From Streptomyces graminofaciens (GTDB lineage Bacteria; Actinomycetota; Actinomycetes; Streptomycetales; Streptomycetaceae), in the NCBI RefSeq assembly GCF_030294945.1, contig NZ_AP018448.1, forward strand, positions 5,176,001-5,240,000: DNA of 64,000 nt, read 5' to 3'. The stretch's first letter is position 1. The number at the start of each line of letters is the position of its first letter. Shown here piece by piece: positions 1 to 64,000 of the stretch. Made by a program: the position numbers and the translations under genes. Below the pieces are notes generated by a model. The model was not told the origin of the DNA, ran no database searches, and worked only from the letters and a program-made list of their open reading frames with translations.

Positions 1-90
1 CCGAGCGCGCGCACCCCCGGGGACTTCAGGACCCCCAGGGACTCCGGGACTCCCGCGCTCCCCAGGCGCACACCGAACGCGCAGGGGCAT

Positions 91-140
91 GCATGGACGC
101 GCATGGGCGTGCATGGGCGTATATGGGCGTGCATGGGAGG
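91..140. repeat. 10-bp tandem repeat, five copies
   Basis: Five consecutive 10-bp units close to GCATGGGCGT run through this stretch, the fourth starting with AT instead of GC. They lie upstream of the small gene at 301. Otherwise positions 1-300 show no gene I can support. The repeat could be slippage-prone spacer DNA; no function is evident. Confidence 0.7.
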
Positions 141-300
141 ACGCTGGAGAACACAGGAGGACACAGGAGGGCATCGGGAGGCCTGCAATCCGCCAATCGA
201 TGCACATCCCTTCACAGCGCCAGGTGTGACGCGCAACACTCGCAGGCGCATGAACGTTGCCGCCTCGGTCCTCGACGACCCGCGGAAGTGAGGGCAAGTC

Positions 301-609
301 ATGTCCGTGCAGGATTCCGTGCAAGACGAACTGACATCCGTCCAGCGCTGCCTCGACGACCTCTACCGGTCGGTGGGTCGCCTGGAGCAGCGGATCGGCA
401 GCGGCGGGCTCGACATGCGCCGCGTCCGCGCCGACGCCGACCATCTGCGCGAGAGCCTCGCGCTGCTGCGCGAGACGACCTCCGGGCCGGCCACGCAGCA
501 GACGAAGCGTCCCGATCTCGTGCCCGTCCCCGACACGCCGTACGACGACTCCCTGTGGACCGACTCGGACGACGAGGGCCTGGGCGCCCGTGACCGCCAC
601 GCCCCCTGA
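301..609 (+). CDS. small conserved-type hypothetical protein, 102 aa
   Basis: I do not recognise a named family. The protein is acidic and soluble, with no signal peptide or membrane segment. Residues about 5-65 (SVQDELTSVQRCLDDLYRSV onward) look like two amphipathic helices with a heptad pattern, so a coiled-coil hairpin is likely. The tail (about 65-102) is polar and probably disordered, ending in an Asp-rich stretch. The ATG at 301 follows a GAAGTGAGGG-like Shine-Dalgarno stretch. It is a lone gene followed by a strong hairpin at 611-669, about 240 bp ahead of the succinate dehydrogenase operon. Codon use is typical of the region. Confidence 0.7.
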   Translation: MSVQDSVQDELTSVQRCLDDLYRSVGRLEQRIGSGGLDMRRVRADADHLRESLALLRETTSGPATQQTKRPDLVPVPDTPYDDSLWTDSDDEGLGARDRHAP

Positions 610-610
610 A

Positions 611-673
611 CCCGACCGGCCCGACCGGCCCGACAGGCCCGACAGGTCCGACCGGTCGGGCCGGTCGGGCCGA
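611..673. repeat. 9-bp tandem repeats forming a large hairpin
   Basis: Seven 9-bp units (CCCGACCGG and variants) are arranged so that the last ones are in inverted orientation. Bases 611-628 are perfectly complementary to 652-669, an 18-bp GC-only stem with a loop of about 23 nt. It starts 2 bases after the stop of the gene at 301-609 and probably acts as its terminator. There is no U-run, which is usual in Streptomyces. Confidence 0.65.
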
Positions 674-848
674 CAGGACCGAGACGCCCGACCCGACGGC
701 GACGAGTGAGCCGGAGGGGCGCGCGGCAGGCGTACACCGCCACCGCGCGCCCCCGAGGCGAGCCTCGCTCCGACGGCGAGCCCGGCGCGCCCCGAACGCC
801 CGCCCGGCACGCCCCTGCCGCGAGCCCTGAGAGAAGGTGCCGCACACC

Positions 849-1670
849 TTGACCACTGGCACGGAACCACATCCCCCACGCGGCGGCGTACGCACCCCGA
901 CGCGCGCCGCGATCACCGCCCCGCATCTGCGGACCGACCGCTGGTGGCTGGCCCCCGCCGCCACCGCCGCCGGGCTGCTGGCCTTCATCGTCTACTCGAC
1001 CTGGCGGGCCTTCGCGAACGCCGACTACTACGCGGCGCCGTACGTCTCGCCGTTCTACTCCCCCTGCCTCGCGGAGAACTGCGCGCCGATGCACGCGGGC
1101 CCCAATGCCGACCTCTTCGGCGGCTGGTGGGGCATCTCGCCGGCGATCATCATCCTGATCTTCCCGCTCGGCTTCCGCCTGACCTGCTACTACTACCGCA
1201 AGGCCTACTACCGCGGCTTCTGGGCCTCCCCGCCCGCCTGCGCGGTGGCCGAGCCGCACAAGAAGTACACCGGCGAGACCCGCTTCCCGCTGATCCTGCA
1301 GAACATCCACCGGTACTTCTTCTACGCGGCCATCGTCGTCGCCGGGATCCTCACCTACGACACCGTGCTCGCCTTCCGGGACGAGCACTACGAGTGGGGC
1401 CACATGGGCCTCGGCACGCTCGTCTTTCTCCTCAACATCGTGCTGATCTGGGCGTACACCATCTCCTGCCACTCCTGCCGGCACATCGTCGGCGGCAAGC
1501 TCAAGCACTTCTCCAAGCATCCCGTGCGCTACAAGGCATGGCAGTTCGTCGGGAAGCTGAACGCCCGCCACATGCTGCTGGCCTGGGCGTCGTTGGTGAG
1601 CGTGGCGCTCGCCGACTTCTACGTCTATCTCGTCGCGTCCGGCGCCTTCGACGATCCGCGCTTCTTCTAG
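849..1670 (+). CDS. succinate dehydrogenase membrane anchor, Sdh1 type
   Basis: Membrane subunit of a succinate:quinone oxidoreductase, expected to bind quinone and possibly heme b and to anchor the A and B subunits. The 273-aa product has about five hydrophobic segments (near residues 30-50, 95-115, 155-175, 195-215, 245-265). Histidines that could ligate heme occur in NIHRYFFYAAIVV, EWGHMGLG and CHSCRHIVGG. Length and gene order match the mycobacterial Sdh1 anchor (Rv0249c) as I recall it. I chose TTG at 849 because a GAGAAGG motif lies about 12 bases upstream; GTG at 837 overlaps that motif. The flavoprotein starts 18 bases after the stop, so this is the first gene of a three-gene operon. 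The exact start is the weakest point. Confidence 0.85.
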   Translation: MTTGTEPHPPRGGVRTPTRAAITAPHLRTDRWWLAPAATAAGLLAFIVYSTWRAFANADYYAAPYVSPFYSPCLAENCAPMHAGPNADLFGGWWGISPAIIILIFPLGFRLTCYYYRKAYYRGFWASPPACAVAEPHKKYTGETRFPLILQNIHRYFFYAAIVVAGILTYDTVLAFRDEHYEWGHMGLGTLVFLLNIVLIWAYTISCHSCRHIVGGKLKHFSKHPVRYKAWQFVGKLNARHMLLAWASLVSVALADFYVYLVASGAFDDPRFF

Positions 1671-1688
1671 ATTGGGTGGGGCCTTTAG

Positions 1689-3626
1689 ATGTCCGTGGTC
1701 GAGCGACAGGAGTGGGACGTCGTCGTGGTCGGCGCCGGCGGTGCCGGGTTGCGCGCCGCCATCGAGGCGCGCGAGCGGGGCGCCCGTACGGCCGTGATCT
1801 GCAAGTCCCTGTTCGGCAAGGCACACACGGTGATGGCCGAGGGCGGCATCGCGGCGGCGATGGCCAACGCCAACGAGCACGACAACTGGCAGGTCCACTT
1901 CCGCGACACTATGCGCGGCGGCAAGTTCCTCAACCAGTGGCGCATGGCCGAACTGCACGCGCAGGAGGCCCCCGACCGGGTGTGGGAGCTGGAGACCTGG
2001 GGCGCCCTGTTCGACCGTACGAAGGACGGCCGGATCTCCCAGCGCAACTTCGGCGGCCACGAGTATCCGCGCCTGGCGCATGTCGGCGACCGTACGGGCC
2101 TCGAACTGATCCGCACGCTGCAACAGAAGATCGTGTCGTTGCAGCAGGAGGACCACCGGGAGACCGGCGACTACGAGTCCCGGCTGAAGGTCTTCCAGGA
2201 GTGCACGGTCACGCGCGTCCTGAAGGACGGTAGCCGGGTCTCGGGTGTCTTCGCCTACGAGCGCGAGACCGGCCGTTTCTTCGTCCTCGAAGCGCCCGCC
2301 GTCGTGATCGCCACCGGCGGCATCGGCAAGTCCTTCAAGGTGACGTCGAACTCGTGGGAGTACACGGGCGACGGCCACGCACTGGCCCTGCTGGCCGGGG
2401 CGCCGCTGCTGAACATGGAGTTCGTGCAGTTCCACCCGACGGGCATGGTCTGGCCGCCGTCGGTGAAGGGCATCCTCGTCACCGAGTCCGTACGAGGAGA
2501 CGGCGGCGTCCTGCGCAACTCCGAGGGCAAGCGGTTCATGTTCGACTACATCCCGGACGTCTTCAAGGAGAAGTACGCACAGTCCGAGGAGGAGGGCGAC
2601 CGCTGGTACGAGGACCCGGACAACAACCGTCGGCCACCGGAGCTGCTGCCCCGTGACGAGGTCGCCCGAGCGATCAACTCCGAGGTGAAGGCGGGCCGGG
2701 GCTCCCCGCACGGCGGCGTGTTCCTCGACGTGTCGACCCGTATGCCCGCGGAGGTCATCAAACGTCGGCTGCCGTCCATGTACCACCAGTTCAAGGAGCT
2801 GGCGGACGTCGACATCACGGCGGAGGCGATGGAGGTCGGGCCGACCTGTCACTACGTGATGGGGGGTATCGCGGTCGAGTCGGACACGGCTGCGGCACGC
2901 GGGGTGCCCGGTCTGTACGCGGCCGGGGAGGTGGCCGGCGGTATGCACGGCTCCAACCGCCTCGGCGGCAACTCCCTCTCCGACCTGCTGGTCTTCGGCC
3001 GCAGGGCCGGGCTGCACGCGGCCGAGTACGCCACGGGCCCGAGCGACGGCCGTCCCGGTGTGGACGACGCCCAGATCGACCTGGCGGCCGCGGAGGCACT
3101 GCGGCCGTTCTCGGCCGAAGGCCCCGGCGACGAGGCCGGGCATCCGCCGGAGAACCCGTACACGCTCCACCAGGAACTCCAGCAGGCCATGAACGACCTG
3201 GTCGGGATCATCCGCCGCGAGGCCGAGATGGAACGCGCCCTGGAGAAACTGGCGGAGCTGCGGGTACGGGCGCGCCGGGCCGGGGTCGAGGGCCACCGGC
3301 AGTTCAACCCGGGCTGGCACCTGGCCCTCGACCTTCGCAACATGCTCCTGGTGAGCGAATGCGTGGCCCGTGCCGCGCTGGAACGCACCGAGTCGCGCGG
3401 CGGCCACACCCGCGAGGACCACCCGACGATGGACCGCGCCTGGCGCCGCCTGAACCTGCTCTGCCGCCTCACCGATCCGACGGGAGGTCTGGCGGCGACG
3501 GACCCGGTCCACGGCCAGATCGACCTCGTACGCGAGACCACCGAACCCATCCGCCCGGACCTGCTCGCCCTGTTCGACAAGGAGGAGCTGGTCAAGTACC
3601 TCGCCGAAGAGGAGCTGTACGAGTGA
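1689..3626 (+). CDS. sdhA: succinate dehydrogenase flavoprotein subunit
   Basis: Oxidises succinate to fumarate with FAD on the cytoplasmic face of the membrane; electrons pass to SdhB. The 645-aa product starts with the FAD dinucleotide fold VVVGAGGAGLRAAIEA (about residues 11-27). KAHTVMAEGGIAAAMA follows, whose His is the usual covalent FAD ligand. Further family motifs are HPTGMVWPP with the active-site region after it, RGDGGVLRN, and HGSNRLGGNSLSDLLVFG near residue 420. Length equals the Sdh1-type flavoprotein. A GGTGGGG ribosome-binding site precedes ATG 1689. Its stop overlaps the start of the iron-sulfur subunit by four bases, indicating translational coupling. Confidence 0.95.
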   Translation: MSVVERQEWDVVVVGAGGAGLRAAIEARERGARTAVICKSLFGKAHTVMAEGGIAAAMANANEHDNWQVHFRDTMRGGKFLNQWRMAELHAQEAPDRVWELETWGALFDRTKDGRISQRNFGGHEYPRLAHVGDRTGLELIRTLQQKIVSLQQEDHRETGDYESRLKVFQECTVTRVLKDGSRVSGVFAYERETGRFFVLEAPAVVIATGGIGKSFKVTSNSWEYTGDGHALALLAGAPLLNMEFVQFHPTGMVWPPSVKGILVTESVRGDGGVLRNSEGKRFMFDYIPDVFKEKYAQSEEEGDRWYEDPDNNRRPPELLPRDEVARAINSEVKAGRGSPHGGVFLDVSTRMPAEVIKRRLPSMYHQFKELADVDITAEAMEVGPTCHYVMGGIAVESDTAAARGVPGLYAAGEVAGGMHGSNRLGGNSLSDLLVFGRRAGLHAAEYATGPSDGRPGVDDAQIDLAAAEALRPFSAEGPGDEAGHPPENPYTLHQELQQAMNDLVGIIRREAEMERALEKLAELRVRARRAGVEGHRQFNPGWHLALDLRNMLLVSECVARAALERTESRGGHTREDHPTMDRAWRRLNLLCRLTDPTGGLAATDPVHGQIDLVRETTEPIRPDLLALFDKEELVKYLAEEELYE

Positions 3627-4390
3627 GCAGCTACGAGGCCCGCTTCAGGGTGTGGCGGGGCGATGTGCAGGGCGGCGACCTGGAGGACTTCAAGGTCGAG
3701 GTCAACGACGGCGAGGTGGTGCTGGACATCATCCATCGCCTCCAGTCGACCCAGGCGCCCGATCTCGCCGTCCGCTGGAACTGCAAGGCGGGCAAGTGCG
3801 GTTCGTGTTCGGCGGAGATCAACGGGCGGCCGCGGCTGATGTGCATGACGCGGATGTCGGTGTTCGAGCGGGACGAGACGATCACGGTCACCCCGCTCCG
3901 CGCGTTCCCGGTGGTCCGGGACCTGGTGACGGATGTCGGCTTCAACTACACCAAGGCGCGCGAGGTCCCGGCGTTCGTGCCGCCGGCCGATCTCGGGCCC
4001 GGTGAGTACCGCATGATGCAGGAGGACGTGGACCGGTCGCAGGAGTTCCGCAAGTGCATCGAGTGCTTCCTGTGCCAGGACACGTGCCATGTGGTCCGCG
4101 ATCACGAGGAGAACAAGACGGCGTTCGCGGGCCCGCGGTTCCTGATGCGGGTGGCCGAGCTGGACATGCACCCGCTGGACGCGGCCGAGGAGTCCGGCCT
4201 GGACCGCAAGAAGACCGCCCAGGACGAGCACGGCCTCGGCTACTGCAACATCACCAAGTGCTGTACGGAGGTCTGCCCCGAGGGCATCAAGATCACGGAC
4301 AACGCCCTGATCCCCCTGAAGGAACGGGCCGTGGACCGCAAGTACGACCCGTTGGTGTGGCTTGGCTCGAAGATTCGGAGGCGCCCGTAG
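3623..4390 (+). CDS. sdhB: succinate dehydrogenase iron-sulfur subunit
   Basis: Carries electrons from the flavoprotein to the membrane subunit. The 255-aa protein has the plant-type 2Fe-2S motif CKAGKCGSC plus a fourth Cys in LMCMTRM (about residues 54-75). The C-terminal half has CIECFLCQDTC and CNITKCCTEVCPEG for the 4Fe-4S and 3Fe-4S clusters. GTG at 3623 overlaps the sdhA stop (GTGA) and gives the natural N terminus; the longer reading frame upstream is only the overlap with sdhA. Last gene of the operon. Together the three genes form a second-type (Sdh1-like) complex; Streptomyces normally also has a canonical sdhCDAB elsewhere. Confidence 0.95.
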   Translation: MSSYEARFRVWRGDVQGGDLEDFKVEVNDGEVVLDIIHRLQSTQAPDLAVRWNCKAGKCGSCSAEINGRPRLMCMTRMSVFERDETITVTPLRAFPVVRDLVTDVGFNYTKAREVPAFVPPADLGPGEYRMMQEDVDRSQEFRKCIECFLCQDTCHVVRDHEENKTAFAGPRFLMRVAELDMHPLDAAEESGLDRKKTAQDEHGLGYCNITKCCTEVCPEGIKITDNALIPLKERAVDRKYDPLVWLGSKIRRRP

Positions 4391-4394
4391 GTCT

Positions 4395-4521
4395 TGCGCC
4401 CCTGAGGGGCGCGGAGAACTGCGCGACAAGCCCCCACCGACCCGCGGCCGACAAGCCGGCCCGGGGGTCGACGGGGGCAGCCTCTGGGGACGGGACGGGA
4501 CGGGACGAGACGGGACGGGAG
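4395..4521. repeat. half of a Streptomyces intergenic palindrome plus GGGAC tandem repeats
   Basis: Bases about 4395-4437 contain GCGCCCCTGAGGGGCGC followed by GAGAACTGCGCGACAAG. This is the same motif as the right arm of the inverted repeat at 9844-9921. Bases about 4486-4521 are a run of GGGAC pentamers. The region lies between the sdh operon and the next gene and may serve as the operon's terminator. Confidence 0.55.
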
Positions 4522-4614
4522 GGGTAGGGCGGCGGGGGCGAGAAACCAACACCCCTCCCCCCTACCGCCGCACCCCACTAGCGACCCCGCACAACCAGCC
4601 ATACGCTCCCAAAT

Positions 4615-6015
4615 GTGACGTCACGCCCAAGTCGAAGCCGGTCGCGCCACGCCCCGTCGGACATAGGCGTGCGGGTGGCACACGCCCTGTTCGGCGGAGT
4701 CGCGGTCATGGCATGGCTGCTGCTGCCCGCGATGACGGACCCCCCGGTCCCCCCGGAGGCCAAGGAGCCCCGGGCCGCCGTCACACAGCCCAAGGACGAC
4801 GGCTCCTCCGGCACGGACCTCGTGCTGCCGGTGGCCCTCCTGGGCGCGGCGGGAGCGGCCGCCACGTACTCGTACGTACGGCGCAAGCGGCGCACCGAGG
4901 GCCGCACGACGCCCGCCCCAAGCCACGCACCGGCCGCCGGCCTCCCCGAGGAACCCCTGCCCGTACTCGACCAGCGGTCGCTGAGGGCCCTCCTGGAGAC
5001 CGACGACTGCGTCCGTACGAGCGCCGAGGAACTCCGTTTCGCGGCGGCCCGCTCCGGCCCGGAGGCGGCCGAACCGTACTCCCGGGCGGTGGCGTACGCG
5101 CGAGCCGAGCTGGCGAAGGCCTTCCGGCTGCGGCAGCGGCTGGACGAGACCTCGGGCACCGCGCCCGACGATGAGCGGACCATGCTCCAGGAGATCGTCG
5201 CCCGGTGCGCGGACGCGCAGTCACGGCTCGACTCGGCGGCACCGGGCCTGGATCAACTGCGTGCCCTGGAACGGGAGATGAGCGCCGCGCTGGAATGCGC
5301 GGAGACCCGCTTCCGCGAACTGACCGGCCGGACGGCGACCGCCGCCACGACGCTCGCGGAGCTGCGCGAACGGTACGACCCCGCCGTCTCCCTCCCCGTC
5401 GCCGGGCACGTCGAACAGGCCAAGGACCGCCTGGTGTTCGCCACGGTCCAGCTCAACCGGGCACGTCAGGCCCTGGACCGGGGCGAGGACGCCGCGGCGG
5501 CGGTGTGTCTGCGGGCCGCCGAGGGGGCCGTGGACCAGGCGGACGTGTTCGTGAGCGGCGTGGAACGCCTCGCCGGTGAACCGCCCGCGACCGCCGGGAC
5601 GACCACCGACCCGCTCCTTGCGGCCCGCGCCGCCGTGGCCGCCGCGGCGGACTACGTCACCACGCATCGCGGAGCGGTGGCCACCCCCGCGAGAACCCGG
5701 CTGGCGGAGGCGGAACGGTGCCTCACCGCCGCCGATCACGCCGAGCACGCCGAGCCCCCCGAGAACACGGATGCCGGCCCCGACAGCGAGCGTGCCCTCA
5801 CCCTCGCCCAGGAAGCCCGGCAGCTGGCCGAGCGGGACGTGCGGTCGTACGGCAATCCGTACGGCGGGCCCGTCGTGGACGGACTCGGTGGGGCCCTGCT
5901 CGGCGGAATCGTCCTCGGCGAGGCGCCCGGCGGCGGCCGGAGCGAACCGCGCGGGCCCGCCTGCTTCGGCGGCACCGCGACCCGTGGCCGCAGAACGACC
6001 GGCGGCCACTTCTGA
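4615..6015 (+). CDS. membrane protein with coiled-coil domain, unknown function
   Basis: The 466-aa protein has two hydrophobic segments near residues 19-36 (VAHALFGGVAVMAWLLL) and 68-85, joined by a Pro-rich extracytoplasmic loop, then an Ala/Glu/Arg-rich helical region (about 120-400) that looks like a long coiled coil. The tail contains GNPYGGPVVDGLGGALLGG and ends in a Gly/Arg-rich stretch (TRGRRTTGGHF). Streptomyces TPM-domain proteins have a similar tail, but I do not see the TPM domain itself. The GTG at 4615 has no Shine-Dalgarno motif; a TACGCT box at 4602-4607 suggests a leaderless transcript. Function unknown. Confidence 0.75.
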   Translation: MTSRPSRSRSRHAPSDIGVRVAHALFGGVAVMAWLLLPAMTDPPVPPEAKEPRAAVTQPKDDGSSGTDLVLPVALLGAAGAAATYSYVRRKRRTEGRTTPAPSHAPAAGLPEEPLPVLDQRSLRALLETDDCVRTSAEELRFAAARSGPEAAEPYSRAVAYARAELAKAFRLRQRLDETSGTAPDDERTMLQEIVARCADAQSRLDSAAPGLDQLRALEREMSAALECAETRFRELTGRTATAATTLAELRERYDPAVSLPVAGHVEQAKDRLVFATVQLNRARQALDRGEDAAAAVCLRAAEGAVDQADVFVSGVERLAGEPPATAGTTTDPLLAARAAVAAAADYVTTHRGAVATPARTRLAEAERCLTAADHAEHAEPPENTDAGPDSERALTLAQEARQLAERDVRSYGNPYGGPVVDGLGGALLGGIVLGEAPGGGRSEPRGPACFGGTATRGRRTTGGHF

Positions 6016-6149
6016 CACCCGACCGGCAGACCGGAGGCCAGTGCCCCGGCAGGCGACGTCTGCCCCGTCGCGACGCCCGGCACGCCGTCTCGCCGCACCG
6101 GCAGCACGCACCGGACGCCGCCGGGCAGGCGGGACGTTCGCAACAGGCC

Positions 6150-8927
6150 CTAGAACAGACTCAGCAACGCCTCCGCCGGATCCGTCAGCCCGGTTTCCCC
6201 GCCCGGCAGCGGCAGTTCGAACCACACGGTCTTGCCGCGGGGCGTACGGCGTGAGCCCCAGCCCGCGGAGAGCAGACCGACGAGCTGGAGGCCGCGGCCG
6301 CCCTCGTCCGTGTCACGGGCCCGGCGGCGGCGCGGCTGGACGAGCCCGGCGTCCCAGACCTCGCAGACCAGGGTTCTGTCCAGCAGCAGCCGGAGCCGGA
6401 TCTCACCCTCGCCGTATCGCAGGGCGTTGGTGACCAGCTCGCTGACCAGCAGTTCCGCGGTGTCGACGAGGGGTTCCAGGTCCCAGCTGGTCAGTCGGGC
6501 GCGGGCGTACTCGCGGGCGCGGCCCACGCTGCGCGGCTCGCGCGGCAGGACCCAGTCACCGACCGAGTCGGCGGGCAGGCCCTGGACACGTGCCATCAGC
6601 AGGGCGATGTCGTCCTCGCCGTGGTGGGTGTCGAGGGTGTTGAGGACGTGGTCGCAGATGTCCTCCAGGGAGCGGGAGGAGTCGGCGGCGGGACGGGACA
6701 CCATCGGCAGGGCCGTCTGCCGGGCCGGGTCGGTGAGGGCGCCGACGAAGGCCTGGAGGCCCTCGTCGAGGGGGTGGTCGCGGGATTCGACCAGTCCATC
6801 CGTGTAGAGCGCCAAAAGGGCACCCTCGGGCAGTTCGACCTCCACCTCCTCGAACGGCTCGCCGCCCACGCCGAGCGGCATGCCCGGCGGCACGTCCAGC
6901 ATCAGCGCGCTCTCACCGGGCTCGACGAGGACGGGCGGCAGATGACCGGCGTTGGCGAAGGTGCAGCGCCTGGTCACCGAGTCGTAGACGGCGTACACGC
7001 AGGTCGCGAGGTACACCTCGGCGAGGTCCTTGTCCCGGGGCCGGCCGGCGGCCGTGCGGGAGGCCTGCTGGACGCCGGCCGGGGTGCCGAGGCCCCGCGC
7101 GATCTCGTCCAACGCGGAGAGGACCTCGGCGGGTTCGAGGTCGAGGAGGGCCAACGTGCGTACGGCCGTGCGGAGTTCGCCCATCGCCACCGCGGCGCGC
7201 AGGCCACGGCCCATGACGTCGCCGACGACGAGGGCGGTGCGGTGGCCGGGGAGTTCGATGACGTCGAACCAGTCGCCGCCGACCTCGGTGGCCGCGTTGC
7301 CCGGCAGATAGCGGCAGGCGATGTCGAGGCCGGACGCCTCGGGGTCGCCCGGCGGCAGCAGGGAGCGCTGGAGGATCAGGGCGCGCTCGTGCTCGCGGCG
7401 GTACAGGCGCGCGTTGTCGATGGAGACCGCGGCGCGCGCGGCCAGCTCCACGGCGAGCATCCGGTCGCGCTCGCCGAACGGCTCGCTGCCCTTCGCCCGC
7501 GAGAACTGGACGAGTCCCACGACGGTGTCGTGCGCGACCATCGGCACGGCGAGCGTCGTCTGGACCAGGCTGCCCTCCTCGGGCACCTGCTGGGGGCGGG
7601 CGGTGCGCAGGGCGTCCGCGCAGGGCGAGTTGAACGGGTAGTGGTGGACCGAGCCGACGGCGACCGGGGCCGGTCCGCCGACGAAGGGCGCGTCGGAGAC
7701 CGCGCTGGCGAAGGCGACCCGCCGTAGCTCGGCGCTGCCGTCGGCGAGCCCGGGCGGGGTCTCGTCGCCGGCCAGCAGGCCCTGGTAGAGGTCTACGGCG
7801 GCGAGGTCGCAGAAGCCGGGGACCACGACGTCGAGCAGCTCGCGGGCGGTGGTCTCCAGGTCGAGGGTGTTGCCGATGCGGGAGCCGACCTCGTTCAGCA
7901 GGGCGAGGTTGCGGCGGGCGGAGGCGGCCTCGCGGGCGGCGGCGCGGCGGGCCGTGATGTCGATGGCGAGCCAGGCGATGCCGATGGGGCGGCCGGTGCC
8001 GCTGTGCACGCGATAGAGGTTGACGGACCAGTCGCGGCGCTCTTCGGAGCCGGGCACGAAGCCCGTTATGTGCATGTCGGTGATCGAGTCGCCGGTCTCC
8101 AGGACCCGGCGCAGCGTCGCCTCGACCCGCTCGGCCTCCGGGGAGCGCAGATAGTCGTGGACGCCCCGGCCGCGATGGTCGTCGACGTGGCCGCCGTAGA
8201 TGGAGGCGAAGCGCTGGTTGGCGCGTCGCACCCGGAGGTCGGTGTCGATCAGAAGGAAACCGAACGGACATTGGCCGAAAATCGCCTGCGACGCGGCGAG
8301 ATCCGTCTCGATCCGGCGCAGGGTGCGGACATCGACGACGATGCACACGGCGGCCCGTTCGCCGCCCTCCACCGTGGTCGGCATCACATAGACCTCGGCG
8401 AGCCCCTCGGCGCCCTCGGGCCCCGGCACCCGGAAAGGGACCACACCGGTCCACTCCCGGCCGTCGAGGACCTCGGCCATCTTCCGCTGGCCCTCTTCAC
8501 GTCGGTCTGGGTCGATGAACGCCTCGATGGGGTCCATGCCCACGGCCCGCTCGGCGGAAATCCCGAAGAGCTGCTCGGCCCGCAGACTCCACTGGTCGAC
8601 GAGACCGTCCGGACCTATGGAGAAGGACGCGACCTTGATGTAGTCGTACATCGAGCCGGGCGGGCTGACCTGCCACATCAGGTCACCGGGGGAAGAGGCA
8701 CCGCCCAGGGAGGTGGGCACCCCCGCGGTGTCGGCCGCCCGCGCCGGGCCGTCTCCGGCACGGCGTGTCGCGCCGGCCGTCCCGTCGCGCGACGGCCCGC
8801 GCGGCGTGTCGCGCGCGGCCCCGCCCAGGCCGGAAACATCCGCGGCCTCGGGCCTGGCGCCGCCCGACGGGCCCATGGACTGCATGGTCCCCGTGGCCTC
8901 CGTGGCCTTCGCTGGTATCTCGCTCAC
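6150..8927 (-). CDS. PAS-PAS-GAF-SpoIIE phosphatase with RsbW-like ATPase domain
   Basis: Multidomain regulator of about 925 aa, expected to act in partner switching on anti-sigma antagonists. Order: low-complexity N terminus (1-70), PAS (about 90-200), second PAS (205-330), GAF (345-520), PP2C/SpoIIE phosphatase (about 540-760; EVGGDWFDVIELPG, VVGDVMGRGLRAAVAMGEL, FANAGHLPPVLV, YTDGLVESR supply the metal-binding Asp residues) and a C-terminal HATPase (LLVSELVTNALRYG ... DEGGRGLQLVG). I chose GTG 8927, preceded by GGAGGGG; the reading frame continues upstream to 9068 without a better signal. A second protein with a similar phosphatase-kinase layout lies at 38138, and a stand-alone kinase lies upstream at 9255. 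Stress sensing via PAS/GAF is inferred. Confidence 0.9.
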   Translation of the reverse strand: MSEIPAKATEATGTMQSMGPSGGARPEAADVSGLGGAARDTPRGPSRDGTAGATRRAGDGPARAADTAGVPTSLGGASSPGDLMWQVSPPGSMYDYIKVASFSIGPDGLVDQWSLRAEQLFGISAERAVGMDPIEAFIDPDRREEGQRKMAEVLDGREWTGVVPFRVPGPEGAEGLAEVYVMPTTVEGGERAAVCIVVDVRTLRRIETDLAASQAIFGQCPFGFLLIDTDLRVRRANQRFASIYGGHVDDHRGRGVHDYLRSPEAERVEATLRRVLETGDSITDMHITGFVPGSEERRDWSVNLYRVHSGTGRPIGIAWLAIDITARRAAAREAASARRNLALLNEVGSRIGNTLDLETTARELLDVVVPGFCDLAAVDLYQGLLAGDETPPGLADGSAELRRVAFASAVSDAPFVGGPAPVAVGSVHHYPFNSPCADALRTARPQQVPEEGSLVQTTLAVPMVAHDTVVGLVQFSRAKGSEPFGERDRMLAVELAARAAVSIDNARLYRREHERALILQRSLLPPGDPEASGLDIACRYLPGNAATEVGGDWFDVIELPGHRTALVVGDVMGRGLRAAVAMGELRTAVRTLALLDLEPAEVLSALDEIARGLGTPAGVQQASRTAAGRPRDKDLAEVYLATCVYAVYDSVTRRCTFANAGHLPPVLVEPGESALMLDVPPGMPLGVGGEPFEEVEVELPEGALLALYTDGLVESRDHPLDEGLQAFVGALTDPARQTALPMVSRPAADSSRSLEDICDHVLNTLDTHHGEDDIALLMARVQGLPADSVGDWVLPREPRSVGRAREYARARLTSWDLEPLVDTAELLVSELVTNALRYGEGEIRLRLLLDRTLVCEVWDAGLVQPRRRRARDTDEGGRGLQLVGLLSAGWGSRRTPRGKTVWFELPLPGGETGLTDPAEALLSLF

Positions 8928-9254
8928 GCGAACCGTCCCCTCCAGCTCACCGCGTCCGGCTTCGGTCACCGGGTGCGGCTGCCCGCAGTATCCAGTACTA
9001 CGGCGCCGCACAACACGGTGTTCACGATCACAGCACGGTCCCGATCGTTTTTGGACCCGCCGGGACATACTCCCAATCTTCTAACCAGGCCGTGGCCCAT
9101 CGAACCAAAGACTCCGGCCAGCCGTGCTGGCTTGAACCTTACGGTCGCGGTGCGGGCGCCGTGCGCCCCGGGGAGCCGCCCCCTTCCGCCCGGCCGTACG
9201 CCGGGGGCTCCCGCCGTGCACCAGGAACGGCGCCGATACGCCGACAAGTGCGGT
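8928..9254. other. intergenic region between two minus-strand genes
   Basis: No gene is supported in this 327-bp gap. On the minus strand it must hold the promoter of the PAS/GAF/PP2C gene. A GATACT box with a TTGTGC box about 15 bases upstream (near 8992-9018) is a possible but imperfect promoter. Confidence 0.4.
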
Positions 9255-9662
9255 TCAACCTGGAACCGCGAGCTCGAACCAGACCGTCTTCCCCGCCTCA
9301 CCGGGCCGGGTACCCCAGGCCCGCGAGGAGCAGGCCACCAGTTGCAGACCGCGGCCGCTCTCGTCGTCCGGATGGGCGGCGCGCTCACGGGGCAGGTCGG
9401 GCATTGGATCGGAAACCTCGACAAGCAGGGTGCCGAGGGGGGCGGAGGGACGTACGAGGCGTACGCCGATGGGGCCGGTGGCGTGTCGCAGGGCGTTGGT
9501 CACGAGCTCGCTCACCAGCAGTGCGGTGATGTCCCCCAGCGAGTCGAGCCCCCAGTCCCGCAGCCTTCCCCGCACCACGGCCCGGGCGGTGCGTACGGCA
9601 CCGGGCTCCGCGGGGAAGGTCCACTCGGCGAAGTCGCCTCCGCTGTCGATCACGCCGATCAC
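9255..9662 (-). CDS. RsbW-like anti-sigma/serine kinase ATPase
   Basis: Stand-alone GHKL ATP-binding protein of 135 aa. Visible motifs are the N box LLVSELVTNALRHATG, a degenerate G1 region (VEVSDPMPDLP) and G2 (DDESGRGLQLVACSSRAWG), then GKTVWFELAVPG. The family binds anti-sigma antagonists or sigma factors and phosphorylates Ser/Thr of antagonists. GTG 9662 is the farthest in-frame start; a TAA lies in frame just upstream. The C terminus is nearly the same in motif as those of the phosphatases at 6150 and 38138, so shared partners are possible (inference). Confidence 0.85.
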   Translation of the reverse strand: MIGVIDSGGDFAEWTFPAEPGAVRTARAVVRGRLRDWGLDSLGDITALLVSELVTNALRHATGPIGVRLVRPSAPLGTLLVEVSDPMPDLPRERAAHPDDESGRGLQLVACSSRAWGTRPGEAGKTVWFELAVPG

Positions 9663-9843
9663 TTCCCAGGCCAGAAGCGGCCCCTGTCCGGTTTCATGGG
9701 GTTAATGGGCACATACCCGATATCCGGTCAGCAGTACCGCGCACGACGGCGCACAGTGGCACGGATGCCGTCCGACTGGCGAGGGGACGTCCAAGAGCTC
9801 GAGATATGGGGGCGCGTTGGCGGGTACGGGCTCGCGTGGTTTC

Positions 9844-9921
9844 TCGCGCAGTTCCCCGCGCCCCTGGCAGCCGGGGCCGCGCCCCGTGCTCTTCGCTTCG
9901 GGGGCGCGGGGAACTGCGCGA
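9844..9921. repeat. 21-bp perfect inverted repeat, Streptomyces intergenic family
   Basis: TCGCGCAGTTCCCCGCGCCC at 9844 is repeated in perfect inverse at 9901-9921 (21 bp each arm, 36 bp between). Related half-copies occur at about 4400 and 47650. The element lies between the small ATPase gene and the Nudix gene and could fold as a bulky hairpin ending either transcript. Confidence 0.75.
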
Positions 9922-9999
9922 CCGGCCCTGTTCGGCCCGCAGCCGAAGGAGCTACCCCGCCCGCCCGAAGCCGGACTCACGCCCGCCCAAAGCCCGGAC

Positions 10000-10407
10000 T
10001 CACGCCCCCGCGTTGCCCCAAGCCACCCGCGCCGCCTCCATCACCGCCGGAACGTCCGCCTCCAGCCACTCCACGTCCCACACCTCGTCCACGCTCAGCC
10101 AGCGCAGCTCGTCGTGGTCCTCCAGCGGCCGGGGCTCCCCGGACAGAAGGTGGGCTATCCAGACCCGCAGCACATACCCGGGTCTCACCGGCCACTCGCC
10201 GGGCACCCGCTCGGCGGACTTCGCCTCGACGCCGAGCTCTTCACGCAACTCACGCACGAGTGCCTGCTCCGGCGCCTCGCCGGGCTCCACCTTGCCGCCG
10301 GGAAGTTCCCAGCGTCCGGCCAGTTCAGGCGGTGCGCTGCGGCGCGCGGCAAGCAATCGCCCGCCGCTCAGCAGGGCGGCTCCCACCACCACGATCGGTT
10401 CGGTCAT
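10000..10407 (-). CDS. Nudix hydrolase (MutT-like)
   Basis: Predicted nucleoside diphosphate-X hydrolase, 135 aa, the usual size of MutT-type enzymes. The Nudix box is intact: GGKVEPGEAPEQALVRELRE followed by ELGV (about residues 37-60), with the catalytic Glu residues of REELGV. The N terminus (MTEPIVVVGAALLSGGRLLA) and LPGGKVEPGE resemble proteins annotated as 8-oxo-dGTP phosphatases, but substrate cannot be assigned from sequence. Cytoplasmic. It is separated from the SPOR-like gene by 87 bp and may share its transcript. Confidence 0.9.
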   Translation of the reverse strand: MTEPIVVVGAALLSGGRLLAARRSAPPELAGRWELPGGKVEPGEAPEQALVRELREELGVEAKSAERVPGEWPVRPGYVLRVWIAHLLSGEPRPLEDHDELRWLSVDEVWDVEWLEADVPAVMEAARVAWGNAGA

Positions 10408-10494
10408 GCGCGGGAGCCTACGGGAGCGGGCGAGGAGGACGGGCGGGGTGAGCCACTTGCTCCGACTCCGATCGTTCTGGCCACTCTGACCGTT

Positions 10495-10698
10495 CTAGCC
10501 ACTCTGGCCGTTCTGGCCGCTCTGGCCGTTCTGCCCGATGCGTTCGACCCAGTAGAGCTGCTTGTGGCCGCGACTGTCGAGGCCATCGGCGATCTTCTGC
10601 GCCTCGGCTCGGGTCGCATAACGGCCCACGCGGTAGCGATTGCCGTTGTCGTCCTGCCGTATGACGCTCCAGGGCAGAGTGATCGTGCCGTCGCTCAT
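10495..10698 (-). CDS. small SPOR-like protein
   Basis: A 67-aa protein with the pattern YRVGRYATRAEAQKIADGL, typical of the SPOR fold, which in other bacteria binds denuded peptidoglycan. There is no signal peptide or membrane segment, so a cytoplasmic role is more likely; many Streptomyces carry such a stand-alone small protein. The tail GQNGQSGQNGQSG is a short repeat mirrored in the DNA. ATG 10698 lies downstream of GGAGGGGCG. Function unknown. Confidence 0.75.
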   Translation of the reverse strand: MSDGTITLPWSVIRQDDNGNRYRVGRYATRAEAQKIADGLDSRGHKQLYWVERIGQNGQSGQNGQSG

Positions 10699-11192
10699 CG
10701 CGCCCCTCCGCTTCCCGCCCCCGGCCCCCGTCGCGCCCCACTGCCTAAGGAAACCGCAATCCGCATATGCCCGAGCGTACGCCTAACCTTTACTCAGCGA
10801 ACACGGCTTTTCACAAAGAGGTACGCAACCAGCCAAGACGGTAGGGGCGCACCCCGTCGAACGCGCCGCCAATCACTACCCACGCGCCCCCTGAAGCTCC
10901 AACGAGCTGCCCTCTCGCGGCGATCGGGCACAGCGGGGCACTACCGGGCCCCCAGCGGGCAGGGCGGCAAGAACGACCGAATTCGAACTGCGTTCGGTAC
11001 AGCACGACGGCCGCACCGACTCCGCCGAATCCCACGGGCTCTGGAGATGTCAACTTCCCTCAGGCAAGGGCAACTTGACACATGCCCCCGTCACCGCGCC
11101 ATACACGCGAAGCCGTCCGGTTTCCCCGAAAGGGGAACAATCGCCCACTAGGGGACGTACGCGCGTGCGAACAGGGACATCTCGTACGGTGC
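10699..11192. other. 494-bp gap with no convincing gene
   Basis: An open frame of 80 codons on the minus strand (10811-11053) has poor codon use and no family resemblance, so I do not call it. Bases about 11047-11080 contain GTCAACTTCCCT and AGGGCAACTTGAC, an imperfect inverted repeat that could be a terminator for the GntR gene or an operator. Confidence 0.4.
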
Positions 11193-11945
11193 TCACTTCA
11201 CCGGCAGGTGGTACGCCACCCGGTACCGGTCGGCCGGCACCACCACATCGGCCGTCTCGACGGGGCGCCCGGAGGCGTAGTACGTCCGCTGGACGACGAG
11301 GACGACATGGCCGGGCACCCCGCCGAGCGCGAGGAGTTCGTCGGCGAGGCCGGGGCGGGCGCCGACCTCCTCGGTGACGTTGTCCACCACGACGTCGATG
11401 GCGGCCATGCGCTCGACGACCCCCATGCCGCCGAGCGGGCCCTCCTCGGGGAGCATGACCGGCGTACGGCCGGTGAGGGCGAGGGGCTCCCAGGAGGTGG
11501 AGAGCATCATCGCCTCGCCCGCGTCCCGGAACGTGTACATCGTGCACATCACGCGGTCGCCGGGCCGGATGTCCAGCCGCTCGGCGACACAGCCGCTCGC
11601 CTCGACCTGCTCGCTGCGCGACTCCCAGGTGCCGCGCGCGGCGGCGTCGGCCTGCTCCTGGCGGAAGGGCGTGGCGCCGCCGGAGGGACGGAACCCGGAG
11701 CGGGCGACCCTGCGGGGCACGGGCCGCTCGCGCACATACGTGCCCGATCCGGAGCGGCCCTCGACGAGACCCTCGGCCATGAGCACCTTGCGGGCCTCCA
11801 GCGCGACCGTGTCCGACACGCCGTACTCCTCGCGGATGCGGGCCTGGGAGGGGAGACGGGTGTGCGGTGGCAGCGAACCGTCGGCGATCTTCTTGCGGAG
11901 ATCACCCGCGACACGCAGATACGCCGGCTGCTCACCGAAAGTCAC
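11193..11945 (-). CDS. GntR family transcriptional regulator with UTRA domain
   Basis: A 250-aa HutC-subfamily regulator. The winged-helix DNA-binding domain is at residues about 8-75 (YLRVAGDLRKKIADGSLPP, LPSQARIREEYGVSDTVALE, ARKVLMAEGLVEGRSGSGTY). The C-terminal UTRA ligand-binding domain covers about 95-245. GTG 11945 is preceded by GGGAG at good spacing; the open frame upstream lacks conserved residues. The gene stands alone, so target and effector are unknown; HutC-type proteins usually bind sugars or related small metabolites. Confidence 0.9.
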   Translation of the reverse strand: MTFGEQPAYLRVAGDLRKKIADGSLPPHTRLPSQARIREEYGVSDTVALEARKVLMAEGLVEGRSGSGTYVRERPVPRRVARSGFRPSGGATPFRQEQADAAARGTWESRSEQVEASGCVAERLDIRPGDRVMCTMYTFRDAGEAMMLSTSWEPLALTGRTPVMLPEEGPLGGMGVVERMAAIDVVVDNVTEEVGARPGLADELLALGGVPGHVVLVVQRTYYASGRPVETADVVVPADRYRVAYHLPVK

Positions 11946-12092
11946 TGGCCGCTCCCATCTGGATGTACAGACAGCAACAGCCTGGCAACCGTGGGTTGTG
12001 CCATGCAAGCAATGGCCAGGGAATCACTCGATGTGATGACATGGCCCCGGTGAGGGCTTTACGCAGGCACTTTCTCCCCGCTATGGCGGCTG

Positions 12093-13313
12093 TCACACCT
12101 CCGCGCCGGAGCCTTCCCCTCCGCCGTCCCCGCCGGTCTCCTCCGCCTCGTCCGGCTGCGGGGTGCTCGCGAGCCCCAGAGCCTTGCGGGCGGTGACCGC
12201 CTTCGCGCCGTCCGTCAGCTTGTGGGCCTCGACCCAGTGCTCACTGAAGGCCTCGGCGTCCCTGGCGTCGGCGGCCGCCTGCCACTCGTCGCGCGCCTCG
12301 TCGAGGGCGTCGGCGTAGTCGGCGACCTCCTTCTCGACGCCGGGCTCCCAGTCGTGCGCCCGCAGCGCGGCCGTCTGCTTCTCCAGGGCGTCGACCACCT
12401 CCGGCGCCCACTTCTTGTGGGCGGGCAGGTCGTCCTCGACGTACTCCGTGTCCGGCACGCCGTCGAACGCCGCCTCGAGGATGGTGTCGGCCTCCAGGAA
12501 GGCGAACTGGTCGTCGTCGAGAGTCGTCTCGTCCTTGCGCAGCGACCCGGTGAGGGTGCTCTTGGCGTCCCGGTTGCCGAACATGCAGGTGATCTCGCGG
12601 TCGCCGTAGCGCCAGCTCTGCGGCGTGGGCGTGTAGTAGTAGACGTCGGCCTCGGCCGGGAAGGCCCACTCGTCCATGGCGTACGACTCCGAGAGCGCGG
12701 AGCACTTCTCGTCCGCGTCCCCGTCGACCACTTGCTGGCCGGGGTAGTCCCCGTCCGGCAGCTGGATGTTGGCGAACACCTCGGCGTCGTGCTTTCCGGC
12801 GCAGGGCACGGTGTCGACGTCGTACGCGACTCCCTCGAGCGATCCGTCGAGCGTGTCGAAGCACTCTCCCTTCTTCACCGAGAAGGTGGTGCCGCCGCTC
12901 GCCGAGTCCTTGACGTCGTCCCAGACGTCGGTGAAGCCGCCCACGGCCAGGAGGACGATCACAAGGAGCGTGCTGATCGACGACAGTACGATTCCGGCCA
13001 CGGCCATGCCCTTGCCGCGCTCGCCCCGCTTCTTGATCTGCACCAGCGCGACGATCCCGAAGACCAGCCCCACCCCGGGAAGACCACAGACCAGGCTCAG
13101 CACGAGCGCGGCGATCGCGAACCCGTTGGTGGCCGGCGGCGGCTGATACGCCGGATATCCCGGATACCCCTGGCCCCACGCCTGCCCCCACGGCTGCTGC
13201 GGTGCCGCCTGGTGCGGATACGGATACGGGTGCGGGTACTGCTGCTGTGGCTGCCCCGGGGGCGGGTACGGACCGTGGGGCTGCTGGGGTCCGGGGGGCG
13301 GGGGTGTGGCCAC
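12093..13313 (-). CDS. Pro-rich membrane protein with DUF4190 and septum-formation-type domain
   Basis: The 406-aa product starts with a Pro/Gln/Tyr-rich cytoplasmic tail (residues 1-85), then two membrane segments with the DUF4190 pattern GFAIAALVLSLVCGLPGVGL and KGMAVAGIVLSSISTLLVIV (about 88-165). The outer domain contains GECFDTLDG and VPCAGKHDAEVFANIQLPDG, the paired-cysteine signature of the 'septum formation' family (PF13845, from memory). The C terminus is helical and acidic. GTG 13313 has AAGGAG 11 bases upstream. It is divergent from the PLP enzyme at 13525 across a promoter region with a 13-bp direct repeat. A role at the envelope is inferred only. Confidence 0.8.
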   Translation of the reverse strand: MATPPPPGPQQPHGPYPPPGQPQQQYPHPYPYPHQAAPQQPWGQAWGQGYPGYPAYQPPPATNGFAIAALVLSLVCGLPGVGLVFGIVALVQIKKRGERGKGMAVAGIVLSSISTLLVIVLLAVGGFTDVWDDVKDSASGGTTFSVKKGECFDTLDGSLEGVAYDVDTVPCAGKHDAEVFANIQLPDGDYPGQQVVDGDADEKCSALSESYAMDEWAFPAEADVYYYTPTPQSWRYGDREITCMFGNRDAKSTLTGSLRKDETTLDDDQFAFLEADTILEAAFDGVPDTEYVEDDLPAHKKWAPEVVDALEKQTAALRAHDWEPGVEKEVADYADALDEARDEWQAAADARDAEAFSEHWVEAHKLTDGAKAVTARKALGLASTPQPDEAEETGGDGGGEGSGAEV

Positions 13314-13347
13314 GGGTACGCGTGCTCCTTGCGCCGGAGTTCGGAGG

Positions 13348-13389
13348 ACCTCTGGGAACTCGGGAACTTCCGAAGAACCTCTGGGAACT
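13348..13389. repeat. 13-bp direct repeat in a divergent promoter region
   Basis: ACCTCTGGGAACT occurs at 13348-13360 and 13377-13389, 29 bp apart (just under three helical turns), with a related GGGAACTTCC between them. It lies 35-76 bp upstream of the membrane protein gene at 13313 and within the region divergent from 13525. It may be a regulator-binding site. Confidence 0.5.
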
Positions 13390-13524
13390 GACGTACGAGA
13401 GTCGTACGCCAGGGCGCATGGTAAGCGTGCGGCGGCCGGGGCGGACACGCGGGGCACAAACCAGACGCTTCACGCGCGCCCGCCCTTCCGTACCGCCATC
13501 AACCGGCACAACTACCCTGCGGTC

Positions 13525-14646
13525 ATGACACCTCTGCCGGATCGCTTCTGCCCGACGGACGGCACGCGCGTCCCCGCCGCCTCGCTCGCCTGGTGCTGCC
13601 CGGCCTGCCGCGGCCCCCTGGACCTCGACTTCGCGCCCACGCCCGCGTCCCTCAAATCCCTCACCGGCCGGGTGAACTCCCTGTGGCGCTACGCGGAGTG
13701 CCTCCCCCTCGCGGCGCCCACGGTGTCCCTCGGCGAGGGCCGCACCCCGCTCGTCGAGCTGAAGGACGGCGTTTCGGCCAAGCTCGACTTCCTGATGCCG
13801 ACGCTGTCGTTCAAGGACCGGGGCGCGGTGCTGCTCGCCGAACTCGCCCTGCGGCTCGGCCCCCGCCGCGTCGTCGCCGACAGCAGCGGCAACGCGGGCA
13901 CGGCGGTCGCCGCGTACTGCGCCCGCGCCGCGCTGCCCTGCACGGTGTACGTCCCCGCCGGTACGTCGGCCAAGAAGCTGCAGCAGATCGAGGCGCACGG
14001 GGCGCGGCTGGAGATCGTCGACGGCGACCGCGGGGCGGCGGCGCGGGCGGCCGAGGAGGCGGCGGACTCAGCGGACACGGACGGCGTCTTCTACGCCTCG
14101 CACGTCTACAACCCGTACTTCCTGCACGGTACGAAGACCTACGTCCACGAGCTGTGGGAGGACCTCGGCGGCCGGCTCCCCGAGGTGCTCGTCGTCCCGG
14201 TCGGCAACGGCACGCTGCTGCTGGGCGCGGCCCTCGCCGTCGCCGAGCTGCACGCGGCGGGCCTGATCGACCGCCGACCCGCGCTGTACGCCGTCCAGTC
14301 CGCGGCGGTCGCCCCGCTGGCCCACGCCTTCGCCGAGGGCGCGGACGACCTGGTCGGGGTCACCCCCATGGCCCCCACCTCCGCCGAGGGCATCGCGATC
14401 ACACGCCCGCCCCGGGCCCGCCAGATCCTCCGCGCCGTACGGGCTTCCGGCGGCGCCTTCCTCACCGTGACGGAGGACCAGATCCGCCACGCCCAGCTCG
14501 ACCTGGCCTCGCGCGGCCTGTACGTCGAGTCCACGGGGGTGGCGTGCTGGGCGGCCGTGCGGGAAGGGGCGCTGGGGAGCCGTACGGCGGTGGTGCCCTT
14601 GTGCGGGGCAGGGTTGAAGACGGGGGTGGCGACGCCCGCCGGATGA
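13525..14646 (+). CDS. threonine-synthase-like PLP enzyme with zinc-ribbon N terminus
   Basis: A fold-type II pyridoxal-phosphate enzyme of 373 aa. The PLP lysine is in TLSFKDRGAVLLAELAL (about residue 96), the phosphate-binding loop is SSGNAGTAVAAYCARA, and VPVGNGTLLLGA is the later glycine loop. The N terminus (RFCPTDG ... WCCPACRGPLDLDF) carries paired cysteines of a small zinc ribbon, common in actinobacterial threonine synthase-like proteins. Threonine synthase makes threonine from O-phosphohomoserine; this may be a paralogue with a different substrate, so I give no symbol. ATG 13525 is the first start in frame with conserved residues. It is convergent with the helicase gene, with 6 bp between stops. 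Confidence 0.8.
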   Translation: MTPLPDRFCPTDGTRVPAASLAWCCPACRGPLDLDFAPTPASLKSLTGRVNSLWRYAECLPLAAPTVSLGEGRTPLVELKDGVSAKLDFLMPTLSFKDRGAVLLAELALRLGPRRVVADSSGNAGTAVAAYCARAALPCTVYVPAGTSAKKLQQIEAHGARLEIVDGDRGAAARAAEEAADSADTDGVFYASHVYNPYFLHGTKTYVHELWEDLGGRLPEVLVVPVGNGTLLLGAALAVAELHAAGLIDRRPALYAVQSAAVAPLAHAFAEGADDLVGVTPMAPTSAEGIAITRPPRARQILRAVRASGGAFLTVTEDQIRHAQLDLASRGLYVESTGVACWAAVREGALGSRTAVVPLCGAGLKTGVATPAG

Positions 14647-14652
14647 CCCGCT

Positions 14653-16830
14653 CTACGCGGGCTCCACCGGCCGCACCCGCTCCGCGCCGAGCCGTGCCTG
14701 TTCCTCCTCGACGATGCGGCGGGCCAGCGAGACGTCCGACACGTCGACGGCGTCCGGCGTCGACTCGGCGACCACGCTGCGCCGCGCGTACGCGTCGAAC
14801 AGGCGGGACTTGTCCTCCAGCATCCTGACCATCCGTTCGTCCACTCCGCCGGTGGCGAGCAGCCGGTGCACCCGGACCGACCGGACCTGTCCCATCCGGT
14901 GGGCCCGCGCGGCCGCCTGGTGTTCGATGGTCGGCTTGATCTGCGGCTCGCAGATGATCACGACGGAGGCGGTCTGCAGGTTGAGTCCCACCCCGCCCGC
15001 CTGGATCTGGGCGAGCAGCACCGCGTGACCGGGCGCGGCGGCGAACTCGTCGACCAGGTCCTGTCGGCGCGCGGGCGGTACGGCTCCGGTGAGCGGCCCG
15101 AAGACCTGTCCGCCCTTCGGGGCCGTGGGGAGCGCGTCCCGCACCACGCCGAGCACGTCCCTGAAGTTGGAGAAGACCACCACCTTGAGCCCATTTTCGG
15201 CGGACTCCGCGACGATCTCCCGCAGCCGGTTCAGCTTGGCCGACTTGTCCGGGCGCGCGTACGCCGCTCTACGCATCGCCATGAAGTTGCCGGCCCGTAC
15301 GGCCTCGCGGTAGGCCTCCTCGTCCGACGCGCTCAGTTCCTCCCACTCGTCGGTGCGCTGGAGCGGGGGCAGTTCGGTCAGGACGTCCTGTTGGTTGCGC
15401 CGCAGATAGACCGGCGCGACCGCCTTGCGGAACGCCTTGGAGCCGGCCACGCCGTCGCCGTCGCCGACCGACTCGGCGAGTTCGGGGCGCAGGATGTGTA
15501 CCAGGCTGCGGAACTCCGAGACGCGGTTCTCCATGGGTGTGCCGGACAGCAGCAGCACGCGTTCGCAGTGCTCCGCCCACTCGGTCACGGCCAGCGAGCG
15601 GCGGGCCTTCGGGTTCTTCACATAGTGGGCCTCGTCGACGACGAGCATGCCCAGTTCCCCGCCGCCGGGCGCCGGGAAGCCGCGCAGGGCGTCGAAGGTG
15701 GTGACCCCGACGCCGCCGCGGCCCTTCCAGTCGGCGAACGCCTCCTGTCGGTCCGGGCCGTGCAGGGGCAGCACGCGCAGCTCGCTCCGGGCCTCGATCT
15801 CACGGGTCCAGTTGATCAGCACGCTGGCCGGGCAGACCACCATGAAGTGGCTCTGCCCCTCGGCGGCGAGATGCGCGAGGGCGGCGATGGCCTGGACGGT
15901 CTTGCCGAGCCCCATCTCGTCGCCGAGGATCGCCCGGCGTTGCGCGAGGACGAAGCGCGCGCCGAAGGCCTGGTAGCCGCGGAGCGAGACCCTGCGGTGG
16001 GTGTCGTCGAGCCCCTGCTCCCGGACTCGCTCGGCCAGGTCGTCCGGCAGGAATCCCTCGGCCGCGGCGGGGTCGGGGCCACGGCCCGAGAGTTCGGCGA
16101 TCAGGCCGTAGTACTCCGCGGAGCGCAGCTCGAAGTCGACCAGGGCCGCCACGTCGGTCGCGGGGCCGCGCAGCAGGTCCACCGAGGCCTGGGCGAACAG
16201 CTCCGGCAGCCTTTCGCGCTCGGCCTGCTCGATGAGCGAGCGGACCTCTGCCACGGCCTCCAGCGCGTGCTCGCGTCCCGCCCGGCCCGCCAGCAGCATC
16301 CGCAGCCGCCCGGAGGCCGGTCTGGCGTCGGCCAGCAGTGGACCGAGCCGCTGGGACAGGGCCGTGGCAGCGCCGACGGCGCGACGCGCCTCGGGCCCCG
16401 CCTCCACCAGCACGTGCAGGGCCACGACCAGCGCGGTCGTCCGCGGCTCCGGCCGGTCCACGTCGATGTGCACGGCCACGGTGTCCCGCACGGCCTCGGC
16501 TATCTGCCGGGCGGCAGCGACCGTCTGGTCGGCGGTCTGCTTTCCGACTCCGGGGAGTTGCTGGAGGCGGTAGCTCCCGGCGTCGAGCACCTGCCGAACC
16601 GTACGGAAGCCGCCCCTTTCCACCTCACCGAGGCGCAGCCGCCCCTCGGTGACGTCCTTGAGCCGGGCCACGGGGATGGCGTCCAGTTCCCGCTCCGCCA
16701 GGTCGTCGTGGATCGGCTTCAGGGCCGCCCGTACGGCCTCGACGGCTCGCGCGTGGTCATCGCCCACCGCCCGCGCCGCCTCGTGCAGCCGCTCGCCCCG
16801 GCCGACCGCCTCCCGCTCGCTCCGCCCCAT
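14653..16830 (-). CDS. SNF2-family helicase with helix-hairpin-helix region
   Basis: DNA-dependent ATPase of about 725 aa. The N-terminal region has LQQLPGVGKQTADQTVAAAR (about residues 80-100), a helix-hairpin-helix-like DNA-binding segment. The SNF2 core has Walker A GDEMGLGKTVQAIAAL, the DEAH box LVVDEAHYVKNP, motif III LLSGTPMENR, and helicase C with QAGGVGLNLQTASVVI and QAAARAHRMGQ. Such proteins remodel or translocate on DNA in repair. ATG 16830 fits the start of conserved sequence; ATG 16875 in the same frame is an alternative. It lies downstream of, and on the same strand as, the Cys-rich peptide cassette, with a 121-bp gap. Confidence 0.9.
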   Translation of the reverse strand: MGRSEREAVGRGERLHEAARAVGDDHARAVEAVRAALKPIHDDLAERELDAIPVARLKDVTEGRLRLGEVERGGFRTVRQVLDAGSYRLQQLPGVGKQTADQTVAAARQIAEAVRDTVAVHIDVDRPEPRTTALVVALHVLVEAGPEARRAVGAATALSQRLGPLLADARPASGRLRMLLAGRAGREHALEAVAEVRSLIEQAERERLPELFAQASVDLLRGPATDVAALVDFELRSAEYYGLIAELSGRGPDPAAAEGFLPDDLAERVREQGLDDTHRRVSLRGYQAFGARFVLAQRRAILGDEMGLGKTVQAIAALAHLAAEGQSHFMVVCPASVLINWTREIEARSELRVLPLHGPDRQEAFADWKGRGGVGVTTFDALRGFPAPGGGELGMLVVDEAHYVKNPKARRSLAVTEWAEHCERVLLLSGTPMENRVSEFRSLVHILRPELAESVGDGDGVAGSKAFRKAVAPVYLRRNQQDVLTELPPLQRTDEWEELSASDEEAYREAVRAGNFMAMRRAAYARPDKSAKLNRLREIVAESAENGLKVVVFSNFRDVLGVVRDALPTAPKGGQVFGPLTGAVPPARRQDLVDEFAAAPGHAVLLAQIQAGGVGLNLQTASVVIICEPQIKPTIEHQAAARAHRMGQVRSVRVHRLLATGGVDERMVRMLEDKSRLFDAYARRSVVAESTPDAVDVSDVSLARRIVEEEQARLGAERVRPVEPA

Positions 16831-16951
16831 CGCGCCCCGCCCCCGCCGCCGTCCCCCAGTACCGAGTCCCCGCATCCTGCCACGCACGGCGCAGCGGCCC
16901 GACCCACGTTCCCGGCGGCGCCCCAGGTCTTCCGTCCCGGAGAGGCCGACA

Positions 16952-17437
16952 TCAGCCGCCGGAACAACCAGAAGGTGCACCAGAAGCCGTGGCGGCCCGC
17001 AGGCGGAGCAGGACGGTTCCGATGAGTTTGTCCTCGGGGCAGTAGCCCAGCTGTTTGGAGTCCATCGAGCCCGGCTTCTCGCCCAGGAGGACGAGCATGC
17101 CCGGCGGCACGTGGGTTCCGGGGCATCGGCCGGCCCAGCACGGTACGGGCTCTCCGGCGACGGCGACGATGCGTTTGACGTACCACGAGTCGGACGTGGT
17201 GCCCGTGGGGGAATGCCAGCCGTGCTCGGGGTGGGGTGCGGCGACGACGGCGACCCGGCCCGTGGCGACTCGGTGTCTGCCGCGGAGCATGAGGATCCGG
17301 TCGCCGGGCATGAGCGTCGGCGACATGCTGTATCCGCGGACGGTCACGGCCACCAGCCGCCCACGCGCCAGCAACAGGGCCGCGGCGAGGACGAGGAGTC
17401 CCGCGAGGGCGAGGAGCACCGGGGCCGCGGCGGTCAC
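16952..17437 (-). CDS. S26 family signal peptidase of the Cys-rich peptide cassette
   Basis: Membrane-anchored serine protease of 161 aa with the Ser-Lys dyad. One N-terminal transmembrane segment (PVLLALAGLLVLAAALLLA) is followed by VRGYSMSPTLMPGDRIL (nucleophile Ser in GYSM), YVKRIVAVAGEPV (general-base Lys) and GSMDSKQLGY, the counterpart of the usual DSR box. GTG 17437 overlaps the exporter stop by four bases (GTGA), so it is the last gene of the cassette and translationally coupled. The precursor at 20440 has an AxA site typical of this family. I infer that it removes that leader outside the membrane. It is shorter than a housekeeping LepB, consistent with a dedicated enzyme. Confidence 0.85.
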   Translation of the reverse strand: MTAAAPVLLALAGLLVLAAALLLARGRLVAVTVRGYSMSPTLMPGDRILMLRGRHRVATGRVAVVAAPHPEHGWHSPTGTTSDSWYVKRIVAVAGEPVPCWAGRCPGTHVPPGMLVLLGEKPGSMDSKQLGYCPEDKLIGTVLLRLRAATASGAPSGCSGG

Positions 17438-19266
17438 CGGACGGTCTCCTCGTAGCCTTCGGCCTGCGTGGTGAAGAGCTCGGCGTAGGCGCCTTGGGCG
17501 GTCATGAGCTGTTCGTGGGTGCCTGCCTCGTGCACGGTTCCGTCCGCGATGACGACGATGGCGTCCGCGGCGCGGACGGTGTTGAGGCGGTGGGAGACGA
17601 GGACGCTCGTCGCGCCCTGGCGGAGTGCGGTGAGCCGGTCGTGGACGTGGCGTTCGGCGACCGCGTCGAGGCCGGTGCTGGGTTCGTCGAGGATCATGAG
17701 ATCCCGTTCGGAACGCATCAGGGCCCGGGCGAGCGCGAGGCGCTGCCACTGGCCGCCCGACAGCTGGACGCCAGGGCTGGTGTCTTCCGTGTCGTCGGGG
17801 AAGAACATCCGGCTGAGCATGGTGTCGTACCCCTGTGGGAGGCGGGCGAGGGCGGTGTGGATGTCCGCGTCGGCGGCGGCTGCGTGGATGCGCCCATGGT
17901 CGTGGAGGGAGCCGAGGTCACCGAGGCCGATGTTCTCCCCGGCGGTGAGGTCGTACTCCATCGGGTCCTGGAAGACGACGCTGACCCGTCGGCGCAGCTG
18001 GTCCGCGGGGAAGTCCTTGAGGTCGATGCCGTCCCAGTGGATGCTGCCGCGCTGCGGGTCGTAGAGGCGGCACAGCAGTTTGACGAGGGTGCTCTTGCCG
18101 GCCCCGTTGAGACCGACGATGGCCAGGCTGGTGCCGTGCGGGATGGTCAGGCTGACTCCGCGGAGGATCCACGGTCCGTCGTCGGTGTAGCGGAACCAGA
18201 CGTCCCGGAGTTCGATGCCGTGGCTCAGGGGCGGTGGGGCGATCGGGGCGGCCGGGGCGGGGAGGTCGTCCCGGACCTGGGTGACATGCAGGTAGTGGCT
18301 GAACAGCAGGGCCGTCTGGTGGCTTTGGGCGATGCACCCCACCAGGCCGACGAGCGCCGTCTGCATGCCGGCGAGGGCGGCGACGAGGAGGGACACGTCA
18401 CCGGCGGTGAGGGCGTGGGCGGCGGCCTGGTGCACGCCCCAGACGAGTGCGCCGGTGGAGATGCCGGCTCCGAGGGCGGCGAGGGCCGTCTCGTAGGTGA
18501 CGAGGCGGCGGTCGAGGCGTTCCTCCTGCCGGTTGATGCTGTCGAGATCGGTACGCATGCGTTCGGCGAAGTAGCCGCCGAGGCCGTAGAGGCGGATCTC
18601 TTTCGCCGCTTGGGTGTCGGTGAGGAGCCCTCGGTAGAAGATCTGGCGGCGGGCGAGGCTGCTGGTGCGCCAGAACATGTCCGCGCGATGCCGGCTGTTG
18701 GCCAGGTGGGCGAAGAGGGCCGGAACGGCCGCGACGACGAGGATGCCGGCCAGGGTGGGGCTGATGAGCAGGAGACTTCCCAGGAAGCCCGCCAGGGTGA
18801 GGACTCCCTGGGCGCCCTGGAGTGCCGCGCCGACGAGTCGCTCGGCGCCCTGCGCGCTCTGGATGGCGAGTTGGACGCGGTCGTGGAAGGCGGGCTGTTC
18901 GAGCTTGGACAGACCGCTGAGCCGGTTGACGGCCGTGAGCAGGTCGCTCTGGGCCCGGGTGGAGGTGGCGCGGCGGATGCGGGCGTCGGCGTAGGAGGAG
19001 GTGGCCGACGCGGCGGCGAGAAGGACGGTGAGCAGGCCGATGCCCGCCGCGGCCCAGTTGAGGTCCGAGGCGCGGAAGTCGTCCGCGGTGAGGCTGTCGA
19101 CCACGTACTTGAGCAGCCAGGAGGCGGCCACGGGTGCCGTACCCGCGATGACGACGGTGGCGACGCGGACGGCGAGGGCCCCGGGGCAGGACCGCAGCGT
19201 GAGGGCGAGTACGGCGGTGAGGGACCGCAGGAATTCGGCCGTGCGGGAGGTGGATTGCCCGCTCAT
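17434..19266 (-). CDS. ABC transporter, fused permease and ATPase (peptide exporter)
   Basis: Half-transporter of 610 aa that should work as a homodimer. Residues about 20-320 form the six-helix exporter membrane domain. The ATPase (about 345-600) has Walker A GLNGAGKSTLVKLLC, signature LSGGQWQRLALARAL, Walker B LMILDEPSTGLD and H-loop VLVSHRLNTVRAAD. There is no N-terminal C39 peptidase domain, so leader removal needs another enzyme, which fits the S26 peptidase encoded next. Its ATG 19266 overlaps the redoxin stop by four bases. The substrate is inferred to be the 59-aa Cys-rich peptide because of the operon. Confidence 0.9.
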   Translation of the reverse strand: MSGQSTSRTAEFLRSLTAVLALTLRSCPGALAVRVATVVIAGTAPVAASWLLKYVVDSLTADDFRASDLNWAAAGIGLLTVLLAAASATSSYADARIRRATSTRAQSDLLTAVNRLSGLSKLEQPAFHDRVQLAIQSAQGAERLVGAALQGAQGVLTLAGFLGSLLLISPTLAGILVVAAVPALFAHLANSRHRADMFWRTSSLARRQIFYRGLLTDTQAAKEIRLYGLGGYFAERMRTDLDSINRQEERLDRRLVTYETALAALGAGISTGALVWGVHQAAAHALTAGDVSLLVAALAGMQTALVGLVGCIAQSHQTALLFSHYLHVTQVRDDLPAPAAPIAPPPLSHGIELRDVWFRYTDDGPWILRGVSLTIPHGTSLAIVGLNGAGKSTLVKLLCRLYDPQRGSIHWDGIDLKDFPADQLRRRVSVVFQDPMEYDLTAGENIGLGDLGSLHDHGRIHAAAADADIHTALARLPQGYDTMLSRMFFPDDTEDTSPGVQLSGGQWQRLALARALMRSERDLMILDEPSTGLDAVAERHVHDRLTALRQGATSVLVSHRLNTVRAADAIVVIADGTVHEAGTHEQLMTAQGAYAELFTTQAEGYEETVR

Positions 19267-19817
19267 GCGGTGAGGAGGTTGAGCGTGGGCAGGGAACCTC
19301 GGCCGATGCCTGTCTCCGTGACGGTCCCGTCGGCGTCGAGGAGGACGAAGGTGGGGTGGTGGCGTACGCCGAAGGCGCCGGCGACGGGACCGTTCGGGGG
19401 TTCGGTGGCGGTGAGTTCGGTGAGCGGGCCGACGGCCTCGAGCAGGGGGCCGGCTTCGGGGAGCTGTCCGCTGATGACGGCGACGAGATGCGCGCCTGAC
19501 GGGGTGTTCGCCTCGGTCCAGCGTTGGATCTCGGGGAGGCTCTCCCTGGTGGGCCCGCAGTCGGGACGGAGGAAACAGATGAGGGTGGGACGCCCGGCCA
19601 GGGTGGATTCGCTGACTTCGCCTCGGGGGGTGTGCAAGGTGAAGGCGGGGGTGTGGTCACCTTCGTGCACGGCGAGGGCCGGCGGGCCCGGGGCCTCGGC
19701 GGCCGGGGCGGGGGCGGCCACCGTGGTACGCCAGCGTTTGATCACCGCGAAGGTGAGGAGGGCGTTGACGAGGGTGGCCGCGGCGAGGAGGGCGAGGCCG
19801 GTGATGGCGTAGCTCAC
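19263..19817 (-). CDS. membrane-anchored redoxin lacking the resolving cysteine
   Basis: TlpA/MauD-like thioredoxin-fold protein, 184 aa. One N-terminal membrane helix (about residues 3-28) is followed by a Pro/Ala linker and an extracytoplasmic redoxin domain with PAFTLHTPRGE and HPTFVLLDADG. The active-site region reads ICFLRPDCGPTRESLPEI. Where family members have CxxC, this has Cys-Gly-Pro-Thr, so the second cysteine is absent; another Cys sits six residues earlier. It may act as a monothiol isomerase or depend on a partner. GTG 19817 starts 15 bp after the MauE stop; its own stop overlaps the exporter start. Part of the Cys-rich peptide cassette. Confidence 0.8.
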   Translation of the reverse strand: MSYAITGLALLAAATLVNALLTFAVIKRWRTTVAAPAPAAEAPGPPALAVHEGDHTPAFTLHTPRGEVSESTLAGRPTLICFLRPDCGPTRESLPEIQRWTEANTPSGAHLVAVISGQLPEAGPLLEAVGPLTELTATEPPNGPVAGAFGVRHHPTFVLLDADGTVTETGIGRGSLPTLNLLTA

Positions 19818-19832
19818 TCTGTGGTCGTCCTT

Positions 19833-20366
19833 TCAGCGTTGGCCGGTGCGGGCGGCGAAGAAGAAGGCGAGGTCGTCGGTGAAGACGGCGAACGCGGTGA
19901 GATAGCCGGCGACGGCGACGGCGAGCGCGAGTGCGGGCGCGTTGAGGGGGGTGGCGGTGCCGTGGGTGAGGGCGATGGCACCGCCGAGGAGGGCGAGCAC
20001 GGTGAGTGTGGCGTTGCGGGCGACATGCCAGGGGCCCATGGGCACAGTGGTCCTGCTGCCGAAGCAGGGGCAGCCGGCGGGGCTGCGGCGCCGCATGGTG
20101 GTGACGGCGACGGCGCTGAACGCCGCGCACAGGGCGGCGGCGACGGCCAGGCCCGCGGTGAGCGTCCGGGGCAGGGCGAGGAGCACGGCGGCGAGGAGCT
20201 CGGCCGCGGGCACCAGGACGGCGAGAGCCGGCCGGGCTGCGGCCGGCAGGTAGGTGAAATCGCCCAGTGCCGTGGCGAATCGGCGGCGGTCGCGCAGCTT
20301 GGCGAGGCCGGCCACGGCAAGCACGCAGATCAGGGTCAGGCGGCAGACGAGCAGCAGGTCGGACAA
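19833..20366 (-). CDS. MauE-type redox-associated membrane protein
   Basis: A 177-aa protein with four hydrophobic segments and the family's CxC site in GCPCFGSRTTVPMGPWHVARN, facing the outer side or membrane edge. MauE is required with MauD for disulfide formation in the methylamine dehydrogenase small subunit; relatives pair with redoxins in other clusters. I chose TTG 20366, which has GGAG six bases upstream. The longer frame starting at GTG 20405 begins inside the hairpin at 20403-20434 and has no ribosome-binding site. It lies directly downstream of the Cys-rich peptide gene and upstream of the monothiol redoxin. Electron acceptor unknown. Confidence 0.8.
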   Translation of the reverse strand: MSDLLLVCRLTLICVLAVAGLAKLRDRRRFATALGDFTYLPAAARPALAVLVPAAELLAAVLLALPRTLTAGLAVAAALCAAFSAVAVTTMRRRSPAGCPCFGSRTTVPMGPWHVARNATLTVLALLGGAIALTHGTATPLNAPALALAVAVAGYLTAFAVFTDDLAFFFAARTGQR

Positions 20367-20402
20367 GGGTGACTCCGAGGGAGTGGGTGCTGGGCCGGCG
20401 GG

Positions 20403-20434
20403 CACGGGGCGGGCCGCAAGCGGCCCGCCCCGTG
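20403..20434 (-). terminator. 15-bp perfect hairpin after the Cys-rich peptide gene
   Basis: CACGGGGCGGGCCGC (20403-20417) is perfectly complementary to 20420-20434, with two central bases. It begins five bases after the peptide's stop codon. There is no U-run. As a partial terminator or RNA-stability element it would raise precursor mRNA above that of the downstream processing genes (inference). Confidence 0.8.
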
Positions 20435-20439
20435 GTTGT

Positions 20440-20619
20440 TCAGCAGTAGTCCCAGCTTCCGCAGTTGACCTTGCACGCGCCGGTGTAGCAGCAGCGGCGG
20501 CATCGCTGGCCGCTGGTGCTCCACTCGGTCCAGCAGTCCGGCGGGCAGGCCGCCTGGGCTTCGGCCTTGGGCAGGATTCGCTCGATCAGGCGGCCCGCAC
20601 CGGCCTTGAGTGTGCGCAT
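20440..20619 (-). CDS. Cys-rich exported peptide precursor, 59 aa
   Basis: The small open frame starts at ATG 20619 with AGGAG six bases upstream. Residues 1-23 form a basic leader (MRTLKAGAGRLIERILPKAE, then AQA) that looks amphipathic but has no hydrophobic core, unlike a Sec signal. It ends in AQA followed by Ala-Cys, a fit for S26 cleavage. The core has eight cysteines (positions 25, 29, 40, 43, 44, 49, 53, 59), enough for four disulfides, with Trp at 30, 33 and 56, and Cys as the last residue. Cleavage after Ala24 would leave a 35-residue peptide with Cys at both ends. Neighbours encode two redoxins, MauE, an exporter and a peptidase. I know no named family; bacteriocin or signal roles are possible. 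Confidence 0.85.
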   Translation of the reverse strand: MRTLKAGAGRLIERILPKAEAQAACPPDCWTEWSTSGQRCRRCCYTGACKVNCGSWDYC

Positions 20620-20659
20620 GGTTCTCCTCTTCCTGTGTGGATGGGATGTGCGTACTCCG

Positions 20660-20688
20660 CGGTGCGACCGCGGTCGGCGGTCGCACCG
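20660..20688 (-). terminator. 12-bp hairpin between redoxin and Cys-rich peptide genes
   Basis: GGTGCGACCGC at 20661-20671 pairs perfectly with 20677-20687, extended by one C-G pair, with a 5-nt loop. It follows the redoxin stop (20693) by four bases. Only 40 bases remain before the peptide start, so any separate promoter would have to overlap the hairpin. Confidence 0.75.
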
Positions 20689-20692
20689 GGGT

Positions 20693-21226
20693 TCAGGAGG
20701 CCGCCGGTACCGGTTCGCGGCCGGCGGCGGAGGGAGCGGCGACGACGCCGTCCTGGTAGTTGAGGACCGTGGGGAAGGCGGGGACGCGCAGGGCGCGGAA
20801 CAGTGGTGCCGCCTCGGGCCCCGGTACGACCTCGTCCGCAGGCCCGACGAGTTGGGCGGTCAGGCTGCTCTCGGCGGCTTCGTCGCCCATCACCAGGGCC
20901 AGGGCCCGGCCGCCCGCTGCCCGGGCCCGGTCGGCCCGGTCGGCGAAGTCGGGGAGGCTGTCGGTGCAGGCCGGGCAGTCGTGGGAGAAGACACCCAGCA
21001 GCAGTTCCCCGGAGCGGAAGTCGTCCTGGGTCAGGGTCCGGCCGCTGAGCGCGGTGGCGGTGAAGTCCGGGAGTCCGTCTCCGGGTTGCGGCCCTTGGCT
21101 TGCGAAGTCGTCGCGTCGGCGGACGACTTCGAGTTCCTGCCAGCGGCGCAGGATGACCATGAGCAGGACGAGGTTGAGCAGGGCGACGGCTCCGACGAGC
21201 ACCAGACCGGCAATGACGTACGGCAA
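20693..21226 (-). CDS. membrane-anchored TlpA/MauD-like redoxin with CPAC site
   Basis: A 177-aa protein: N-terminal membrane helix (VIAGLVLVGAVALLNLVLLM), Arg-rich stop-transfer, then an outer thioredoxin-like domain starting at GLPDFTATALSGRTL. The active site is GVFSHDCPACTDSLPDF, a complete CxxC. RVPAFPTVLNYQDG is the cis-Pro region. TTG 21226 has AGGGGGG seven bases upstream; no better start lies in frame. It is the first gene of the cassette operon, and the 11-bp-spaced repeats at 21281-21320 lie 55-94 bp upstream. With MauE it probably oxidises or isomerises cysteines of the exported peptide (inference). Confidence 0.8.
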   Translation of the reverse strand: MPYVIAGLVLVGAVALLNLVLLMVILRRWQELEVVRRRDDFASQGPQPGDGLPDFTATALSGRTLTQDDFRSGELLLGVFSHDCPACTDSLPDFADRADRARAAGGRALALVMGDEAAESSLTAQLVGPADEVVPGPEAAPLFRALRVPAFPTVLNYQDGVVAAPSAAGREPVPAAS

Positions 21227-21280
21227 GTTTCGACCCCCCTGGGCGCGGTTGCACTTGGGAGCAGTGTGAGAGGTGGGGCC

Positions 21281-21320
21281 TGCCAGGAGGATGCCAAGAC
21301 CTTGCCAGGAACATGACGGG
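21281..21320. promoter_or_regulatory. heptamer direct repeats at 11-bp spacing, likely SARP operator
   Basis: TGCCAGG (21281), TGCCAAG (21292) and TGCCAGG (21303) are spaced exactly 11 bp, with a weaker TGACGGG at 21314. SARP activators bind heptamers separated by 4 bp, i.e. 11-bp period, beside a promoter. The divergent neighbour is a SARP. On the minus strand a possible -10 (CACACT, 21263-21268) follows about 12 bp after the repeats. Confidence 0.7.
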
Positions 21321-21329
21321 CTGAGCAAC

Positions 21330-22136
21330 ATGGGCGCCATGCTTGCAACGGGGTCACATTTTCGAGTACTCGGCAGAGTTGAGTGGACGGTCGACGGACG
21401 CCCCAGAGCCATCGGTCGCCGCCGTGAGCGTCTGCTGCTGGGGTTACTCCTGCTGGAGATGGGCCGGCCGCTCCCGATGGACCGGCTGATCGATCTGTTG
21501 TCGGACGAGGACGAACGACCGCGTTCCCGGGCCGACCTGTATGTGGATGTCTGCCGGCTGCGGGCGAGCCTTCGCCGTGGCGGGTGCGACGGGTCGGTGC
21601 GGCTGGTGCGGAGCGGTTCGACGTACACACTGACCGGCGATCCGCAGCTGGTGGATCTGCACCGCTTCACTCAGCTGGTCAACCGGGCTCAGCGGGTCAC
21701 CGAGCCGCAGGAGGTCTCCCGACTCGCCTCGGCCGCCCTGGCCGAGTGGCGGGGGCCGGTGCTGGAGGACGTCGCGACCGAGCGGACACGCCGAGGTGTC
21801 GGCGCCGCTTTCGACGAACTGCTGATGTCGGCGCAACTGCTGCGTGTCGCGGCGGAGTTCAAGCTGGGCAACTACTGGTCGCTCGCGGCGGAGCTCGCAC
21901 GGCTCACCGCGGACCATCCGGAACACGAGATGCTCCTGGCCTTCCGTGCGGCCACGCTCTACGAGTGCGGGCGTCGCGCGGACGCGCTGCGCGTGCTGTC
22001 CTCGGCACGAGCGCGCATGACACGGCGGCTGGGGTTGGATCTGAGCCGCGAGCTGCAGGATCTGCGCGCGGCGATCCTGCGGGACGATCCCGTGGACCGC
22101 GACATCTTCCGCGGTGGCGCCCTGGGCGCCGTGTGA
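21330..22136 (+). CDS. small SARP (winged helix plus BTAD) regulator
   Basis: Transcriptional activator of about 268 aa, the size of small SARPs such as ActII-ORF4. The N-terminal OmpR-type winged helix covers about residues 10-100 (FRVLGRVEWTVDGRPRAIG, RRRERLLLGLLLLEMGRPLP, VRLVRSGSTYTLTGD). The bacterial transcriptional activation domain follows (about 108-255; VDLHRFTQLVNRAQ, ARMTRRLGLDLSRELQDL). No NTPase or TPR region. ATG 21330 or 21339 are both possible starts. It is divergent from the redoxin/peptide/exporter operon and separated from it by about 100 bp containing the repeats at 21281-21320, so it most likely activates that operon. Confidence 0.85.
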   Translation: MGAMLATGSHFRVLGRVEWTVDGRPRAIGRRRERLLLGLLLLEMGRPLPMDRLIDLLSDEDERPRSRADLYVDVCRLRASLRRGGCDGSVRLVRSGSTYTLTGDPQLVDLHRFTQLVNRAQRVTEPQEVSRLASAALAEWRGPVLEDVATERTRRGVGAAFDELLMSAQLLRVAAEFKLGNYWSLAAELARLTADHPEHEMLLAFRAATLYECGRRADALRVLSSARARMTRRLGLDLSRELQDLRAAILRDDPVDRDIFRGGALGAV

Positions 22137-22172
22137 TGCACGGCCGCATCCCCACCGACCCGGCACGGTAAG

Positions 22173-22210
22173 CAGCAGGGGTCCGACTCCGCAGAGCCGG
22201 ACCCCTGCTG
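22173..22210. terminator. bidirectional terminator hairpin
   Basis: CAGCAGGGGTCCG (22173-22185) pairs with 22198-22210, a 13-bp perfect stem with a 12-nt loop. It sits between the convergent SARP and ychF genes. Confidence 0.8.
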
Positions 22211-22253
22211 ACCTGCATGTTTCCAGATCAGCGATGTGGTGCCACGTCACCCG

Positions 22254-23342
<1,089 letters not shown>

Positions 23343-23380
23343 GTTGCGACTTCCCGTACATGAGAGGGCGGCCAGGCGGC

Positions 23381-23561
23381 CCAGGGCCTGTCGTCACATT
23401 CCCGTCGTCCGCCCGCAGGGCGGGCTGCGCGGCGTCAGGTGCGTCCTCTCGGCGTGCCGGGCGCAGGCCCTCGTACTGGTTGTACGTGGGTCTGTGCCCG
23501 GTGCGGCGAGAAGGCGTGCATGGCGTCGCGCGGTAGACGGGAATGTGACGACAGGCCCTGG
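23381..23561. mobile_element. MITE-like palindrome, 181 bp
   Basis: The ends are a perfect 26-bp inverted repeat (starting CCAGGGCCTGTCGTCACATT). The interior is also an imperfect palindrome: the left arm GTGCCGGGCGCAGGCCCTCG matches the complement of the right arm with few changes, with the apex near CGTACTGGTTGTACG. No protein is encoded. The structure is that of a non-autonomous miniature element able to form a long hairpin; mobility is inferred. Confidence 0.75.
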
Positions 23562-23580
23562 GGGCCTGGGACAGCAGGGC

Positions 23581-23610
23581 CTAGGGCGGGTCCGGCGGAT
23601 CGTGCCCTAG
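23581..23610. repeat. 30-bp palindrome with CTAG ends
   Basis: CTAGGGCGGGTCCG and its near-inverse end in CTAG on both sides. It lies 20 bp from the 181-bp palindrome and could be a deletion derivative of another small element. Confidence 0.5.
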
Positions 23611-23748
23611 CGGCCAGAGGGCTGACCGATCCCCCAGTTTACGGCGTGCCGACGTCCACCCCGGCGAGGTATCGAACGCTTGGCCAAGGTCCGCTCCACG
23701 GCGTGTCTGTAGACCCATTCGGCACATAAACCGACCTAAGTTGGTCCA

Positions 23749-24489
23749 GTGGAGCAACACAGGACGCATCCCCCTCGCCCCGAACCGCGCCGCGGCGCCT
23801 CCCTCCCACCTCAAGGGGGCCCTCAGGGTGGCAGAGGCGGCCGGGGTCCCGGCGTGGCCGCGCAGCGTCGTGCTCCGGTCGCGCGCGGGCCCGTGCCACC
23901 CCCGGTCCGTGCGGTACGGCGCACTGCGCGGGCCGTGCGCCGGATGCCCAACCCCCGGCTGACCGGGCTGGGCTGCGGGTTGTTCTGCGCGGCGGCCATG
24001 TTCGTGCTCGCCTGCCTCGACCGGCTGCTGTTCGAATCGTCCCCCACGGTGTACGGGGTGCTGTTCCTGCTGGTCAGCGCGTTGACCGCGGTGTGGGTGC
24101 GGCGCGGCGACCTGGCCAGCGTCCCCGTGGTCGTGCCGATCGCCTTCGCCGCCGGGCTGCCGCCACTCACCGGCCTCGGGGGCGGTCTCGGCGCGCATCT
24201 GATGGGCCTGCTGACCGCCCTCGCCGTCCAGGCGGGCTGGCTGTACGGCGGGACGCTCGTCGCCGGTCTCATCGTGACGGTACGGAAGGTCCGGCTGATG
24301 GCCCGCAAGGCGGCCGAGCGGCAGGCCGCGCAAGGAGGGCGAGGCCCTGGCGTACAGGGCGGCCGGGGACGGGCCGGGCAGGACGGGCGCGGGCAGGGCG
24401 TGCGCGGTGGCCGGGGGCCGGCCATGGCCGCTCATGTCCGGCAGCGCGCGGCCCAGCCTCGTCCCCGGCCCCAGCGCCGCACGGTCTGA
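23749..24489 (+). CDS. DUF6542-type membrane protein
   Basis: A 246-aa protein. A basic, Pro/Gly/Arg-rich N terminus (1-68) precedes four hydrophobic segments in about residues 70-175 (GLGCGLFCAAAMFVLACLDR, YGVLFLLVSALTAVWV, VPVVVPIAFAAGLPPLTG, HLMGLLTALAVQAGWLYGGT). The tail is very basic and Gly/Arg/Gln-rich (about 180-246), possibly nucleic-acid or membrane binding. The layout resembles the Streptomyces DUF6542 family. GTG 23749 is the annotated-style start; a later one near the first membrane segment cannot be excluded. The gene is flanked by two palindromic elements (23381-23561, 24624-24803). Function unknown. Confidence 0.7.
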   Translation: MEQHRTHPPRPEPRRGASLPPQGGPQGGRGGRGPGVAAQRRAPVARGPVPPPVRAVRRTARAVRRMPNPRLTGLGCGLFCAAAMFVLACLDRLLFESSPTVYGVLFLLVSALTAVWVRRGDLASVPVVVPIAFAAGLPPLTGLGGGLGAHLMGLLTALAVQAGWLYGGTLVAGLIVTVRKVRLMARKAAERQAAQGGRGPGVQGGRGRAGQDGRGQGVRGGRGPAMAAHVRQRAAQPRPRPQRRTV

Positions 24490-24623
24490 CCCGCCGCGAC
24501 GCCGTACGGTCTACCGGGCCGCAACCCCGTACGGTCTCGCCCGCCGGGACGCCGTACAGCCGGGTTGCACGGGAGCGCCGTACGGCTCGGTGCTCCGGCG
24601 TACGGCCCGCGCCGCCCTACCCC

Positions 24624-24803
24624 CTAGGGCGTGTTTCGAAAGTCCCGTCTGCCCCGCGACGCCTGGCACGGCACCTCGCCGCGTTGTCGGGATCGTCCAC
24701 GTACGCCCAGTACGCGGACGACCCTCCGCCTTGCGACGCACCGCACCAGAGCCGCGGGCCCCGCTCTCCGGGCGGACGACGCCACTTTCGAAACACGCCC
24801 TAG
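24624..24803. mobile_element. MITE-like palindrome, 180 bp, with TA at both ends
   Basis: The termini CTAGGGCGTGTTTCGAAAGT and its inverse (20 bp) bound an internally palindromic sequence whose apex is CGTACGCCCAGTACG. A TA dinucleotide abuts each GGGCGTG end, as after insertion of an IS630/Tc1-like miniature element. The right end carries the stop codon of ppgK. Confidence 0.75.
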
Positions 24804-25546
24804 CCCGCCTTGGCCGCACGCATCGCCGCGCCCACGATGCCCGCGTTGTTCTGGAGCTGGGCCGGGACGATCTCGGCCTTGATGCCCTCGATCAGGTGCA
24901 GGAACTTCTGGGACTTGCGGCTGACACCGCCGCCGATGATGAACAACTCGGGGGAGAAGAGCATCTCGACATGGGCGAGGTACTTGGTGACCCGGCGGGC
25001 CCAGTGCTCCCAGGTCAGCTCGTGGTCGTCCTTGGCCTTGGTGGAGGCTTTGGTCTCGGCGTCGTGGCCGTTCAGCTCCAGGTGGCCCAGCTCCGTGTTG
25101 GCGACGAGGACGCCGTCGGCGAAGAGGGCGCTGCCGATGCCCGTGCCGAAGGTGAGCAGGATGACCGTGCCCTGGCGGCCGCGGCCCGCGCCGAACTGCA
25201 TCTCGGCCACGCCCGCCGCGTCCGCGTCGTTCAGCACGGTCACCGGCAGGCCGCCGAGGCGGTCGCTCAGCAGGGCGCGCGCGTCCACGTCGATCCAGCC
25301 CTTGTCGACGTTGGCCGCCGTACGGATCGTGGAGCCGCCCGTGACCACACCGGGAAAGGTGATGCCGACCGGGCCCGTCCACCCGAAGTGGTCGACGACC
25401 TCCTTCACGCCGTCCGCCACCAGGTCGGGCGTCGCCGGGTGCGGGGTCAGCACCTTGTACCGCTCGTCCGCCAGGTCGCCCAGGTCCAGGTCCACGGGAG
25501 CGCCCTTGATCCCGGAACCACCGATGTCCACGCCGAAGATGTGCAT
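24800..25546 (-). CDS. ppgK: polyphosphate glucokinase
   Basis: ROK-family glucokinase of 248 aa that phosphorylates glucose with polyphosphate (and ATP). The N-terminal phosphate loop is GVDIGGSGIKGAPVDL. PVGITFPGVVTGG, NVDKGWIDVD, VLNDADAAGVAEM (catalytic Asp) and TFGTGIGSALFADG are typical of actinobacterial PpgK, as is the ELGHLELNGHDAE zinc/sugar region. Full length. The TAG stop lies within the terminal CTAG of the 180-bp palindrome, so the element abuts the reading frame exactly. Cytoplasmic; feeds glycolysis and the pentose pathway. Confidence 0.95.
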   Translation of the reverse strand: MHIFGVDIGGSGIKGAPVDLDLGDLADERYKVLTPHPATPDLVADGVKEVVDHFGWTGPVGITFPGVVTGGSTIRTAANVDKGWIDVDARALLSDRLGGLPVTVLNDADAAGVAEMQFGAGRGRQGTVILLTFGTGIGSALFADGVLVANTELGHLELNGHDAETKASTKAKDDHELTWEHWARRVTKYLAHVEMLFSPELFIIGGGVSRKSQKFLHLIEGIKAEIVPAQLQNNAGIVGAAMRAAKAG

Positions 25547-25657
25547 GGCCTTACGTTACGTCGTACGACTGACAGTCACTGCCGGGAGGTGGACGGCCGG
25601 GGCACGGCCCGCGCATCCTCGCCACCTCGGAACATCTTCCGAACATCTTCGGACGCG

Positions 25658-25691
25658 TACGGCCCCGGAACCTTCACGTTCCGGGGCCGTA
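25658..25691 (-). terminator. terminator hairpin of ispH
   Basis: TACGGCCCCGGAAC pairs perfectly with GTTCCGGGGCCGTA (14 bp) around a 6-nt loop, 30 bases beyond the ispH stop on the minus strand. Confidence 0.8.
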
Positions 25692-25721
25692 GGGACGAGC
25701 CAGGGGTCGGCCGGGGCCGGC

Positions 25722-26738
25722 TCAGGCCTCGGCGGTCTTGCCGGTGCGCTCCGCGACGAGGGTGGCGGCCTCCGCGCGCAGGTCGCGGCGCAGCTCCTTC
25801 GGGAGGGAGAAGGTGATGGACTCCTCGGCCGCCTTGACCAGCTCGACATCGCCGTAGCCGCGCTGGGAGAGCCACTCCAGGACCTCCTCGACGAGGACCT
25901 CCGGGACCGAGGCGCCCGAGGTGACGCCGACCGTCGTGACGCCCTCCAGCCAGGTCTCGTCGATCTCGTCGGCGAAGTCCACGAGGTAGGCCTCGCGGGA
26001 GCCGGCGAGCTTGGCGACCTCGACGAGCCGGACCGAGTTGGAGGAGTTGCGGGAGCCGACCACGATGACCAGTTCCGCCTCTGCGCCCATCTGCTTCACG
26101 GCGAGCTGGCGGTTCTGCGTGGCGTAGCAGATGTCGTCGCTCGGCGGGGAGACGAGCAGCGGGAACTTCTCCTTGAGCGCGCCGACCGTCTCCATCGTCT
26201 CGTCGACGGAGAGCGTGGTCTGCGACAGCCAGACGATCTTCGACGGGTCGCGGACCTCGACCTTGGCGACGTCCTCGGGGCCGTCGACCAGCTGGATGTG
26301 GTCCGGCGCCTCACCGGAGGTGCCGATGACCTCTTCGTGTCCCTCGTGGCCGATCAGGAGGATGTCGAAGTCCTCCTTGGCGTACCGGATCGCTTCCTTG
26401 TGGACCTTGGTGACCAGCGGGCAGGTCGCGTCGATGGTGGCGAGCTTGCCGCGCGCCGCCTCGTCGTGGACGGTCGGGGCCACGCCGTGCGCCGAGAACA
26501 TGACGATGTTCCCTTCGGGAACCTCCTCCGTCTGCTCGACGAAGACGGCGCCCTTCTTCTCCAGGGTCTGCACGACGTACTTGTTGTGGACGATCTCGTG
26601 GCGGACGTAGATGGGGGCCCCGTACTGCTCCAGGGCCTTCTCGACGGCGATCACGGCACGGTCGACACCCGCGCAGTAGCCGCGCGGGGCGGCGAGGAGG
26701 ACACGGCGGCGGCCAGGCGAAGCGGTCATGTCTTCCAT
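25722..26738 (-). CDS. ispH: 4-hydroxy-3-methylbut-2-enyl diphosphate reductase
   Basis: Last enzyme of the MEP isoprenoid pathway, converting HMBPP to IPP and DMAPP; a 4Fe-4S enzyme. The 338-aa protein has the three cluster cysteines in [13 protein letters not shown] (near residue 22), [11 protein letters not shown] and [10 protein letters not shown], plus the substrate motif [16 protein letters not shown] 26738 or ATG 26729 are possible starts; the upstream frame is unlike the family. It is divergent from xseA with about 180 bp between. Neighbouring ppgK and xseA give the usual Streptomyces order. Confidence 0.95.
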
Positions 26739-26916
26739 CGTAGGGGTTTCCCCGGGCCGGCCCCGCCCGGGGAAAGCGCGGAAAGAGTTCGGCGGGATGC
26801 GGTGGTGTGGCGGGTGCGGGTGGTGGGAGCAGCCACGAACCACCCGCACCCGCCCGACAACCCCCGGCCCCGAGCTCTTGGGCGGCACTGTCGGCGCCCC
26901 CCGTTACGCTCACCGC

Positions 26917-28179
26917 ATGGCTCTCAACACGTCCGCTGACGCCCCGCTGCCCGTCGGTGAGGTGTCGCGGCTCATCGGGGGATGGATCGACCGGCTCGGC
27001 GCGGTGTGGGTCGAGGGGCAGATCACCCAGTTGTCGCGGCGCCCGGGCGCGGGGGTCGTGTTCCTGACGTTGCGCGACCCGTCGCACGACATCTCGCTGA
27101 GCGTCACCTGCTACCGACAGGTGTTCGACGCGGTGGCCGACGTGGTGAGCGAGGGCGCCCGTGTCGTCGTCCACGCGAAGCCGGAGTGGTACGCGCCCAG
27201 GGGGCAGTTGTCGCTGCGGGCGGCGGAGATAAGGCCCGTCGGGGTCGGGGAACTGCTCGCGCGGCTGGAGCAGTTGAAGAAGTCGCTGGCGGCGGAGGGG
27301 TTGTTCGCGGCCGAGCGGAAGAAGTCGCTGCCCTTTCTGCCGCAGCTCATCGGACTTGTGTGCGGCCGGGCCTCGGCGGCCGAGCGGGACGTGCTGGAGA
27401 ACGCCCGGCACCGCTGGCCTGCCGTCCGCTTCGAGGTGCGCAACGTTCCCGTACAGGGCGTGCACGCGGTGGCGCAGGTCGTGCAGGCGGTGAAGGAGCT
27501 GGACGCGCTCGACGCCGTGGACGTGATCATCGTGGCGCGCGGCGGCGGCAGCGTGGAGGACCTGTTGCCGTTCTCCGACGAGCAGCTCGTACGGACGGTG
27601 GCGGCCTGTCGTACGCCGGTCGTGTCGGCCATCGGGCACGAGCCGGACACCCCGCTGCTGGACTATGTGGCGGACCTGCGCGCGTCCACGCCCACCGACG
27701 CGGCCAAGAAGGTCGTGCCGGACGTGGGCGAGGAGTACGAGCGGGTGCGCTGGCTGCGGGACCGGGCGCGGCGGTGCGTCGAGGCGCTCGTGGAGCGCGA
27801 GGAGCGGGGGCTGGCCCATGCGCTGGCCCGCCCGGTGATACAGGATCCGCACCGCGTGATCGACGAGCGCGCCGACCACGTGGCCTCGCTCCTCGACCGC
27901 GGGCGCCGCTGTCTCGGTCATCTGCTGGACCGCGCCGACTCGGAGCTGTCGCACACCCACGCGCGCGTGGTGGCCCTCTCCCCCGCCGCGACCCTCAAGC
28001 GGGGGTACGCGGTGCTGCAGAAGGCCGACGGGCATGTGGTCCGCGCCCCTGGGGAGGTCTCGGCGGAGGAGCCGTTGCGGGCCCGGGTGGCCGAGGGCGA
28101 GTTCGCCGTCCGGGTCGACGGGACGGCGACGACCGAGGGGGCTTCCGGGATCGACGGGACTGTCAGAGGGGACGCATAG
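26917..28179 (+). CDS. xseA: exodeoxyribonuclease VII large subunit
   Basis: Catalytic subunit of ExoVII, which degrades single-stranded DNA from both ends. The 420-aa protein begins with an OB fold ([31 protein letters not shown]), followed by the nuclease domain with [40 protein letters not shown] and a helical C terminus. ATG 26917 marks the start of conserved sequence. The small subunit begins 10 bp after the stop, so the two are co-transcribed. Confidence 0.95.
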
Positions 28180-28189
28180 GGTGGGCGGC

Positions 28190-28474
28190 ATGACCAGCAA
28201 GGTGAGCGAGTCCGGCGCGGTGACCGGGGGCGGCGGGCCGTCCGAGGCGGCCCGGGCGCTCGGGTACGAGCAGGCGCGTGACGAACTGATCGAGGTCGTC
28301 CGGCGCCTGGAGGCGGGCGGTACGACCCTGGAGGAGTCCCTCGCCCTCTGGGAGCGCGGCGAGGAGCTCGCGAAGGTGTGCCGCCGCTGGCTGGACGGCG
28401 CCCGGGCCCGGCTGGACGCGGCGCTGGCGGAGGAGGAAGAGGAGGGGGCCGCCTCCGGCGACGGCGGCGAGTGA
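28190..28474 (+). CDS. xseB: exodeoxyribonuclease VII small subunit
   Basis: A 94-aa protein with the XseB helix pair: [39 protein letters not shown] (about residues 27-65). The acidic tail [15 protein letters not shown] is variable in the family. GTG/ATG candidates exist nearby; ATG 28190, 10 bp after xseA, gives the expected length. It supports assembly of the ExoVII complex with XseA. Confidence 0.9.
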
Positions 28475-28554
28475 GAAGGCGGCCGTGCTCACACCGGCGG
28501 CCGCAAAAGCCAGCCCCTGACCATGTGAAGCGGATCACTCAACCCCGCATTTGA

Positions 28555-28612
28555 TTGAACCTTGAACTTCCCTTGCGTACTGTCGTGAGACGTAAAGTCG
28601 CACGTCTCACGA
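28555..28612 (+). promoter_or_regulatory. promoter with overlapping 11-bp inverted-repeat operator
   Basis: TTGAAC (28555-28560) and TACTGT (28578-28583) are 17 bp apart, close to the vegetative consensus. TCGTGAGACGT (28583-28593) is repeated in perfect inverse at 28602-28612 with 8 bp between, covering the expected start of transcription. A dimeric repressor bound there would block the nitroreductase gene at 28624. Confidence 0.75.
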
Positions 28613-28623
28613 AGGTTGCCTCC

Positions 28624-29214
28624 ATGTCCCTCGTTCTTGACTCCGCCGCCCAGGACCTGCTGTTCCGCGAGGCCCACACCGCGAACACGTTCACCGACGA
28701 GCCGGTGACCGAGGAGCAGGTGCAGGCGATCTACGACCTGGTCAAGTACGGCCCCACCGCCTTCAACCAGACCCCGCTGCGCATCATCCTGGTCCGCTCC
28801 GCCGAGGCCCGTGAGCGCCTGGTGCCGCACATGGCCGAGGGCAACCAGGCCAAGACGGCCACCGCCCCGCTGGTCGCGATCCTCTCCGCGGACAACGAGT
28901 TCCACGAGGAGCTGCCGGCCCTGTTCCCCGCGTTCCCGCAGGCCAAGGACCTCTTCTTCGCCGAGCGCCCGGCCCGTGAGTCCGCCGCCGGTCTGAACGC
29001 CGCCCTGCAGGCCGCGTACTTCATCATCGGCGTCCGGGCCGCCGGCCTCGCCGCAGGCCCGATGACCGGCTTCGATCGCGCCGGTGTCCAGAAGGAGTTC
29101 CTGGACGCCGACCACACCCCGCTGATGGTCGTCAACATCGGCAAGCCGGGCGAGGGCGCCTCCTACCCGCGCTCCCCGCGCCTGGAGTTCGACCAGGTCA
29201 TCACGACGGTCTGA
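28624..29214 (+). CDS. RutE-like nitroreductase (malonic semialdehyde reductase type)
   Basis: FMN-dependent nitroreductase-family protein of 196 aa. Motifs: EAHTANTFTDEPVTEEQ, VKYGPTAFNQTPLRIILVRS (FMN contacts) and GVRAAGLAAGPMTGFD. The closest family I recall is RutE/HadB, which reduces malonic semialdehyde to 3-hydroxypropionate, but no other pyrimidine-degradation gene is nearby, so substrate is uncertain. ATG 28624 lies about 35 bp downstream of the likely transcription start. The gene stands alone with its own terminator (29234-29269) and a strong operator. Confidence 0.85.
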   Translation: MSLVLDSAAQDLLFREAHTANTFTDEPVTEEQVQAIYDLVKYGPTAFNQTPLRIILVRSAEARERLVPHMAEGNQAKTATAPLVAILSADNEFHEELPALFPAFPQAKDLFFAERPARESAAGLNAALQAAYFIIGVRAAGLAAGPMTGFDRAGVQKEFLDADHTPLMVVNIGKPGEGASYPRSPRLEFDQVITTV

Positions 29215-29233
29215 GCACCACCACCGGACACGA

Positions 29234-29269
29234 CGAAGGGCCCCCGGCAGTCGCGCCGGGGGCCCTTCG
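29234..29269. terminator. bidirectional terminator hairpin
   Basis: CGAAGGGCCCCCGGC pairs perfectly with GCCGGGGGCCCTTCG (15 bp) around a 6-nt loop, between the convergent nitroreductase and DUF4245 genes. Confidence 0.85.
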
Positions 29270-29290
29270 CGTTTCCGCTCGCTCTTCCGC

Positions 29291-29809
29291 TCACCGCGTC
29301 TTCAGCGCCTCGGCCATCTTCGTCAGCTGCGCGAACGACGCCGAGCCGGCGACCACGGTCGTGGCGCCCTCCTGCTCCAGGACCAGCGCGTCGTACCGCT
29401 CGCCCTTGTAGCGCGTCCAGGTCTCGCCGCCGATCTCCGCGGTGACCTCGGTCTTCTCGGCGTCCTGCGTGGCGTCCGGGATGAACCGGGACGGCTTCTC
29501 AGCGGACTGCTCGACCGCCACGTACGCCCCGTCGGGGTCGTGGAACCCGAGGTGCCAGTGGTCGGACTCGTCGCCCCGGAAGCGGACGGAGGTCGCCTTC
29601 CAGGTGTTCGGCAGTCCCTCGGGTGCCGCAACCGGATAGGAGGCCGCGCGGCGCGCCGTCAGCAGTTCGACTCGGTAGTCGACACGCTTGAGCTCCGGCT
29701 CGGTCTCGTCATGAGGGATGAAGAGATAGATGACCCACGCCGCCAGCACGATGAGCCCCAGGGAGAGGACCATGTCGCGAACGCTCTGCTTGCCTTTCGT
29801 ACCTGCCAC
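29291..29809 (-). CDS. DUF4245 membrane-anchored protein
   Basis: A 172-aa protein with one N-terminal membrane segment ([20 protein letters not shown], residues about 13-32) and an outer domain containing [32 protein letters not shown] and [17 protein letters not shown], the pattern of the actinobacterial DUF4245 family. No catalytic residues are evident. It is divergent from glpX, 125 bp away, an arrangement common in actinobacteria. Function unknown. Confidence 0.8.
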
Positions 29810-29934
29810 GCCCTCATCGTCGCAGGTGCACCGGTCCGCTCATCCGTGGGGTCCCCTGCTCATTTTGTCGGACTGACGATAGAGTCGGCCCGAACCCTCA
29901 TCCGGCCGTCGTCGTATCAGAAAGGTGCGCTCCG

Positions 29935-30969
29935 ATGACCGAGAATCATCATTTGCCGTCCGAACTCGAGGTTCCTTCCGAGGCCCCCGACCGCAACCTC
30001 GCCCTGGAACTGGTCCGCGTCACCGAGGCCGCCGCGATGGCCGCGGGCCGCTGGGTCGGCCGCGGGGACAAGAACGGTGCCGACGGCGCCGCCGTACGCG
30101 CCATGCGCACCCTCGTCTCCACCGTCTCGATGAACGGCGTCGTCGTCATCGGTGAGGGCGAGAAGGACGAGGCCCCGATGCTCTTCAACGGCGAGCGCGT
30201 CGGTGACGGGACCGGCCCGGAGTGCGACATCGCCGTGGACCCGATCGACGGAACGACGCTGACGGCGAAGGGCATGACGAACGCGATCGCCGTTCTCGCG
30301 GCCGCCGACCGGGGCACGATGTTCGACCCGTCGGCGGTTTTCTATATGGACAAGCTGGTCACCGGCCCGGAGGCCGCCGACTTCGTCGACATCGACGCGC
30401 CGGTGTCCGTGAACATCAGGCGGGTCGCCAAGGCCAAGCGGTCCACGCCCGAGGACGTCACGGTCGTCATCCTCGACCGGCCGCGCCACGAAGGCATCAT
30501 CAAGGAGATCCGGGAGACCGGCGCGCGCATCAAGCTGATCTCCGACGGCGATGTCGCGGGCTCGATCCTGGCGCTGCGCGAGGGCACGGGTGTCGACATG
30601 CTCCTCGGCATCGGCGGTACGCCCGAGGGCATCATCTCGGCCTGTGCGGTGAAGTGCCTCGGCGGCACGATCCAGGGCAAGTTGTGGCCGAAGGACGACG
30701 AGGAGCGGCAGCGGGCGGTCGACGCGGGGCACGATCTCGACCGTGTGCTGACGACCGACGACCTGGTGTCCGGGGAGAACGTGTTCTTCGTCGCCACGGG
30801 GATCACCGACGGTGAGTTGCTTCGTGGGGTGCGGTACCGGTCGGAGACCGCGACCACGGACTCGATCGTGATGCGATCGAAGTCGGGGACGGTCCGGCGG
30901 ATCGACTCGGTGCATCGACTGAGCAAGCTCCGTGCTTACAGCTCCATCGATTTCGAGAAAGCCAAGTAA
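29935..30969 (+). CDS. glpX: class II fructose-1,6-bisphosphatase
   Basis: Gluconeogenic enzyme removing the 1-phosphate of fructose 1,6-bisphosphate; metal-dependent. The 344-aa protein has [34 protein letters not shown] (metal-binding Glu), [16 protein letters not shown] and [25 protein letters not shown] of the GlpX family. AGAAAGG precedes ATG 29935. A terminator follows at 31100-31134. Streptomyces lacks the class I enzyme in most genomes, so this is probably essential on non-sugar carbon sources. Confidence 0.95.
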
Positions 30970-31020
30970 GTGCGCTGAGGGGAGGGGGACCGCGGGTCGT
31001 TCGTCGACTGCGGGTTCGTC

Positions 31021-31077
31021 GTGGCTTGTCTCGGCCACGCGGCGGAGCCGCGAATGTCACAGCACCGCGCCCCTGGA
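31021..31077. repeat. Streptomyces intergenic repeat (GGCGGAGCCGC family)
   Basis: GGCTTGTCTCGGCCACGCGG, GCGGAGCCGC and CCGCGCCCCTGG occur in this order, matching copies at about 40343-40397 and, inverted, 50251-50332. Short internal palindrome ACGCGGCGGAGCCGCG. Located just past glpX. Confidence 0.65.
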
Positions 31078-31099
31078 GCAGAACCCCGACCGGCACCAG

Positions 31100-31134
31100 G
31101 AAAGGCGCCCTCTTGTGCGGAGAGGGCGCCTTTC
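31100..31134. terminator. terminator between glpX and wblI
   Basis: GAAAGGCGCCCTCT pairs perfectly with AGAGGGCGCCTTTC (14 bp), 7-nt loop. It lies between convergent genes and serves both. Confidence 0.85.
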
Positions 31135-31150
31135 GTGCGCTTGGTGGCGG

Positions 31151-31528
31151 CTAGCCCGCCGCCGCTATCGAACCCGTCGCCCTCGCGGCCTTCTTCAGTT
31201 CCATGTCGCGGCGGCGCCTGCGGGCCAGCACCACTCGGCGTTCCGCTGCGGTCAGGCCGCCCCAGACGCCGTACGGCTCGGGTTGCAGGAGTGCGTGTTC
31301 GCGGCACTCGACCATGACGGGACAGCGGGCGCACACGCGCTTGGCGGCCTCCTCGCGGGAGAGCCGGGCCGCGGTGGGCTCCTTGGAGGGGGCGAAGAAG
31401 AGGCCTGCCTCGTCACGCCGGCACACGGCCTCCGTATGCCACGGGGCGTCCTGATCCCTGTCGCGTACTGGTACCACCTGAGGCGGTACGGCAGCGACCT
31501 GCAGGGACGAATGCGGCGGATGCAGCAC
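31151..31528 (-). CDS. wblI: WhiB-like iron-sulfur transcription factor
   Basis: A 125-aa Wbl protein. The four 4Fe-4S ligands are Cys36, Cys66, Cys69 and Cys75 (VCRRDEAGLFF; VCARCPVMVEC), followed by the GVWGG turn (residues 87-91) and a basic tail RRVVLARRRRRDMELKKA for DNA contact. Wbl proteins act with the principal sigma factor and respond to O2/NO. The symbol rests on remembered synteny (next to glpX, DUF1707 and class I fumarase); family assignment is firm, the symbol less so. It has its own promoter region of about 170 bp. Confidence 0.9.
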   Translation of the reverse strand: MLHPPHSSLQVAAVPPQVVPVRDRDQDAPWHTEAVCRRDEAGLFFAPSKEPTAARLSREEAAKRVCARCPVMVECREHALLQPEPYGVWGGLTAAERRVVLARRRRRDMELKKAARATGSIAAAG

Positions 31529-31701
31529 GGTCTACTCCTGACGACGGCTTCGCGAGCGAGAGACGATGCAGCAAGGCCTACCCGCTGTGCGCGGGCCTAT
31601 GCACTGAGTCCCGAACCGCTGGAATTCGGGGCCTCGGCGAGCGATCGCAACCGGACCGAATCCCTTCGAGCGGTGCTCGGACACGATCGAATTCACAAGC
31701 G

Positions 31702-32439
31702 TCAACGCTCCAGGTGTTTGCGCAAACTGTCGTCGACCTTGCGTGCCACCCGGTCGGTGACACGGTCGAAGAGATCGGCGATCACCTTGCCCCGCTTGGG
31801 CCGCGCCTCGATGCTGCCGAGCACGGCCAGTCCGTCGACATAGACCACGGGCGCATCGGGCTCGGTCGAGTCGAGCATGTCGACCGCGAAGTCGCCGAGG
31901 ACTCCGCCGCCGCTGCCGCGCAGCGAGACGTTCTCCGGGACGCGGATCTCCACGCTGCCGAAGACCGCGTACGCGCGGATCATCACCTGGCGGTGCTCGA
32001 ACAGGGCCTCGCTGAGGTCTATCTCGACGCTGCCGAATATCGCGAACGCGTGGATACGGCGGCCCGTCCGCCAACGCCCCTTGCGCACCGAGGCGCTGAA
32101 GACGGCCACCAGGCGGTCGTCCGGGTCGACGGGGATGGCGCCGGGGCTCGGGCGGTTGGGCACGGCGGAGGAGGGAACGGAGGCGTACGCCGTCGTCGCT
32201 CGGCGGGTGTCGCCGTGGGCGGCCGGCAGATCCCGCACGAACACGTCCAGTTCGCCCACGGTCTTGGCGGCCAGCACCCCCTCGACCCGCTCGGCGTGCT
32301 CCTCCGGAGTGAGGCGGCCCTCGGCGAGGGCGTCGCGCAGGAGGTCGGCGATCCGGTCGCGGTCGGCGTCGGAGGCGCGCAGCTCGGTCGATGCCACCGG
32401 TCGTGGCGATGCCTGGGCAGGGCTCTTCTGAAGGTCCAC
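31702..32439 (-). CDS. DUF1707 protein with LiaF-like C-terminal domain
   Basis: A 245-aa protein. The N-terminal DUF1707 helix bundle (residues about 17-70) has RASDADRDRIADLLRDALAE and GRLTPEEHAERVEGVLAAKT. The C-terminal beta-repeat region (about 110-215) has FSASVRKGRW, AIFGSVEIDLSEA, AVFGSVEIRVPENV and LAVLGSIEARP, as in LiaF-type cell-wall stress proteins. No membrane segment is visible. GTG 32439 follows a TACTCT box by six bases, so a leaderless mRNA is likely. It is divergent from the class I fumarase gene. Confidence 0.85.
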   Translation of the reverse strand: MDLQKSPAQASPRPVASTELRASDADRDRIADLLRDALAEGRLTPEEHAERVEGVLAAKTVGELDVFVRDLPAAHGDTRRATTAYASVPSSAVPNRPSPGAIPVDPDDRLVAVFSASVRKGRWRTGRRIHAFAIFGSVEIDLSEALFEHRQVMIRAYAVFGSVEIRVPENVSLRGSGGGVLGDFAVDMLDSTEPDAPVVYVDGLAVLGSIEARPKRGKVIADLFDRVTDRVARKVDDSLRKHLER

Positions 32440-32641
32440 GACAGCAGAGTACCCACTCGCGATACATCGCGACCAGACCTGAACGACACCTGTGGAAAAC
32501 CCGCGTCGGGGCCGGCGCATCCCCGTCCCGGGCGCCAACTGAGCCTTACCTCACAACACCGGTGTCCGATGCAGGTTCTACGCTGGTGGGCGCTGCCCAC
32601 GGAGGCCAGCCGTGCTGTCTGTCGAGTGAGGAATGGGCGAC

Positions 32642-34309
<1,668 letters not shown>

Positions 34310-34320
34310 TCGGGGCGGGT

Positions 34321-34374
34321 CGGATCGAGTTTGATCCGATCGGGGTTTGATCGGGTCGGGTCGGGTCGGGTCGG
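34321..34374. repeat. weak hairpin and TCGGG pentamer repeats
   Basis: CGGATCGAGTTTGATCCG (6-bp arms) is followed by four to five tandem TCGGG units (34351-34374). Located just past the class I fumarase, it may help end its transcript; 34375-34531 shows only GC-rich sequence. Confidence 0.45.
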
Positions 34375-34531
34375 TTTGGTTCGGGGCGGCTGGGGAGAGT
34401 TTTCGCCCCCGCCGCCCCTACCCGTCCCATCCCCCAGGGGCTCCGCCCCTTCGACCCCGGGCCGCTCCTGGGGACTGCGCCCCCAGACCCCCGCCATCGG
34501 CCTGAACGGCCTCGTCCTCAAACGCCGGACG

Positions 34532-34612
34532 GGCTGAGTGGTCCGTACAGGTTGAGTGGTCCGTACGCGCTGGGTGGTCCGGACAGGCTGTGTGGTCCGG
34601 ACGGGCTGAGTG
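34532..34612. repeat. 18-bp tandem repeat, 4.5 copies
   Basis: Units of GGCTGAGTGGTCCGTACA and variants start at 34532, 34550, 34568, 34586 and 34604 (half copy). The core GTGGTCCG is invariant. No gene overlaps it; it ends 10 bp before the lipoprotein stop codon. Confidence 0.8.
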
Positions 34613-34621
34613 CGCGAACCC

Positions 34622-35392
34622 TTACGCCAGCTTGTTGATCTGGGCGTCCACGAGTTCCGTCGGGAAGTCGAAGTCCTTGCCCGTGGCGGCCGACGCGAAG
34701 TTGACGGCCGTGAAGTAGCCCAGCGTGCTGCCCTTGCGGAAGACGACGACCTTCATCGGGATCTTCGCGCCCTCGGCCTCACTGAGGAAGTCGATGGCGA
34801 GGGCCTCGTCCGCGCCCTTGGGGGCGGTGGCCGTGCTGACCTTGGTGACTTCCTGGGCCGTGCCCTGCATGGTGACCTTGAAGCCGTCGGCGCAGGCCTT
34901 GGCGGAGGCGCCGATCGCCTTCATCGCGGACTGGGCGGCCGCGCTGTCGTAGGCGGACAGGCGGAGCAGGACCTTGGTCACGTCCAGGCCGGAGGTGAGC
35001 GCTTCCTCGGCGTCGCCGCCCTTCGCGGCCTCGGCGGGGTCGACCTTGCTGGCCGTCTCGCGCTGCACGGTCGCGGACGGCTTGTCCACCACCGTGCCGC
35101 CCATGGCGTACGCCACCGGCGCGCACTCGTCGTTGTCCGCCTCGACGTCCTTCTGCTCGATCGTGGCGGTGGGCTCGGTGACCTTGTGGCCCTTGACGTC
35201 ACCGTCCTTCAGCACAGCCTTTTCGAGGTCCGCGGCGGACAGCGTCGACGTCTCGCTCCCGGCCGCGGCGTCGGACTTGCCCTTGCCCGAGTCGGTGTCG
35301 CCGCTGCCCGAGTCCGAGCAGGCGGTGAGCAGGGTCAGCGACAGGGCCGCGACACCGGCGAGGCAGGACCGACGTATGACAGCTCTTCTCAA
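34622..35392 (-). CDS. secreted lipoprotein, unknown function
   Basis: A 256-aa protein with a signal peptide (AVIRRSCLAGVAALSLTLLT) ending in the lipobox LTAC, so it is lipidated at Cys 25 or so and anchored outside the membrane. A Ser/Gly/Asp-rich linker follows, then an acidic Ala/Lys-rich domain with two Cys (DECAPVAYA, AKACADGF) that could pair. I do not recognise the family. TTG 35392 is the only start that includes the full signal peptide; the ribosome-binding site is weak (AAGAAAGAAC). It is divergent from fumC across 180 bp. Confidence 0.8.
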   Translation of the reverse strand: MRRAVIRRSCLAGVAALSLTLLTACSDSGSGDTDSGKGKSDAAAGSETSTLSAADLEKAVLKDGDVKGHKVTEPTATIEQKDVEADNDECAPVAYAMGGTVVDKPSATVQRETASKVDPAEAAKGGDAEEALTSGLDVTKVLLRLSAYDSAAAQSAMKAIGASAKACADGFKVTMQGTAQEVTKVSTATAPKGADEALAIDFLSEAEGAKIPMKVVVFRKGSTLGYFTAVNFASAATGKDFDFPTELVDAQINKLA

Positions 35393-35572
35393 TGCACGTT
35401 CTTTCTTCGAAAGTCGTTCGGCCGGAAACACGCCCGGCGTTCGACCGACAACACGTCGGGGTGACGCTACTGCACGGCGGCGACAACGGCTCGCGATATC
35501 CCTCGTCCCTGCCCCTCCCCCATACGGAGCAAGGCCGGGAACATCCCCGTCCGCGGTGACGCTGTACCGGTC

Positions 35573-36958
35573 ATGAGCGAGTACCGCGTCGAACACGACT
35601 CCATGGGTGAGGTCCGAGTCCCGGCGGACGCCAAGTGGCGGGCCCAGACCCAGCGTGCGGTCGAGAACTTCCCCGTTTCCGGCCACCGGATCGAACGGGC
35701 GCACATCGAGGCGCTGGCCCGGATCAAGGGGGCCGCCGCCAAGGTGAACGCCGAGTTGGGGGTGCTCGACAAGGACGTCGCCGAGGCCATTCAGGAGGCT
35801 GCGCGGGAAGTCGCCGAGGGGCGGTGGGACGAGCACTTCCCGGTCGACGTGTTCCAGACCGGGTCCGGGACCTCGTCGAACATGAACACCAACGAGGTGC
35901 TCGCCACCCTCGCGAGCGAGCGGCTCGGGCGGGATGTGCATCCGAACGACCACGTCAACGCCTCGCAGTCGTCGAACGACGTCTTCCCCTCGTCGATCCA
36001 TATCGCCGCCACCGCCGCCGTGACCCACGAGCTGATTCCCGCCCTGGACCACCTCGCGGCCGCGCTCGCGCGCAAGGCGCATGAGTTCGAGGACGTGGTG
36101 AAGTCCGGGCGTACGCATCTGATGGACGCCACGCCCGTCACGCTCGGGCAGGAGTTCGGGGGGTACGCCGCCCAGGTGCGGTACGGCGTGGAGAGGCTCC
36201 GGGCCTCACTGCCCCGGCTGGCCGAACTCCCCCTGGGCGGTACGGCCGTGGGGACCGGGATCAACACCCCGCCCGGGTTCTCCGCCGCCGTCATCGCCGA
36301 GGTCGCGCGGGCCACCGGGCTGCCGCTCACCGAGGCGCGCGACCACTTCGAGGCGCAGGGCGCGCGGGACGGGATCGTCGAGACAAGCGGGCAGCTCAGG
36401 ACCGTCGCCGTCGGTCTGACGAAGATCGCCAACGATCTGCGGTGGATGGCCTCCGGACCGCGCACCGGGCTCGCCGAGATCTCCCTGCCGGACCTCCAGC
36501 CAGGGTCGTCGATCATGCCCGGCAAGGTCAACCCCGTCATCCCCGAGGCGGTTCTCATGGTGGCCGCGCAGGTCATCGGGAACGACGTCACCGTGACCAC
36601 CGCGGGCGCTTCCGGGAACTTCGAGCTCAATGTGATGCTGCCGGTCATCGGCAAGAACGTCCTGGAGTCGATCCGGCTGCTCGCCAATGTCTCGCGGCTG
36701 CTCGCCGACCGGACCGTCGACGGGATCGTCGCGCACCGGGAACGGGCGCGTGAGTACGCCGAGTCGTCGCCGTCCGTGGTCACGCCGCTCAACAAGTACA
36801 TCGGCTACGAGGAGGCCGCGAAGGTCGCCAAGAAGGCGCTGGCCGAGCGGAAGACCATCCGCCAAGTCGTGCTGGAGGGCGGGTACGTGGAGCGGGGTGA
36901 CCTGACGGTGGAACAGCTCGATGAGGCACTCGATGTCCTGCGGATGACGCGGCCGTGA
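35573..36958 (+). CDS. fumC: class II fumarate hydratase
   Basis: Iron-independent, oxygen-stable fumarase of the TCA cycle, 461 aa, normal length. Motifs: [16 protein letters not shown] (substrate), [37 protein letters not shown] (active-site His) and the superfamily signature [18 protein letters not shown] 35573 has no clear ribosome-binding site, and a TGTACC box lies close upstream, so leaderless expression is possible. It shares the neighbourhood with class I fumarase and glpX. Confidence 0.95.
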
Positions 36959-37083
36959 CCGCGCGATAACCGCGCTGAACAATTCCCTGGTCACAGATGA
37001 CACTTCGGTAACCGATTCCCGCCATGGCGTGAACCGTGACCGGGGCCGCAGCGTCGTATGCCCGTGGCACCTAATATCTGTGC

Positions 37084-37776
37084 ATGGCAGACGACGGAGC
37101 GGTGAGACGAGTGGAAGCGGGCCGGTCGGCGCAGTTCTGGACCCCCGGGAGTCAGATCCTGTGGCGGTACCGTGAGAATTCCGGCGAGCACGTCCACATC
37201 GCGCGTCCCGTCACCGTCGTACGGGACGACGAGGAACTGCTGGCCGTGTGGCTGGCGCCCGGCACCGAGTGCGTCAAACCCGTGCTGGCGGACGGCACGT
37301 CGCCGCACTCCGAGCCGCTGGCCACGCGCTACACCAAGCCCAGGTCCGTACGGCGCGACCGGTGGTTCGGGACCGGTGTGCTGAAGCTGGCCCGGCCGGG
37401 TGAGCCGTGGTCGGTGTGGCTGTTCTGGGAGCCGGGCTGGCAGTTCAAGAACTGGTACGTCAACCTGGAGTCGCCGCTGGCCCGTTGGGACGGCGGTGTG
37501 GACTCCGAGGACCACTTCCTGGACATCTGTGTCTACCCCGACCGCAGCTGGGACTGGCGCGACGAGGACGAGTTCGCGCAGGCCCAGCAGGACGGGCTGA
37601 TGGACGGTCAAGTGGCCGAGGCGGTAAGGGAAGCGGGGCGATCAGCGGTGGAGGTGATCCGGGCCTGGGGCCCGCCGTTCTCGGACGGCTGGCAGCACTG
37701 GCGGCCGGATCCGGCCTGGTCCGTGCCGTCCTTGCCGGACGACTGGGACCGTACCCCCGCGCACTTGTCCTCGTGA
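37084..37776 (+). CDS. FomD-like DUF402 phosphohydrolase
   Basis: A 230-aa protein of the DUF402/FomD family. FomD in the fosfomycin pathway hydrolyses a CMP-phosphonate; most Streptomyces carry a homologue with no phosphonate cluster nearby, as here. Motifs: VWLAPGTECVKPVLADG, WSVWLFWEPGWQFKNWYVNL, EDHFLDICVYPDRSWDWRDE (metal-binding acidic residues), EDEFAQAQQDGLMD. ATG 37084. No other phosphonate gene is in the window, so the substrate is probably a housekeeping nucleotide derivative (inference). Confidence 0.85.
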   Translation: MADDGAVRRVEAGRSAQFWTPGSQILWRYRENSGEHVHIARPVTVVRDDEELLAVWLAPGTECVKPVLADGTSPHSEPLATRYTKPRSVRRDRWFGTGVLKLARPGEPWSVWLFWEPGWQFKNWYVNLESPLARWDGGVDSEDHFLDICVYPDRSWDWRDEDEFAQAQQDGLMDGQVAEAVREAGRSAVEVIRAWGPPFSDGWQHWRPDPAWSVPSLPDDWDRTPAHLSS

Positions 37777-37892
37777 GACCCTTGATGTGCCCCCGGGCAA
37801 GAACCGTAGGATCGTCCTCCGCAAGGGCGCACAGGGGCAACTCCCGCAGTTCGCGCAGCGCTTGACCATAAGTCACCGAGGGGCGGCAGGAC

Positions 37893-38141
37893 GTGATCAA
37901 GGAGTTCGACGACTACACCGGTACGAGTCGCAGAAGACCGATCGGTCGAACAGCACTGTCGTTCGACGGGTCGGCCGGTACCGTGTGTGGCACAGGAACT
38001 ACCTCTGACCACGCGGGAATTCCGTTCCTGGGGCACCTAATCCGGGTATCGGGCTTTCTGCGGAACGAAGTATCGGGTTTGCTGCGGGACGAACTGCGTG
38101 GACGACGCGCAGCCCCGGACGGATGGATTCGACACGCGTGA
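37893..38141 (+). CDS. possible 82-aa leader ORF, uncertain
   Basis: An open frame from GTG 37893 (AGGA just upstream) ends with TGA overlapping the GTG start of the phosphatase gene (GTGA), the arrangement of coupled genes. The first ten codons use GC-rich third positions, the rest are less biased, and part overlaps the 24-bp repeats at 38046-38093. I do not recognise the product. It may equally be untranslated leader. Confidence 0.3.
   Translation: MIKEFDDYTGTSRRRPIGRTALSFDGSAGTVCGTGTTSDHAGIPFLGHLIRVSGFLRNEVSGLLRDELRGRRAAPDGWIRHA
38046..38093. repeat. 24-bp direct repeat, two adjacent copies
   Basis: GTATCGGGCTTTCTGCGGAA plus CGAA (38046-38069) is followed at once by a near copy (38070-38093) with three changes. 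It lies 45-92 bp upstream of the phosphatase start codon and could bind a regulator on one face of the DNA. Confidence 0.65.
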
Positions 38142-40273
38142 CGGAGCACCCCACCTCCCACGAGCGCCCTCAGAGCGGCGCCGGCCCCGCGGATCCCCGC
38201 GGGGCGCTCCTGCGTACCCAGGAGCCGCTGCGAGCCGGGCCCGCCGCGGCCTTACCCGCACAGGCACGCATGGGTGACGCACAGGCCCGTACGGGCGACA
38301 CGGCTGCCCGCCCGGGCGACGCCTCGGCCGAGCAGGACACCTCGGACCCGTGCGTCAAGGACGGCGAGTCTCCCTCGGAGCACTCGCAGCCCGCGCTCTC
38401 CGAGCACTCCCAGCCGGCGGCCACCGAGCCCGACCCGCACCGTCCGCGCCCCGCGCCGGAGGCCATCCCGGCGCAGCCGGGCGGCGAGCCGGAGCGGCCG
38501 GTCGGCACGCTCGGCGCTCTCGAACGGCGTTCCGGCCAGGGTGTGGCGCCCGGTGCGCCCATGCCCATGCGGCGCGACGGCGACCGGCTGCGCTTCGTGG
38601 GCGCCGCGACCCGGCGGATCGCCCGGGGCATCGACCTGGACGAGATCGTCATGGGTCTGTGCCGGGCAACCGTGCCGACGTTCTCGGACGCGATCCTCGT
38701 GTATCTGCGCGAGCCGCTGCCGGTCGGCGACGAGCGCCCCACCGGGCCCATGGTGCTGCGGCTGCGCCGCACCGACCGGGTCCTGGAGGAGCGGGACACC
38801 GAGGGCGGCTTCATGCCCGCGTTCCAGCCGGAGCCCGCGGACCTCGCGGTGGTCACCGCCGAGATCTGCGAGGTACGCCCGGGCGGCGCGCTCGCCGAGG
38901 TGCTGCGCGGCGTACGGCCGGTCTTCGCCGACGCGCCCGCCGCGCACGACGCCCTGCCGGAGCTGCTCGGGCCGGAGTCCGAGCTGACGGTGCCGCCCGG
39001 TCAGCGCGCGATCCTCGCGCCGCTGCGGGGCCGGCGCCGGGTGATCGGCGCGGCGCTCTTCCTGCGCCGACCGGAGCGGATGGCGTTCGAGCAGGACGAT
39101 CTGCTGGTCGCCGCCCAGCTCGCCACGCACAGCGCGCTCGGCATCGACAAGGCCGTGCTGTACGGCCGCGAGGCGTACATCGCGGACGAGTTGCAGCGCA
39201 CGATGCTGCCCGAGGCCCTGCCGCGCTGCACGGGCGTACGGCTCGCGCACCGGTATCTGCCGGCCGCCGAGACCGCGCGTGTCGGCGGTGACTGGTACGA
39301 CGCGATTCCCCTGCCGGGGAGCCGGGTCGCGCTGGTCGTGGGTGATGTCATGGGCCATTCGATGACGTCGGCCGCGATCATGGGCCAGTTGCGGACGACC
39401 GCGCAGACGCTGGCGGGGCTGGATCTGCCGCCGCAGGAGGTGCTGCATCACCTCGACGAGCAGGCGCAGCGCCTCGGCACGGATCGGATGGCGACGTGTC
39501 TGTACGCCGTCTACGACCCGGTATCGCATCGGATCACCATCGCCAACGCCGGGCATCCGCCGCCGGTGCTGCTGCATCTGGGCGGGCGCGCCGAGGTGCT
39601 GCGGGTGCCGCCGGGGGCGCCGATCGGTGTGGGCGGCGTGGACTTCGAGGCCGTCGAGCTGGACGCGCCGGCCGGAGGCACGCTGCTGCTCTACACCGAC
39701 GGGCTCGTCGAGTCCCGGCTGCGGGACGTGTGGACCGGGATAGAGCAACTGCGCGAGAAGCTCGCCGCGACCGCCCAGTTGACCGGGCCGGATCATCCGC
39801 CGCCGCTGGAGGCGCTCTGCGACGAGGTGCTCGACATGCTCGGCCCGGGGGACCGGGACGACGACATCGCGCTGCTCGCCGCGCGGTTCGATGGGATCGC
39901 TCCCAGCGATGTCGCCTACTGGTTCCTGGAACCGGAGGAGATGGCTCCGGGGCGGGCTCGGCGATTGGCGCGGCACGCTTTGTCCCGCTGGGGCCTTGAG
40001 GAACTGAGCGACTCCGTCGAGCTGCTCATCAGTGAGGTCGTGACGAACGCGGTGCGGTATGCGACGCGGCCGGTGACGTTGCGGTTGCTGCGGACCGATG
40101 TGCTGCGGTGCGAGGTGACGGACGACGTGCCTCAGCTGCCTCGGCTTCGGCAGGCCCGGGCGACGGATGAGGGTGGGCGGGGGCTCTATCTCGTCAACAA
40201 GTTGGCGAAGCGGTGGGGGGCTACTCGGTTGAGTGCCGGGAAGGTTGTCTGGTTTGAACTGAATCAGGCGTGA
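38138..40273 (+). CDS. GAF-SpoIIE phosphatase with RsbW-like ATPase domain
   Basis: About 711 aa. Disordered N terminus (1-150), GAF domain (about 150-345; LRFVGAATRRIARGIDLDEI), PP2C/SpoIIE phosphatase (about 355-590; RVGGDWYDAIPLPG, VVGDVMGHSMTSAAIMGQL, IANAGHPPPVLLHLG, LYTDGLVESR) and HATPase (about 600-710; ELLISEVVTNAVRYATRP, ATDEGGRGLYLVNKLA). It both could dephosphorylate and phosphorylate anti-sigma antagonists. GTG 38138 is coupled to the upstream frame; ATG 38123 is an alternative. Same family as the protein at 6150 but with no PAS domain. Confidence 0.88.
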   Translation: MTEHPTSHERPQSGAGPADPRGALLRTQEPLRAGPAAALPAQARMGDAQARTGDTAARPGDASAEQDTSDPCVKDGESPSEHSQPALSEHSQPAATEPDPHRPRPAPEAIPAQPGGEPERPVGTLGALERRSGQGVAPGAPMPMRRDGDRLRFVGAATRRIARGIDLDEIVMGLCRATVPTFSDAILVYLREPLPVGDERPTGPMVLRLRRTDRVLEERDTEGGFMPAFQPEPADLAVVTAEICEVRPGGALAEVLRGVRPVFADAPAAHDALPELLGPESELTVPPGQRAILAPLRGRRRVIGAALFLRRPERMAFEQDDLLVAAQLATHSALGIDKAVLYGREAYIADELQRTMLPEALPRCTGVRLAHRYLPAAETARVGGDWYDAIPLPGSRVALVVGDVMGHSMTSAAIMGQLRTTAQTLAGLDLPPQEVLHHLDEQAQRLGTDRMATCLYAVYDPVSHRITIANAGHPPPVLLHLGGRAEVLRVPPGAPIGVGGVDFEAVELDAPAGGTLLLYTDGLVESRLRDVWTGIEQLREKLAATAQLTGPDHPPPLEALCDEVLDMLGPGDRDDDIALLAARFDGIAPSDVAYWFLEPEEMAPGRARRLARHALSRWGLEELSDSVELLISEVVTNAVRYATRPVTLRLLRTDVLRCEVTDDVPQLPRLRQARATDEGGRGLYLVNKLAKRWGATRLSAGKVVWFELNQA

Positions 40274-40342
40274 GCGCTCCGCTGGGGGCGGCCGGGTTGG
40301 CGCCATAGGGGGTCACCGTGGTTCGTTGGCTGCGGACTGTCT

Positions 40343-40397
40343 GTGGCTGGTCGCGCCCACGCGGCGGAGCCGCACATCGACCAAGCCCCACGCCCCT
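40343..40397. repeat. Streptomyces intergenic repeat (GGCGGAGCCGC family)
   Basis: TGGCTGGTCGCGCCCACGCG, GCGGAGCCGCACAT and CCACGCCCCT match the copies at 31021 and 50251 in content and order. Between the phosphatase and PBP genes. Confidence 0.65.
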
Positions 40398-40419
40398 AAA
40401 AGCCAGAAAGAGCAGCAAC

Positions 40420-40455
40420 ACGAAGGGCGCCCGGTGTCCACCGGGCGCCCTTCGT
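40420..40455. terminator. bidirectional terminator hairpin
   Basis: ACGAAGGGCGCCCGGT pairs perfectly with its inverse at 40440-40455 (16 bp) around GTCC. Between the convergent phosphatase and penicillin-binding protein genes. Confidence 0.9.
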
Positions 40456-40468
40456 CCTTCTCTGCCTG

Positions 40469-42850
40469 CTAACCCGCCTGTGGGTCGTTCGGGTCGTCCG
40501 GTAGATCGATGTCGCCGTCCGTCGGGGTTTCCTCCGGGGTGGTCTCCGGGGTCTCCTCCGGGGTCGTCTCCGGGTCGGTCGGGGTGTTCTTCGGGGTCGT
40601 CGGCGGGGTTGTCGTCGGTTCCTCGGTGGTGGGCGTCTCCGACGGTGTTTCCGACGGCGTCTCGGTGGGCGTGGGCGAGTCAGTGGGCTCCACGGCCGCG
40701 CCCTGCTCGGTGTTCAGGTCGAACTTGGTGACCTCGCCCATCACACCGAAGGTGTACGTCGCCCAGATCTGGGCGGGGAAGCCACCGCCGTTGATCCGGG
40801 GGACTCCGACGGCGTTGTACATCGAGACGTGCTTGCCGTTCTTGCTCATGTCCTCGCCGAAGAGGCCGACGGAGGTCACGAGTTTCGGCGTGTAGCCGGT
40901 GAACCAGGCGGAACGGTTCTCGTCGGAGGTACCCGTCTTGCCGGCGACCTGCTGGCCGTCGCGGGCCGGGTTGTCGCGGACGGAGGTCTTGGCCGTACCG
41001 TCGTCGACCACGCCGGTCAGGACCGAGGTGACCGTGTCGGCGGCGTTCTCGCTGATGACCTGCTCGCCGATCGGGTCGGGGAACTCGACCGCGCCGTCCC
41101 GGTGCTTGGCCGAGGCGATGATGGTCGGGGTGACCTTCTTGCCGTGGTTGTCGAGGGTGGCGTAGATCCCGGCCATCTCCAGCGGGCTCGCGCCCATGGA
41201 GCCGAGGGTCTGCGCGGGCACCGCCTGCATGTCCTCGGTGTCCATGCCGAGCTTGCCGGCGACCTCCATGACCTTCTCCATGCCCACGTCGACGCCCATC
41301 TGCGCGAAGACGGAGTTGATGGACTTGTTCATGGCGGTCTGCACGGTGACGTCGCCGTAGTCGACGTTGTCCTCGTTCGGCGGGTTGAAGCCCACGGGCG
41401 TGCCGTCGTCCATGACCTTGTGGCGGCTGTCGCCGTCATAGATCGTGTTCGCGGCGATCGGGTCGCCGTCCTGCGTCTCTGCGCCCTCGTCGACGGCTGC
41501 GGCGAGGATGACCGGCTTGAACGTGGAGGCGGGCTGGTAGTCCCGCCGGGTGGCGTTGTTCGAATAGTGCTTGAAGTAGTCGACGCCGCCGTACATGGCG
41601 ACGACCTTGCCGGTCTTCGGATCGACCGAGACGGCGCCGGCCTGGATGTAGGCGTCGACCTTGCGCTTCTTCTTGTCTAGCTTGCTGGTGAGGCGTTCCT
41701 TGACGGCCTTCTCCAGCTTGGTCTGCTTGTTCTTGTTGATGTTCAGCGTGATGGTCCAGCCGCCCTGCCGGATCTTCGCCAGGGCGGTGTCCACGTCGGA
41801 CACCGACCCGTCGGAGACGAGCTGCCTGGCCAGCTGGTTGTTGGCGGCGTCGACCAGGTAACCGGTCTGGCCCTCCATGCCGGGCGCGCCCTGGGGCTGC
41901 TTCGGGATGGGGAACTTCAGGTCGTCGCGCTCGCCCTTGGGGAGCCAGCCCTTCTCGACCATGTTGTCGAGGACGTAGTTCCAGCGCGCCTTGACGAGCT
42001 TCCGGCTGGTCTTGGAGGCGACGGCCCAGTCGTACTGGCTGGGGGCCTGCAGCAGCGCGGCGAGATAGGCGCCCTGCGCGACATCGAGCTTCTTGGCGTC
42101 GACGCGGTAGTAGGCCTGGGCTGCGGCCTGGATGCCCCAGGCGCTGCGGCCGTAGAAGCTGGTGTTGATGTAGCCCGCGAGGATGTCGTCCTTGGTGTAC
42201 TCGCGTTCCACCTTCAGCGAGATCACCAGCTCCTGGAGCTTGCGGGTGACCGTCTGGTCCTGCGTGAGGTAGTAGTTCTTGACGTACTGCTGGGTGATCG
42301 TCGAGCCGCCCTGCTTGCCCTTGCCGGACAGGGTGTTGAGCAGACCTCGGGTCATGCCCTTCAGGTCGACGCCGTTGTCCTCGTAGAAGCTCTTGTTCTC
42401 GGCGGCGATGAAGGTCCGCTGGACGCGCTTGGGGACGACCGCGAGGTCGACGATCTCGCGGTTGGTCGTGCCGGTGCGGGCGAGGGTCTTGCCGTTGCTG
42501 TACTTGTAGATGTTGGACTGCTCCTGCGCCGCGGCGTTCCCCTTGGGAATGCCGATCATCAGATACAGCACGATGAAGGCGCCCATGCCGAGCAGGCAGA
42601 AGCCGAAGAACGCGCCGAGGATCTTCTTCCAGGTGAACATCCGGCGTATGAAGCTCTTCTTCGTCGCGCCGCCCTTGGCCGTGCCGCCCTTCGCGGCGAC
42701 CCTGGCGGCGGCGCGGCCGCCTCCGGTCGAGCCGCCGGACGCCTCCGTCGGAGTCGCCGTGGCCGTTGCCGTCCCGCCTCCGGACGAGCGCTTGGGCGCC
42801 GCGCGGCGACCACCGCGCTGGCGCGCTCGTCTCTCTTCCGCTCGTCCCAT
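40469..42850 (-). CDS. class A penicillin-binding protein
   Basis: Bifunctional peptidoglycan glycosyltransferase/transpeptidase, 793 aa. A basic cytoplasmic tail (1-72), one membrane helix (KILGAFFGFCLLGMGAFIVL), GT51 domain (FIAAENKSFYEDNGVDLKGM with catalytic Glu; GGSTITQQYVKNYYL) and transpeptidase with PASTFKP (nucleophile Ser), KSINSVF and KTGTSDENRS. The tail (about 720-793) is a Thr/Pro/Glu repeat rich in acidic residues, probably spanning the wall; the DNA here is correspondingly repetitive. ATG 42850. A 437-bp region separates it from the divergent PadR gene; 42851-43237 shows no gene. Confidence 0.93.
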   Translation of the reverse strand: MGRAEERRARQRGGRRAAPKRSSGGGTATATATPTEASGGSTGGGRAAARVAAKGGTAKGGATKKSFIRRMFTWKKILGAFFGFCLLGMGAFIVLYLMIGIPKGNAAAQEQSNIYKYSNGKTLARTGTTNREIVDLAVVPKRVQRTFIAAENKSFYEDNGVDLKGMTRGLLNTLSGKGKQGGSTITQQYVKNYYLTQDQTVTRKLQELVISLKVEREYTKDDILAGYINTSFYGRSAWGIQAAAQAYYRVDAKKLDVAQGAYLAALLQAPSQYDWAVASKTSRKLVKARWNYVLDNMVEKGWLPKGERDDLKFPIPKQPQGAPGMEGQTGYLVDAANNQLARQLVSDGSVSDVDTALAKIRQGGWTITLNINKNKQTKLEKAVKERLTSKLDKKKRKVDAYIQAGAVSVDPKTGKVVAMYGGVDYFKHYSNNATRRDYQPASTFKPVILAAAVDEGAETQDGDPIAANTIYDGDSRHKVMDDGTPVGFNPPNEDNVDYGDVTVQTAMNKSINSVFAQMGVDVGMEKVMEVAGKLGMDTEDMQAVPAQTLGSMGASPLEMAGIYATLDNHGKKVTPTIIASAKHRDGAVEFPDPIGEQVISENAADTVTSVLTGVVDDGTAKTSVRDNPARDGQQVAGKTGTSDENRSAWFTGYTPKLVTSVGLFGEDMSKNGKHVSMYNAVGVPRINGGGFPAQIWATYTFGVMGEVTKFDLNTEQGAAVEPTDSPTPTETPSETPSETPTTEEPTTTPPTTPKNTPTDPETTPEETPETTPEETPTDGDIDLPDDPNDPQAG

Positions 42851-43237
42851 GGCTCGGTCCGCTCCGCCTCTGTAGATCCGCTGTTCGATCTTCTTATACG
42901 TCCGCCGGTCGGCCTTCTGCCGGGTCCGCCGCGGTTTCGCTTCTCCGGCGTCCCGCCGTACACGACCCGGGTCGGTCGTCGGTCAGCTCAGCAAGCTAAC
43001 ACCGAGCGCTGTGCCGAAGAACCGCCGGTCCGCCCTGTGGCGGCGTGACAATCCGCACGCCGTGCGCCGTCAACCGGCGTCCTACGCCGCGTCAACCCGC
43101 ACGTCGTCCCACCGGAACCGACGTTCCAGACAGCCCGATGGTTGCCTCACCCGACCCGTCAAACACCGACCCGCGCAGTGACGGAACCGTGACATTCGCT
43201 TCTGACCTGCGGCGCGGCCACCTCCGGCCGCCTCCTA

Positions 43238-43276
43238 TACACAGCGGGTATACGTGGCGTGTATACCCGCTGTGTA
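43238..43276 (+). promoter_or_regulatory. 16-bp perfect inverted repeat, likely PadR operator
   Basis: TACACAGCGGGTATAC (43238-43253) and its exact inverse (43261-43276) are 7 bp apart, ending 11 bp before the ATG of the PadR gene. Bound repressor would block initiation; autoregulation is typical of PadR proteins. Confidence 0.8.
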
Positions 43277-43287
43277 CAGTGCTCGGC

Positions 43288-43812
43288 ATGTCCATCGGTC
43301 ACACACTCCTCGGGCTCCTGGAGTCCGGGCCCCGGCACGGTTACGACCTGAAGCGGGCCTTCGACGAGAAGTTCGGTCAGGACCGGCCCCTGCACTACGG
43401 CCAGGTCTACTCCACGATGTCGCGGCTGCTGAAGAACGGCCTCGTCGAGGTCGAAGGCATCGAGCCCGGCGACGGCCCCGAACGCAAGCGGTACGCGATC
43501 ACCGAGGCCGGCATCACGGACGTCCAGCGATGGCTCGCGACGCCGGAGAAGCCCGAGCCGTATCTGCAGTCGACCCTCTACACGAAGGTCGTCCTCGCTC
43601 TGCTGACCCACCGCGACGCGGCCGACATCCTCGACACCCAACGCTCCGAGCACCTGCGCATGATGCGCATCCTCACCGACCGCAAGCGCAAGGGCGACCT
43701 CGCCGACCAGCTGATCTGCGACCACGCCCTGTTCCATCTGGAGGCCGACCTGCGATGGCTGGACCTGACCGCCGCCCGACTGGCCAAACTGGCAGAGGCG
43801 GTGACGCGATGA
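43288..43812 (+). CDS. PadR family transcriptional regulator
   Basis: A 174-aa PadR protein: N-terminal winged helix (about 1-85) with HTLLGLLESGPRHGYDLKRA, LHYGQVYSTMSRLLKNGLVE and GPERKRYAITEAGITDVQRW, and a C-terminal helical dimer domain (PEPYLQSTLYTKVVLALLTH). ATG 43288 is right after the palindromic operator. Its stop overlaps the ABC ATPase start (ATGA); the three genes form an operon in which PadR probably represses its own drug- or peptide-responsive transporter. Confidence 0.92.
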   Translation: MSIGHTLLGLLESGPRHGYDLKRAFDEKFGQDRPLHYGQVYSTMSRLLKNGLVEVEGIEPGDGPERKRYAITEAGITDVQRWLATPEKPEPYLQSTLYTKVVLALLTHRDAADILDTQRSEHLRMMRILTDRKRKGDLADQLICDHALFHLEADLRWLDLTAARLAKLAEAVTR

Positions 43813-44495
43813 CCCCCGCGGGTTCCCTGCTCGTCGCGACCGATCTGCGCAAGACGTACGGTCCCACCTCCGCGCTGGACGGCGCCGAGTTCTCCATCCA
43901 CCCCGGCGAGGTCGTCGCCGTGATGGGCCCCTCCGGCTCAGGCAAATCGACCCTGCTGCACTGCCTCGCCGGGATAGTCACGCCCGACTCGGGCTCGATC
44001 CTCTACAACGGCCGCGAGATGGCCGGCATGAGCGACACCGAGCGCAGTGCCCTCAGGCGCAGCGAGTTCGGGTTCGTGTTCCAGTTCGGCCAGCTCGTGC
44101 CCGAACTGACCTGTGTCGAGAACGTGGCCCTGCCGCTGCGGCTCAACGGCGTCGCCCGCAAGGAGGCCGAGCGCACCGCCCTCGGCTGGATGCGGCGCCT
44201 GGAGGTCGACGACCTCGCCGGCAAGCGGCCCGGTGAGGTCTCCGGCGGCCAGGGGCAGCGGGTCGCCGTGTCCCGGGCACTGGTCACCAGCCCGCGCGTG
44301 CTCTTCGCGGACGAGCCGACCGGCGCACTCGACTCCCTCAACGGCGAACGCGTGATGGAACTCCTCACCGAAGCGGCCCGCTCCACCAACGCCGCCGTCG
44401 TCCTGGTCACCCACGAGGCACGCGTCGCCGCCTACTCGGACCGCGAGATCGTCGTACGGGACGGCAAGTCACGGGACATGGAGCGCGCCGTATGA
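43809..44495 (+). CDS. ABC transporter ATP-binding protein (MacB/LolD type)
   Basis: A 228-aa ATPase: Walker A MGPSGSGKSTLLHCLAG, Q-loop FVFQFGQLVPELTC, signature VSGGQGQRVAVSRALV, Walker B VLFADEPTGALDS, H-loop VLVTHEARVAAYSD. It pairs with the FtsX-like permease encoded next (4-bp overlap). The MacB/LolD subgroup drives mechanotransmission or lipoprotein/peptide extrusion rather than classical import. Under likely control of the upstream PadR. Confidence 0.93.
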   Translation: MTPAGSLLVATDLRKTYGPTSALDGAEFSIHPGEVVAVMGPSGSGKSTLLHCLAGIVTPDSGSILYNGREMAGMSDTERSALRRSEFGFVFQFGQLVPELTCVENVALPLRLNGVARKEAERTALGWMRRLEVDDLAGKRPGEVSGGQGQRVAVSRALVTSPRVLFADEPTGALDSLNGERVMELLTEAARSTNAAVVLVTHEARVAAYSDREIVVRDGKSRDMERAV

Positions 44496-46855
44496 GCGCT
44501 CCCTCGGTCACGCAGTGGTACCGGGACCTGCTGATGGGCGCCAGATTCGCCTTCACCGGGGGGCGGGAGGGGTGGGTGCGGGCCGTGCTCACCGCCGTCG
44601 GGGTGGGGCTCGGGGTGGCGATGCTGCTGCTCACCGCGGCGATACCGAACGTCCTGGCCACGCGGGACGACCGCGAGGACGCCCGGGACGACATCGGCCT
44701 CAACTATCACGAGGAGAACGTCGGCAGGAAGGCCTCCGACAAGACCGTGGTCGTCGCCAACACCGACACGAATTACCACGACAAGGCCGTTCGCGGGCGG
44801 CTCATGGAGGCCGAGGGACCGCGGGCGCCACGGCCCCCGGGGGTGGCGAAGCTCCCCGCGCCGGGAGAGATGGTCGTCTCCCCCGCGCTGCAAGAACTGC
44901 TGACGTCGGACGAGGGGAAGCTGCTGAAGGAGCGGCTGCCGTACCGCGTCATCGGGACCATCGGCGAGCCCGGGCTGATCGGCTCGCAGGAACTCGCCTA
45001 CATCGCGGGCGCCGACGGACTCGCGGCACGGATCGACGGCACGCTCGTGGGCCGCATCGACCACTTCGGCGCGGGGACGACGGACCAGTCCGACGGGGAG
45101 GAGCTGGACCCCGTCCTGATGCTGCTCATCCTGGTCGTCCTCGTGGTGCTGCTGATGCCGGTCGCCGTCTTCGTCGCCGCGGCCGTACGGTTCGGCGGCG
45201 AGCGGCGCGACCGGCGGCTCGCGGCGCTGCGGCTGGTCGGCGCCGACGGCCGGATGACCCGCCGGATCGCGGCCGGCGAGGCTCTCGCGGGGGCCATTCT
45301 GGGGCTGGTGTTCGGCACCGTGTTCTTCCTGATCGGCCGGGAGATCGCCGGCTCGATCGAGCTGTTCGACATCAGCGTGTTCCCGAGCTATCTGAACCCC
45401 TCCCCCGTGCTCGCCGGGGTGATCGCCGCCGCGGTCCCGGCGTCCGCCGTTCTCGTCACCCTGTTCGCGTTGCGCGGGGTCGTCATCGAGCCCCTCGGCG
45501 TGGTCCGCGCGGCCAAGCCGGCGCGGCGCAGGCTCTGGTGGCGGCTGCTGCTGCCGCTCGCCGGCGTCGGCCTGCTCTACCCGATGATGGGCCAGGGCTC
45601 GGAGGGCGGGAGGTTCAACGAGTACATGGTCGTCGGCGGTGTCGTCCTGCTGCTCTTCGGTGTCACCGCTCTGCTGCCGTGGGCCGTCGAGGCGTTCGTC
45701 GCCCGCCTGGGCGCCGGCTCCGTGTCCTGGCAGCTGGCCGTCCGCAGGCTCCAGCTGAGCAGCGGCACGGCGGCCCGCATGGTCAACGGCATCGCGGTGG
45801 CGGTGGCCGGCGCGATCGCCCTGCAGATGCTGTTCGCCGCGTCCGACGCCCAGTACACGGAGCCGACCGGCCAGAACGTCAAGCGGGCGCAGATGCAGGT
45901 CAGCGTGCCCCCGGGCACCGACGTCACGCCCATGGCGAAGAAGCTCCAGGAGTCCAAGGGCGTACGGAAGGCCGTGGCGATCTCCGTCGGCTGGGTCGGC
46001 GACCGGGCCAGGGAGCCCGAGGTCAGCAGCGAGGTGGCCGTCGGCGACTGCGCGTCCCTGCGCGAGATCGCCAAGCTCCCCTCCTGCCATGAGGGCGACG
46101 TCTTCGTGAACCAGTTCGTGGAGTACGACAGGGACCAGTTCAAGCTCGGCAAGTCCGGCCGCACGATCTTCTTCGAGCCGTCCTACGACGGCTCCCCGCG
46201 CAGCGCCGAGATCAAGTGGACCCTGCCGGGCGAGGTGAAGAAGGCCTACGAGCACAAGGACTCGCTGCGGCAGTACACCAGCGGTCTGCTGGCCACCCCC
46301 TCCGCGCTGCCCGCCGGGGCCGCGAAGACCCTCCAGGGCAGCGTCTACCTCCGGATCGACAAGTCGGTGCCGCACGTGAGCGACGAGGTGCGGAACACGG
46401 CCGCCGAGGCGGACCGGCTCTCGTGGGTCAGCGTCTGGACGGCGACGGAGCGGACGGAGGAGTTCGGCGCGATTCGCGTCGGGCTGTTCGTGGGCGCCTC
46501 CTGTGTGCTGCTCCTCATCGGTGCGAGCCTGCTGATCTCCCAGCTGGAACAGTTGCGCGAGCGGAAGAAGCTGTTGTCGGCCCTGGTCGCCTTCGGCACC
46601 CGGCGCCGCACGCTGACCCTGTCCGTGCTCTGGCAGACGGCGATCCCGATCGCCCTGGGCCTGGTCCTCGCCACCACGGTCGGCCTGGTCCTGGGCACGG
46701 TCCTGCTGAAGATGACGGACATCCCCGTGACCGTGGACTGGGCGCGGGTCCTCGGGATGACGGGCATCGGCGCGGGCGTGGTCCTGCTGGTGACGGCGCT
46801 CAGCCTGCCGCCACTGCTGCGCCTGATGCGGCCGGAGGGGCTGCGGACCGAGTAG
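44492..46855 (+). CDS. FtsX-like permease of the PadR-controlled ABC system
   Basis: A 787-aa permease with two FtsX domains. Membrane segments appear near residues 30-50, a cluster of three at about 210-340 (LILVVLVVLLMPVAVFVAAA), further ones at 350-450 and three more at about 665-780. Large outer domains lie at 50-200 and 460-650, the latter with two Cys (VGDCASLREI, LPSCHEGD). Long soluble loops are typical of BceB/MacB-like exporters that sense or remove envelope-active compounds. ATG 44492 overlaps the ATPase stop by four bases. Confidence 0.9.
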   Translation: MSAPSVTQWYRDLLMGARFAFTGGREGWVRAVLTAVGVGLGVAMLLLTAAIPNVLATRDDREDARDDIGLNYHEENVGRKASDKTVVVANTDTNYHDKAVRGRLMEAEGPRAPRPPGVAKLPAPGEMVVSPALQELLTSDEGKLLKERLPYRVIGTIGEPGLIGSQELAYIAGADGLAARIDGTLVGRIDHFGAGTTDQSDGEELDPVLMLLILVVLVVLLMPVAVFVAAAVRFGGERRDRRLAALRLVGADGRMTRRIAAGEALAGAILGLVFGTVFFLIGREIAGSIELFDISVFPSYLNPSPVLAGVIAAAVPASAVLVTLFALRGVVIEPLGVVRAAKPARRRLWWRLLLPLAGVGLLYPMMGQGSEGGRFNEYMVVGGVVLLLFGVTALLPWAVEAFVARLGAGSVSWQLAVRRLQLSSGTAARMVNGIAVAVAGAIALQMLFAASDAQYTEPTGQNVKRAQMQVSVPPGTDVTPMAKKLQESKGVRKAVAISVGWVGDRAREPEVSSEVAVGDCASLREIAKLPSCHEGDVFVNQFVEYDRDQFKLGKSGRTIFFEPSYDGSPRSAEIKWTLPGEVKKAYEHKDSLRQYTSGLLATPSALPAGAAKTLQGSVYLRIDKSVPHVSDEVRNTAAEADRLSWVSVWTATERTEEFGAIRVGLFVGASCVLLLIGASLLISQLEQLRERKKLLSALVAFGTRRRTLTLSVLWQTAIPIALGLVLATTVGLVLGTVLLKMTDIPVTVDWARVLGMTGIGAGVVLLVTALSLPPLLRLMRPEGLRTE

Positions 46856-46867
46856 GAGGGGACTCGG

Positions 46868-46990
46868 TCACACCACCCGAACCGGCAACGGCCGCAGCGC
46901 TTCCGTGAGCGCTGCGGCCAGTTCCGTGTACTCCCCGCCCCGCGCCGCCCCCGCCCGTACGATCGCGGAGCCGTGGGCGAGAACCCTCAC
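46868..46990 (-). pseudogene. C-terminal remnant of a LysR-type regulator, probably oxyR
   Basis: The last 40 or so codons of a minus-strand reading frame are clearly coding in composition and end ALTEALRPLPVRVV. A TGA a few codons before GTG 46990 ends the frame upstream, with no DNA-binding domain. In S. coelicolor, as I recall, oxyR lies divergent to ahpC-ahpD at this place, and its 3' end would be here. Only ahpD remains to the right (47084), so the rest of oxyR and all of ahpC are missing. A small intact gene starting at GTG 46990 is the alternative. Confidence 0.5.
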
Positions 46991-47083
46991 CTGTGACCAC
47001 ACCTCTCAACCGAACAACTGACAGCCGTCTTCGATCAAGATGGCCAAGCATCACGATCTTGCTGATCAATGAAAGTGAACGAC

Positions 47084-47620
47084 ATGTCGCTGGACGCGTT
47101 GAAGTCCGCCCTCCCGGACTACGCCCAAGACCTTCGCCGCAATCTGAGCGCGGTGATCGACGACTCCGAACTGTCGGCGCAACAGCTGTGGGGCACGGTC
47201 CTGGTGACGGCGATCGCGGCGCGCTCACCGATCGTGCTGCGCGCGCTGGCGCCGCAGGCGAAGGCGCAGCTGTCGCCCGAGGCGTACTCGGCGGCGAAGT
47301 CCGCGGCCTCGGTGATGGCGCTGAACAACGTCTTCTTCCGCACGCGGCACCTGTTGTCGGACCACGAGTACGGCGGCCTGCGGACCGGGCTGCGGATGAA
47401 CGTCCTCGGCGACCCCGGCGTCGACAAGGTCGACTTCGAGCTGTGGTCGCTCGCCGTCTCCGCGATCAACGCGTGCGGCTTGTGTCTCGACTCCCACGAG
47501 CAGGCGCTGCGCAGGGCGGGCGTCGACCGCCGGACCGTCCAGGAGGCCTTCAGGATCGCGGCCGTGATCCAGGCGGTCGGGGTCACGCTGGAGGCGGAGG
47601 CGGTCCTTGAGGACGAGTAG
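47084..47620 (+). CDS. ahpD: alkyl hydroperoxidase AhpD, without ahpC
   Basis: AhpD-type peroxidase/adaptor protein of 178 aa, whose CxxC-His site is in [20 protein letters not shown] (about residues 129-148). [20 protein letters not shown] and [11 protein letters not shown] match the family. AhpD normally reduces AhpC, but no ahpC lies upstream here. ATG 47084 ([20 protein letters not shown]) matches the family start; ATG 47069 is in frame. The ribosome-binding site is poor. Upstream GATCAAGAT and ATCTTG..GATC form an imperfect palindrome (47033-47067). Confidence 0.92.
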
Positions 47621-47644
47621 GGCGGTTCGTCGGCGGCGGGTGGG

Positions 47645-47678
47645 TGGGGGCTGGTCGCGCGGTTCCCCGCGCCCCTTG
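47645..47678. repeat. half-copy of the GCGCGGTTCCCCGCGCCCC repeat
   Basis: CTGGTCGCGCGGTTCCCCGC followed by GCCCCTT matches the left arm of the element at 9844. Lies between ahpD and the methyltransferase gene. Confidence 0.55.
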
Positions 47679-47761
47679 AAGGCACAGGCCCTCAGGCCCC
47701 TCGTCCCCGCAGCGGAAAACAAGTCGCGCCCCCGAGGCCGCCCTTGGAAAGATCCACCCCC

Positions 47762-48538
47762 ATGACCACCGGACCCCGCGCCTTCGAAGACCTCGTCGCC
47801 GAAGCCGTCGCCGCCCCCACCGACGGCTGGGACTTCTCCTGGTTCGAGGGCCGTGCCACCGAGGAGCGGCCTTCCTGGGGGTACGCCCGCTCGATGGGTG
47901 ATCGGCTGGCGCGCGTGTCGGCCTCGCTCGACATCCAGACCGGCGGCGGCGAGGTCCTCGCCTCCGCCCCACGGCTGCCGCCGCTCGCCGTGGCCACCGA
48001 GGGCTGGCCCCCGAACGTCGCCAAGGCCACCGCCCTGCTCCACCCTCGCGGCGCGGTCGTCGTCGCCGCCCCGCAGGACGCGCCGCTCCCCTTCGCGGAC
48101 GGGGCGTTCGATCTCGTCACCAGCCGCCACCCGGTCACCGCGCACTGGGCGGAGATCGCCCGCGTGCTCCGCCCCGGCGGCACGTACTTCGCCCAGCACG
48201 TCGGTCCGAGGAGTGTCTACGAACTCGTCGAGCACCTTCTCGGCCCGCAGGAGGAGGCGGCGAGCAGTGCGCGGCATCCGGACCGCGAGCGCGCCGGCGC
48301 CGAGGACGCGGGGCTGGAAATCGTCGATCTGCGCGCCGCACGACTGCGTATGGAGTTCTTCGACATCGGTGCCGTCGTCCATTTCCTGCGCAAGGTGATC
48401 TGGATGGTCCCGGGCTTCACCGCCGAGGCCTACCTCCCCCAGCTGCGTTCCCTGCACGAGCGGATCGAGGCCGAGGGCCCATTCGTGGCCCACAGCACCC
48501 GCCACCTCTTCGAGGCCCGTAAGCCCGCGGCCGGTTGA
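47762..48538 (+). CDS. class I SAM-dependent methyltransferase
   Basis: A 258-aa methyltransferase-like protein. Motif I is degenerate (SLDIQTGGGEVLASAPRLPP, residues about 57-76), followed by DAPLPFADGAFDLVTSRHPV (motif II/III region) and IARVLRPGGTYFAQHVGPRS. Substrate unknown; relatives are annotated as UbiE-like. ATG 47762 is chosen; a frame from 47744 has no better signal. Convergent with the next gene, with 4 bp between stops. Confidence 0.85.
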   Translation: MTTGPRAFEDLVAEAVAAPTDGWDFSWFEGRATEERPSWGYARSMGDRLARVSASLDIQTGGGEVLASAPRLPPLAVATEGWPPNVAKATALLHPRGAVVVAAPQDAPLPFADGAFDLVTSRHPVTAHWAEIARVLRPGGTYFAQHVGPRSVYELVEHLLGPQEEAASSARHPDRERAGAEDAGLEIVDLRAARLRMEFFDIGAVVHFLRKVIWMVPGFTAEAYLPQLRSLHERIEAEGPFVAHSTRHLFEARKPAAG

Positions 48539-48542
48539 CCTC

Positions 48543-49703
48543 TCACGCGTGGGGTCCGACCGCAACCTTTCCGATCGCCAACTCGGCCCGGGCCTCCATG
48601 ACTTCACCGACTCGCGCCGCCCGCTCGCCCAGCTCGCGCTCCTGCCGCGCGGTCAGCCGCCCCAGCGGTTCCACCGTGACGGTCGTCCGCCGCCCCCGCC
48701 GCCGCTGGTGCCAGACGCCGGCCACGACACCGTCGACGAGCAGCACGGGGTAGTTGCCCGCCTGCCCACGCGCCAGGGCCCGCTCGTAGGCGGCCCCGGG
48801 GAACAGCCGCTCGCGGGGCTGCGCGGCGATGCCGTACGCGTCGAAGTAGGGCAGCAGCCGCACACCCCGTACGGCCGACTCCGGTGACTCGGGGAAGTCG
48901 GTGTCGCCCGCCTCCACCCAGGCGCGCTCCCCCTCGAAGGCGACCTCCTCGATCTCCCCCGCCCCGGCCAGTTCCGCGAACAGCCCGTCGGCCCAGCCGC
49001 CCGGCGCCGCCGTCCACTTGGCGAAGTGCCGGGCGTCGGCGGGACCGTACGCGCGCAAGTAGCGCCGTACGAGCGTGGCGAGGGCCTCGTCCGGCGTCAG
49101 GGGAACGAAGTCCGGCGGGCGGGTGTATGTCGCCCTGCGGGCCCGGTCGGGGCCGAAGCAGAGGGCGCCCGACTGGCCCGCCCGGTGCATCACCTGCCGC
49201 CAGCGCGGCCACAGGTCCTGGAAGGCGGGCATGACGAGGTCGCCGGCCCAGGGGCCGGTGCGGGCGACGACCTCCTCGTTCAGCTCGTCGAGGGTGAGCG
49301 TGGCCCCGTCGAGCGCGTCGCCGATGGCGGCAACGACCTCGTCCGCCTGCGCGTCGGTGAGCCGGACGTCGGGGGCGAAGGGGCTCGCGCCCGACGGGAT
49401 CGCGGTCAGCGCGGCGGTCCAGAAGGGCAGCTCGGCGGCGGGCAGCAGATGGACGGTGCCACGCGGCCCGTACGTCTTCACCAGGGTCCGCTCCTCCCAC
49501 AGCGCGGCCCGTACGTCCGCCCGCGTCGCGCTCCCGGTCCGCACCCCAAGCGACAGCTCGGCCGCCGACAGCACCTGCGCGTGCGCGCCGAGCAGCGCGC
49601 CGGCCACCTCGGCGACCGGTGTCCCCGCCGGTGCGGGGCCGGTCAGAAACTGCCGCCGCAGCCGCCGAGCGCTTGCCTGTTCCCATGTGACAGTCACGGT
49701 CAT
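48543..49703 (-). CDS. winged-helix protein of the HTH_42/AlkZ-like family
   Basis: A 386-aa protein with the three-winged-helix fold of the HTH_42 (AlkZ/YcaQ) family. Visible blocks: GAHAQVLSAAELSLGVRTG (position of the catalytic QxQ-type motif, here with a single Gln), ERTLVKTYGPRGTVHLLPAA, LRAYGPADARHFAKWTA and GVRLLPYFDAYGIAAQPRER. AlkZ members unhook DNA crosslinks as glycosylases; the incomplete QxQ makes glycosylase activity uncertain. ATG 49703. Confidence 0.85.
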   Translation of the reverse strand: MTVTVTWEQASARRLRRQFLTGPAPAGTPVAEVAGALLGAHAQVLSAAELSLGVRTGSATRADVRAALWEERTLVKTYGPRGTVHLLPAAELPFWTAALTAIPSGASPFAPDVRLTDAQADEVVAAIGDALDGATLTLDELNEEVVARTGPWAGDLVMPAFQDLWPRWRQVMHRAGQSGALCFGPDRARRATYTRPPDFVPLTPDEALATLVRRYLRAYGPADARHFAKWTAAPGGWADGLFAELAGAGEIEEVAFEGERAWVEAGDTDFPESPESAVRGVRLLPYFDAYGIAAQPRERLFPGAAYERALARGQAGNYPVLLVDGVVAGVWHQRRRGRRTTVTVEPLGRLTARQERELGERAARVGEVMEARAELAIGKVAVGPHA

Positions 49704-49818
49704 GGGGCCGACGTTAGAGAGGAAAGAGGCCGGGTCCTGTCCTCATTGGAGCCTCCGTCCGGGGTTTCCACATCGTTACCGGCCGCGGCTTGGCTTCTCA
49801 CCGCACCCTCACGTAGGT

Positions 49819-50154
49819 TCAGACCAAGGTAATTCGCGTGAGCAAAGCTGCGCGGGCGGCACCGCGCAGTGGAGGGGGCTGCGCGGTGCCGAAAAGCCGA
49901 ACCACCGCGTCAAGCGAGCGTTCCACGCGGGCTTCACCCGTGCGGGGGTGCCTGACCCCACACCCCGGGCAGTCGCACAGGAAAGCGCGGACCCCCTGCT
50001 TCCGCTCGAATTCCCCGCACTCTCCTTTGAATCCGCTGTGAATCAGCCATGATCCCCCTCTATACAGACGCTGAATGAGCGCTTCCACAACTACCGTGAC
50101 GCGGTCGCACGGCTCCGGAGAGTAATTGTCGGACGCCAATGCACGCAGCATCAC
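49819..50154 (-). CDS. possible small Cys-containing protein, uncertain
   Basis: Open frame of 111 codons in a 743-bp gap (49704-50446). The middle reads VRAFLCDCPGCGVRHPRTGE, which has a plausible zinc-binding CxCxxC. Third-position GC is only moderate, well below neighbours. I do not recognise the family. It may be a poorly expressed or horizontally acquired gene, or chance. Start at ATG 50154 or 50151. Confidence 0.35.
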   Translation of the reverse strand: MMLRALASDNYSPEPCDRVTVVVEALIQRLYRGGSWLIHSGFKGECGEFERKQGVRAFLCDCPGCGVRHPRTGEARVERSLDAVVRLFGTAQPPPLRGAARAALLTRITLV

Positions 50155-50184
50155 TCACGAAGGGTTATGGTGGAAACCCCCCCT

Positions 50185-50226
50185 CGGGCCGGTCCGTCTC
50201 CCCCCCACGGACCGGCCCGTTTTTTG
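50185..50226 (+). terminator. rho-independent terminator with U-run, no gene upstream
   Basis: CGGGCCGGTCCGT pairs perfectly with ACGGACCGGCCCG (13 bp) and is followed by six T on the plus strand. Such U-runs are rare in this window. No plus-strand gene ends upstream, which suggests a small RNA. Confidence 0.8.
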
Positions 50227-50250
50227 TCCGCACGACCAGGGGGGCCCGCA

Positions 50251-50332
50251 GCGCCCCTCAAGGGGAGCGGGGCTGTGACATGTGCGGCTCCGCCGCGTGG
50301 GCGCGACAAGCCCCCACGAACCCGCGGCAGAT
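50251..50332. repeat. Streptomyces intergenic repeat, inverted copy
   Basis: CGCCCCTCAAGGGGAGCGGG, TGTGACATGTGCGGCTCCGC and CGTGGGCGCGACAAGCCCCC are the reverse complement of the copies at 31021 and 40343. Upstream of the isoprenyl transferase gene. Confidence 0.65.
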
Positions 50333-50446
50333 CCACAACCCGCGACCCCCGACTCCCCCAAACCCCGCCCCGCCAAAGGGGCCCCGGGCACCGGTAGGCT
50401 TCGGCCCCCAAAGGGACCGTCATCGCATGGAGGGGCTGACATTCAA

Positions 50447-51220
50447 GTGAACCTGCGCGACAAACTGCGCGGCCTGCTGGTCAGGGTCTACGCACGCAGG
50501 GTCGAGGGTCGCCTCGACCACGCCCAGGTGCCCAAGCACATCGGCGTCATCATGGACGGCAACCGTCGCTGGGCGAAGGCGGCGGGCTCCACCACCGCGC
50601 AGGGACACCGGGCCGGGGCCGACAAGATCGAGGAGTTCCTCGGCTGGTGCACCGAGACGGACGTCAAGGTCGTCACCCTCTGGCTCTTCTCCACGGACAA
50701 CTTCGACCGGCCGCAGGAGGAACTGGTCCCGCTCTTCGGGATCATCGAGGACGTCGTACGCTCCCTCGTCGCCGACGGCCGCTGGCGGGTGCACCACGTG
50801 GGCGCCATCGACCTGCTGCCCGGTCAGATGCAGACCACCCTGAAGGAGGCCGAGGCGGCCACCGTCGACATCGACGGAATACTGGTCAACGTCGCCATCG
50901 GCTACGGCGGCCGCCAGGAGATCGCCGACGCCGTACGGTCGATGGTGCAGGACGCGCAGGAGAAGGGCACCTCGATGGAGGAGCTCGCCGAGAACGTCTC
51001 CGTCGACCTGATCGGCAGCCACCTCTACACCGGCGACCAGCCCGACCCGGACCTCGTGATCCGCACCAGCGGCGAGCAGCGGCTGTCCGGCTTCATGCTC
51101 TGGCAGACCGCCCATTCGGAGTACTACTTCTGCGACGTGTTCTGGCCGGCCTTCCGCAAGGTCGACTTCCTGCGCGCCCTGCGCGACTACGCGGTACGGC
51201 ACCGCCGCTACGGAGGCTGA
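50447..51220 (+). CDS. uppS: isoprenyl transferase (cis-prenyl diphosphate synthase)
   Basis: A 257-aa cis-prenyltransferase that condenses IPP onto an allylic diphosphate to make long-chain polyprenyl diphosphates such as the undecaprenyl carrier. Motifs: GVIMDGNRRWAKAAG (catalytic Asp), GHRAGADKIEEFLGWC, LWLFSTDNFDRPQEEL and DPDLVIRTSGEQRLSGFMLW, CDVFWPAFRKVDF. GTG 50447 is preceded by GGAGGGG. Streptomyces usually has two such genes; which one makes the essential carrier cannot be told here. Symbol given for family. Confidence 0.9.
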   Translation: MNLRDKLRGLLVRVYARRVEGRLDHAQVPKHIGVIMDGNRRWAKAAGSTTAQGHRAGADKIEEFLGWCTETDVKVVTLWLFSTDNFDRPQEELVPLFGIIEDVVRSLVADGRWRVHHVGAIDLLPGQMQTTLKEAEAATVDIDGILVNVAIGYGGRQEIADAVRSMVQDAQEKGTSMEELAENVSVDLIGSHLYTGDQPDPDLVIRTSGEQRLSGFMLWQTAHSEYYFCDVFWPAFRKVDFLRALRDYAVRHRRYGG

Positions 51221-51317
51221 CACCTGCCATCGGGACGCAAGTAACGAGGAGTTCACCGGGGCGCCGTCGTACGGCATGGCATGGCGGCGCATGTTCGAGG
51301 GCATAAGCCAGTCAGGT

Positions 51318-51340
51318 CGACACCCGAACCACGGGTGTCG
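51318..51340 (+). terminator. hairpin downstream of uppS
   Basis: CGACACCCG pairs perfectly with CGGGTGTCG (9 bp, 5-nt loop), 98 bases after the uppS stop. A second, weaker GC-rich hairpin follows. The 299-bp gap 51221-51519 holds no supported gene. Confidence 0.65.
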
Positions 51341-51522
51341 GATCTCAGCGGGCGGCTCGGGGCCGTCCGCCCGGGAGGCCCTTTGCACCAGCCCGATCGT
51401 GCGGTCACAGCACGGACGAAGCAGCGGAGGGCCGGTCACCGGCCCGTGCAACGGCGCCGACGACCGGCCCAGTTCGAACCCGTCGCTCCCCGACCTCATC
51501 CGAGGGGGTACGTCCTTCCGTG

Positions 51523-52845
51523 GTGACCAGCACAAAGCGCCGTATGCCAGACCGGCGCACCTACGTCCTTGACACCAGCGTCCTGCTGGCCGACCCGAAT
51601 GCCCTGAGCCGCTTCGACGAGCACGAGGTCGTGCTTCCGATCGTCGTGGTCACGGAGCTGGAGGCGAAAAGGCACCATCCCGAACTCGGCTATTTCGCCC
51701 GGCAGGCCCTGCGCCTGCTCGACGAGTTCCGGGTCCGGCACGGCCGCCTCGACGCCCCCATCCCGATCGGGGATCTCGGTGGGACCGTCAGGGTCGAGCT
51801 CAACCACTCGGACCCCAGCATCCTGCCGACCGGCTACCGCCTGGGGGACAACGACTCCCGCATCCTCGCGGTCGCCCGCAATCTGCAGGCCGAGGGCTTC
51901 GACGTCACCGTCGTGTCGAAGGATCTGCCCCTGCGGATCAAGGCGTCCTCCGTGGGCCTCCTCGCCGAGGAGTACCGCGCGGAGCTGGCCATCACGGACG
52001 CCTCCGGCTGGACCGGCATGTCCGAGCTGACCCTGCCGGGCGAACAGGTCGACATCCTCTTCGAGGAGGGGACCGTCTACGCCCCCGAGGCCAGGGACCT
52101 CCCCGTGCACACGGGTCTGACGATCCAGTCGGAGCGCGGCAAGGCCCTCGGCCGGGTGTCGCCCGACGGCAACATCCGTCTCGTCCGGGGCGACCGCGAG
52201 GCCTTCGGCATCAAGGGCCGCAGCGCGGAACAGCGCATCGCGCTGGATCTGCTGCTCGACCCGGACGTGGGCATCCTGTCGCTGGGCGGCCGGGCCGGCA
52301 CCGGCAAGTCGGCGCTCGCGCTGTGCGCGGGCCTGGAGGCCGTGCTGGAGCGGCGTCAGCACCAGAAGGTGATGGTGTTCCGGCCGCTGTACGCGGTGGG
52401 CGGGCAGGAGCTCGGCTATCTGCCGGGCTCCGAGTCGGAGAAGATGAGCCCCTGGGCGCAGGCGGTCTTCGACACGCTGTCGGCCGTCACGTCGCGCGAG
52501 GTCATCGAGGAGGTCACCGCCCGCGGCATGCTGGAGGTGCTCCCGCTGACCCACATCCGCGGGCGCTCGCTGCACGACGCCTTCGTGATCGTCGACGAGG
52601 CCCAGTCCCTCGAACGGAACGTCCTGTTGACCGTTCTGTCCCGAATCGGCGCGAATTCACGGGTCGTTCTGACCCATGACGTGGCCCAGCGGGACAACCT
52701 GAGGGTCGGCCGGTACGACGGGGTGGTCGCCGTGGTCGAGAAGCTGAAGGGCCATCCGCTCTTCGCCCATGTCACGCTGACCCGGTCCGAGCGCTCTCAG
52801 ATCGCGGCACTTGTGACCGAAATGCTGGAGGACGGACAGATCTGA
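51523..52845 (+). CDS. PIN-PhoH fusion protein (PhoH2)
   Basis: A 440-aa PhoH2 protein. The N-terminal PIN nuclease domain (about 10-140) has [38 protein letters not shown] and [13 protein letters not shown] supplying the acidic metal site. The C-terminal PhoH ATPase (about 215-440) has [20 protein letters not shown] (Walker A), [13 protein letters not shown] (Walker B) and [11 protein letters not shown]. Mycobacterial PhoH2 is an ATP-dependent RNA helicase/RNase. GTG 51523 or 51520. GAGGGGG lies about 12 bases upstream. Confidence 0.9.
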
Positions 52846-53272
52846 CCGCCCCGATCACATAGGTCAACTTCTGTCACCGAATGACCGATTGGCGCCGTCC
52901 GGCAAAGGCGATGAGCCTAGCCGGGCGGCGCCTCGGCATGTGCGGCTTTCCGTGAATCCCTTGAGGCAAACGAGGTGTGAGCTTTCACACGTAACTCAGA
53001 ATTGCCTTGCGGCGTTGGGTTACGGCAGAGTCTCACTTCCGTCAGGCCCCGCATACGACACAGCTGTACCCCCAGCGGTACGGAACAACAAAAGCACCAC
53101 GGTCAACTCCATAACGCCGTCGTATGCCGCCCGAGCACCACGTGGCGCTCCCCGCGAGGGAGTTCCCACCGGGCCCGCGCCTCCCGTGACCCCGTAGTTG
53201 GGAGGCCAGCGTTCAGGGGCACGATTGCGTCCGCCAGGGTCACCGAAGCGGACGATGCTGGAAGGAACCCGT
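52846..53272 (+). other. 427-bp leader region of the SLT-domain gene
   Basis: No gene is supported. It contains GCCTCCC..GGGAGGC (near 53190-53213) and CGTCCGC..GCGGACG (near 53229-53255) stems, the last ending just before the ribosome-binding site. I searched by eye for the c-di-AMP riboswitch found before other Streptomyces cell-wall lytic genes and did not find its conserved blocks. Confidence 0.4.
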
Positions 53273-53965
53273 GTGAGCCGGATTTCGGTCCGGGGATTCG
53301 CAGTGGCCTCGGCCACCGCGGTCACCGCAGTCGGAAGTGTCGTCGGCGTTGCCTCCGGCAGCACCGCACAGACCACGGACGACGCCGAGGCGGTCGCGAA
53401 CGACACCACGCTGCTCGCCGACATACCTGTCGGTGAACAGGCGCAGGTGCAGACCGCGTCCCTGACTGCCCAGGCCGACGCCCAGGCGATCGCCGCCGAC
53501 GCGAGCGCCCGCAAGGACGCCGAGGAGTCCGCCCGCAAGAAGGCGGCCCAGGACGCGATCGACAAGCAGAAGGCCGCCGAGAAGGCCGAGCAGGACCGCA
53601 AGGCGAAGGAAGAGGCCGAGGCGAAGTCCGAAGCGGCCGGTTCTCTCGGTGACATCCCCGTCCAGGGTTCGTACTCCATCGCCGAGATCCAGGCCATGGC
53701 GAAGCAGGTCGTCGCGAGCGACCAGTGGACCTGCTTCAGCAACATCGTGAACCACGAGTCCACCTGGAACTACAAGGCCGTCAACCCCTCCTCGGGTGCC
53801 TACGGTCTCTTCCAGGCGCTGCCCGGGTCCAAGATGTCGTCCGCCGGTTCCGACTGGCAGACCAACCCGGCCACCCAGATCAAGTGGGGCCTCAACTACA
53901 TGGAGTCCCGCTACGGCAGCCCGTGTGAGGCCTGGTCGTTCTGGCAGGCCAACCACTGGTACTAG
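53273..53965 (+). CDS. secreted transglycosylase-like (SLT) protein
   Basis: A 230-aa exported protein. A signal peptide (GFAVASATAVTAVGSVVGVA) precedes a Lys/Ala/Glu-rich coiled-coil stalk (about 65-135; RKAKEEAEAKSEAAGSLGD) and a C-terminal lysozyme-like domain (about 145-230) with CFSNIVNHESTWNYKAVNPS (catalytic Glu), SGAYGLFQALPGSKMSSAG and GSPCEAWSFWQANHWY. Two Cys (about 170 and 216) are conserved as a disulfide. Likely cleaves or remodels peptidoglycan. GTG 53273 follows GAAGGA. Its long leader suggests regulation at the RNA level. Confidence 0.9.
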   Translation: MSRISVRGFAVASATAVTAVGSVVGVASGSTAQTTDDAEAVANDTTLLADIPVGEQAQVQTASLTAQADAQAIAADASARKDAEESARKKAAQDAIDKQKAAEKAEQDRKAKEEAEAKSEAAGSLGDIPVQGSYSIAEIQAMAKQVVASDQWTCFSNIVNHESTWNYKAVNPSSGAYGLFQALPGSKMSSAGSDWQTNPATQIKWGLNYMESRYGSPCEAWSFWQANHWY

Positions 53966-54022
53966 GCCACACACGACCGGCCGCGTCGACCGCACACCGG
54001 CCGACCGCCGCTCAACCTTCTG

Positions 54023-54053
54023 GAGCCCCGCACCGTCCTTCGGTGCGGGGCTC
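54023..54053 (+). terminator. terminator of the SLT-domain gene
   Basis: GAGCCCCGCACCG pairs perfectly with CGGTGCGGGGCTC (13 bp, 5-nt loop), 57 bases past the stop, followed by TTG. Confidence 0.85.
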
Positions 54054-54127
54054 TTGCCATGTACGGTCGGAGCCGGCGACTCCAGGGGGGAGTGGTGAGC
54101 GGGAGCAATGGGGGAAGAGGACGGATC

Positions 54128-55546
54128 ATGTCGCGAGTGCCAGGGTGGCTCGGCCGGCTCGGTGCCGAGCTGAGCGGATGGGGTGAGCGGCTGGAGCGAC
54201 GCCGCGCCGAGATGGAGTCCGAGGAATCGGAGCGATCGGAGCGACCGGAGGGGTCCGGAAAGGCCGCGAAGACCGGGGCGGAGCCCCACGAAGCGCCCGG
54301 GGAGCCGTCCGCGAAGCCGGGAGGGGCCGCTGCGCGCCCCACGGGCTCCCCCGCCGGGACACCGGCCGCCGAGCACGTTCCCGCGCCCCCGTCCTACGCC
54401 CCCGCCGTGCCCGGCCGCCCCAACCCCGCGGAGGTCGTGCCCTGGGGGGTGCGGGTCGCGGCCGAGGCGGGCTGGCGGCTGCTCATCCTCGCGGGCACGC
54501 TCTGGGTGTTGATGCGGGTCATCAGCTCCATCCAGCTGCTGGTGCTGTCGTTCGCCGCCGCGCTGCTCATCACCGCGCTGCTCCAGCCGACGGTGGCCTG
54601 GCTGACCCGCCAAGGCGTCCCGCGCGGCCTCGCCACGGCCATGACGGCGATCCTCGGCTTCGTGATCATGGGGCTGATCGGCTGGTTCGTCACCTGGCAG
54701 GTCATGGAGAACGTCGACGACCTCTCCGACCAGATCCAGGACGGCATCGAGGAGTTGCGGGGCTGGCTGCTCGACAGCCCGTTCCATGTCACCGAGGACC
54801 AGATCAACGACATCGCCACGAACCTGCGCGAGGCGATCAGCGACAACACGGACGCGATCACCTCGGCGGGCCTGGAGGGCGTGACGGTCATCGTCGAGGC
54901 GCTCACCGGCATCCTCCTGACGGTGTTCTCCACGCTGTTCCTGCTCTACGACGGCAAGCGCATCTGGCAGTGGACCCTGAAGCTGGTCCCGGCGGCGGCG
55001 CGGCCGGGTGTCTCGGGGGCGGGCCCGCGCGCCTGGCGCACGCTGACGGCGTATGTGCGCGGCACGGTGGTGGTGGCGCTGATCGACGCGATCTTCATCG
55101 GCCTCGGCATCTACTTCCTGGACGTCCCGATGGCCGTCCCGCTGGCCGTCTTCATCTTCCTGTTCGCCTTCATCCCGCTGGTGGGCGCGGTCGTCTCGGG
55201 TGCGCTGGCGGTCGTGGTCGCGCTGGTGACGCAGGGCGTGTTCACCGCCGTGATGACGCTGGTGGTGGTCCTGGCGGTCCAGCAGATCGAGGGCCACATC
55301 CTGCAGCCGTTCATCCTGGGGCGCGCGGTACGAGTGCATCCGCTGGCCGTGGTGCTGTCCGTCGCCGCCGGTGGCATGGTCGCGGGCATCGGCGGCGCGG
55401 TGGTGGCCGTACCGCTGGTGGCGGTCGTCAACACGGTGGTCGGCTATCTGCGGACGCACTCCCATGAGGCGGAGCTACGGCATTCGCCGGCGCCGCGGGG
55501 GGCGACGGCGGTGGGTGCCTCGGGGGACGGGGCCGACAGGACCTAG
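54128..55546 (+). CDS. AI-2E family transporter
   Basis: A 472-aa membrane protein. A polar, acidic/Pro-rich N terminus (1-108) precedes about seven or eight membrane segments: WRLLILAGTLWVLMRVISSI, LLVLSFAAALLITALLQPTV, FVIMGLIGWFVTWQVM, then GILLTVFSTLFLLYDGKRIW and a C-terminal block from VVVALIDAIFIGLGIYFLDV. FAFIPLVGAVVSGALAVVVA and QQIEGHILQPFILGRAVRVH are the family signature. Substrate unknown; some relatives export AI-2 or Na+. ATG 54128 has GGAAGAGGA eight bases upstream. Stop overlaps the convergent DHFR-like gene by four bases. Confidence 0.9.
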   Translation: MSRVPGWLGRLGAELSGWGERLERRRAEMESEESERSERPEGSGKAAKTGAEPHEAPGEPSAKPGGAAARPTGSPAGTPAAEHVPAPPSYAPAVPGRPNPAEVVPWGVRVAAEAGWRLLILAGTLWVLMRVISSIQLLVLSFAAALLITALLQPTVAWLTRQGVPRGLATAMTAILGFVIMGLIGWFVTWQVMENVDDLSDQIQDGIEELRGWLLDSPFHVTEDQINDIATNLREAISDNTDAITSAGLEGVTVIVEALTGILLTVFSTLFLLYDGKRIWQWTLKLVPAAARPGVSGAGPRAWRTLTAYVRGTVVVALIDAIFIGLGIYFLDVPMAVPLAVFIFLFAFIPLVGAVVSGALAVVVALVTQGVFTAVMTLVVVLAVQQIEGHILQPFILGRAVRVHPLAVVLSVAAGGMVAGIGGAVVAVPLVAVVNTVVGYLRTHSHEAELRHSPAPRGATAVGASGDGADRT

Positions 55547-56160
55547 GGCTGACCGGAGTCGGCCTGCGTGGCGGCCTCGGTGGTGCTTTCGGCGGTGGCG
55601 CGTTCGTGGTGCAGGAGGACGACGCCGTTGCCGAAGGTGCGGGACTCGACGAGTCGTAGGCCGGTCGGGTTCATGACGTCGGCCTCCGGGAAGGGGCGCC
55701 TGCCTCGGCCGATGAGGACCGGGTGGACGTAGATCCGGTACTCGTCGATCAGGTCGTGCCGCATGAACGTGGCGGCGAGGTCGGCCCCGCCGAGAGCCAG
55801 GTCGCCGCCCTCCTGCGCCTTGAGCGCCTCGATCTCGTCGACGACGACGTCCCGCACGATCGTCGTGTGCCATTCGGCCCGGTGCAGGGTGCGGGAGAAC
55901 ACGAGCTTCGGCATGTTCCGCCAGATGGCGGCGAAGTCGGCGACGGGGCGGAGGACGCCCGGCTCCCGGTCGGCCGTCGGCCAGTAGTCGGCCATCAGCT
56001 CGTACGTCACCCGGCCGCTGAGGAAAGCACCCATGTCCTCCAGGACTTCGTTGAAGTGCATGTGCAGTTCGCCGTCGACCAGGTGCCAGTCGATCTCGCG
56101 GTTCGGGCCCTCCATGTAGCCGTCGAGGGACACGGACATCATCAGGACGATCTTTCGCAT
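55543..56160 (-). CDS. dihydrofolate reductase-like (RibD C-terminal) protein
   Basis: A 205-aa NADPH-dependent reductase-like protein. MRKIVLMMSVSLDGYMEGPN, GAFLSGRVTYELMADYWP, GGDLALGGADLAATFMRH and IDEYRIYVHPVLIGRGRRPF are typical of the RibD_C family, which in stand-alone form has unknown substrates. ATG 56160. The extra C-terminal 15 residues are Ala/Thr rich. Convergent with the AI-2E transporter gene, 4-bp overlap. Confidence 0.88.
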   Translation of the reverse strand: MRKIVLMMSVSLDGYMEGPNREIDWHLVDGELHMHFNEVLEDMGAFLSGRVTYELMADYWPTADREPGVLRPVADFAAIWRNMPKLVFSRTLHRAEWHTTIVRDVVVDEIEALKAQEGGDLALGGADLAATFMRHDLIDEYRIYVHPVLIGRGRRPFPEADVMNPTGLRLVESRTFGNGVVLLHHERATAESTTEAATQADSGQP

Positions 56161-56294
56161 GGGGCTGGCTCTCCGTGCTCCCGGTGGCGGTTCTCAAGGA
56201 GAGGATCGCGCGGTGGCGGCCCGGGCGCACGGACGTGGGCCTCGGGCACGGAATTCGGTCGCTCGTGTCGCCGAGCCCCCCTAGGGTTCGCCGG

Positions 56295-57497
56295 ATGGGC
56301 GTTCGAAGGGGAGCCGGGTTGGCTGATGGTGGGGCGGCGCTGGTCGAGGCCGTACGACGTGGTGATGTGCGTGCGGCAGTGGAGGCGCTCGGGGGTGGGG
56401 CGTCGCCGGAGACTGTCGACGGGGACGGGGTCACGGTCCTCGGACTGGCCGCGCGGAACGACGACGCGGCGATGGTAGGGGCCCTCTTCGAAGGCGGTGC
56501 CGATGCGAACGGGCTGTCGAGGGGCGGGCTGACCCCGCTGATGCTGGCGGCGGGCGCGGGCGCGTACCACGCGGCGGAGGAGCTGCGGGGCAACCGGTCC
56601 TATGTGGCGCTGCGCGACGAACGGGGCCGCAGCGCACTGGACTTCGCGGCGACGGGTGCCGAGCGGGAGCCGGACGAGCCCGGGTATCTGATCATCGTCA
56701 CCGACCTGGAGAAGTACTTCGGCAAGCGGGCCGGTTTCGCGGAGGTGATGCGGCGGGCGCTGCTGTTCGGGGACCCCGACAGCGACATCTGGCTCACGGC
56801 GCGCTGGACCCTGGACGGCTATGCGGACGACGAGACGGTGGACGGGGCGCGGGAGGCGCTGAACAGTCCCCGGGCGCCCGAGCGTTACTTCGCGGCGGAG
56901 CTGCTCGGCGGCTTCTGCTTCATGAACACCTCCCTGCGCAACCAGGCGCACCGGATGCGACAGGCGGCCGAGCTGCTGCGGGCGCGGCTGGCCGTGGAGG
57001 AGCACCCCGCCGTCCTCGCGGAGCTCATCCGCGGGGTGGTGATGGAGGCCGAGTTCGCCTACGCCGCCCGGGAGATCATGCGGCATGTCGGCCATCCGCA
57101 CCCCGAGGTGCGCGCCGCGGTCGCCTGCGTGCTCGAGTTCTCGGCGGAGCCGGAGGACCGCGACCTCCTCAAGGCCATGCTCACCCTGGCCCGCGACCCG
57201 GACGCCGACACCCGCCGGTACGCCGTGGCGTCCCTGGCCTACCTCGCCGACGGGCCGGCGGCCGTCCGCACCACCCTCCGGCGCGCCCTGTACGACCCCG
57301 ACCCCGCCGTCGTCCTCCACGCCGCGTGCGCGCTCGGGAAGCGCGGGCGGCCGCTGCCCTTCCGCGCCGAGCAGATCGTCGTACGCGACTATGTCGGCCG
57401 GGAGGGGGAGACCCGGTACTACGCGGACTCGGCCCGGGTCGTCGAGCAGTGGCCGAAGGAGCACTTCTGGGATGTGCGGGATTCGTTGGCGGAGTGA
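56295..57497 (+). CDS. ankyrin-repeat plus HEAT-repeat protein
   Basis: A 400-aa repeat protein. Residues about 10-115 form ankyrin repeats (ALVEAVRRGDVRAAVEALGG, DGVTVLGLAARNDDAAMVGA, GGLTPLMLAAGAGAYHAAEE). The C-terminal region (about 250-375) has helical HEAT-like repeats (HPHPEVRAAVACVLEFSAEP, DPDADTRRYAVASLAYLADG, DPDPAVVLHAACALGKRG). No enzyme motif, no signal peptide; it probably binds proteins. ATG 56295 follows TAGGGT by few bases, so a leaderless mRNA is possible. Single gene. Confidence 0.82.
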   Translation: MGVRRGAGLADGGAALVEAVRRGDVRAAVEALGGGASPETVDGDGVTVLGLAARNDDAAMVGALFEGGADANGLSRGGLTPLMLAAGAGAYHAAEELRGNRSYVALRDERGRSALDFAATGAEREPDEPGYLIIVTDLEKYFGKRAGFAEVMRRALLFGDPDSDIWLTARWTLDGYADDETVDGAREALNSPRAPERYFAAELLGGFCFMNTSLRNQAHRMRQAAELLRARLAVEEHPAVLAELIRGVVMEAEFAYAAREIMRHVGHPHPEVRAAVACVLEFSAEPEDRDLLKAMLTLARDPDADTRRYAVASLAYLADGPAAVRTTLRRALYDPDPAVVLHAACALGKRGRPLPFRAEQIVVRDYVGREGETRYYADSARVVEQWPKEHFWDVRDSLAE

Positions 57498-57707
57498 GGG
57501 TGGGTGGGGCGGCACTCTCCTGATCTTCTCGACTCACGCGTTGGGGCGCTGCCGGAGCTCTTCCTCATCAGGAACGACACCGAACGCCCGACCGAGCAGT
57601 CCGATCACCGCTCGACGAGACTGCCCGGCCCGACGGCCGCCTCATGGGTGCCGGAGTCCACCGGCGCCGTCGTCAGGTGACTGGACGGCGCCGGGGCAGG
57701 GGGACTG
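57498..57707. other. gap, possible gene debris
   Basis: A short plus-strand frame ending in a TGA near 57680 has coding-like composition (reads ELFLIRNDTERPTEQSDHRS) but no start or family I can support. It may be debris of an element boundary. Confidence 0.3.
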
Positions 57708-58070
57708 TCAGGACTGCCGGGCCTCTCGGCACCTCGGGCAGGTGCAGGGCGGGAAGGCCGCCGACTGCGGGGTGGGGTCGATACGGCTGCCGGTGCAGAC
57801 GTGGACCTCGGCGCGGTCCTGGGTGGTGCTGTTGTCCGACGTCGCCTTGTACACGCGGATCGTCATCCGGGACTGTCTCGGGGCGGGGTCCAGAGGTTCC
57901 AGGGCGTCGGCCGGGGGCGGGTAGTGCTCCGCGCACTCCGGGCAGGCGTAGACGGTGAAGCCTGGGCCCGTCGCGGCGTGCTCCTCGTGGACCACGACCG
58001 GTGTGCTGGTCATCCGCTGGCAACGGGCGCACATACGGATCGGGCGACGGCGCGTGGAGGGCTTCTTCAT
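57708..58070 (-). CDS. small zinc-ribbon-like protein
   Basis: A 120-aa protein with four Cys pairs or singles: MCARCQRM (residues 13-20), YACPECAEHY, VCTGSR and CTCPRCREA near the end. The first and last CxxC units suggest zinc binding. I do not recognise a named family; similar small proteins occur next to GntR genes in Streptomyces integrative elements. ATG 58070 overlaps the upstream gene's stop (ATGA). Function unknown. Confidence 0.7.
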   Translation of the reverse strand: MKKPSTRRRPIRMCARCQRMTSTPVVVHEEHAATGPGFTVYACPECAEHYPPPADALEPLDPAPRQSRMTIRVYKATSDNSTTQDRAEVHVCTGSRIDPTPQSAAFPPCTCPRCREARQS

Positions 58071-58369
58071 CGGGCGGCTCCTACGCGGACTCCGTGGATG
58101 TGGTGCGGGCCGGTGTCGATGCCGAGGGTGGCCAGGCAGAGGGCGCGGCGGCGTTCGCGTTGGAGGCGGCGTTCGTCCTGGGTGAGGACGTAGGGGCGTA
58201 CGAGTGGGGACGCGCTGCCGTCGATCAGCTCGGTGAAGAGGGCTGGGGGCGGGGTGATCCGCAAGGCGGGATGGGGTGCCGCCAGGGTTTGAGCGCGGTG
58301 ACGGCCGCGCGGGTTCGGCATGACGATGCTCAGCATCCACAGCGCGGCTCGGACGGTAAAGTCCAGCAT
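58067..58369 (-). CDS. small hypothetical protein of mobile-element type
   Basis: A 100-aa protein. The N terminus MLDFTVRAALWMLSIVMPNP is a single hydrophobic helix followed by RGRHR, and the rest is basic and Pro/Arg rich (QDERRLQRERRRALCLATLG). I know this general type from genes flanking GntR regulators in integrative elements, but no function. It is divergent from the GntR gene and coupled to the zinc-ribbon gene. Confidence 0.65.
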   Translation of the reverse strand: MLDFTVRAALWMLSIVMPNPRGRHRAQTLAAPHPALRITPPPALFTELIDGSASPLVRPYVLTQDERRLQRERRRALCLATLGIDTGPHHIHGVRVGAAR

Positions 58370-58441
58370 GTTGACGCTCCTTTGCAGCGTTGGCCATGCC
58401 CCGGGACGTTGCCTCGTCGCCGGGGTCTTTGCGCTTGCAGC

Positions 58442-58479
58442 CTACATTGCTACGCATGTCAGTGCATAGCAGTATGTAG
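58442..58479. promoter_or_regulatory. inverted repeat in the divergent GntR promoter region
   Basis: CTACATTGCTA at 58442 mirrors TAGCAGTATGTAG at 58467 with minor interruption, and GCAT elements lie between. Low GC compared with surroundings. Likely operator of the short GntR protein. Confidence 0.6.
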
Positions 58480-58525
58480 CTTCGCACCCATCGCTGCAGC
58501 TCAGGACTGTTTTACGGTGGTTGCT

Positions 58526-58840
58526 ATGGCAGTGGACTCAGGAGATTCGCCGATCGACCCAAACAAGATCGCGTACGTCTACATGCAGGTGGCCGACCAC
58601 ATCGCCGCCCGGATCACCTCGGGAGCGCTGAAGCCGGGAGCACGACTACCCGGCGAACGGGATCTCGGCGCCGAGTACGGAGTCGCGTATCTGACTGCCC
58701 GCCGCGCCATCCGCGAGCTACGCGAACGCGGTCTCGTGGTCACGCTCCCCGCGAAGGGCACGTTCGTCGCGTACCCGCAGGAGCAAGGGTCCGGCAGCGA
58801 TGACCCGGAAGCCGGGATCGCCCCCTCCTCCACCCCATAG
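58526..58840 (+). CDS. short GntR family regulator without effector domain
   Basis: A 104-aa GntR protein consisting of the winged helix only (about 14-80): YMQVADHIAARITSGALKPG, ARLPGERDLGAEYGVAYLTA, RRAIRELRERGLVVTLPAKG. Such short forms regulate transfer genes in Streptomyces integrative elements. A palindromic operator lies upstream and two small genes are divergent. ATG 58526. Confidence 0.85.
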   Translation: MAVDSGDSPIDPNKIAYVYMQVADHIAARITSGALKPGARLPGERDLGAEYGVAYLTARRAIRELRERGLVVTLPAKGTFVAYPQEQGSGSDDPEAGIAPSSTP

Positions 58841-58902
58841 ACCTCCCCGCGAGCAATTACCACTTATCGCGGCGGTCAAGGCACGCGTGGGCACGCGTGT
58901 GT

Positions 58903-59189
58903 AGCGCTGAGCAGTCTGACCCTGATCGAGGCACGGCACTCGAAAGTCCGTATGGACCGCCTTCGCTGGGGCACGCCTCCCGGCTGGAGGTCCTACCTGT
59001 CACGACGCCGTCACCTGGCGTGCCATCGACCTGTTGCGGAACGCGAACCTGCACGGCCACAAGTACGCGATCGACTCCGTGGTGGCCTCCACGGCTCTGG
59101 GCTACTCCGGGCCCCGCATCGTCGTCACCTCCGACGCAGACGACATGAACAAGCTCTGCGGAGACCGAGCTCGCGTCGTAGGTGTGTGA
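58903..59189 (+). pseudogene. broken PIN-domain toxin gene (vapC-like)
   Basis: The downstream frame encodes DAVTWRAIDLLRNANLHGHK, YAIDSVVASTALGYSGPRIV and TSDADDMNKLCGDRARVV before TGA at 59187, the C-terminal half of a PIN ribonuclease. Upstream coding (LGHASRLEVLPVT) is in another frame, so a frameshift near 59011 splits the two. The N-terminal catalytic Asp region and any antitoxin are missing. Adjacent to the short GntR gene. Confidence 0.6.
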
Positions 59190-59237
59190 CGGGCGGAACG
59201 GTGGCCGGACGGCCGGTCGGCCGTTCAGGCATCAGCT

Positions 59238-59885
59238 CTACTCGCTCGCCGTCCCGCTCTCGTCAGTCGTCCCCCCGGTCCTCGGGAACGACACCTCCAC
59301 CCGGCGGTTCTTGCGGCGGCCCTCCTCCGAGGAGTTGTCGGCGATGGGGTAGTCCTCGCTGTAGCCGCGTACCTCGAAGGTGATGTCGCCGCCCAGGTCG
59401 CCGGCGAGGAGGTCGTGGACGGCCTCGGCACGCTTCTTGGAGAGGGTCAGGCCGTGGGCGTACGAGCCGAGGTTGTCGGTGAAGCCGAAGACGCGGACCT
59501 TCACCGCGTTCTGGGACTTGATCTCGTCCGCGATCGCCTGGATGCGTGAGCGCGCCTCCGGGTTCAGCTTGGCGCTGTCCTTGCCGAAGAGGACTTCCGC
59601 CTGGAGCGCGAAGGTGACGTTCTCGTTCGTGTCCTCGCGGCGCTCCTCGCCGCCGAGGTCCTCCACGACCGACTTGATGTCCAGGACCTTCGCGGGAGCG
59701 AGTGTGGCACCGTCGGCCAGCTTCAGGCCCGGGCTGTTGGCGTCGACCTCGGGGGGTGGGGAGGTGGTGACGGAGCCTGGGGGTTCGCTGGGGTCGTCGG
59801 ACGTGTCCGCGTACGCCGGGGTCGTGAAGGTGAGGGCGACCAGGACGGCGAGGGCGGCCGTGGCTCGTGGGGTGAGGGCGGCCAT
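59238..59885 (-). CDS. OmpA-domain exported protein of the Tad/Flp locus
   Basis: A 215-aa secreted protein. The signal peptide (ATAALAVLVALTFTTPAYA) precedes a Pro/Ser/Asp linker and an OmpA-like peptidoglycan-binding domain (about 95-205) with LFGKDSAKLNPEARSRIQAI, VFGFTDNLGSYAHGLTLSKK and YPIADNSSEEGRRKNRRVEV. TadD/OmpA-like proteins stabilise pilus assemblies at the wall. ATG 59885 has GAGGGCGA upstream; GTG 59891 overlaps the preceding stop. Last gene of the pilus operon visible here. Confidence 0.88.
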   Translation of the reverse strand: MAALTPRATAALAVLVALTFTTPAYADTSDDPSEPPGSVTTSPPPEVDANSPGLKLADGATLAPAKVLDIKSVVEDLGGEERREDTNENVTFALQAEVLFGKDSAKLNPEARSRIQAIADEIKSQNAVKVRVFGFTDNLGSYAHGLTLSKKRAEAVHDLLAGDLGGDITFEVRGYSEDYPIADNSSEEGRRKNRRVEVSFPRTGGTTDESGTASE

Positions 59886-59887
59886 GA

Positions 59888-60484
59888 TCACTCGCCCTCG
59901 GAGAGTTCGATGGAGGCGGGGGGCATGGAGCCGACTTGGAAGTCCACGGATGTGGTGTCTTCGGGGGGTGCGGGGAACTGGGCGAACCAGTCCGTCGTTT
60001 CACCGGCCTTTACACCACCGGTGAAGCGCGTGCAGAGGCAACGCCCTTGTGTGTCACGGAGGATGAGGTACTTCTTCTTCCCTTCTTGGTCCACGAGATT
60101 CGCACCGGCGACGGACGATGCGTTGCCCCGCAGTTCGTTCTCGTCACCGCGCCAGTCCGCTGCTGTCCACAGCCGGGAACCGTTGTTGGTCACCGTTCCC
60201 GACACCGTCACAAAGCCCCCGGAGTCCCGCACGGCCGACGTGACGACGAGCGAGATGTCGCCGTCCTTGGACTCGGCGAGCACCTTGTTCTCTTCGGGAG
60301 CATCCGATGCCTTGCCCCCGGAGGAGTCGTCCGAGGTCGTGGTCGGCGTGGACGAGGACGTGTTCTTGTCCGCCTTGTCGTCGTCTCCTCCCCCTCCGCA
60401 GCCGGCCACCGTGAGGACCAGCCCGGTGGCGAGCGTCACCGTGGTCAGAGCCGCGCGGCCCCTCTTGGTGTACCGGAGTTTCAT
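59888..60484 (-). CDS. secreted lipoprotein of the Tad/Flp locus
   Basis: A 198-aa lipoprotein: signal peptide with lipobox TVAGC (residue about 29), followed by GGGGDDDKADKN and a Ser/Thr-rich linker, then a beta-rich domain (SLVVTSAVRDSGGFVTVSGT, VTNNGSRLWTAADWRGDENE, CLCTRF). No known family assigned. Its stop overlaps the OmpA-domain gene's GTG, so it is co-expressed. ATG 60484, 15 bp after the TadG-like gene. Probably an outer-face pilus accessory. Confidence 0.82.
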   Translation of the reverse strand: MKLRYTKRGRAALTTVTLATGLVLTVAGCGGGGDDDKADKNTSSSTPTTTSDDSSGGKASDAPEENKVLAESKDGDISLVVTSAVRDSGGFVTVSGTVTNNGSRLWTAADWRGDENELRGNASSVAGANLVDQEGKKKYLILRDTQGRCLCTRFTGGVKAGETTDWFAQFPAPPEDTTSVDFQVGSMPPASIELSEGE

Positions 60485-60499
60485 GGACTCAGCTTCCTT

Positions 60500-61117
60500 T
60501 CACTCGGCCAGACGCACAGAGAACATTACGGACGCGTCAGGGAGGTCGTCCGGATCGAAATCTTCGGGGTCGATGATGACGGTTTTACCGTCGCAGACCA
60601 GTTCCAAAGGATCAGCGGGATCGGCGTCCGGGTCGAAATCGCAGCGCGGTTGAACCACGGCCGTGGCGCTGGCCAGGGCCGACATGCCCTCGGTGCCGGG
60701 GATGATCGACTCTCCGACGGTGTAGTTCGTCTCGACCTGAACCGAGAACCCCGGGAAACCATCCACCTCGGTGGGCTGGGCACCGCCCTGGACGGTCGCG
60801 TCGTTCTCGGCGGCCAGTTCCTGGGCCGCGGCGGACGCGCCGTCTGCCGGGAGCCCCACGTCGTTGAGGTCCAGCCAGTCCAGCCAGTCGTCCTCGTCGC
60901 CGTCGATGACGTCCCCCAGGTCCAGCAGCAGCTCGTCTCGGGCCTGTTGTGCCGCCGCCAACGCCGCAGCGTCCGCCGCGGATTGAGCACCATTGCGGGC
61001 GGACGCTGCCTGGGCGAACGCGAAGAAGGCAAAGCCGGCGAAGAGCACGATCGCCGTCAGCCATATGTAGATGGGAAGGGTCGACCCTCGATCACTCCGA
61101 AGGTGCGCAGAGATCAG
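60500..61117 (-). CDS. TadG-like pilus assembly protein, unusual start
   Basis: About 205 aa. A membrane helix near residues 17-37 (IWLTAIVLFAGFAFFAFAQA) is followed by SARNGAQSAADAAALAAAQQ, the TadG/TadE-type motif, then an acidic outer domain (DDWLDWLDLNDVGLPADGAS; CDFDPDADPADPLELVCDGK). No ATG/GTG/TTG occurs near the flp stop in this frame; a CTG at 61117 overlaps the stop (CTGA) with GGGTGG just upstream. I propose CTG 61117, so the start is provisional. Same operon as the Flp pilin. Confidence 0.75.
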   Translation of the reverse strand: MISAHLRSDRGSTLPIYIWLTAIVLFAGFAFFAFAQAASARNGAQSAADAAALAAAQQARDELLLDLGDVIDGDEDDWLDWLDLNDVGLPADGASAAAQELAAENDATVQGGAQPTEVDGFPGFSVQVETNYTVGESIIPGTEGMSALASATAVVQPRCDFDPDADPADPLELVCDGKTVIIDPEDFDPDDLPDASVMFSVRLAE

Positions 61118-61326
61118 CCGCCACCCACGACGTCCGCGACCGCCTGTCCGATCGCTTCCGAGATCTGACCATCCAGCCCAAGTCCGTCGATCATCACGAA
61201 GATGCCCGCCACGATGATCATGATGCCGGCGTACTCGACGAACCCCGCGCCCGCGTCCCGCCCCTTGCCCCGCATGCGGGAGACGACGTTCGTCTTCCAT
61301 GTCTCGAACCGGTTCCTCGCACTCAT
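61114..61326 (-). CDS. Flp/Fap-type prepilin
   Basis: A 70-aa class III-type prepilin. The basic leader (RMRGKGRDAGAG) ends at Gly before FVEYAGIMIIVAGIFVMIDG, the hydrophobic assembly segment with the Glu at position +3 and Tyr at +4 typical of Flp pilins. Cleavage and methylation by a prepilin peptidase (not in this window) are expected. ATG 61326 has GGAGGG about eight bases upstream; a longer frame to 61368 lacks this. Major subunit of a Tad pilus. Confidence 0.88.
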   Translation of the reverse strand: MSARNRFETWKTNVVSRMRGKGRDAGAGFVEYAGIMIIVAGIFVMIDGLGLDGQISEAIGQAVADVVGGG

Positions 61327-61440
61327 GGCCCTTGCCCTCCCGCCCGATGCCGGTAACAACCGGATCACCGTACGTGAGGATCACCCTGTCGCGGGTGGGC
61401 CCAGGGGCCCAACTTCCCCCACCCGTCCCGGTGGACGGAT

Positions 61441-62202
61441 TCATCGGCTCCACCCCTCCCGGGCCGTGCCCAGCCAGTGGGCGATGGCTTCGCTGCGCGA
61501 GGAACTGTGCAGTTTCGCGAAGATGCGGTTGATGTGGTTCTTGACCGTCTTCTCGCTGATGAAGCAGGCGGAGGCGATTTGCTGGTTACTCATACCGGAT
61601 GCAATGAGGTCCATCACCTCCACCTCCCTTGAACTCAGGCCGTAGGACGGTTGGTTGGAGCGGTCAACACGGTACGACGACTGTGCCACAACTGATTGCA
61701 GCTGCGAAGAGTGGTCGTGACTTTCGTGTGAAGGTTTGTAGGAAACGCCGAGCGAAGTTGAGACAGCGGTGGAGGCGGAGGAGGAGATAGTCGGGCGGCC
61801 CTCCCTCAAGTCCCGAACGGCCTCGATCAGTTCGGGGGCCGTGAAGTCGCCGTGGACCAGGTAGCCGACCGCGCCCTGGTGCAGGGCCTCGGCCACGACC
61901 TCGGGTTCCGTGCTGTAGGTCAGCATCATCACGGGGGCCAGCGCGGCCAGTTCGGGGAGCGCGGTCAGGCCGTCCGTGCCGGGCATGCGGACGTCGAGGA
62001 GGACCACGTCCGGGTCACTTCGCCGTGCCTCTGCCACCGCCTCCTCGCCGTTCGTCGCCTGTGCCACGACCTCGATGTCGGGGTGGCCGCCGAGCAGCGC
62101 GGCGAGGCCTGCGCGGACCACCGGGTTGTCGTCGGCGACGAGTACGCGGAGGGGGTGGGAAGCGGGGAGTTCCTGGTCCGGGGCCTGGTTCGGGTCAGGC
62201 AT
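61441..62202 (-). CDS. NarL-type response regulator in the Tad locus
   Basis: A 253-aa regulator: receiver domain (about 18-135) with phospho-acceptor Asp70 in DPDVVLLDVRMPGTDG and acidic pair ADDN, then a Ser/His-rich linker and LuxR HTH (about 185-250; LSSREVEVMDLIASGMSNQQ, IASACFISEKTVKNHINRIF). The usual Lys after YL is replaced by His (GYLVHGDF), common in this subgroup. ATG 62202 overlaps the kinase stop by eight bases. Likely controls the pilus genes. Confidence 0.93.
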   Translation of the reverse strand: MPDPNQAPDQELPASHPLRVLVADDNPVVRAGLAALLGGHPDIEVVAQATNGEEAVAEARRSDPDVVLLDVRMPGTDGLTALPELAALAPVMMLTYSTEPEVVAEALHQGAVGYLVHGDFTAPELIEAVRDLREGRPTISSSASTAVSTSLGVSYKPSHESHDHSSQLQSVVAQSSYRVDRSNQPSYGLSSREVEVMDLIASGMSNQQIASACFISEKTVKNHINRIFAKLHSSSRSEAIAHWLGTAREGWSR

Positions 62203-63772
62203 GGGCGGACTCCTGGGGCTGGGGGAAGGGTCGGGGGGCGGGGGCGGCGGGGTGGGCGAGCGGGAGGTGCAGGGTGACTTCCGTGCCTGGTGTGGTGGGT
62301 GTGCCGTCGTCGGGGGTCCCTCGGGTCAGGGTCAGTGCGGCGCCGGTCGACTGTGCTCGTTCCGCCATGCCCAGGAGGCCGAAGTGGCCGGAATTCGCCG
62401 CCGCTTCGAGGGTGGCCGTGGGGGGCAGGCCTACGCCGTCGTCCTTGATCGTGAGGTGGAGGCTGTCCGGGGAGACGGCCAGCCGTACTTCCGCCTGGGT
62501 CGCCCGCGCGTGGCGGTGGGTGTTCTCCAGGGCCTCCGAGACGATCGCCAGGAGGTGGCGGGTGGTGTCGGCGGGGAGGGGCGGGGGTGGGGGCCCCTGG
62601 TGGGTGAATGTCGTGGGGATGCCTGTGCGGGACTCGAAGTCCGTCGCCCTTGTCGTCAGTCCGGTCGTCAGGGCCACGGGTGTGGGCGTCGTCAGGTCCG
62701 TGTGGCGGCGCAGGTCCGTGAGGAGGTGGCGGGACTCCGTGGCGGCTCGGCGGGCTGCCGCCGCCATCAGGGTCGCCTGTTGGCTGACGACCGCGGGGTC
62801 AGGGTCCGGTCGGCCCGCGGACTGTGCGAGTGCCTCTGCCGCGAGGGAGAGGCCGTGCAGGGTCTTGGCGACCGAGTCGTGCAGCTCTCTGGCCAGGCGG
62901 GCGCGCTCGGACTCGACCGCTTCCGCCACGGCCAGGCGGGACGTGGCTTCCGAGAGGGCCTGGGTGGCCGTACCGAAGCGGAACACCAGGTTGCGGAGGG
63001 TGACGCCGATGATGCCGGCGGCGGCGCAGAAGCCGGCGATGAGGAGGGTGCTGGCGCCTGTGCCGGGGTGGTGTTCCCAGGCCCGGTGGACCGTGACGAG
63101 TACGGCGAGTTGGAGGCCGGTGAGGACACCGGCGCCGCGCCAGCCGTAGAGGAGGCCGGAGAGGAGGGGGGTGCAGACCGTGGCGTAGGCGAGGGGGGAG
63201 GCCGGGGAGGCGGTGAGGAGGAGGACCGCGCCGAAGAGGAGGTCCAGGGCCATGAGGGTGGGGTGGGCGAGGAGGCGGGGGGCGAAACGGTCCCAGTCCC
63301 TGAGCATGGCGTACGAGATGGTGATGCCGAGGACGGCGGCGGTGAGGACCGCGTAGCTCGGGGGGCCGTCGGTGGTGTTGGCCATGGCGAAGGGGGTGCC
63401 GATGGCGAGGGTGGTGAGGCGGACGGCGAAGGTCTGTCGGGAGAGGGATTGGAGGGCGTTGAGTTGGAGACGGAGGCCTGGTGGGGGTGGGGCGTCGTCT
63501 TGTAGGTAGCCGGTGCCGGGGGGTGAGGTGGGCCGGGGTCGGGAGTGCTCGCCGGTGCCGGGGCTGGGCGGGGGGAAGTCGTGCGGCCCGGCGCTTACAG
63601 GGTGCCGCTGCGCCCACCCGTGCCGCCCCAGCGGCACGACTGCCCGCAGCTGCGACAGCGTTAGGCCGTGGAGGCCAGCTGCGCCCTCTTGCCGCTGTCT
63701 GGACAGGTGGCGCCCCAGTCGCGTGGCCTCCCGCAGCTGGGACAGGCGACGAGTGAGCCGGTTGCCTCTCAT
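62195..63772 (-). CDS. sensor histidine kinase in the Tad locus
   Basis: A 525-aa NarX/DesK-type kinase. A Pro/Gln-rich N terminus (1-105) precedes about five hydrophobic segments (110-275; FAVRLTTLAIGTPFAMANTT, LLSGLLYGWRGAGVLTGLQL). HisKA_3 has RLARELHDSVAKTLHGLSLA (phospho-His), and the HATPase has IVSEALENTHRHARATQAEV and DDGVGLPPTATLEAAANSGH. ATG 63772 overlaps the TadC-like stop (ATGA). Cognate partner is the regulator downstream. No recognised extracellular sensor domain. Confidence 0.9.
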   Translation of the reverse strand: MRGNRLTRRLSQLREATRLGRHLSRQRQEGAAGLHGLTLSQLRAVVPLGRHGWAQRHPVSAGPHDFPPPSPGTGEHSRPRPTSPPGTGYLQDDAPPPPGLRLQLNALQSLSRQTFAVRLTTLAIGTPFAMANTTDGPPSYAVLTAAVLGITISYAMLRDWDRFAPRLLAHPTLMALDLLFGAVLLLTASPASPLAYATVCTPLLSGLLYGWRGAGVLTGLQLAVLVTVHRAWEHHPGTGASTLLIAGFCAAAGIIGVTLRNLVFRFGTATQALSEATSRLAVAEAVESERARLARELHDSVAKTLHGLSLAAEALAQSAGRPDPDPAVVSQQATLMAAAARRAATESRHLLTDLRRHTDLTTPTPVALTTGLTTRATDFESRTGIPTTFTHQGPPPPPLPADTTRHLLAIVSEALENTHRHARATQAEVRLAVSPDSLHLTIKDDGVGLPPTATLEAAANSGHFGLLGMAERAQSTGAALTLTRGTPDDGTPTTPGTEVTLHLPLAHPAAPAPRPFPQPQESAHA

Positions 63773-64000
63773 CGGCCCAAGATCTCGCCGAAGTTCGTGC
63801 CCGAGCCCAGGAACATGCCCGTGGCGATGAGGATCATCGTGGCGGGGAGCATGAAGATCAGAGTGACCATGGTGGCCTTGGGGATGGTGCGGGCGGCGCG
63901 GCGACGGGCGTTCTGGGCGTCTGTGCGGCGCATGTCGGCGGCCAGTTGGATCAGGGTCTCGGCGATGGGGCTGCCCAGTTCCTCGCCCTGCTGCAGTGCC
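63769..64000 (-). CDS. type II secretion F (TadC-like) protein, partial
   Basis: The 5' part lies outside the window. The visible 76 residues end the T2SF domain: LQQGEELGSPIAETLIQLAA, DMRRTDAQNARRRAARTIPK, then a hydrophobic segment ATMVTLIFMLPATMILIATG and MFLGSGTNFGEILGR. This matches the second membrane protein of Tad pilus platforms (TadC). Its stop overlaps the kinase start, so the two-component genes are in the pilus operon. Confidence 0.88.
   Translation of the reverse strand, partial: ALQQGEELGSPIAETLIQLAADMRRTDAQNARRRAARTIPKATMVTLIFMLPATMILIATGMFLGSGTNFGEILGR

Follow-up and report, generated by a model that had tools for sequence, protein, structure and literature searches.

The genes at positions 16952-22136 of the window, i.e., the 64,000-nucleotide stretch of Streptomyces graminofaciens DNA that was analysed, raise the question of what they make and by which route. 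A sequence-only reading had recognised here two redoxins, an 8-Cys precursor, a MauE protein, an ABC exporter lacking a peptidase domain, an S26 peptidase and a SARP, and all of these ORFs are indeed present, with matching domains. They form a six-gene operon on the minus strand and a divergent SARP gene on the plus strand. We consider it likely that this SARP-linked operon would yield a secreted peptide of 35-36 residues with four disulfides, through MauE and the redoxins, export by the ABC protein and cleavage by the S26 peptidase.

The cassette and its precursor peptide

All operon coordinates given here refer to the minus strand. RedA (20693..21226; 177 aa from a TTG start) is a TM-anchored redoxin with a CPAC site, the pattern being CP[AS]C throughout the window and eight close loci. 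The precursor gene (20440..20619), preceded by an AGGAG ribosome site, encodes 59 aa with eight Cys, and its A-x-A motif would place the border between a leader (residues 1-23; 20551-20619) and a core (residues 24-59; 20443-20550). Adjoining it lies the gene of the MauE-family membrane protein with a CPC motif (19833..20366; 177 aa), which most likely starts at TTG 20366 (GTG 20405 in the ORF list); its domain (PF07291) scores 93.7 bits against a cut-off of 27, and it is the sole MauE match of the whole genome at E 0.001. RedB (19263..19817; 184 aa) is also TM-anchored and has a monothiol CGPT site, which reads CGPS in locus L009. The two had been read as a redoxin pair, and this holds for the Redoxin/AhpC-TSA domain found in both and for the CPAC site of RedA, but RedB has no CxxC. 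The ABC exporter (17434..19266; 610 aa) has fused membrane and ATPase domains and gave ABC_tran, ABC_membrane and other ATPase-type matches only, no C39 peptidase domain being found in the domain search (E 0.01). The S26 (signal-peptidase-like) peptidase (16952..17437; 161 aa) was recognised as such in the same way; the 4-bp overlaps reported for the last three genes were confirmed for RedB/ABC and ABC/S26. Domain searches of the seven proteins revealed no tailoring domain such as a radical SAM or a lanthionine synthetase.

The regulator (21330..22136, plus strand) has a BTAD/SARP domain. Its frame is open from GTG 21273, but the likely start is ATG 21330, since the listed GTG would place a putative SARP box (21281..21309, minus strand) within the gene. 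This box consists of the heptamers CCTGGCA, CTTGGCA and CCTGGCA with an 11-bp period and was matched by none of 2000 base shuffles; the mismatch score of its repeats is 2-7 in seven loci with a SARP versus 10-11 in three without. Judged from these repeats, the SARP probably binds the heptamers and would thereby activate the operon.

The precursor and the whole operon are kept in eight of nine loci from genome contigs; gene order is common to eight named genomes, whose precursors are 78-90% identical. The dN/dS of the precursor (45 pairs, 10 sequences) is 0.31 overall, 0.075 for the leader and 0.46 for the core. This synteny and these values indicate that the ORF is more than a chance occurrence. 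One precursor variant of the window family (P0003) has seven Cys. No MauE was seen near the precursor in loci L010 and L166, and MauE may, therefore, be dispensable. The AF2 model of the precursor is modest (mean pLDDT 69.6), although residues 31-59 include blocks that reach 84-88, and it has three short strands within a confident core; no structural or sequence match was obtained in Foldseek or the PDB at E 0.001 or better. The suggestion that the cassette was inserted holds in part: in all 12 of the relatives from the same genus, similarity around ychF ends at 22147-22258, with no cassette genes found in the approximately 1.5 kb beside ychF, but locus L006 has the cassette as well, 2.8 kb from ychF.

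A wider class in Streptomyces

The search proposed in the sequence-only reading, for MauE together with an S26 peptidase, an ABC exporter and a Cys-rich small ORF, proved productive. The sample comprised 80 regions around the best MauE matches in 392 genomes of the same genus, presumably Streptomyces. The class exporter (>500 bits) occurs in 61 of them, hereafter called modules; their MauE is not an independent finding because they were selected through it. An S26 match is present in 59 modules, and a leader-bearing Cys-rich small ORF lies within 6 kb in 55 out of 61, counted with a leader pattern that was composed after viewing the same data. These ORFs share a leader ending in P-x3-A-x-A, while the Cys-rich core is variable. 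Six modules have no such ORF, and in five (L047, L051, L092, L101, and L114) the ORF and MauE are on opposite strands. The same scan found one match in the 64-kb window, i.e., the 59-aa precursor itself. With 1.14 Mb of DNA read in reverse it gave four matches, compared with 61 in the forward DNA, and from this reverse rate 2-3 chance matches are expected. In the 19 non-module loci there were two matches, both where a module is fragmented or cut by a contig end (L100, L113). In 25 out of 61 modules a SARP-like gene lies no more than 5 kb from the exporter, whereas 3 of the 19 non-module loci have one anywhere.

The Cys number is even in 54 out of 55 distinct cores, in 39 out of 40 clusters and in 22 out of 23 at the loosest clustering (the core of L050 has seven), and Cys spacing is free across the cores. 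These even counts argue for all-disulfide products. In domain-trimmed alignments a redoxin was found in 71 out of 71 loci and MauE in 70 out of 71; the C-x-C of MauE is kept in 70 out of 70, the first redoxin Cys in 86 out of 86 rows and the second in 73. Of nine neighbourhoods found by the precursor alone, including the window itself and one known module, all have a redoxin and eight have MauE. A survey of gene families present in at least five of the 61 modules recognised no additional recurrent family besides the cassette genes and regulators. By its sequence, the cassette is thus placed as one branch of a large class that shares leader and machinery and has highly variable cores.

Across the phylum, MauE matches were found in 83 of 396 genomes, but neither the class exporter nor S26 was found in the sequence, up to 1.5 kb long, that flanks 28 MauE loci outside the genus, and the class is, therefore, unproven outside Streptomycetaceae. 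The ABC alignment search pointed to 2 out of 396 genomes, but it scored three candidates per genome out of about 90-320 in the genomes listed, so that this count does not describe a distribution.

In the route that we propose, the conserved leader, which has no Sec-type hydrophobic core, would be recognised by the machinery. The invariant CxC, the redoxin Cys and the even Cys counts suggest that disulfides would be made by a MauE-redoxin pair, which would hand the electrons of the core Cys on to the membrane, the one-Cys RedB probably shuffling or capturing mixed disulfides beside the dithiol RedA. Motif and gene linkage suggest that the ABC protein would export the peptide and that the S26 peptidase would cut after A-x-A. 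For a peptide so trimmed, with 8 H lost, the calculated neutral monoisotopic mass is 4086.534 (36 residues) or 4015.497 (35 residues). We infer this processing and export, as well as the activity of the product, whose most likely role would be antagonism or signalling.

The membrane side of the redox chemistry

On which side of the membrane oxidation takes place is about evenly balanced between the cytoplasmic face, favoured by charge, and the outer face, favoured by precedent. Housekeeping signal peptidases and DsbA/DsbB-type enzymes work outside the cell, the usual signal peptidase I site is A-x-A, and MauE and MauD are commonly described as periplasmic. It is, accordingly, quite possible, if at somewhat less than an even chance, that the same peptide is exported in reduced form by the ABC protein, oxidised outside with MauE and redoxin acting as DsbB and DsbA, and trimmed there by S26. 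The orientation of S26 by charge is ambiguous enough to permit this (of 65 analysed, 51 are inward-like, 11 are outward-like and 3 are equal). However, no redoxin has a Lys or Arg before the TM in 84 out of 84 analysed (of 86 rows, with start codons chosen by script), and the 12 residues after it have 3.3 on average. The MauE CxC loop is basic too, each sequence having on average about five Lys/Arg there but 0.3 acidic residues, unlike the VKOR Cys loop of outside type, in which acidic residues exceed basic ones. The other outside-type controls were two ResA-like lipoproteins and four adjacent housekeeping-type signal peptidases, two of which are strongly and two weakly basic before the TM.

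From these charges, a location on the cytoplasmic side is predicted for the redoxins as well as for the CxC loop of MauE, so that oxidation may precede export. Of the sequence-only reading, a conserved SARP-linked 8-Cys peptide system with exporter, S26 and MauE is supported, but the predicted inside location departs from a DsbA/DsbB analogy. We tentatively propose that MauE and tethered redoxins may form disulfides on the cytoplasmic face and that hypervariable Streptomyces peptides would be oxidised and folded before ABC export. If true, the reducing cytoplasm would house a dedicated disulfide pathway, which in this branch would use one dithiol and one monothiol redoxin. The same CxC-loop charge pattern occurs in 24 out of 25 MauE-like proteins with the motif (of 28 loci) elsewhere in the phylum, and the cytoplasmic-face model could thus cover methylamine dehydrogenase maturation too.

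Other readings and known systems

Small Cys-rich peptides can bind metal, and in some RiPPs Cys are joined to other residues, so the core Cys might serve a metallophore or carry thioethers. We consider this improbable: the tailoring enzymes mentioned above are missing from the seven proteins and were not recognised in at least five of the 61 modules, the Cys count is nearly always even although spacing is free, and a redoxin accompanies every locus. Slightly less credible still is that the cassette matures another secreted protein with the small ORF as a helper, as the mau genes do for methylamine dehydrogenase, in whose maturation MauE and MauD take part according to the decRiPPter main text (PMC7794033). 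The wide core diversity (40 clusters) and the precursor duplications (L009, L044, L076) are what a product should show, no other conserved gene that might encode a substrate was recognised in at least five of the 61 modules, and RedB scores 17.5 bits against a cut-off of 188.6 for the MauD model (TIGR02661), RedA giving no match, on which ground methylamine dehydrogenase maturation itself was rejected. Also rejected were a double-glycine C39 bacteriocin (the exporter lacks C39, and the leader ends in A-Q-A, not GG or GA, at the cut position we infer), a Sec-exported peptide (the leader MRTLKAGAGRLIERILPKAEAQA, read by eye, has no long hydrophobic run) and a lanthipeptide, lasso peptide, thiopeptide or sactipeptide (the operon encodes neither a radical SAM nor a synthetase of these classes, and none was recognised in at least five of the 61 modules).

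Pediocin-like bacteriocins and sublancin combine a small disulfide peptide, a dedicated ABC exporter and a thiol-disulfide helper. The cassette likewise has a small secreted peptide with its own exporter and redox helper, but A-x-A and S26 replace the double-glycine leader and C39, and MauE stands where a DsbB-like oxidase would. In mau systems a substrate with many disulfides goes with MauE and a partner redoxin. The cassette shares these three elements (in part after PMC7794033) but has a 59-aa substrate, an added ABC exporter and S26 peptidase, and redoxins unlike MauD; no other mau domain, including MauA, MauB and MauG, was found among its seven proteins.

The closest description is that of decRiPPter, whose filter requires a transporter, a peptidase and a regulator in the cluster and which lists, unnamed and without tests, three Streptomyces families as RiPP candidates; all three have mauE and predicted precursors of at least eight Cys, and one has mauD as well (PMC7794033). 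Compared by description, the cassette resembles these in its mauE homolog, 8-Cys precursor, ABC transporter, S26 peptidase and SARP regulator, whereas the main text on these candidates does not contain the words SARP, redox or signal peptidase (PMC7794033). A literature search, covering few subscription papers or preprints, found no description beyond decRiPPter, but because of these three families the term “undescribed” is not fully upheld. Beyond them, our sequence analysis would add the union into a single class, the rule for the leader, the even Cys number, the SARP-type box, the monothiol second redoxin and the charge-predicted cytoplasmic redox sites.

A P-x3-A-x-A leader, an even Cys count and MauE-redoxin-ABC-S26 together provide a searchable rule, which defines a large unexplored reservoir of disulfide-rich peptides in an antibiotic-rich genus. 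The conserved leader and free core suggest a production line tolerating many cores, which would be useful for making disulfide peptides, and MauE becomes directly testable in a small system, both for what it does and for how it is oriented in the membrane.

The precursor gene and its cassette

The small ORF coding for the 59-amino-acid precursor is a real gene. Its use as a query against a database of genome contigs yielded nine loci, eight of which (five Streptomyces, Embleya scabrispora, Yinghuangia soli and Y. seranimata) carry a precursor with 78-90% identity and the complete RedA-precursor-MauE-RedB-ABC-S26 order, so that the conservation on which the sequence-only reading had made its proposal depend is indeed found. 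All eight Cys are retained in these close loci; a database variant (P0003) has 7 Cys and is 3 residues shorter. The precursor is under purifying selection since, for ten sequences, dN/dS is 0.075 in the leader and 0.46 in the core. A search of 5.8 billion protein sequences returned eight relatives, annotated as hypothetical or uncharacterized. One precursor from a genome of the same genus shows 98% identity to a Streptomyces klenkii protein, which together with the named close hits points to Streptomyces as the genus of the window. In Y. seranimata (L009:8001-8407) a tandem pair of precursors occurs, 80-81% identical to the window peptide.

The ninth locus (L010) holds a distant precursor (31%) with one redoxin, ABC exporter and S26 peptidase, and no MauE match was found on its whole 10.4-kb contig. 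L010:2904-6218 and a further locus, L166, combine precursor, redoxin and ABC exporter (L010 also S26), MauE not being found nearby; in both, MauE may be dispensable or provided from elsewhere.

In the window (C1:5176001-5240000 of an 11.6-Mb genome) the cassette (16952-22136) lies on the minus strand, apart from the SARP gene, which is divergent from RedA. Its genes are transcribed in the order RedA (177 aa, CPAC), the 59-aa precursor, MauE (PF07291, the single match in the whole genome), RedB (184 aa, CGPT), an ABC exporter of 610 aa and an S26 peptidase of 161 aa. The 4-bp overlaps reported earlier are present at both the RedB/ABC and ABC/S26 junctions.

MauE-linked modules and their cores

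A PF07291 search over 392 genomes of the genus gave matches above the cut-off in 213. Around the best-scoring places 80 regions of at most 20 kb were sampled, the window's own place and a second copy in genome G137 being excluded; 61 of these 80 contain an ABC exporter scoring >500 bits with the profile of the window family and are referred to as modules, a count that applies to the sampled regions and is a lower bound. An S26 match lies within the region in 59 of the 61. In 55 of 61 modules, at least one small ORF with the leader pattern hydrophobic-x-x-hydrophobic-[VLIA]-[PR]-x-x-x-A-x-A (the final scan accepted A or G in A-x-A) lies no more than 6 kb from the exporter; in five of these modules MauE is on the other strand. 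The pattern was composed after reading candidate ORFs from the same data and is thus in-sample. The cores that follow this common leader differ greatly in length and sequence. As controls, the 64-kb window gave one match, the peptide itself, and reversed module DNA (1.14 Mb) gave 4 matches versus 61 forward, so that two to three of the matches within 6 kb may be due to chance. The 19 non-module loci gave two matches, at L100 and L113, which look like a fragmented and a contig-cut module, respectively. At L100:9470-12808 MauE, redoxin, S26 and precursor are present, and the exporter is seen only as separate fragments. Searching 61 genomes of the family by precursor similarity alone revealed 14 places; ten loci were fetched, representing nine neighbourhoods (one the window, one a known module of genome G013), and their 1.5-kb flanks contain a redoxin in 9/9 and MauE in 8/9.

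The number of Cys is even in 54 of 55 distinct cores with at least four Cys: 4 (two cores), 6 (23), 8 (16) and 10 (13), the single odd core having 7. Counted by similarity cluster, 39/40 to 22/23 are even (binomial 4e-11 to 3e-6, if the clusters are independent). Even numbers with free spacing are what disulfides would lead one to expect; metal sites or thioethers would not require them. A CWQC motif recurs in otherwise different cores (e.g., L046, L058, L059, L090, L116). Tandem precursors with related 6-Cys cores lie upstream of MauE in two modules (two at L044:9240-9628, three at L076:9141-9733), which suggests duplication as a route of diversification.

MauE, redoxins and the side of the membrane

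Among 71 loci (the window, L002-L010 and the 61 modules) a redoxin is present in all and MauE in 70, the exception being L010, although the latter figure is inflated because modules were selected through MauE. C-x-C, one Lys, one Glu, one Gly and one Arg are invariant in the 70 MauE proteins. In genomes elsewhere in the phylum, three loci (L131, L133, L146) have MauE fused within one frame to one redoxin domain or to two, which supports a direct MauE-redoxin partnership. The first active-site Cys is found in 86/86 redoxin rows and the second in 73/86; the remaining 13 correspond to RedB in the window family (window, L002-L009, L043, L070, L071, L073), with CGPT or CGPS in the nine aligned sequences. 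RedB is a monothiol protein and not a CxxC redoxin. With a dithiol protein beside it, this one-Cys thioredoxin fold may act as an isomerase or in capture.

The positive-inside rule allows topology to be predicted from charge. Among 84 of the 86 redoxin rows, with start codons picked by script, all have zero Lys/Arg before the transmembrane segment and on average 3.3 in the 12 residues after it, an orientation that looks inverted compared to DsbA/ResA. Per sequence, Lys/Arg number ca. 5 in the MauE CxC loop, against 0.3 acidic residues, and <0.5 in loops 2 and 4. Among the controls, four adjacent housekeeping-type signal peptidases of the same genome have basic residues before the transmembrane segment (two strongly, two weakly), two ResA-like lipoproteins have them ahead of the signal core, and in the VKOR Cys loop acidic residues outnumber basic ones in 15 rows (one in the wrong frame). 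The CxC-loop charge also occurs in 24/25 MauE-like proteins elsewhere in the phylum and, therefore, either an inward orientation is common to all MauE proteins or the rule breaks down for them. The S26 pattern is ambiguous (51/65 inward-like). The orientation is a prediction, and oxidation inside and oxidation outside are about equally probable.

Regulation, genomic setting and earlier candidates

The RedA-SARP intergenic region contains the heptamers CCTGGCA, CTTGGCA and CCTGGCA with an 11-bp period (21281-21309), an arrangement typical of SARP sites, and we take them to be a putative SARP site. Its score, two mismatches summed over three pairs, was reached by 0/2000 base shuffles. Among ten promoters examined, the element is retained in the seven that have a SARP gene (scores 2-7), with the third heptamer degenerate in L002, L003, L005, L006 and L008 and, in L003 and L005, the second as well; the three without (L004, L007, L009) score 10-11. 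In all three, the promoter (170 bp upstream of RedA) carries a different element, CGTCTCGCATTYTGGATAGTC, to which another regulator might bind. A SARP-like gene lies no more than 5 kb from the exporter in 25/61 modules, versus anywhere in 3/19 non-module loci; AraC-like genes occur in 11 of the 71 loci.

The proposal of an inserted cassette is supported in part. In 12/12 same-genus relatives the match around ychF stops at 22147-22258, and no cassette genes were found in the ychF flank seen. The flanks of the eight close loci are mostly dissimilar; in L006, however, ychF and two additional genes are shared with the window. The region fits an accessory cassette that may have moved. Beyond the SARP gene, L003:4026-5330, L005:4375-5718 and L008:5157-6461 have a gene in common, of which the L003 copy, the one tested, gave a partial DUF3604/PHP match.

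The system is not wholly undescribed. The decRiPPter study (PMC7794033) lists three candidate families that include a mauE homolog, in one case together with mauD; the strains named are Streptomyces sp. 2112.3, S. viridosporus T7A and Streptomyces sp. CS081A, and for every family a precursor containing at least 8 Cys is predicted. At candidate level these systems are of the same kind as the cassette; our literature searches found no later characterisation. The kind had thus been flagged before. As far as these searches show, class unity, the leader rule, Cys parity, the SARP box, the monothiol RedB and the topology are additions. Judged from sequence, the modules would form a large class with a common leader and variable cores.
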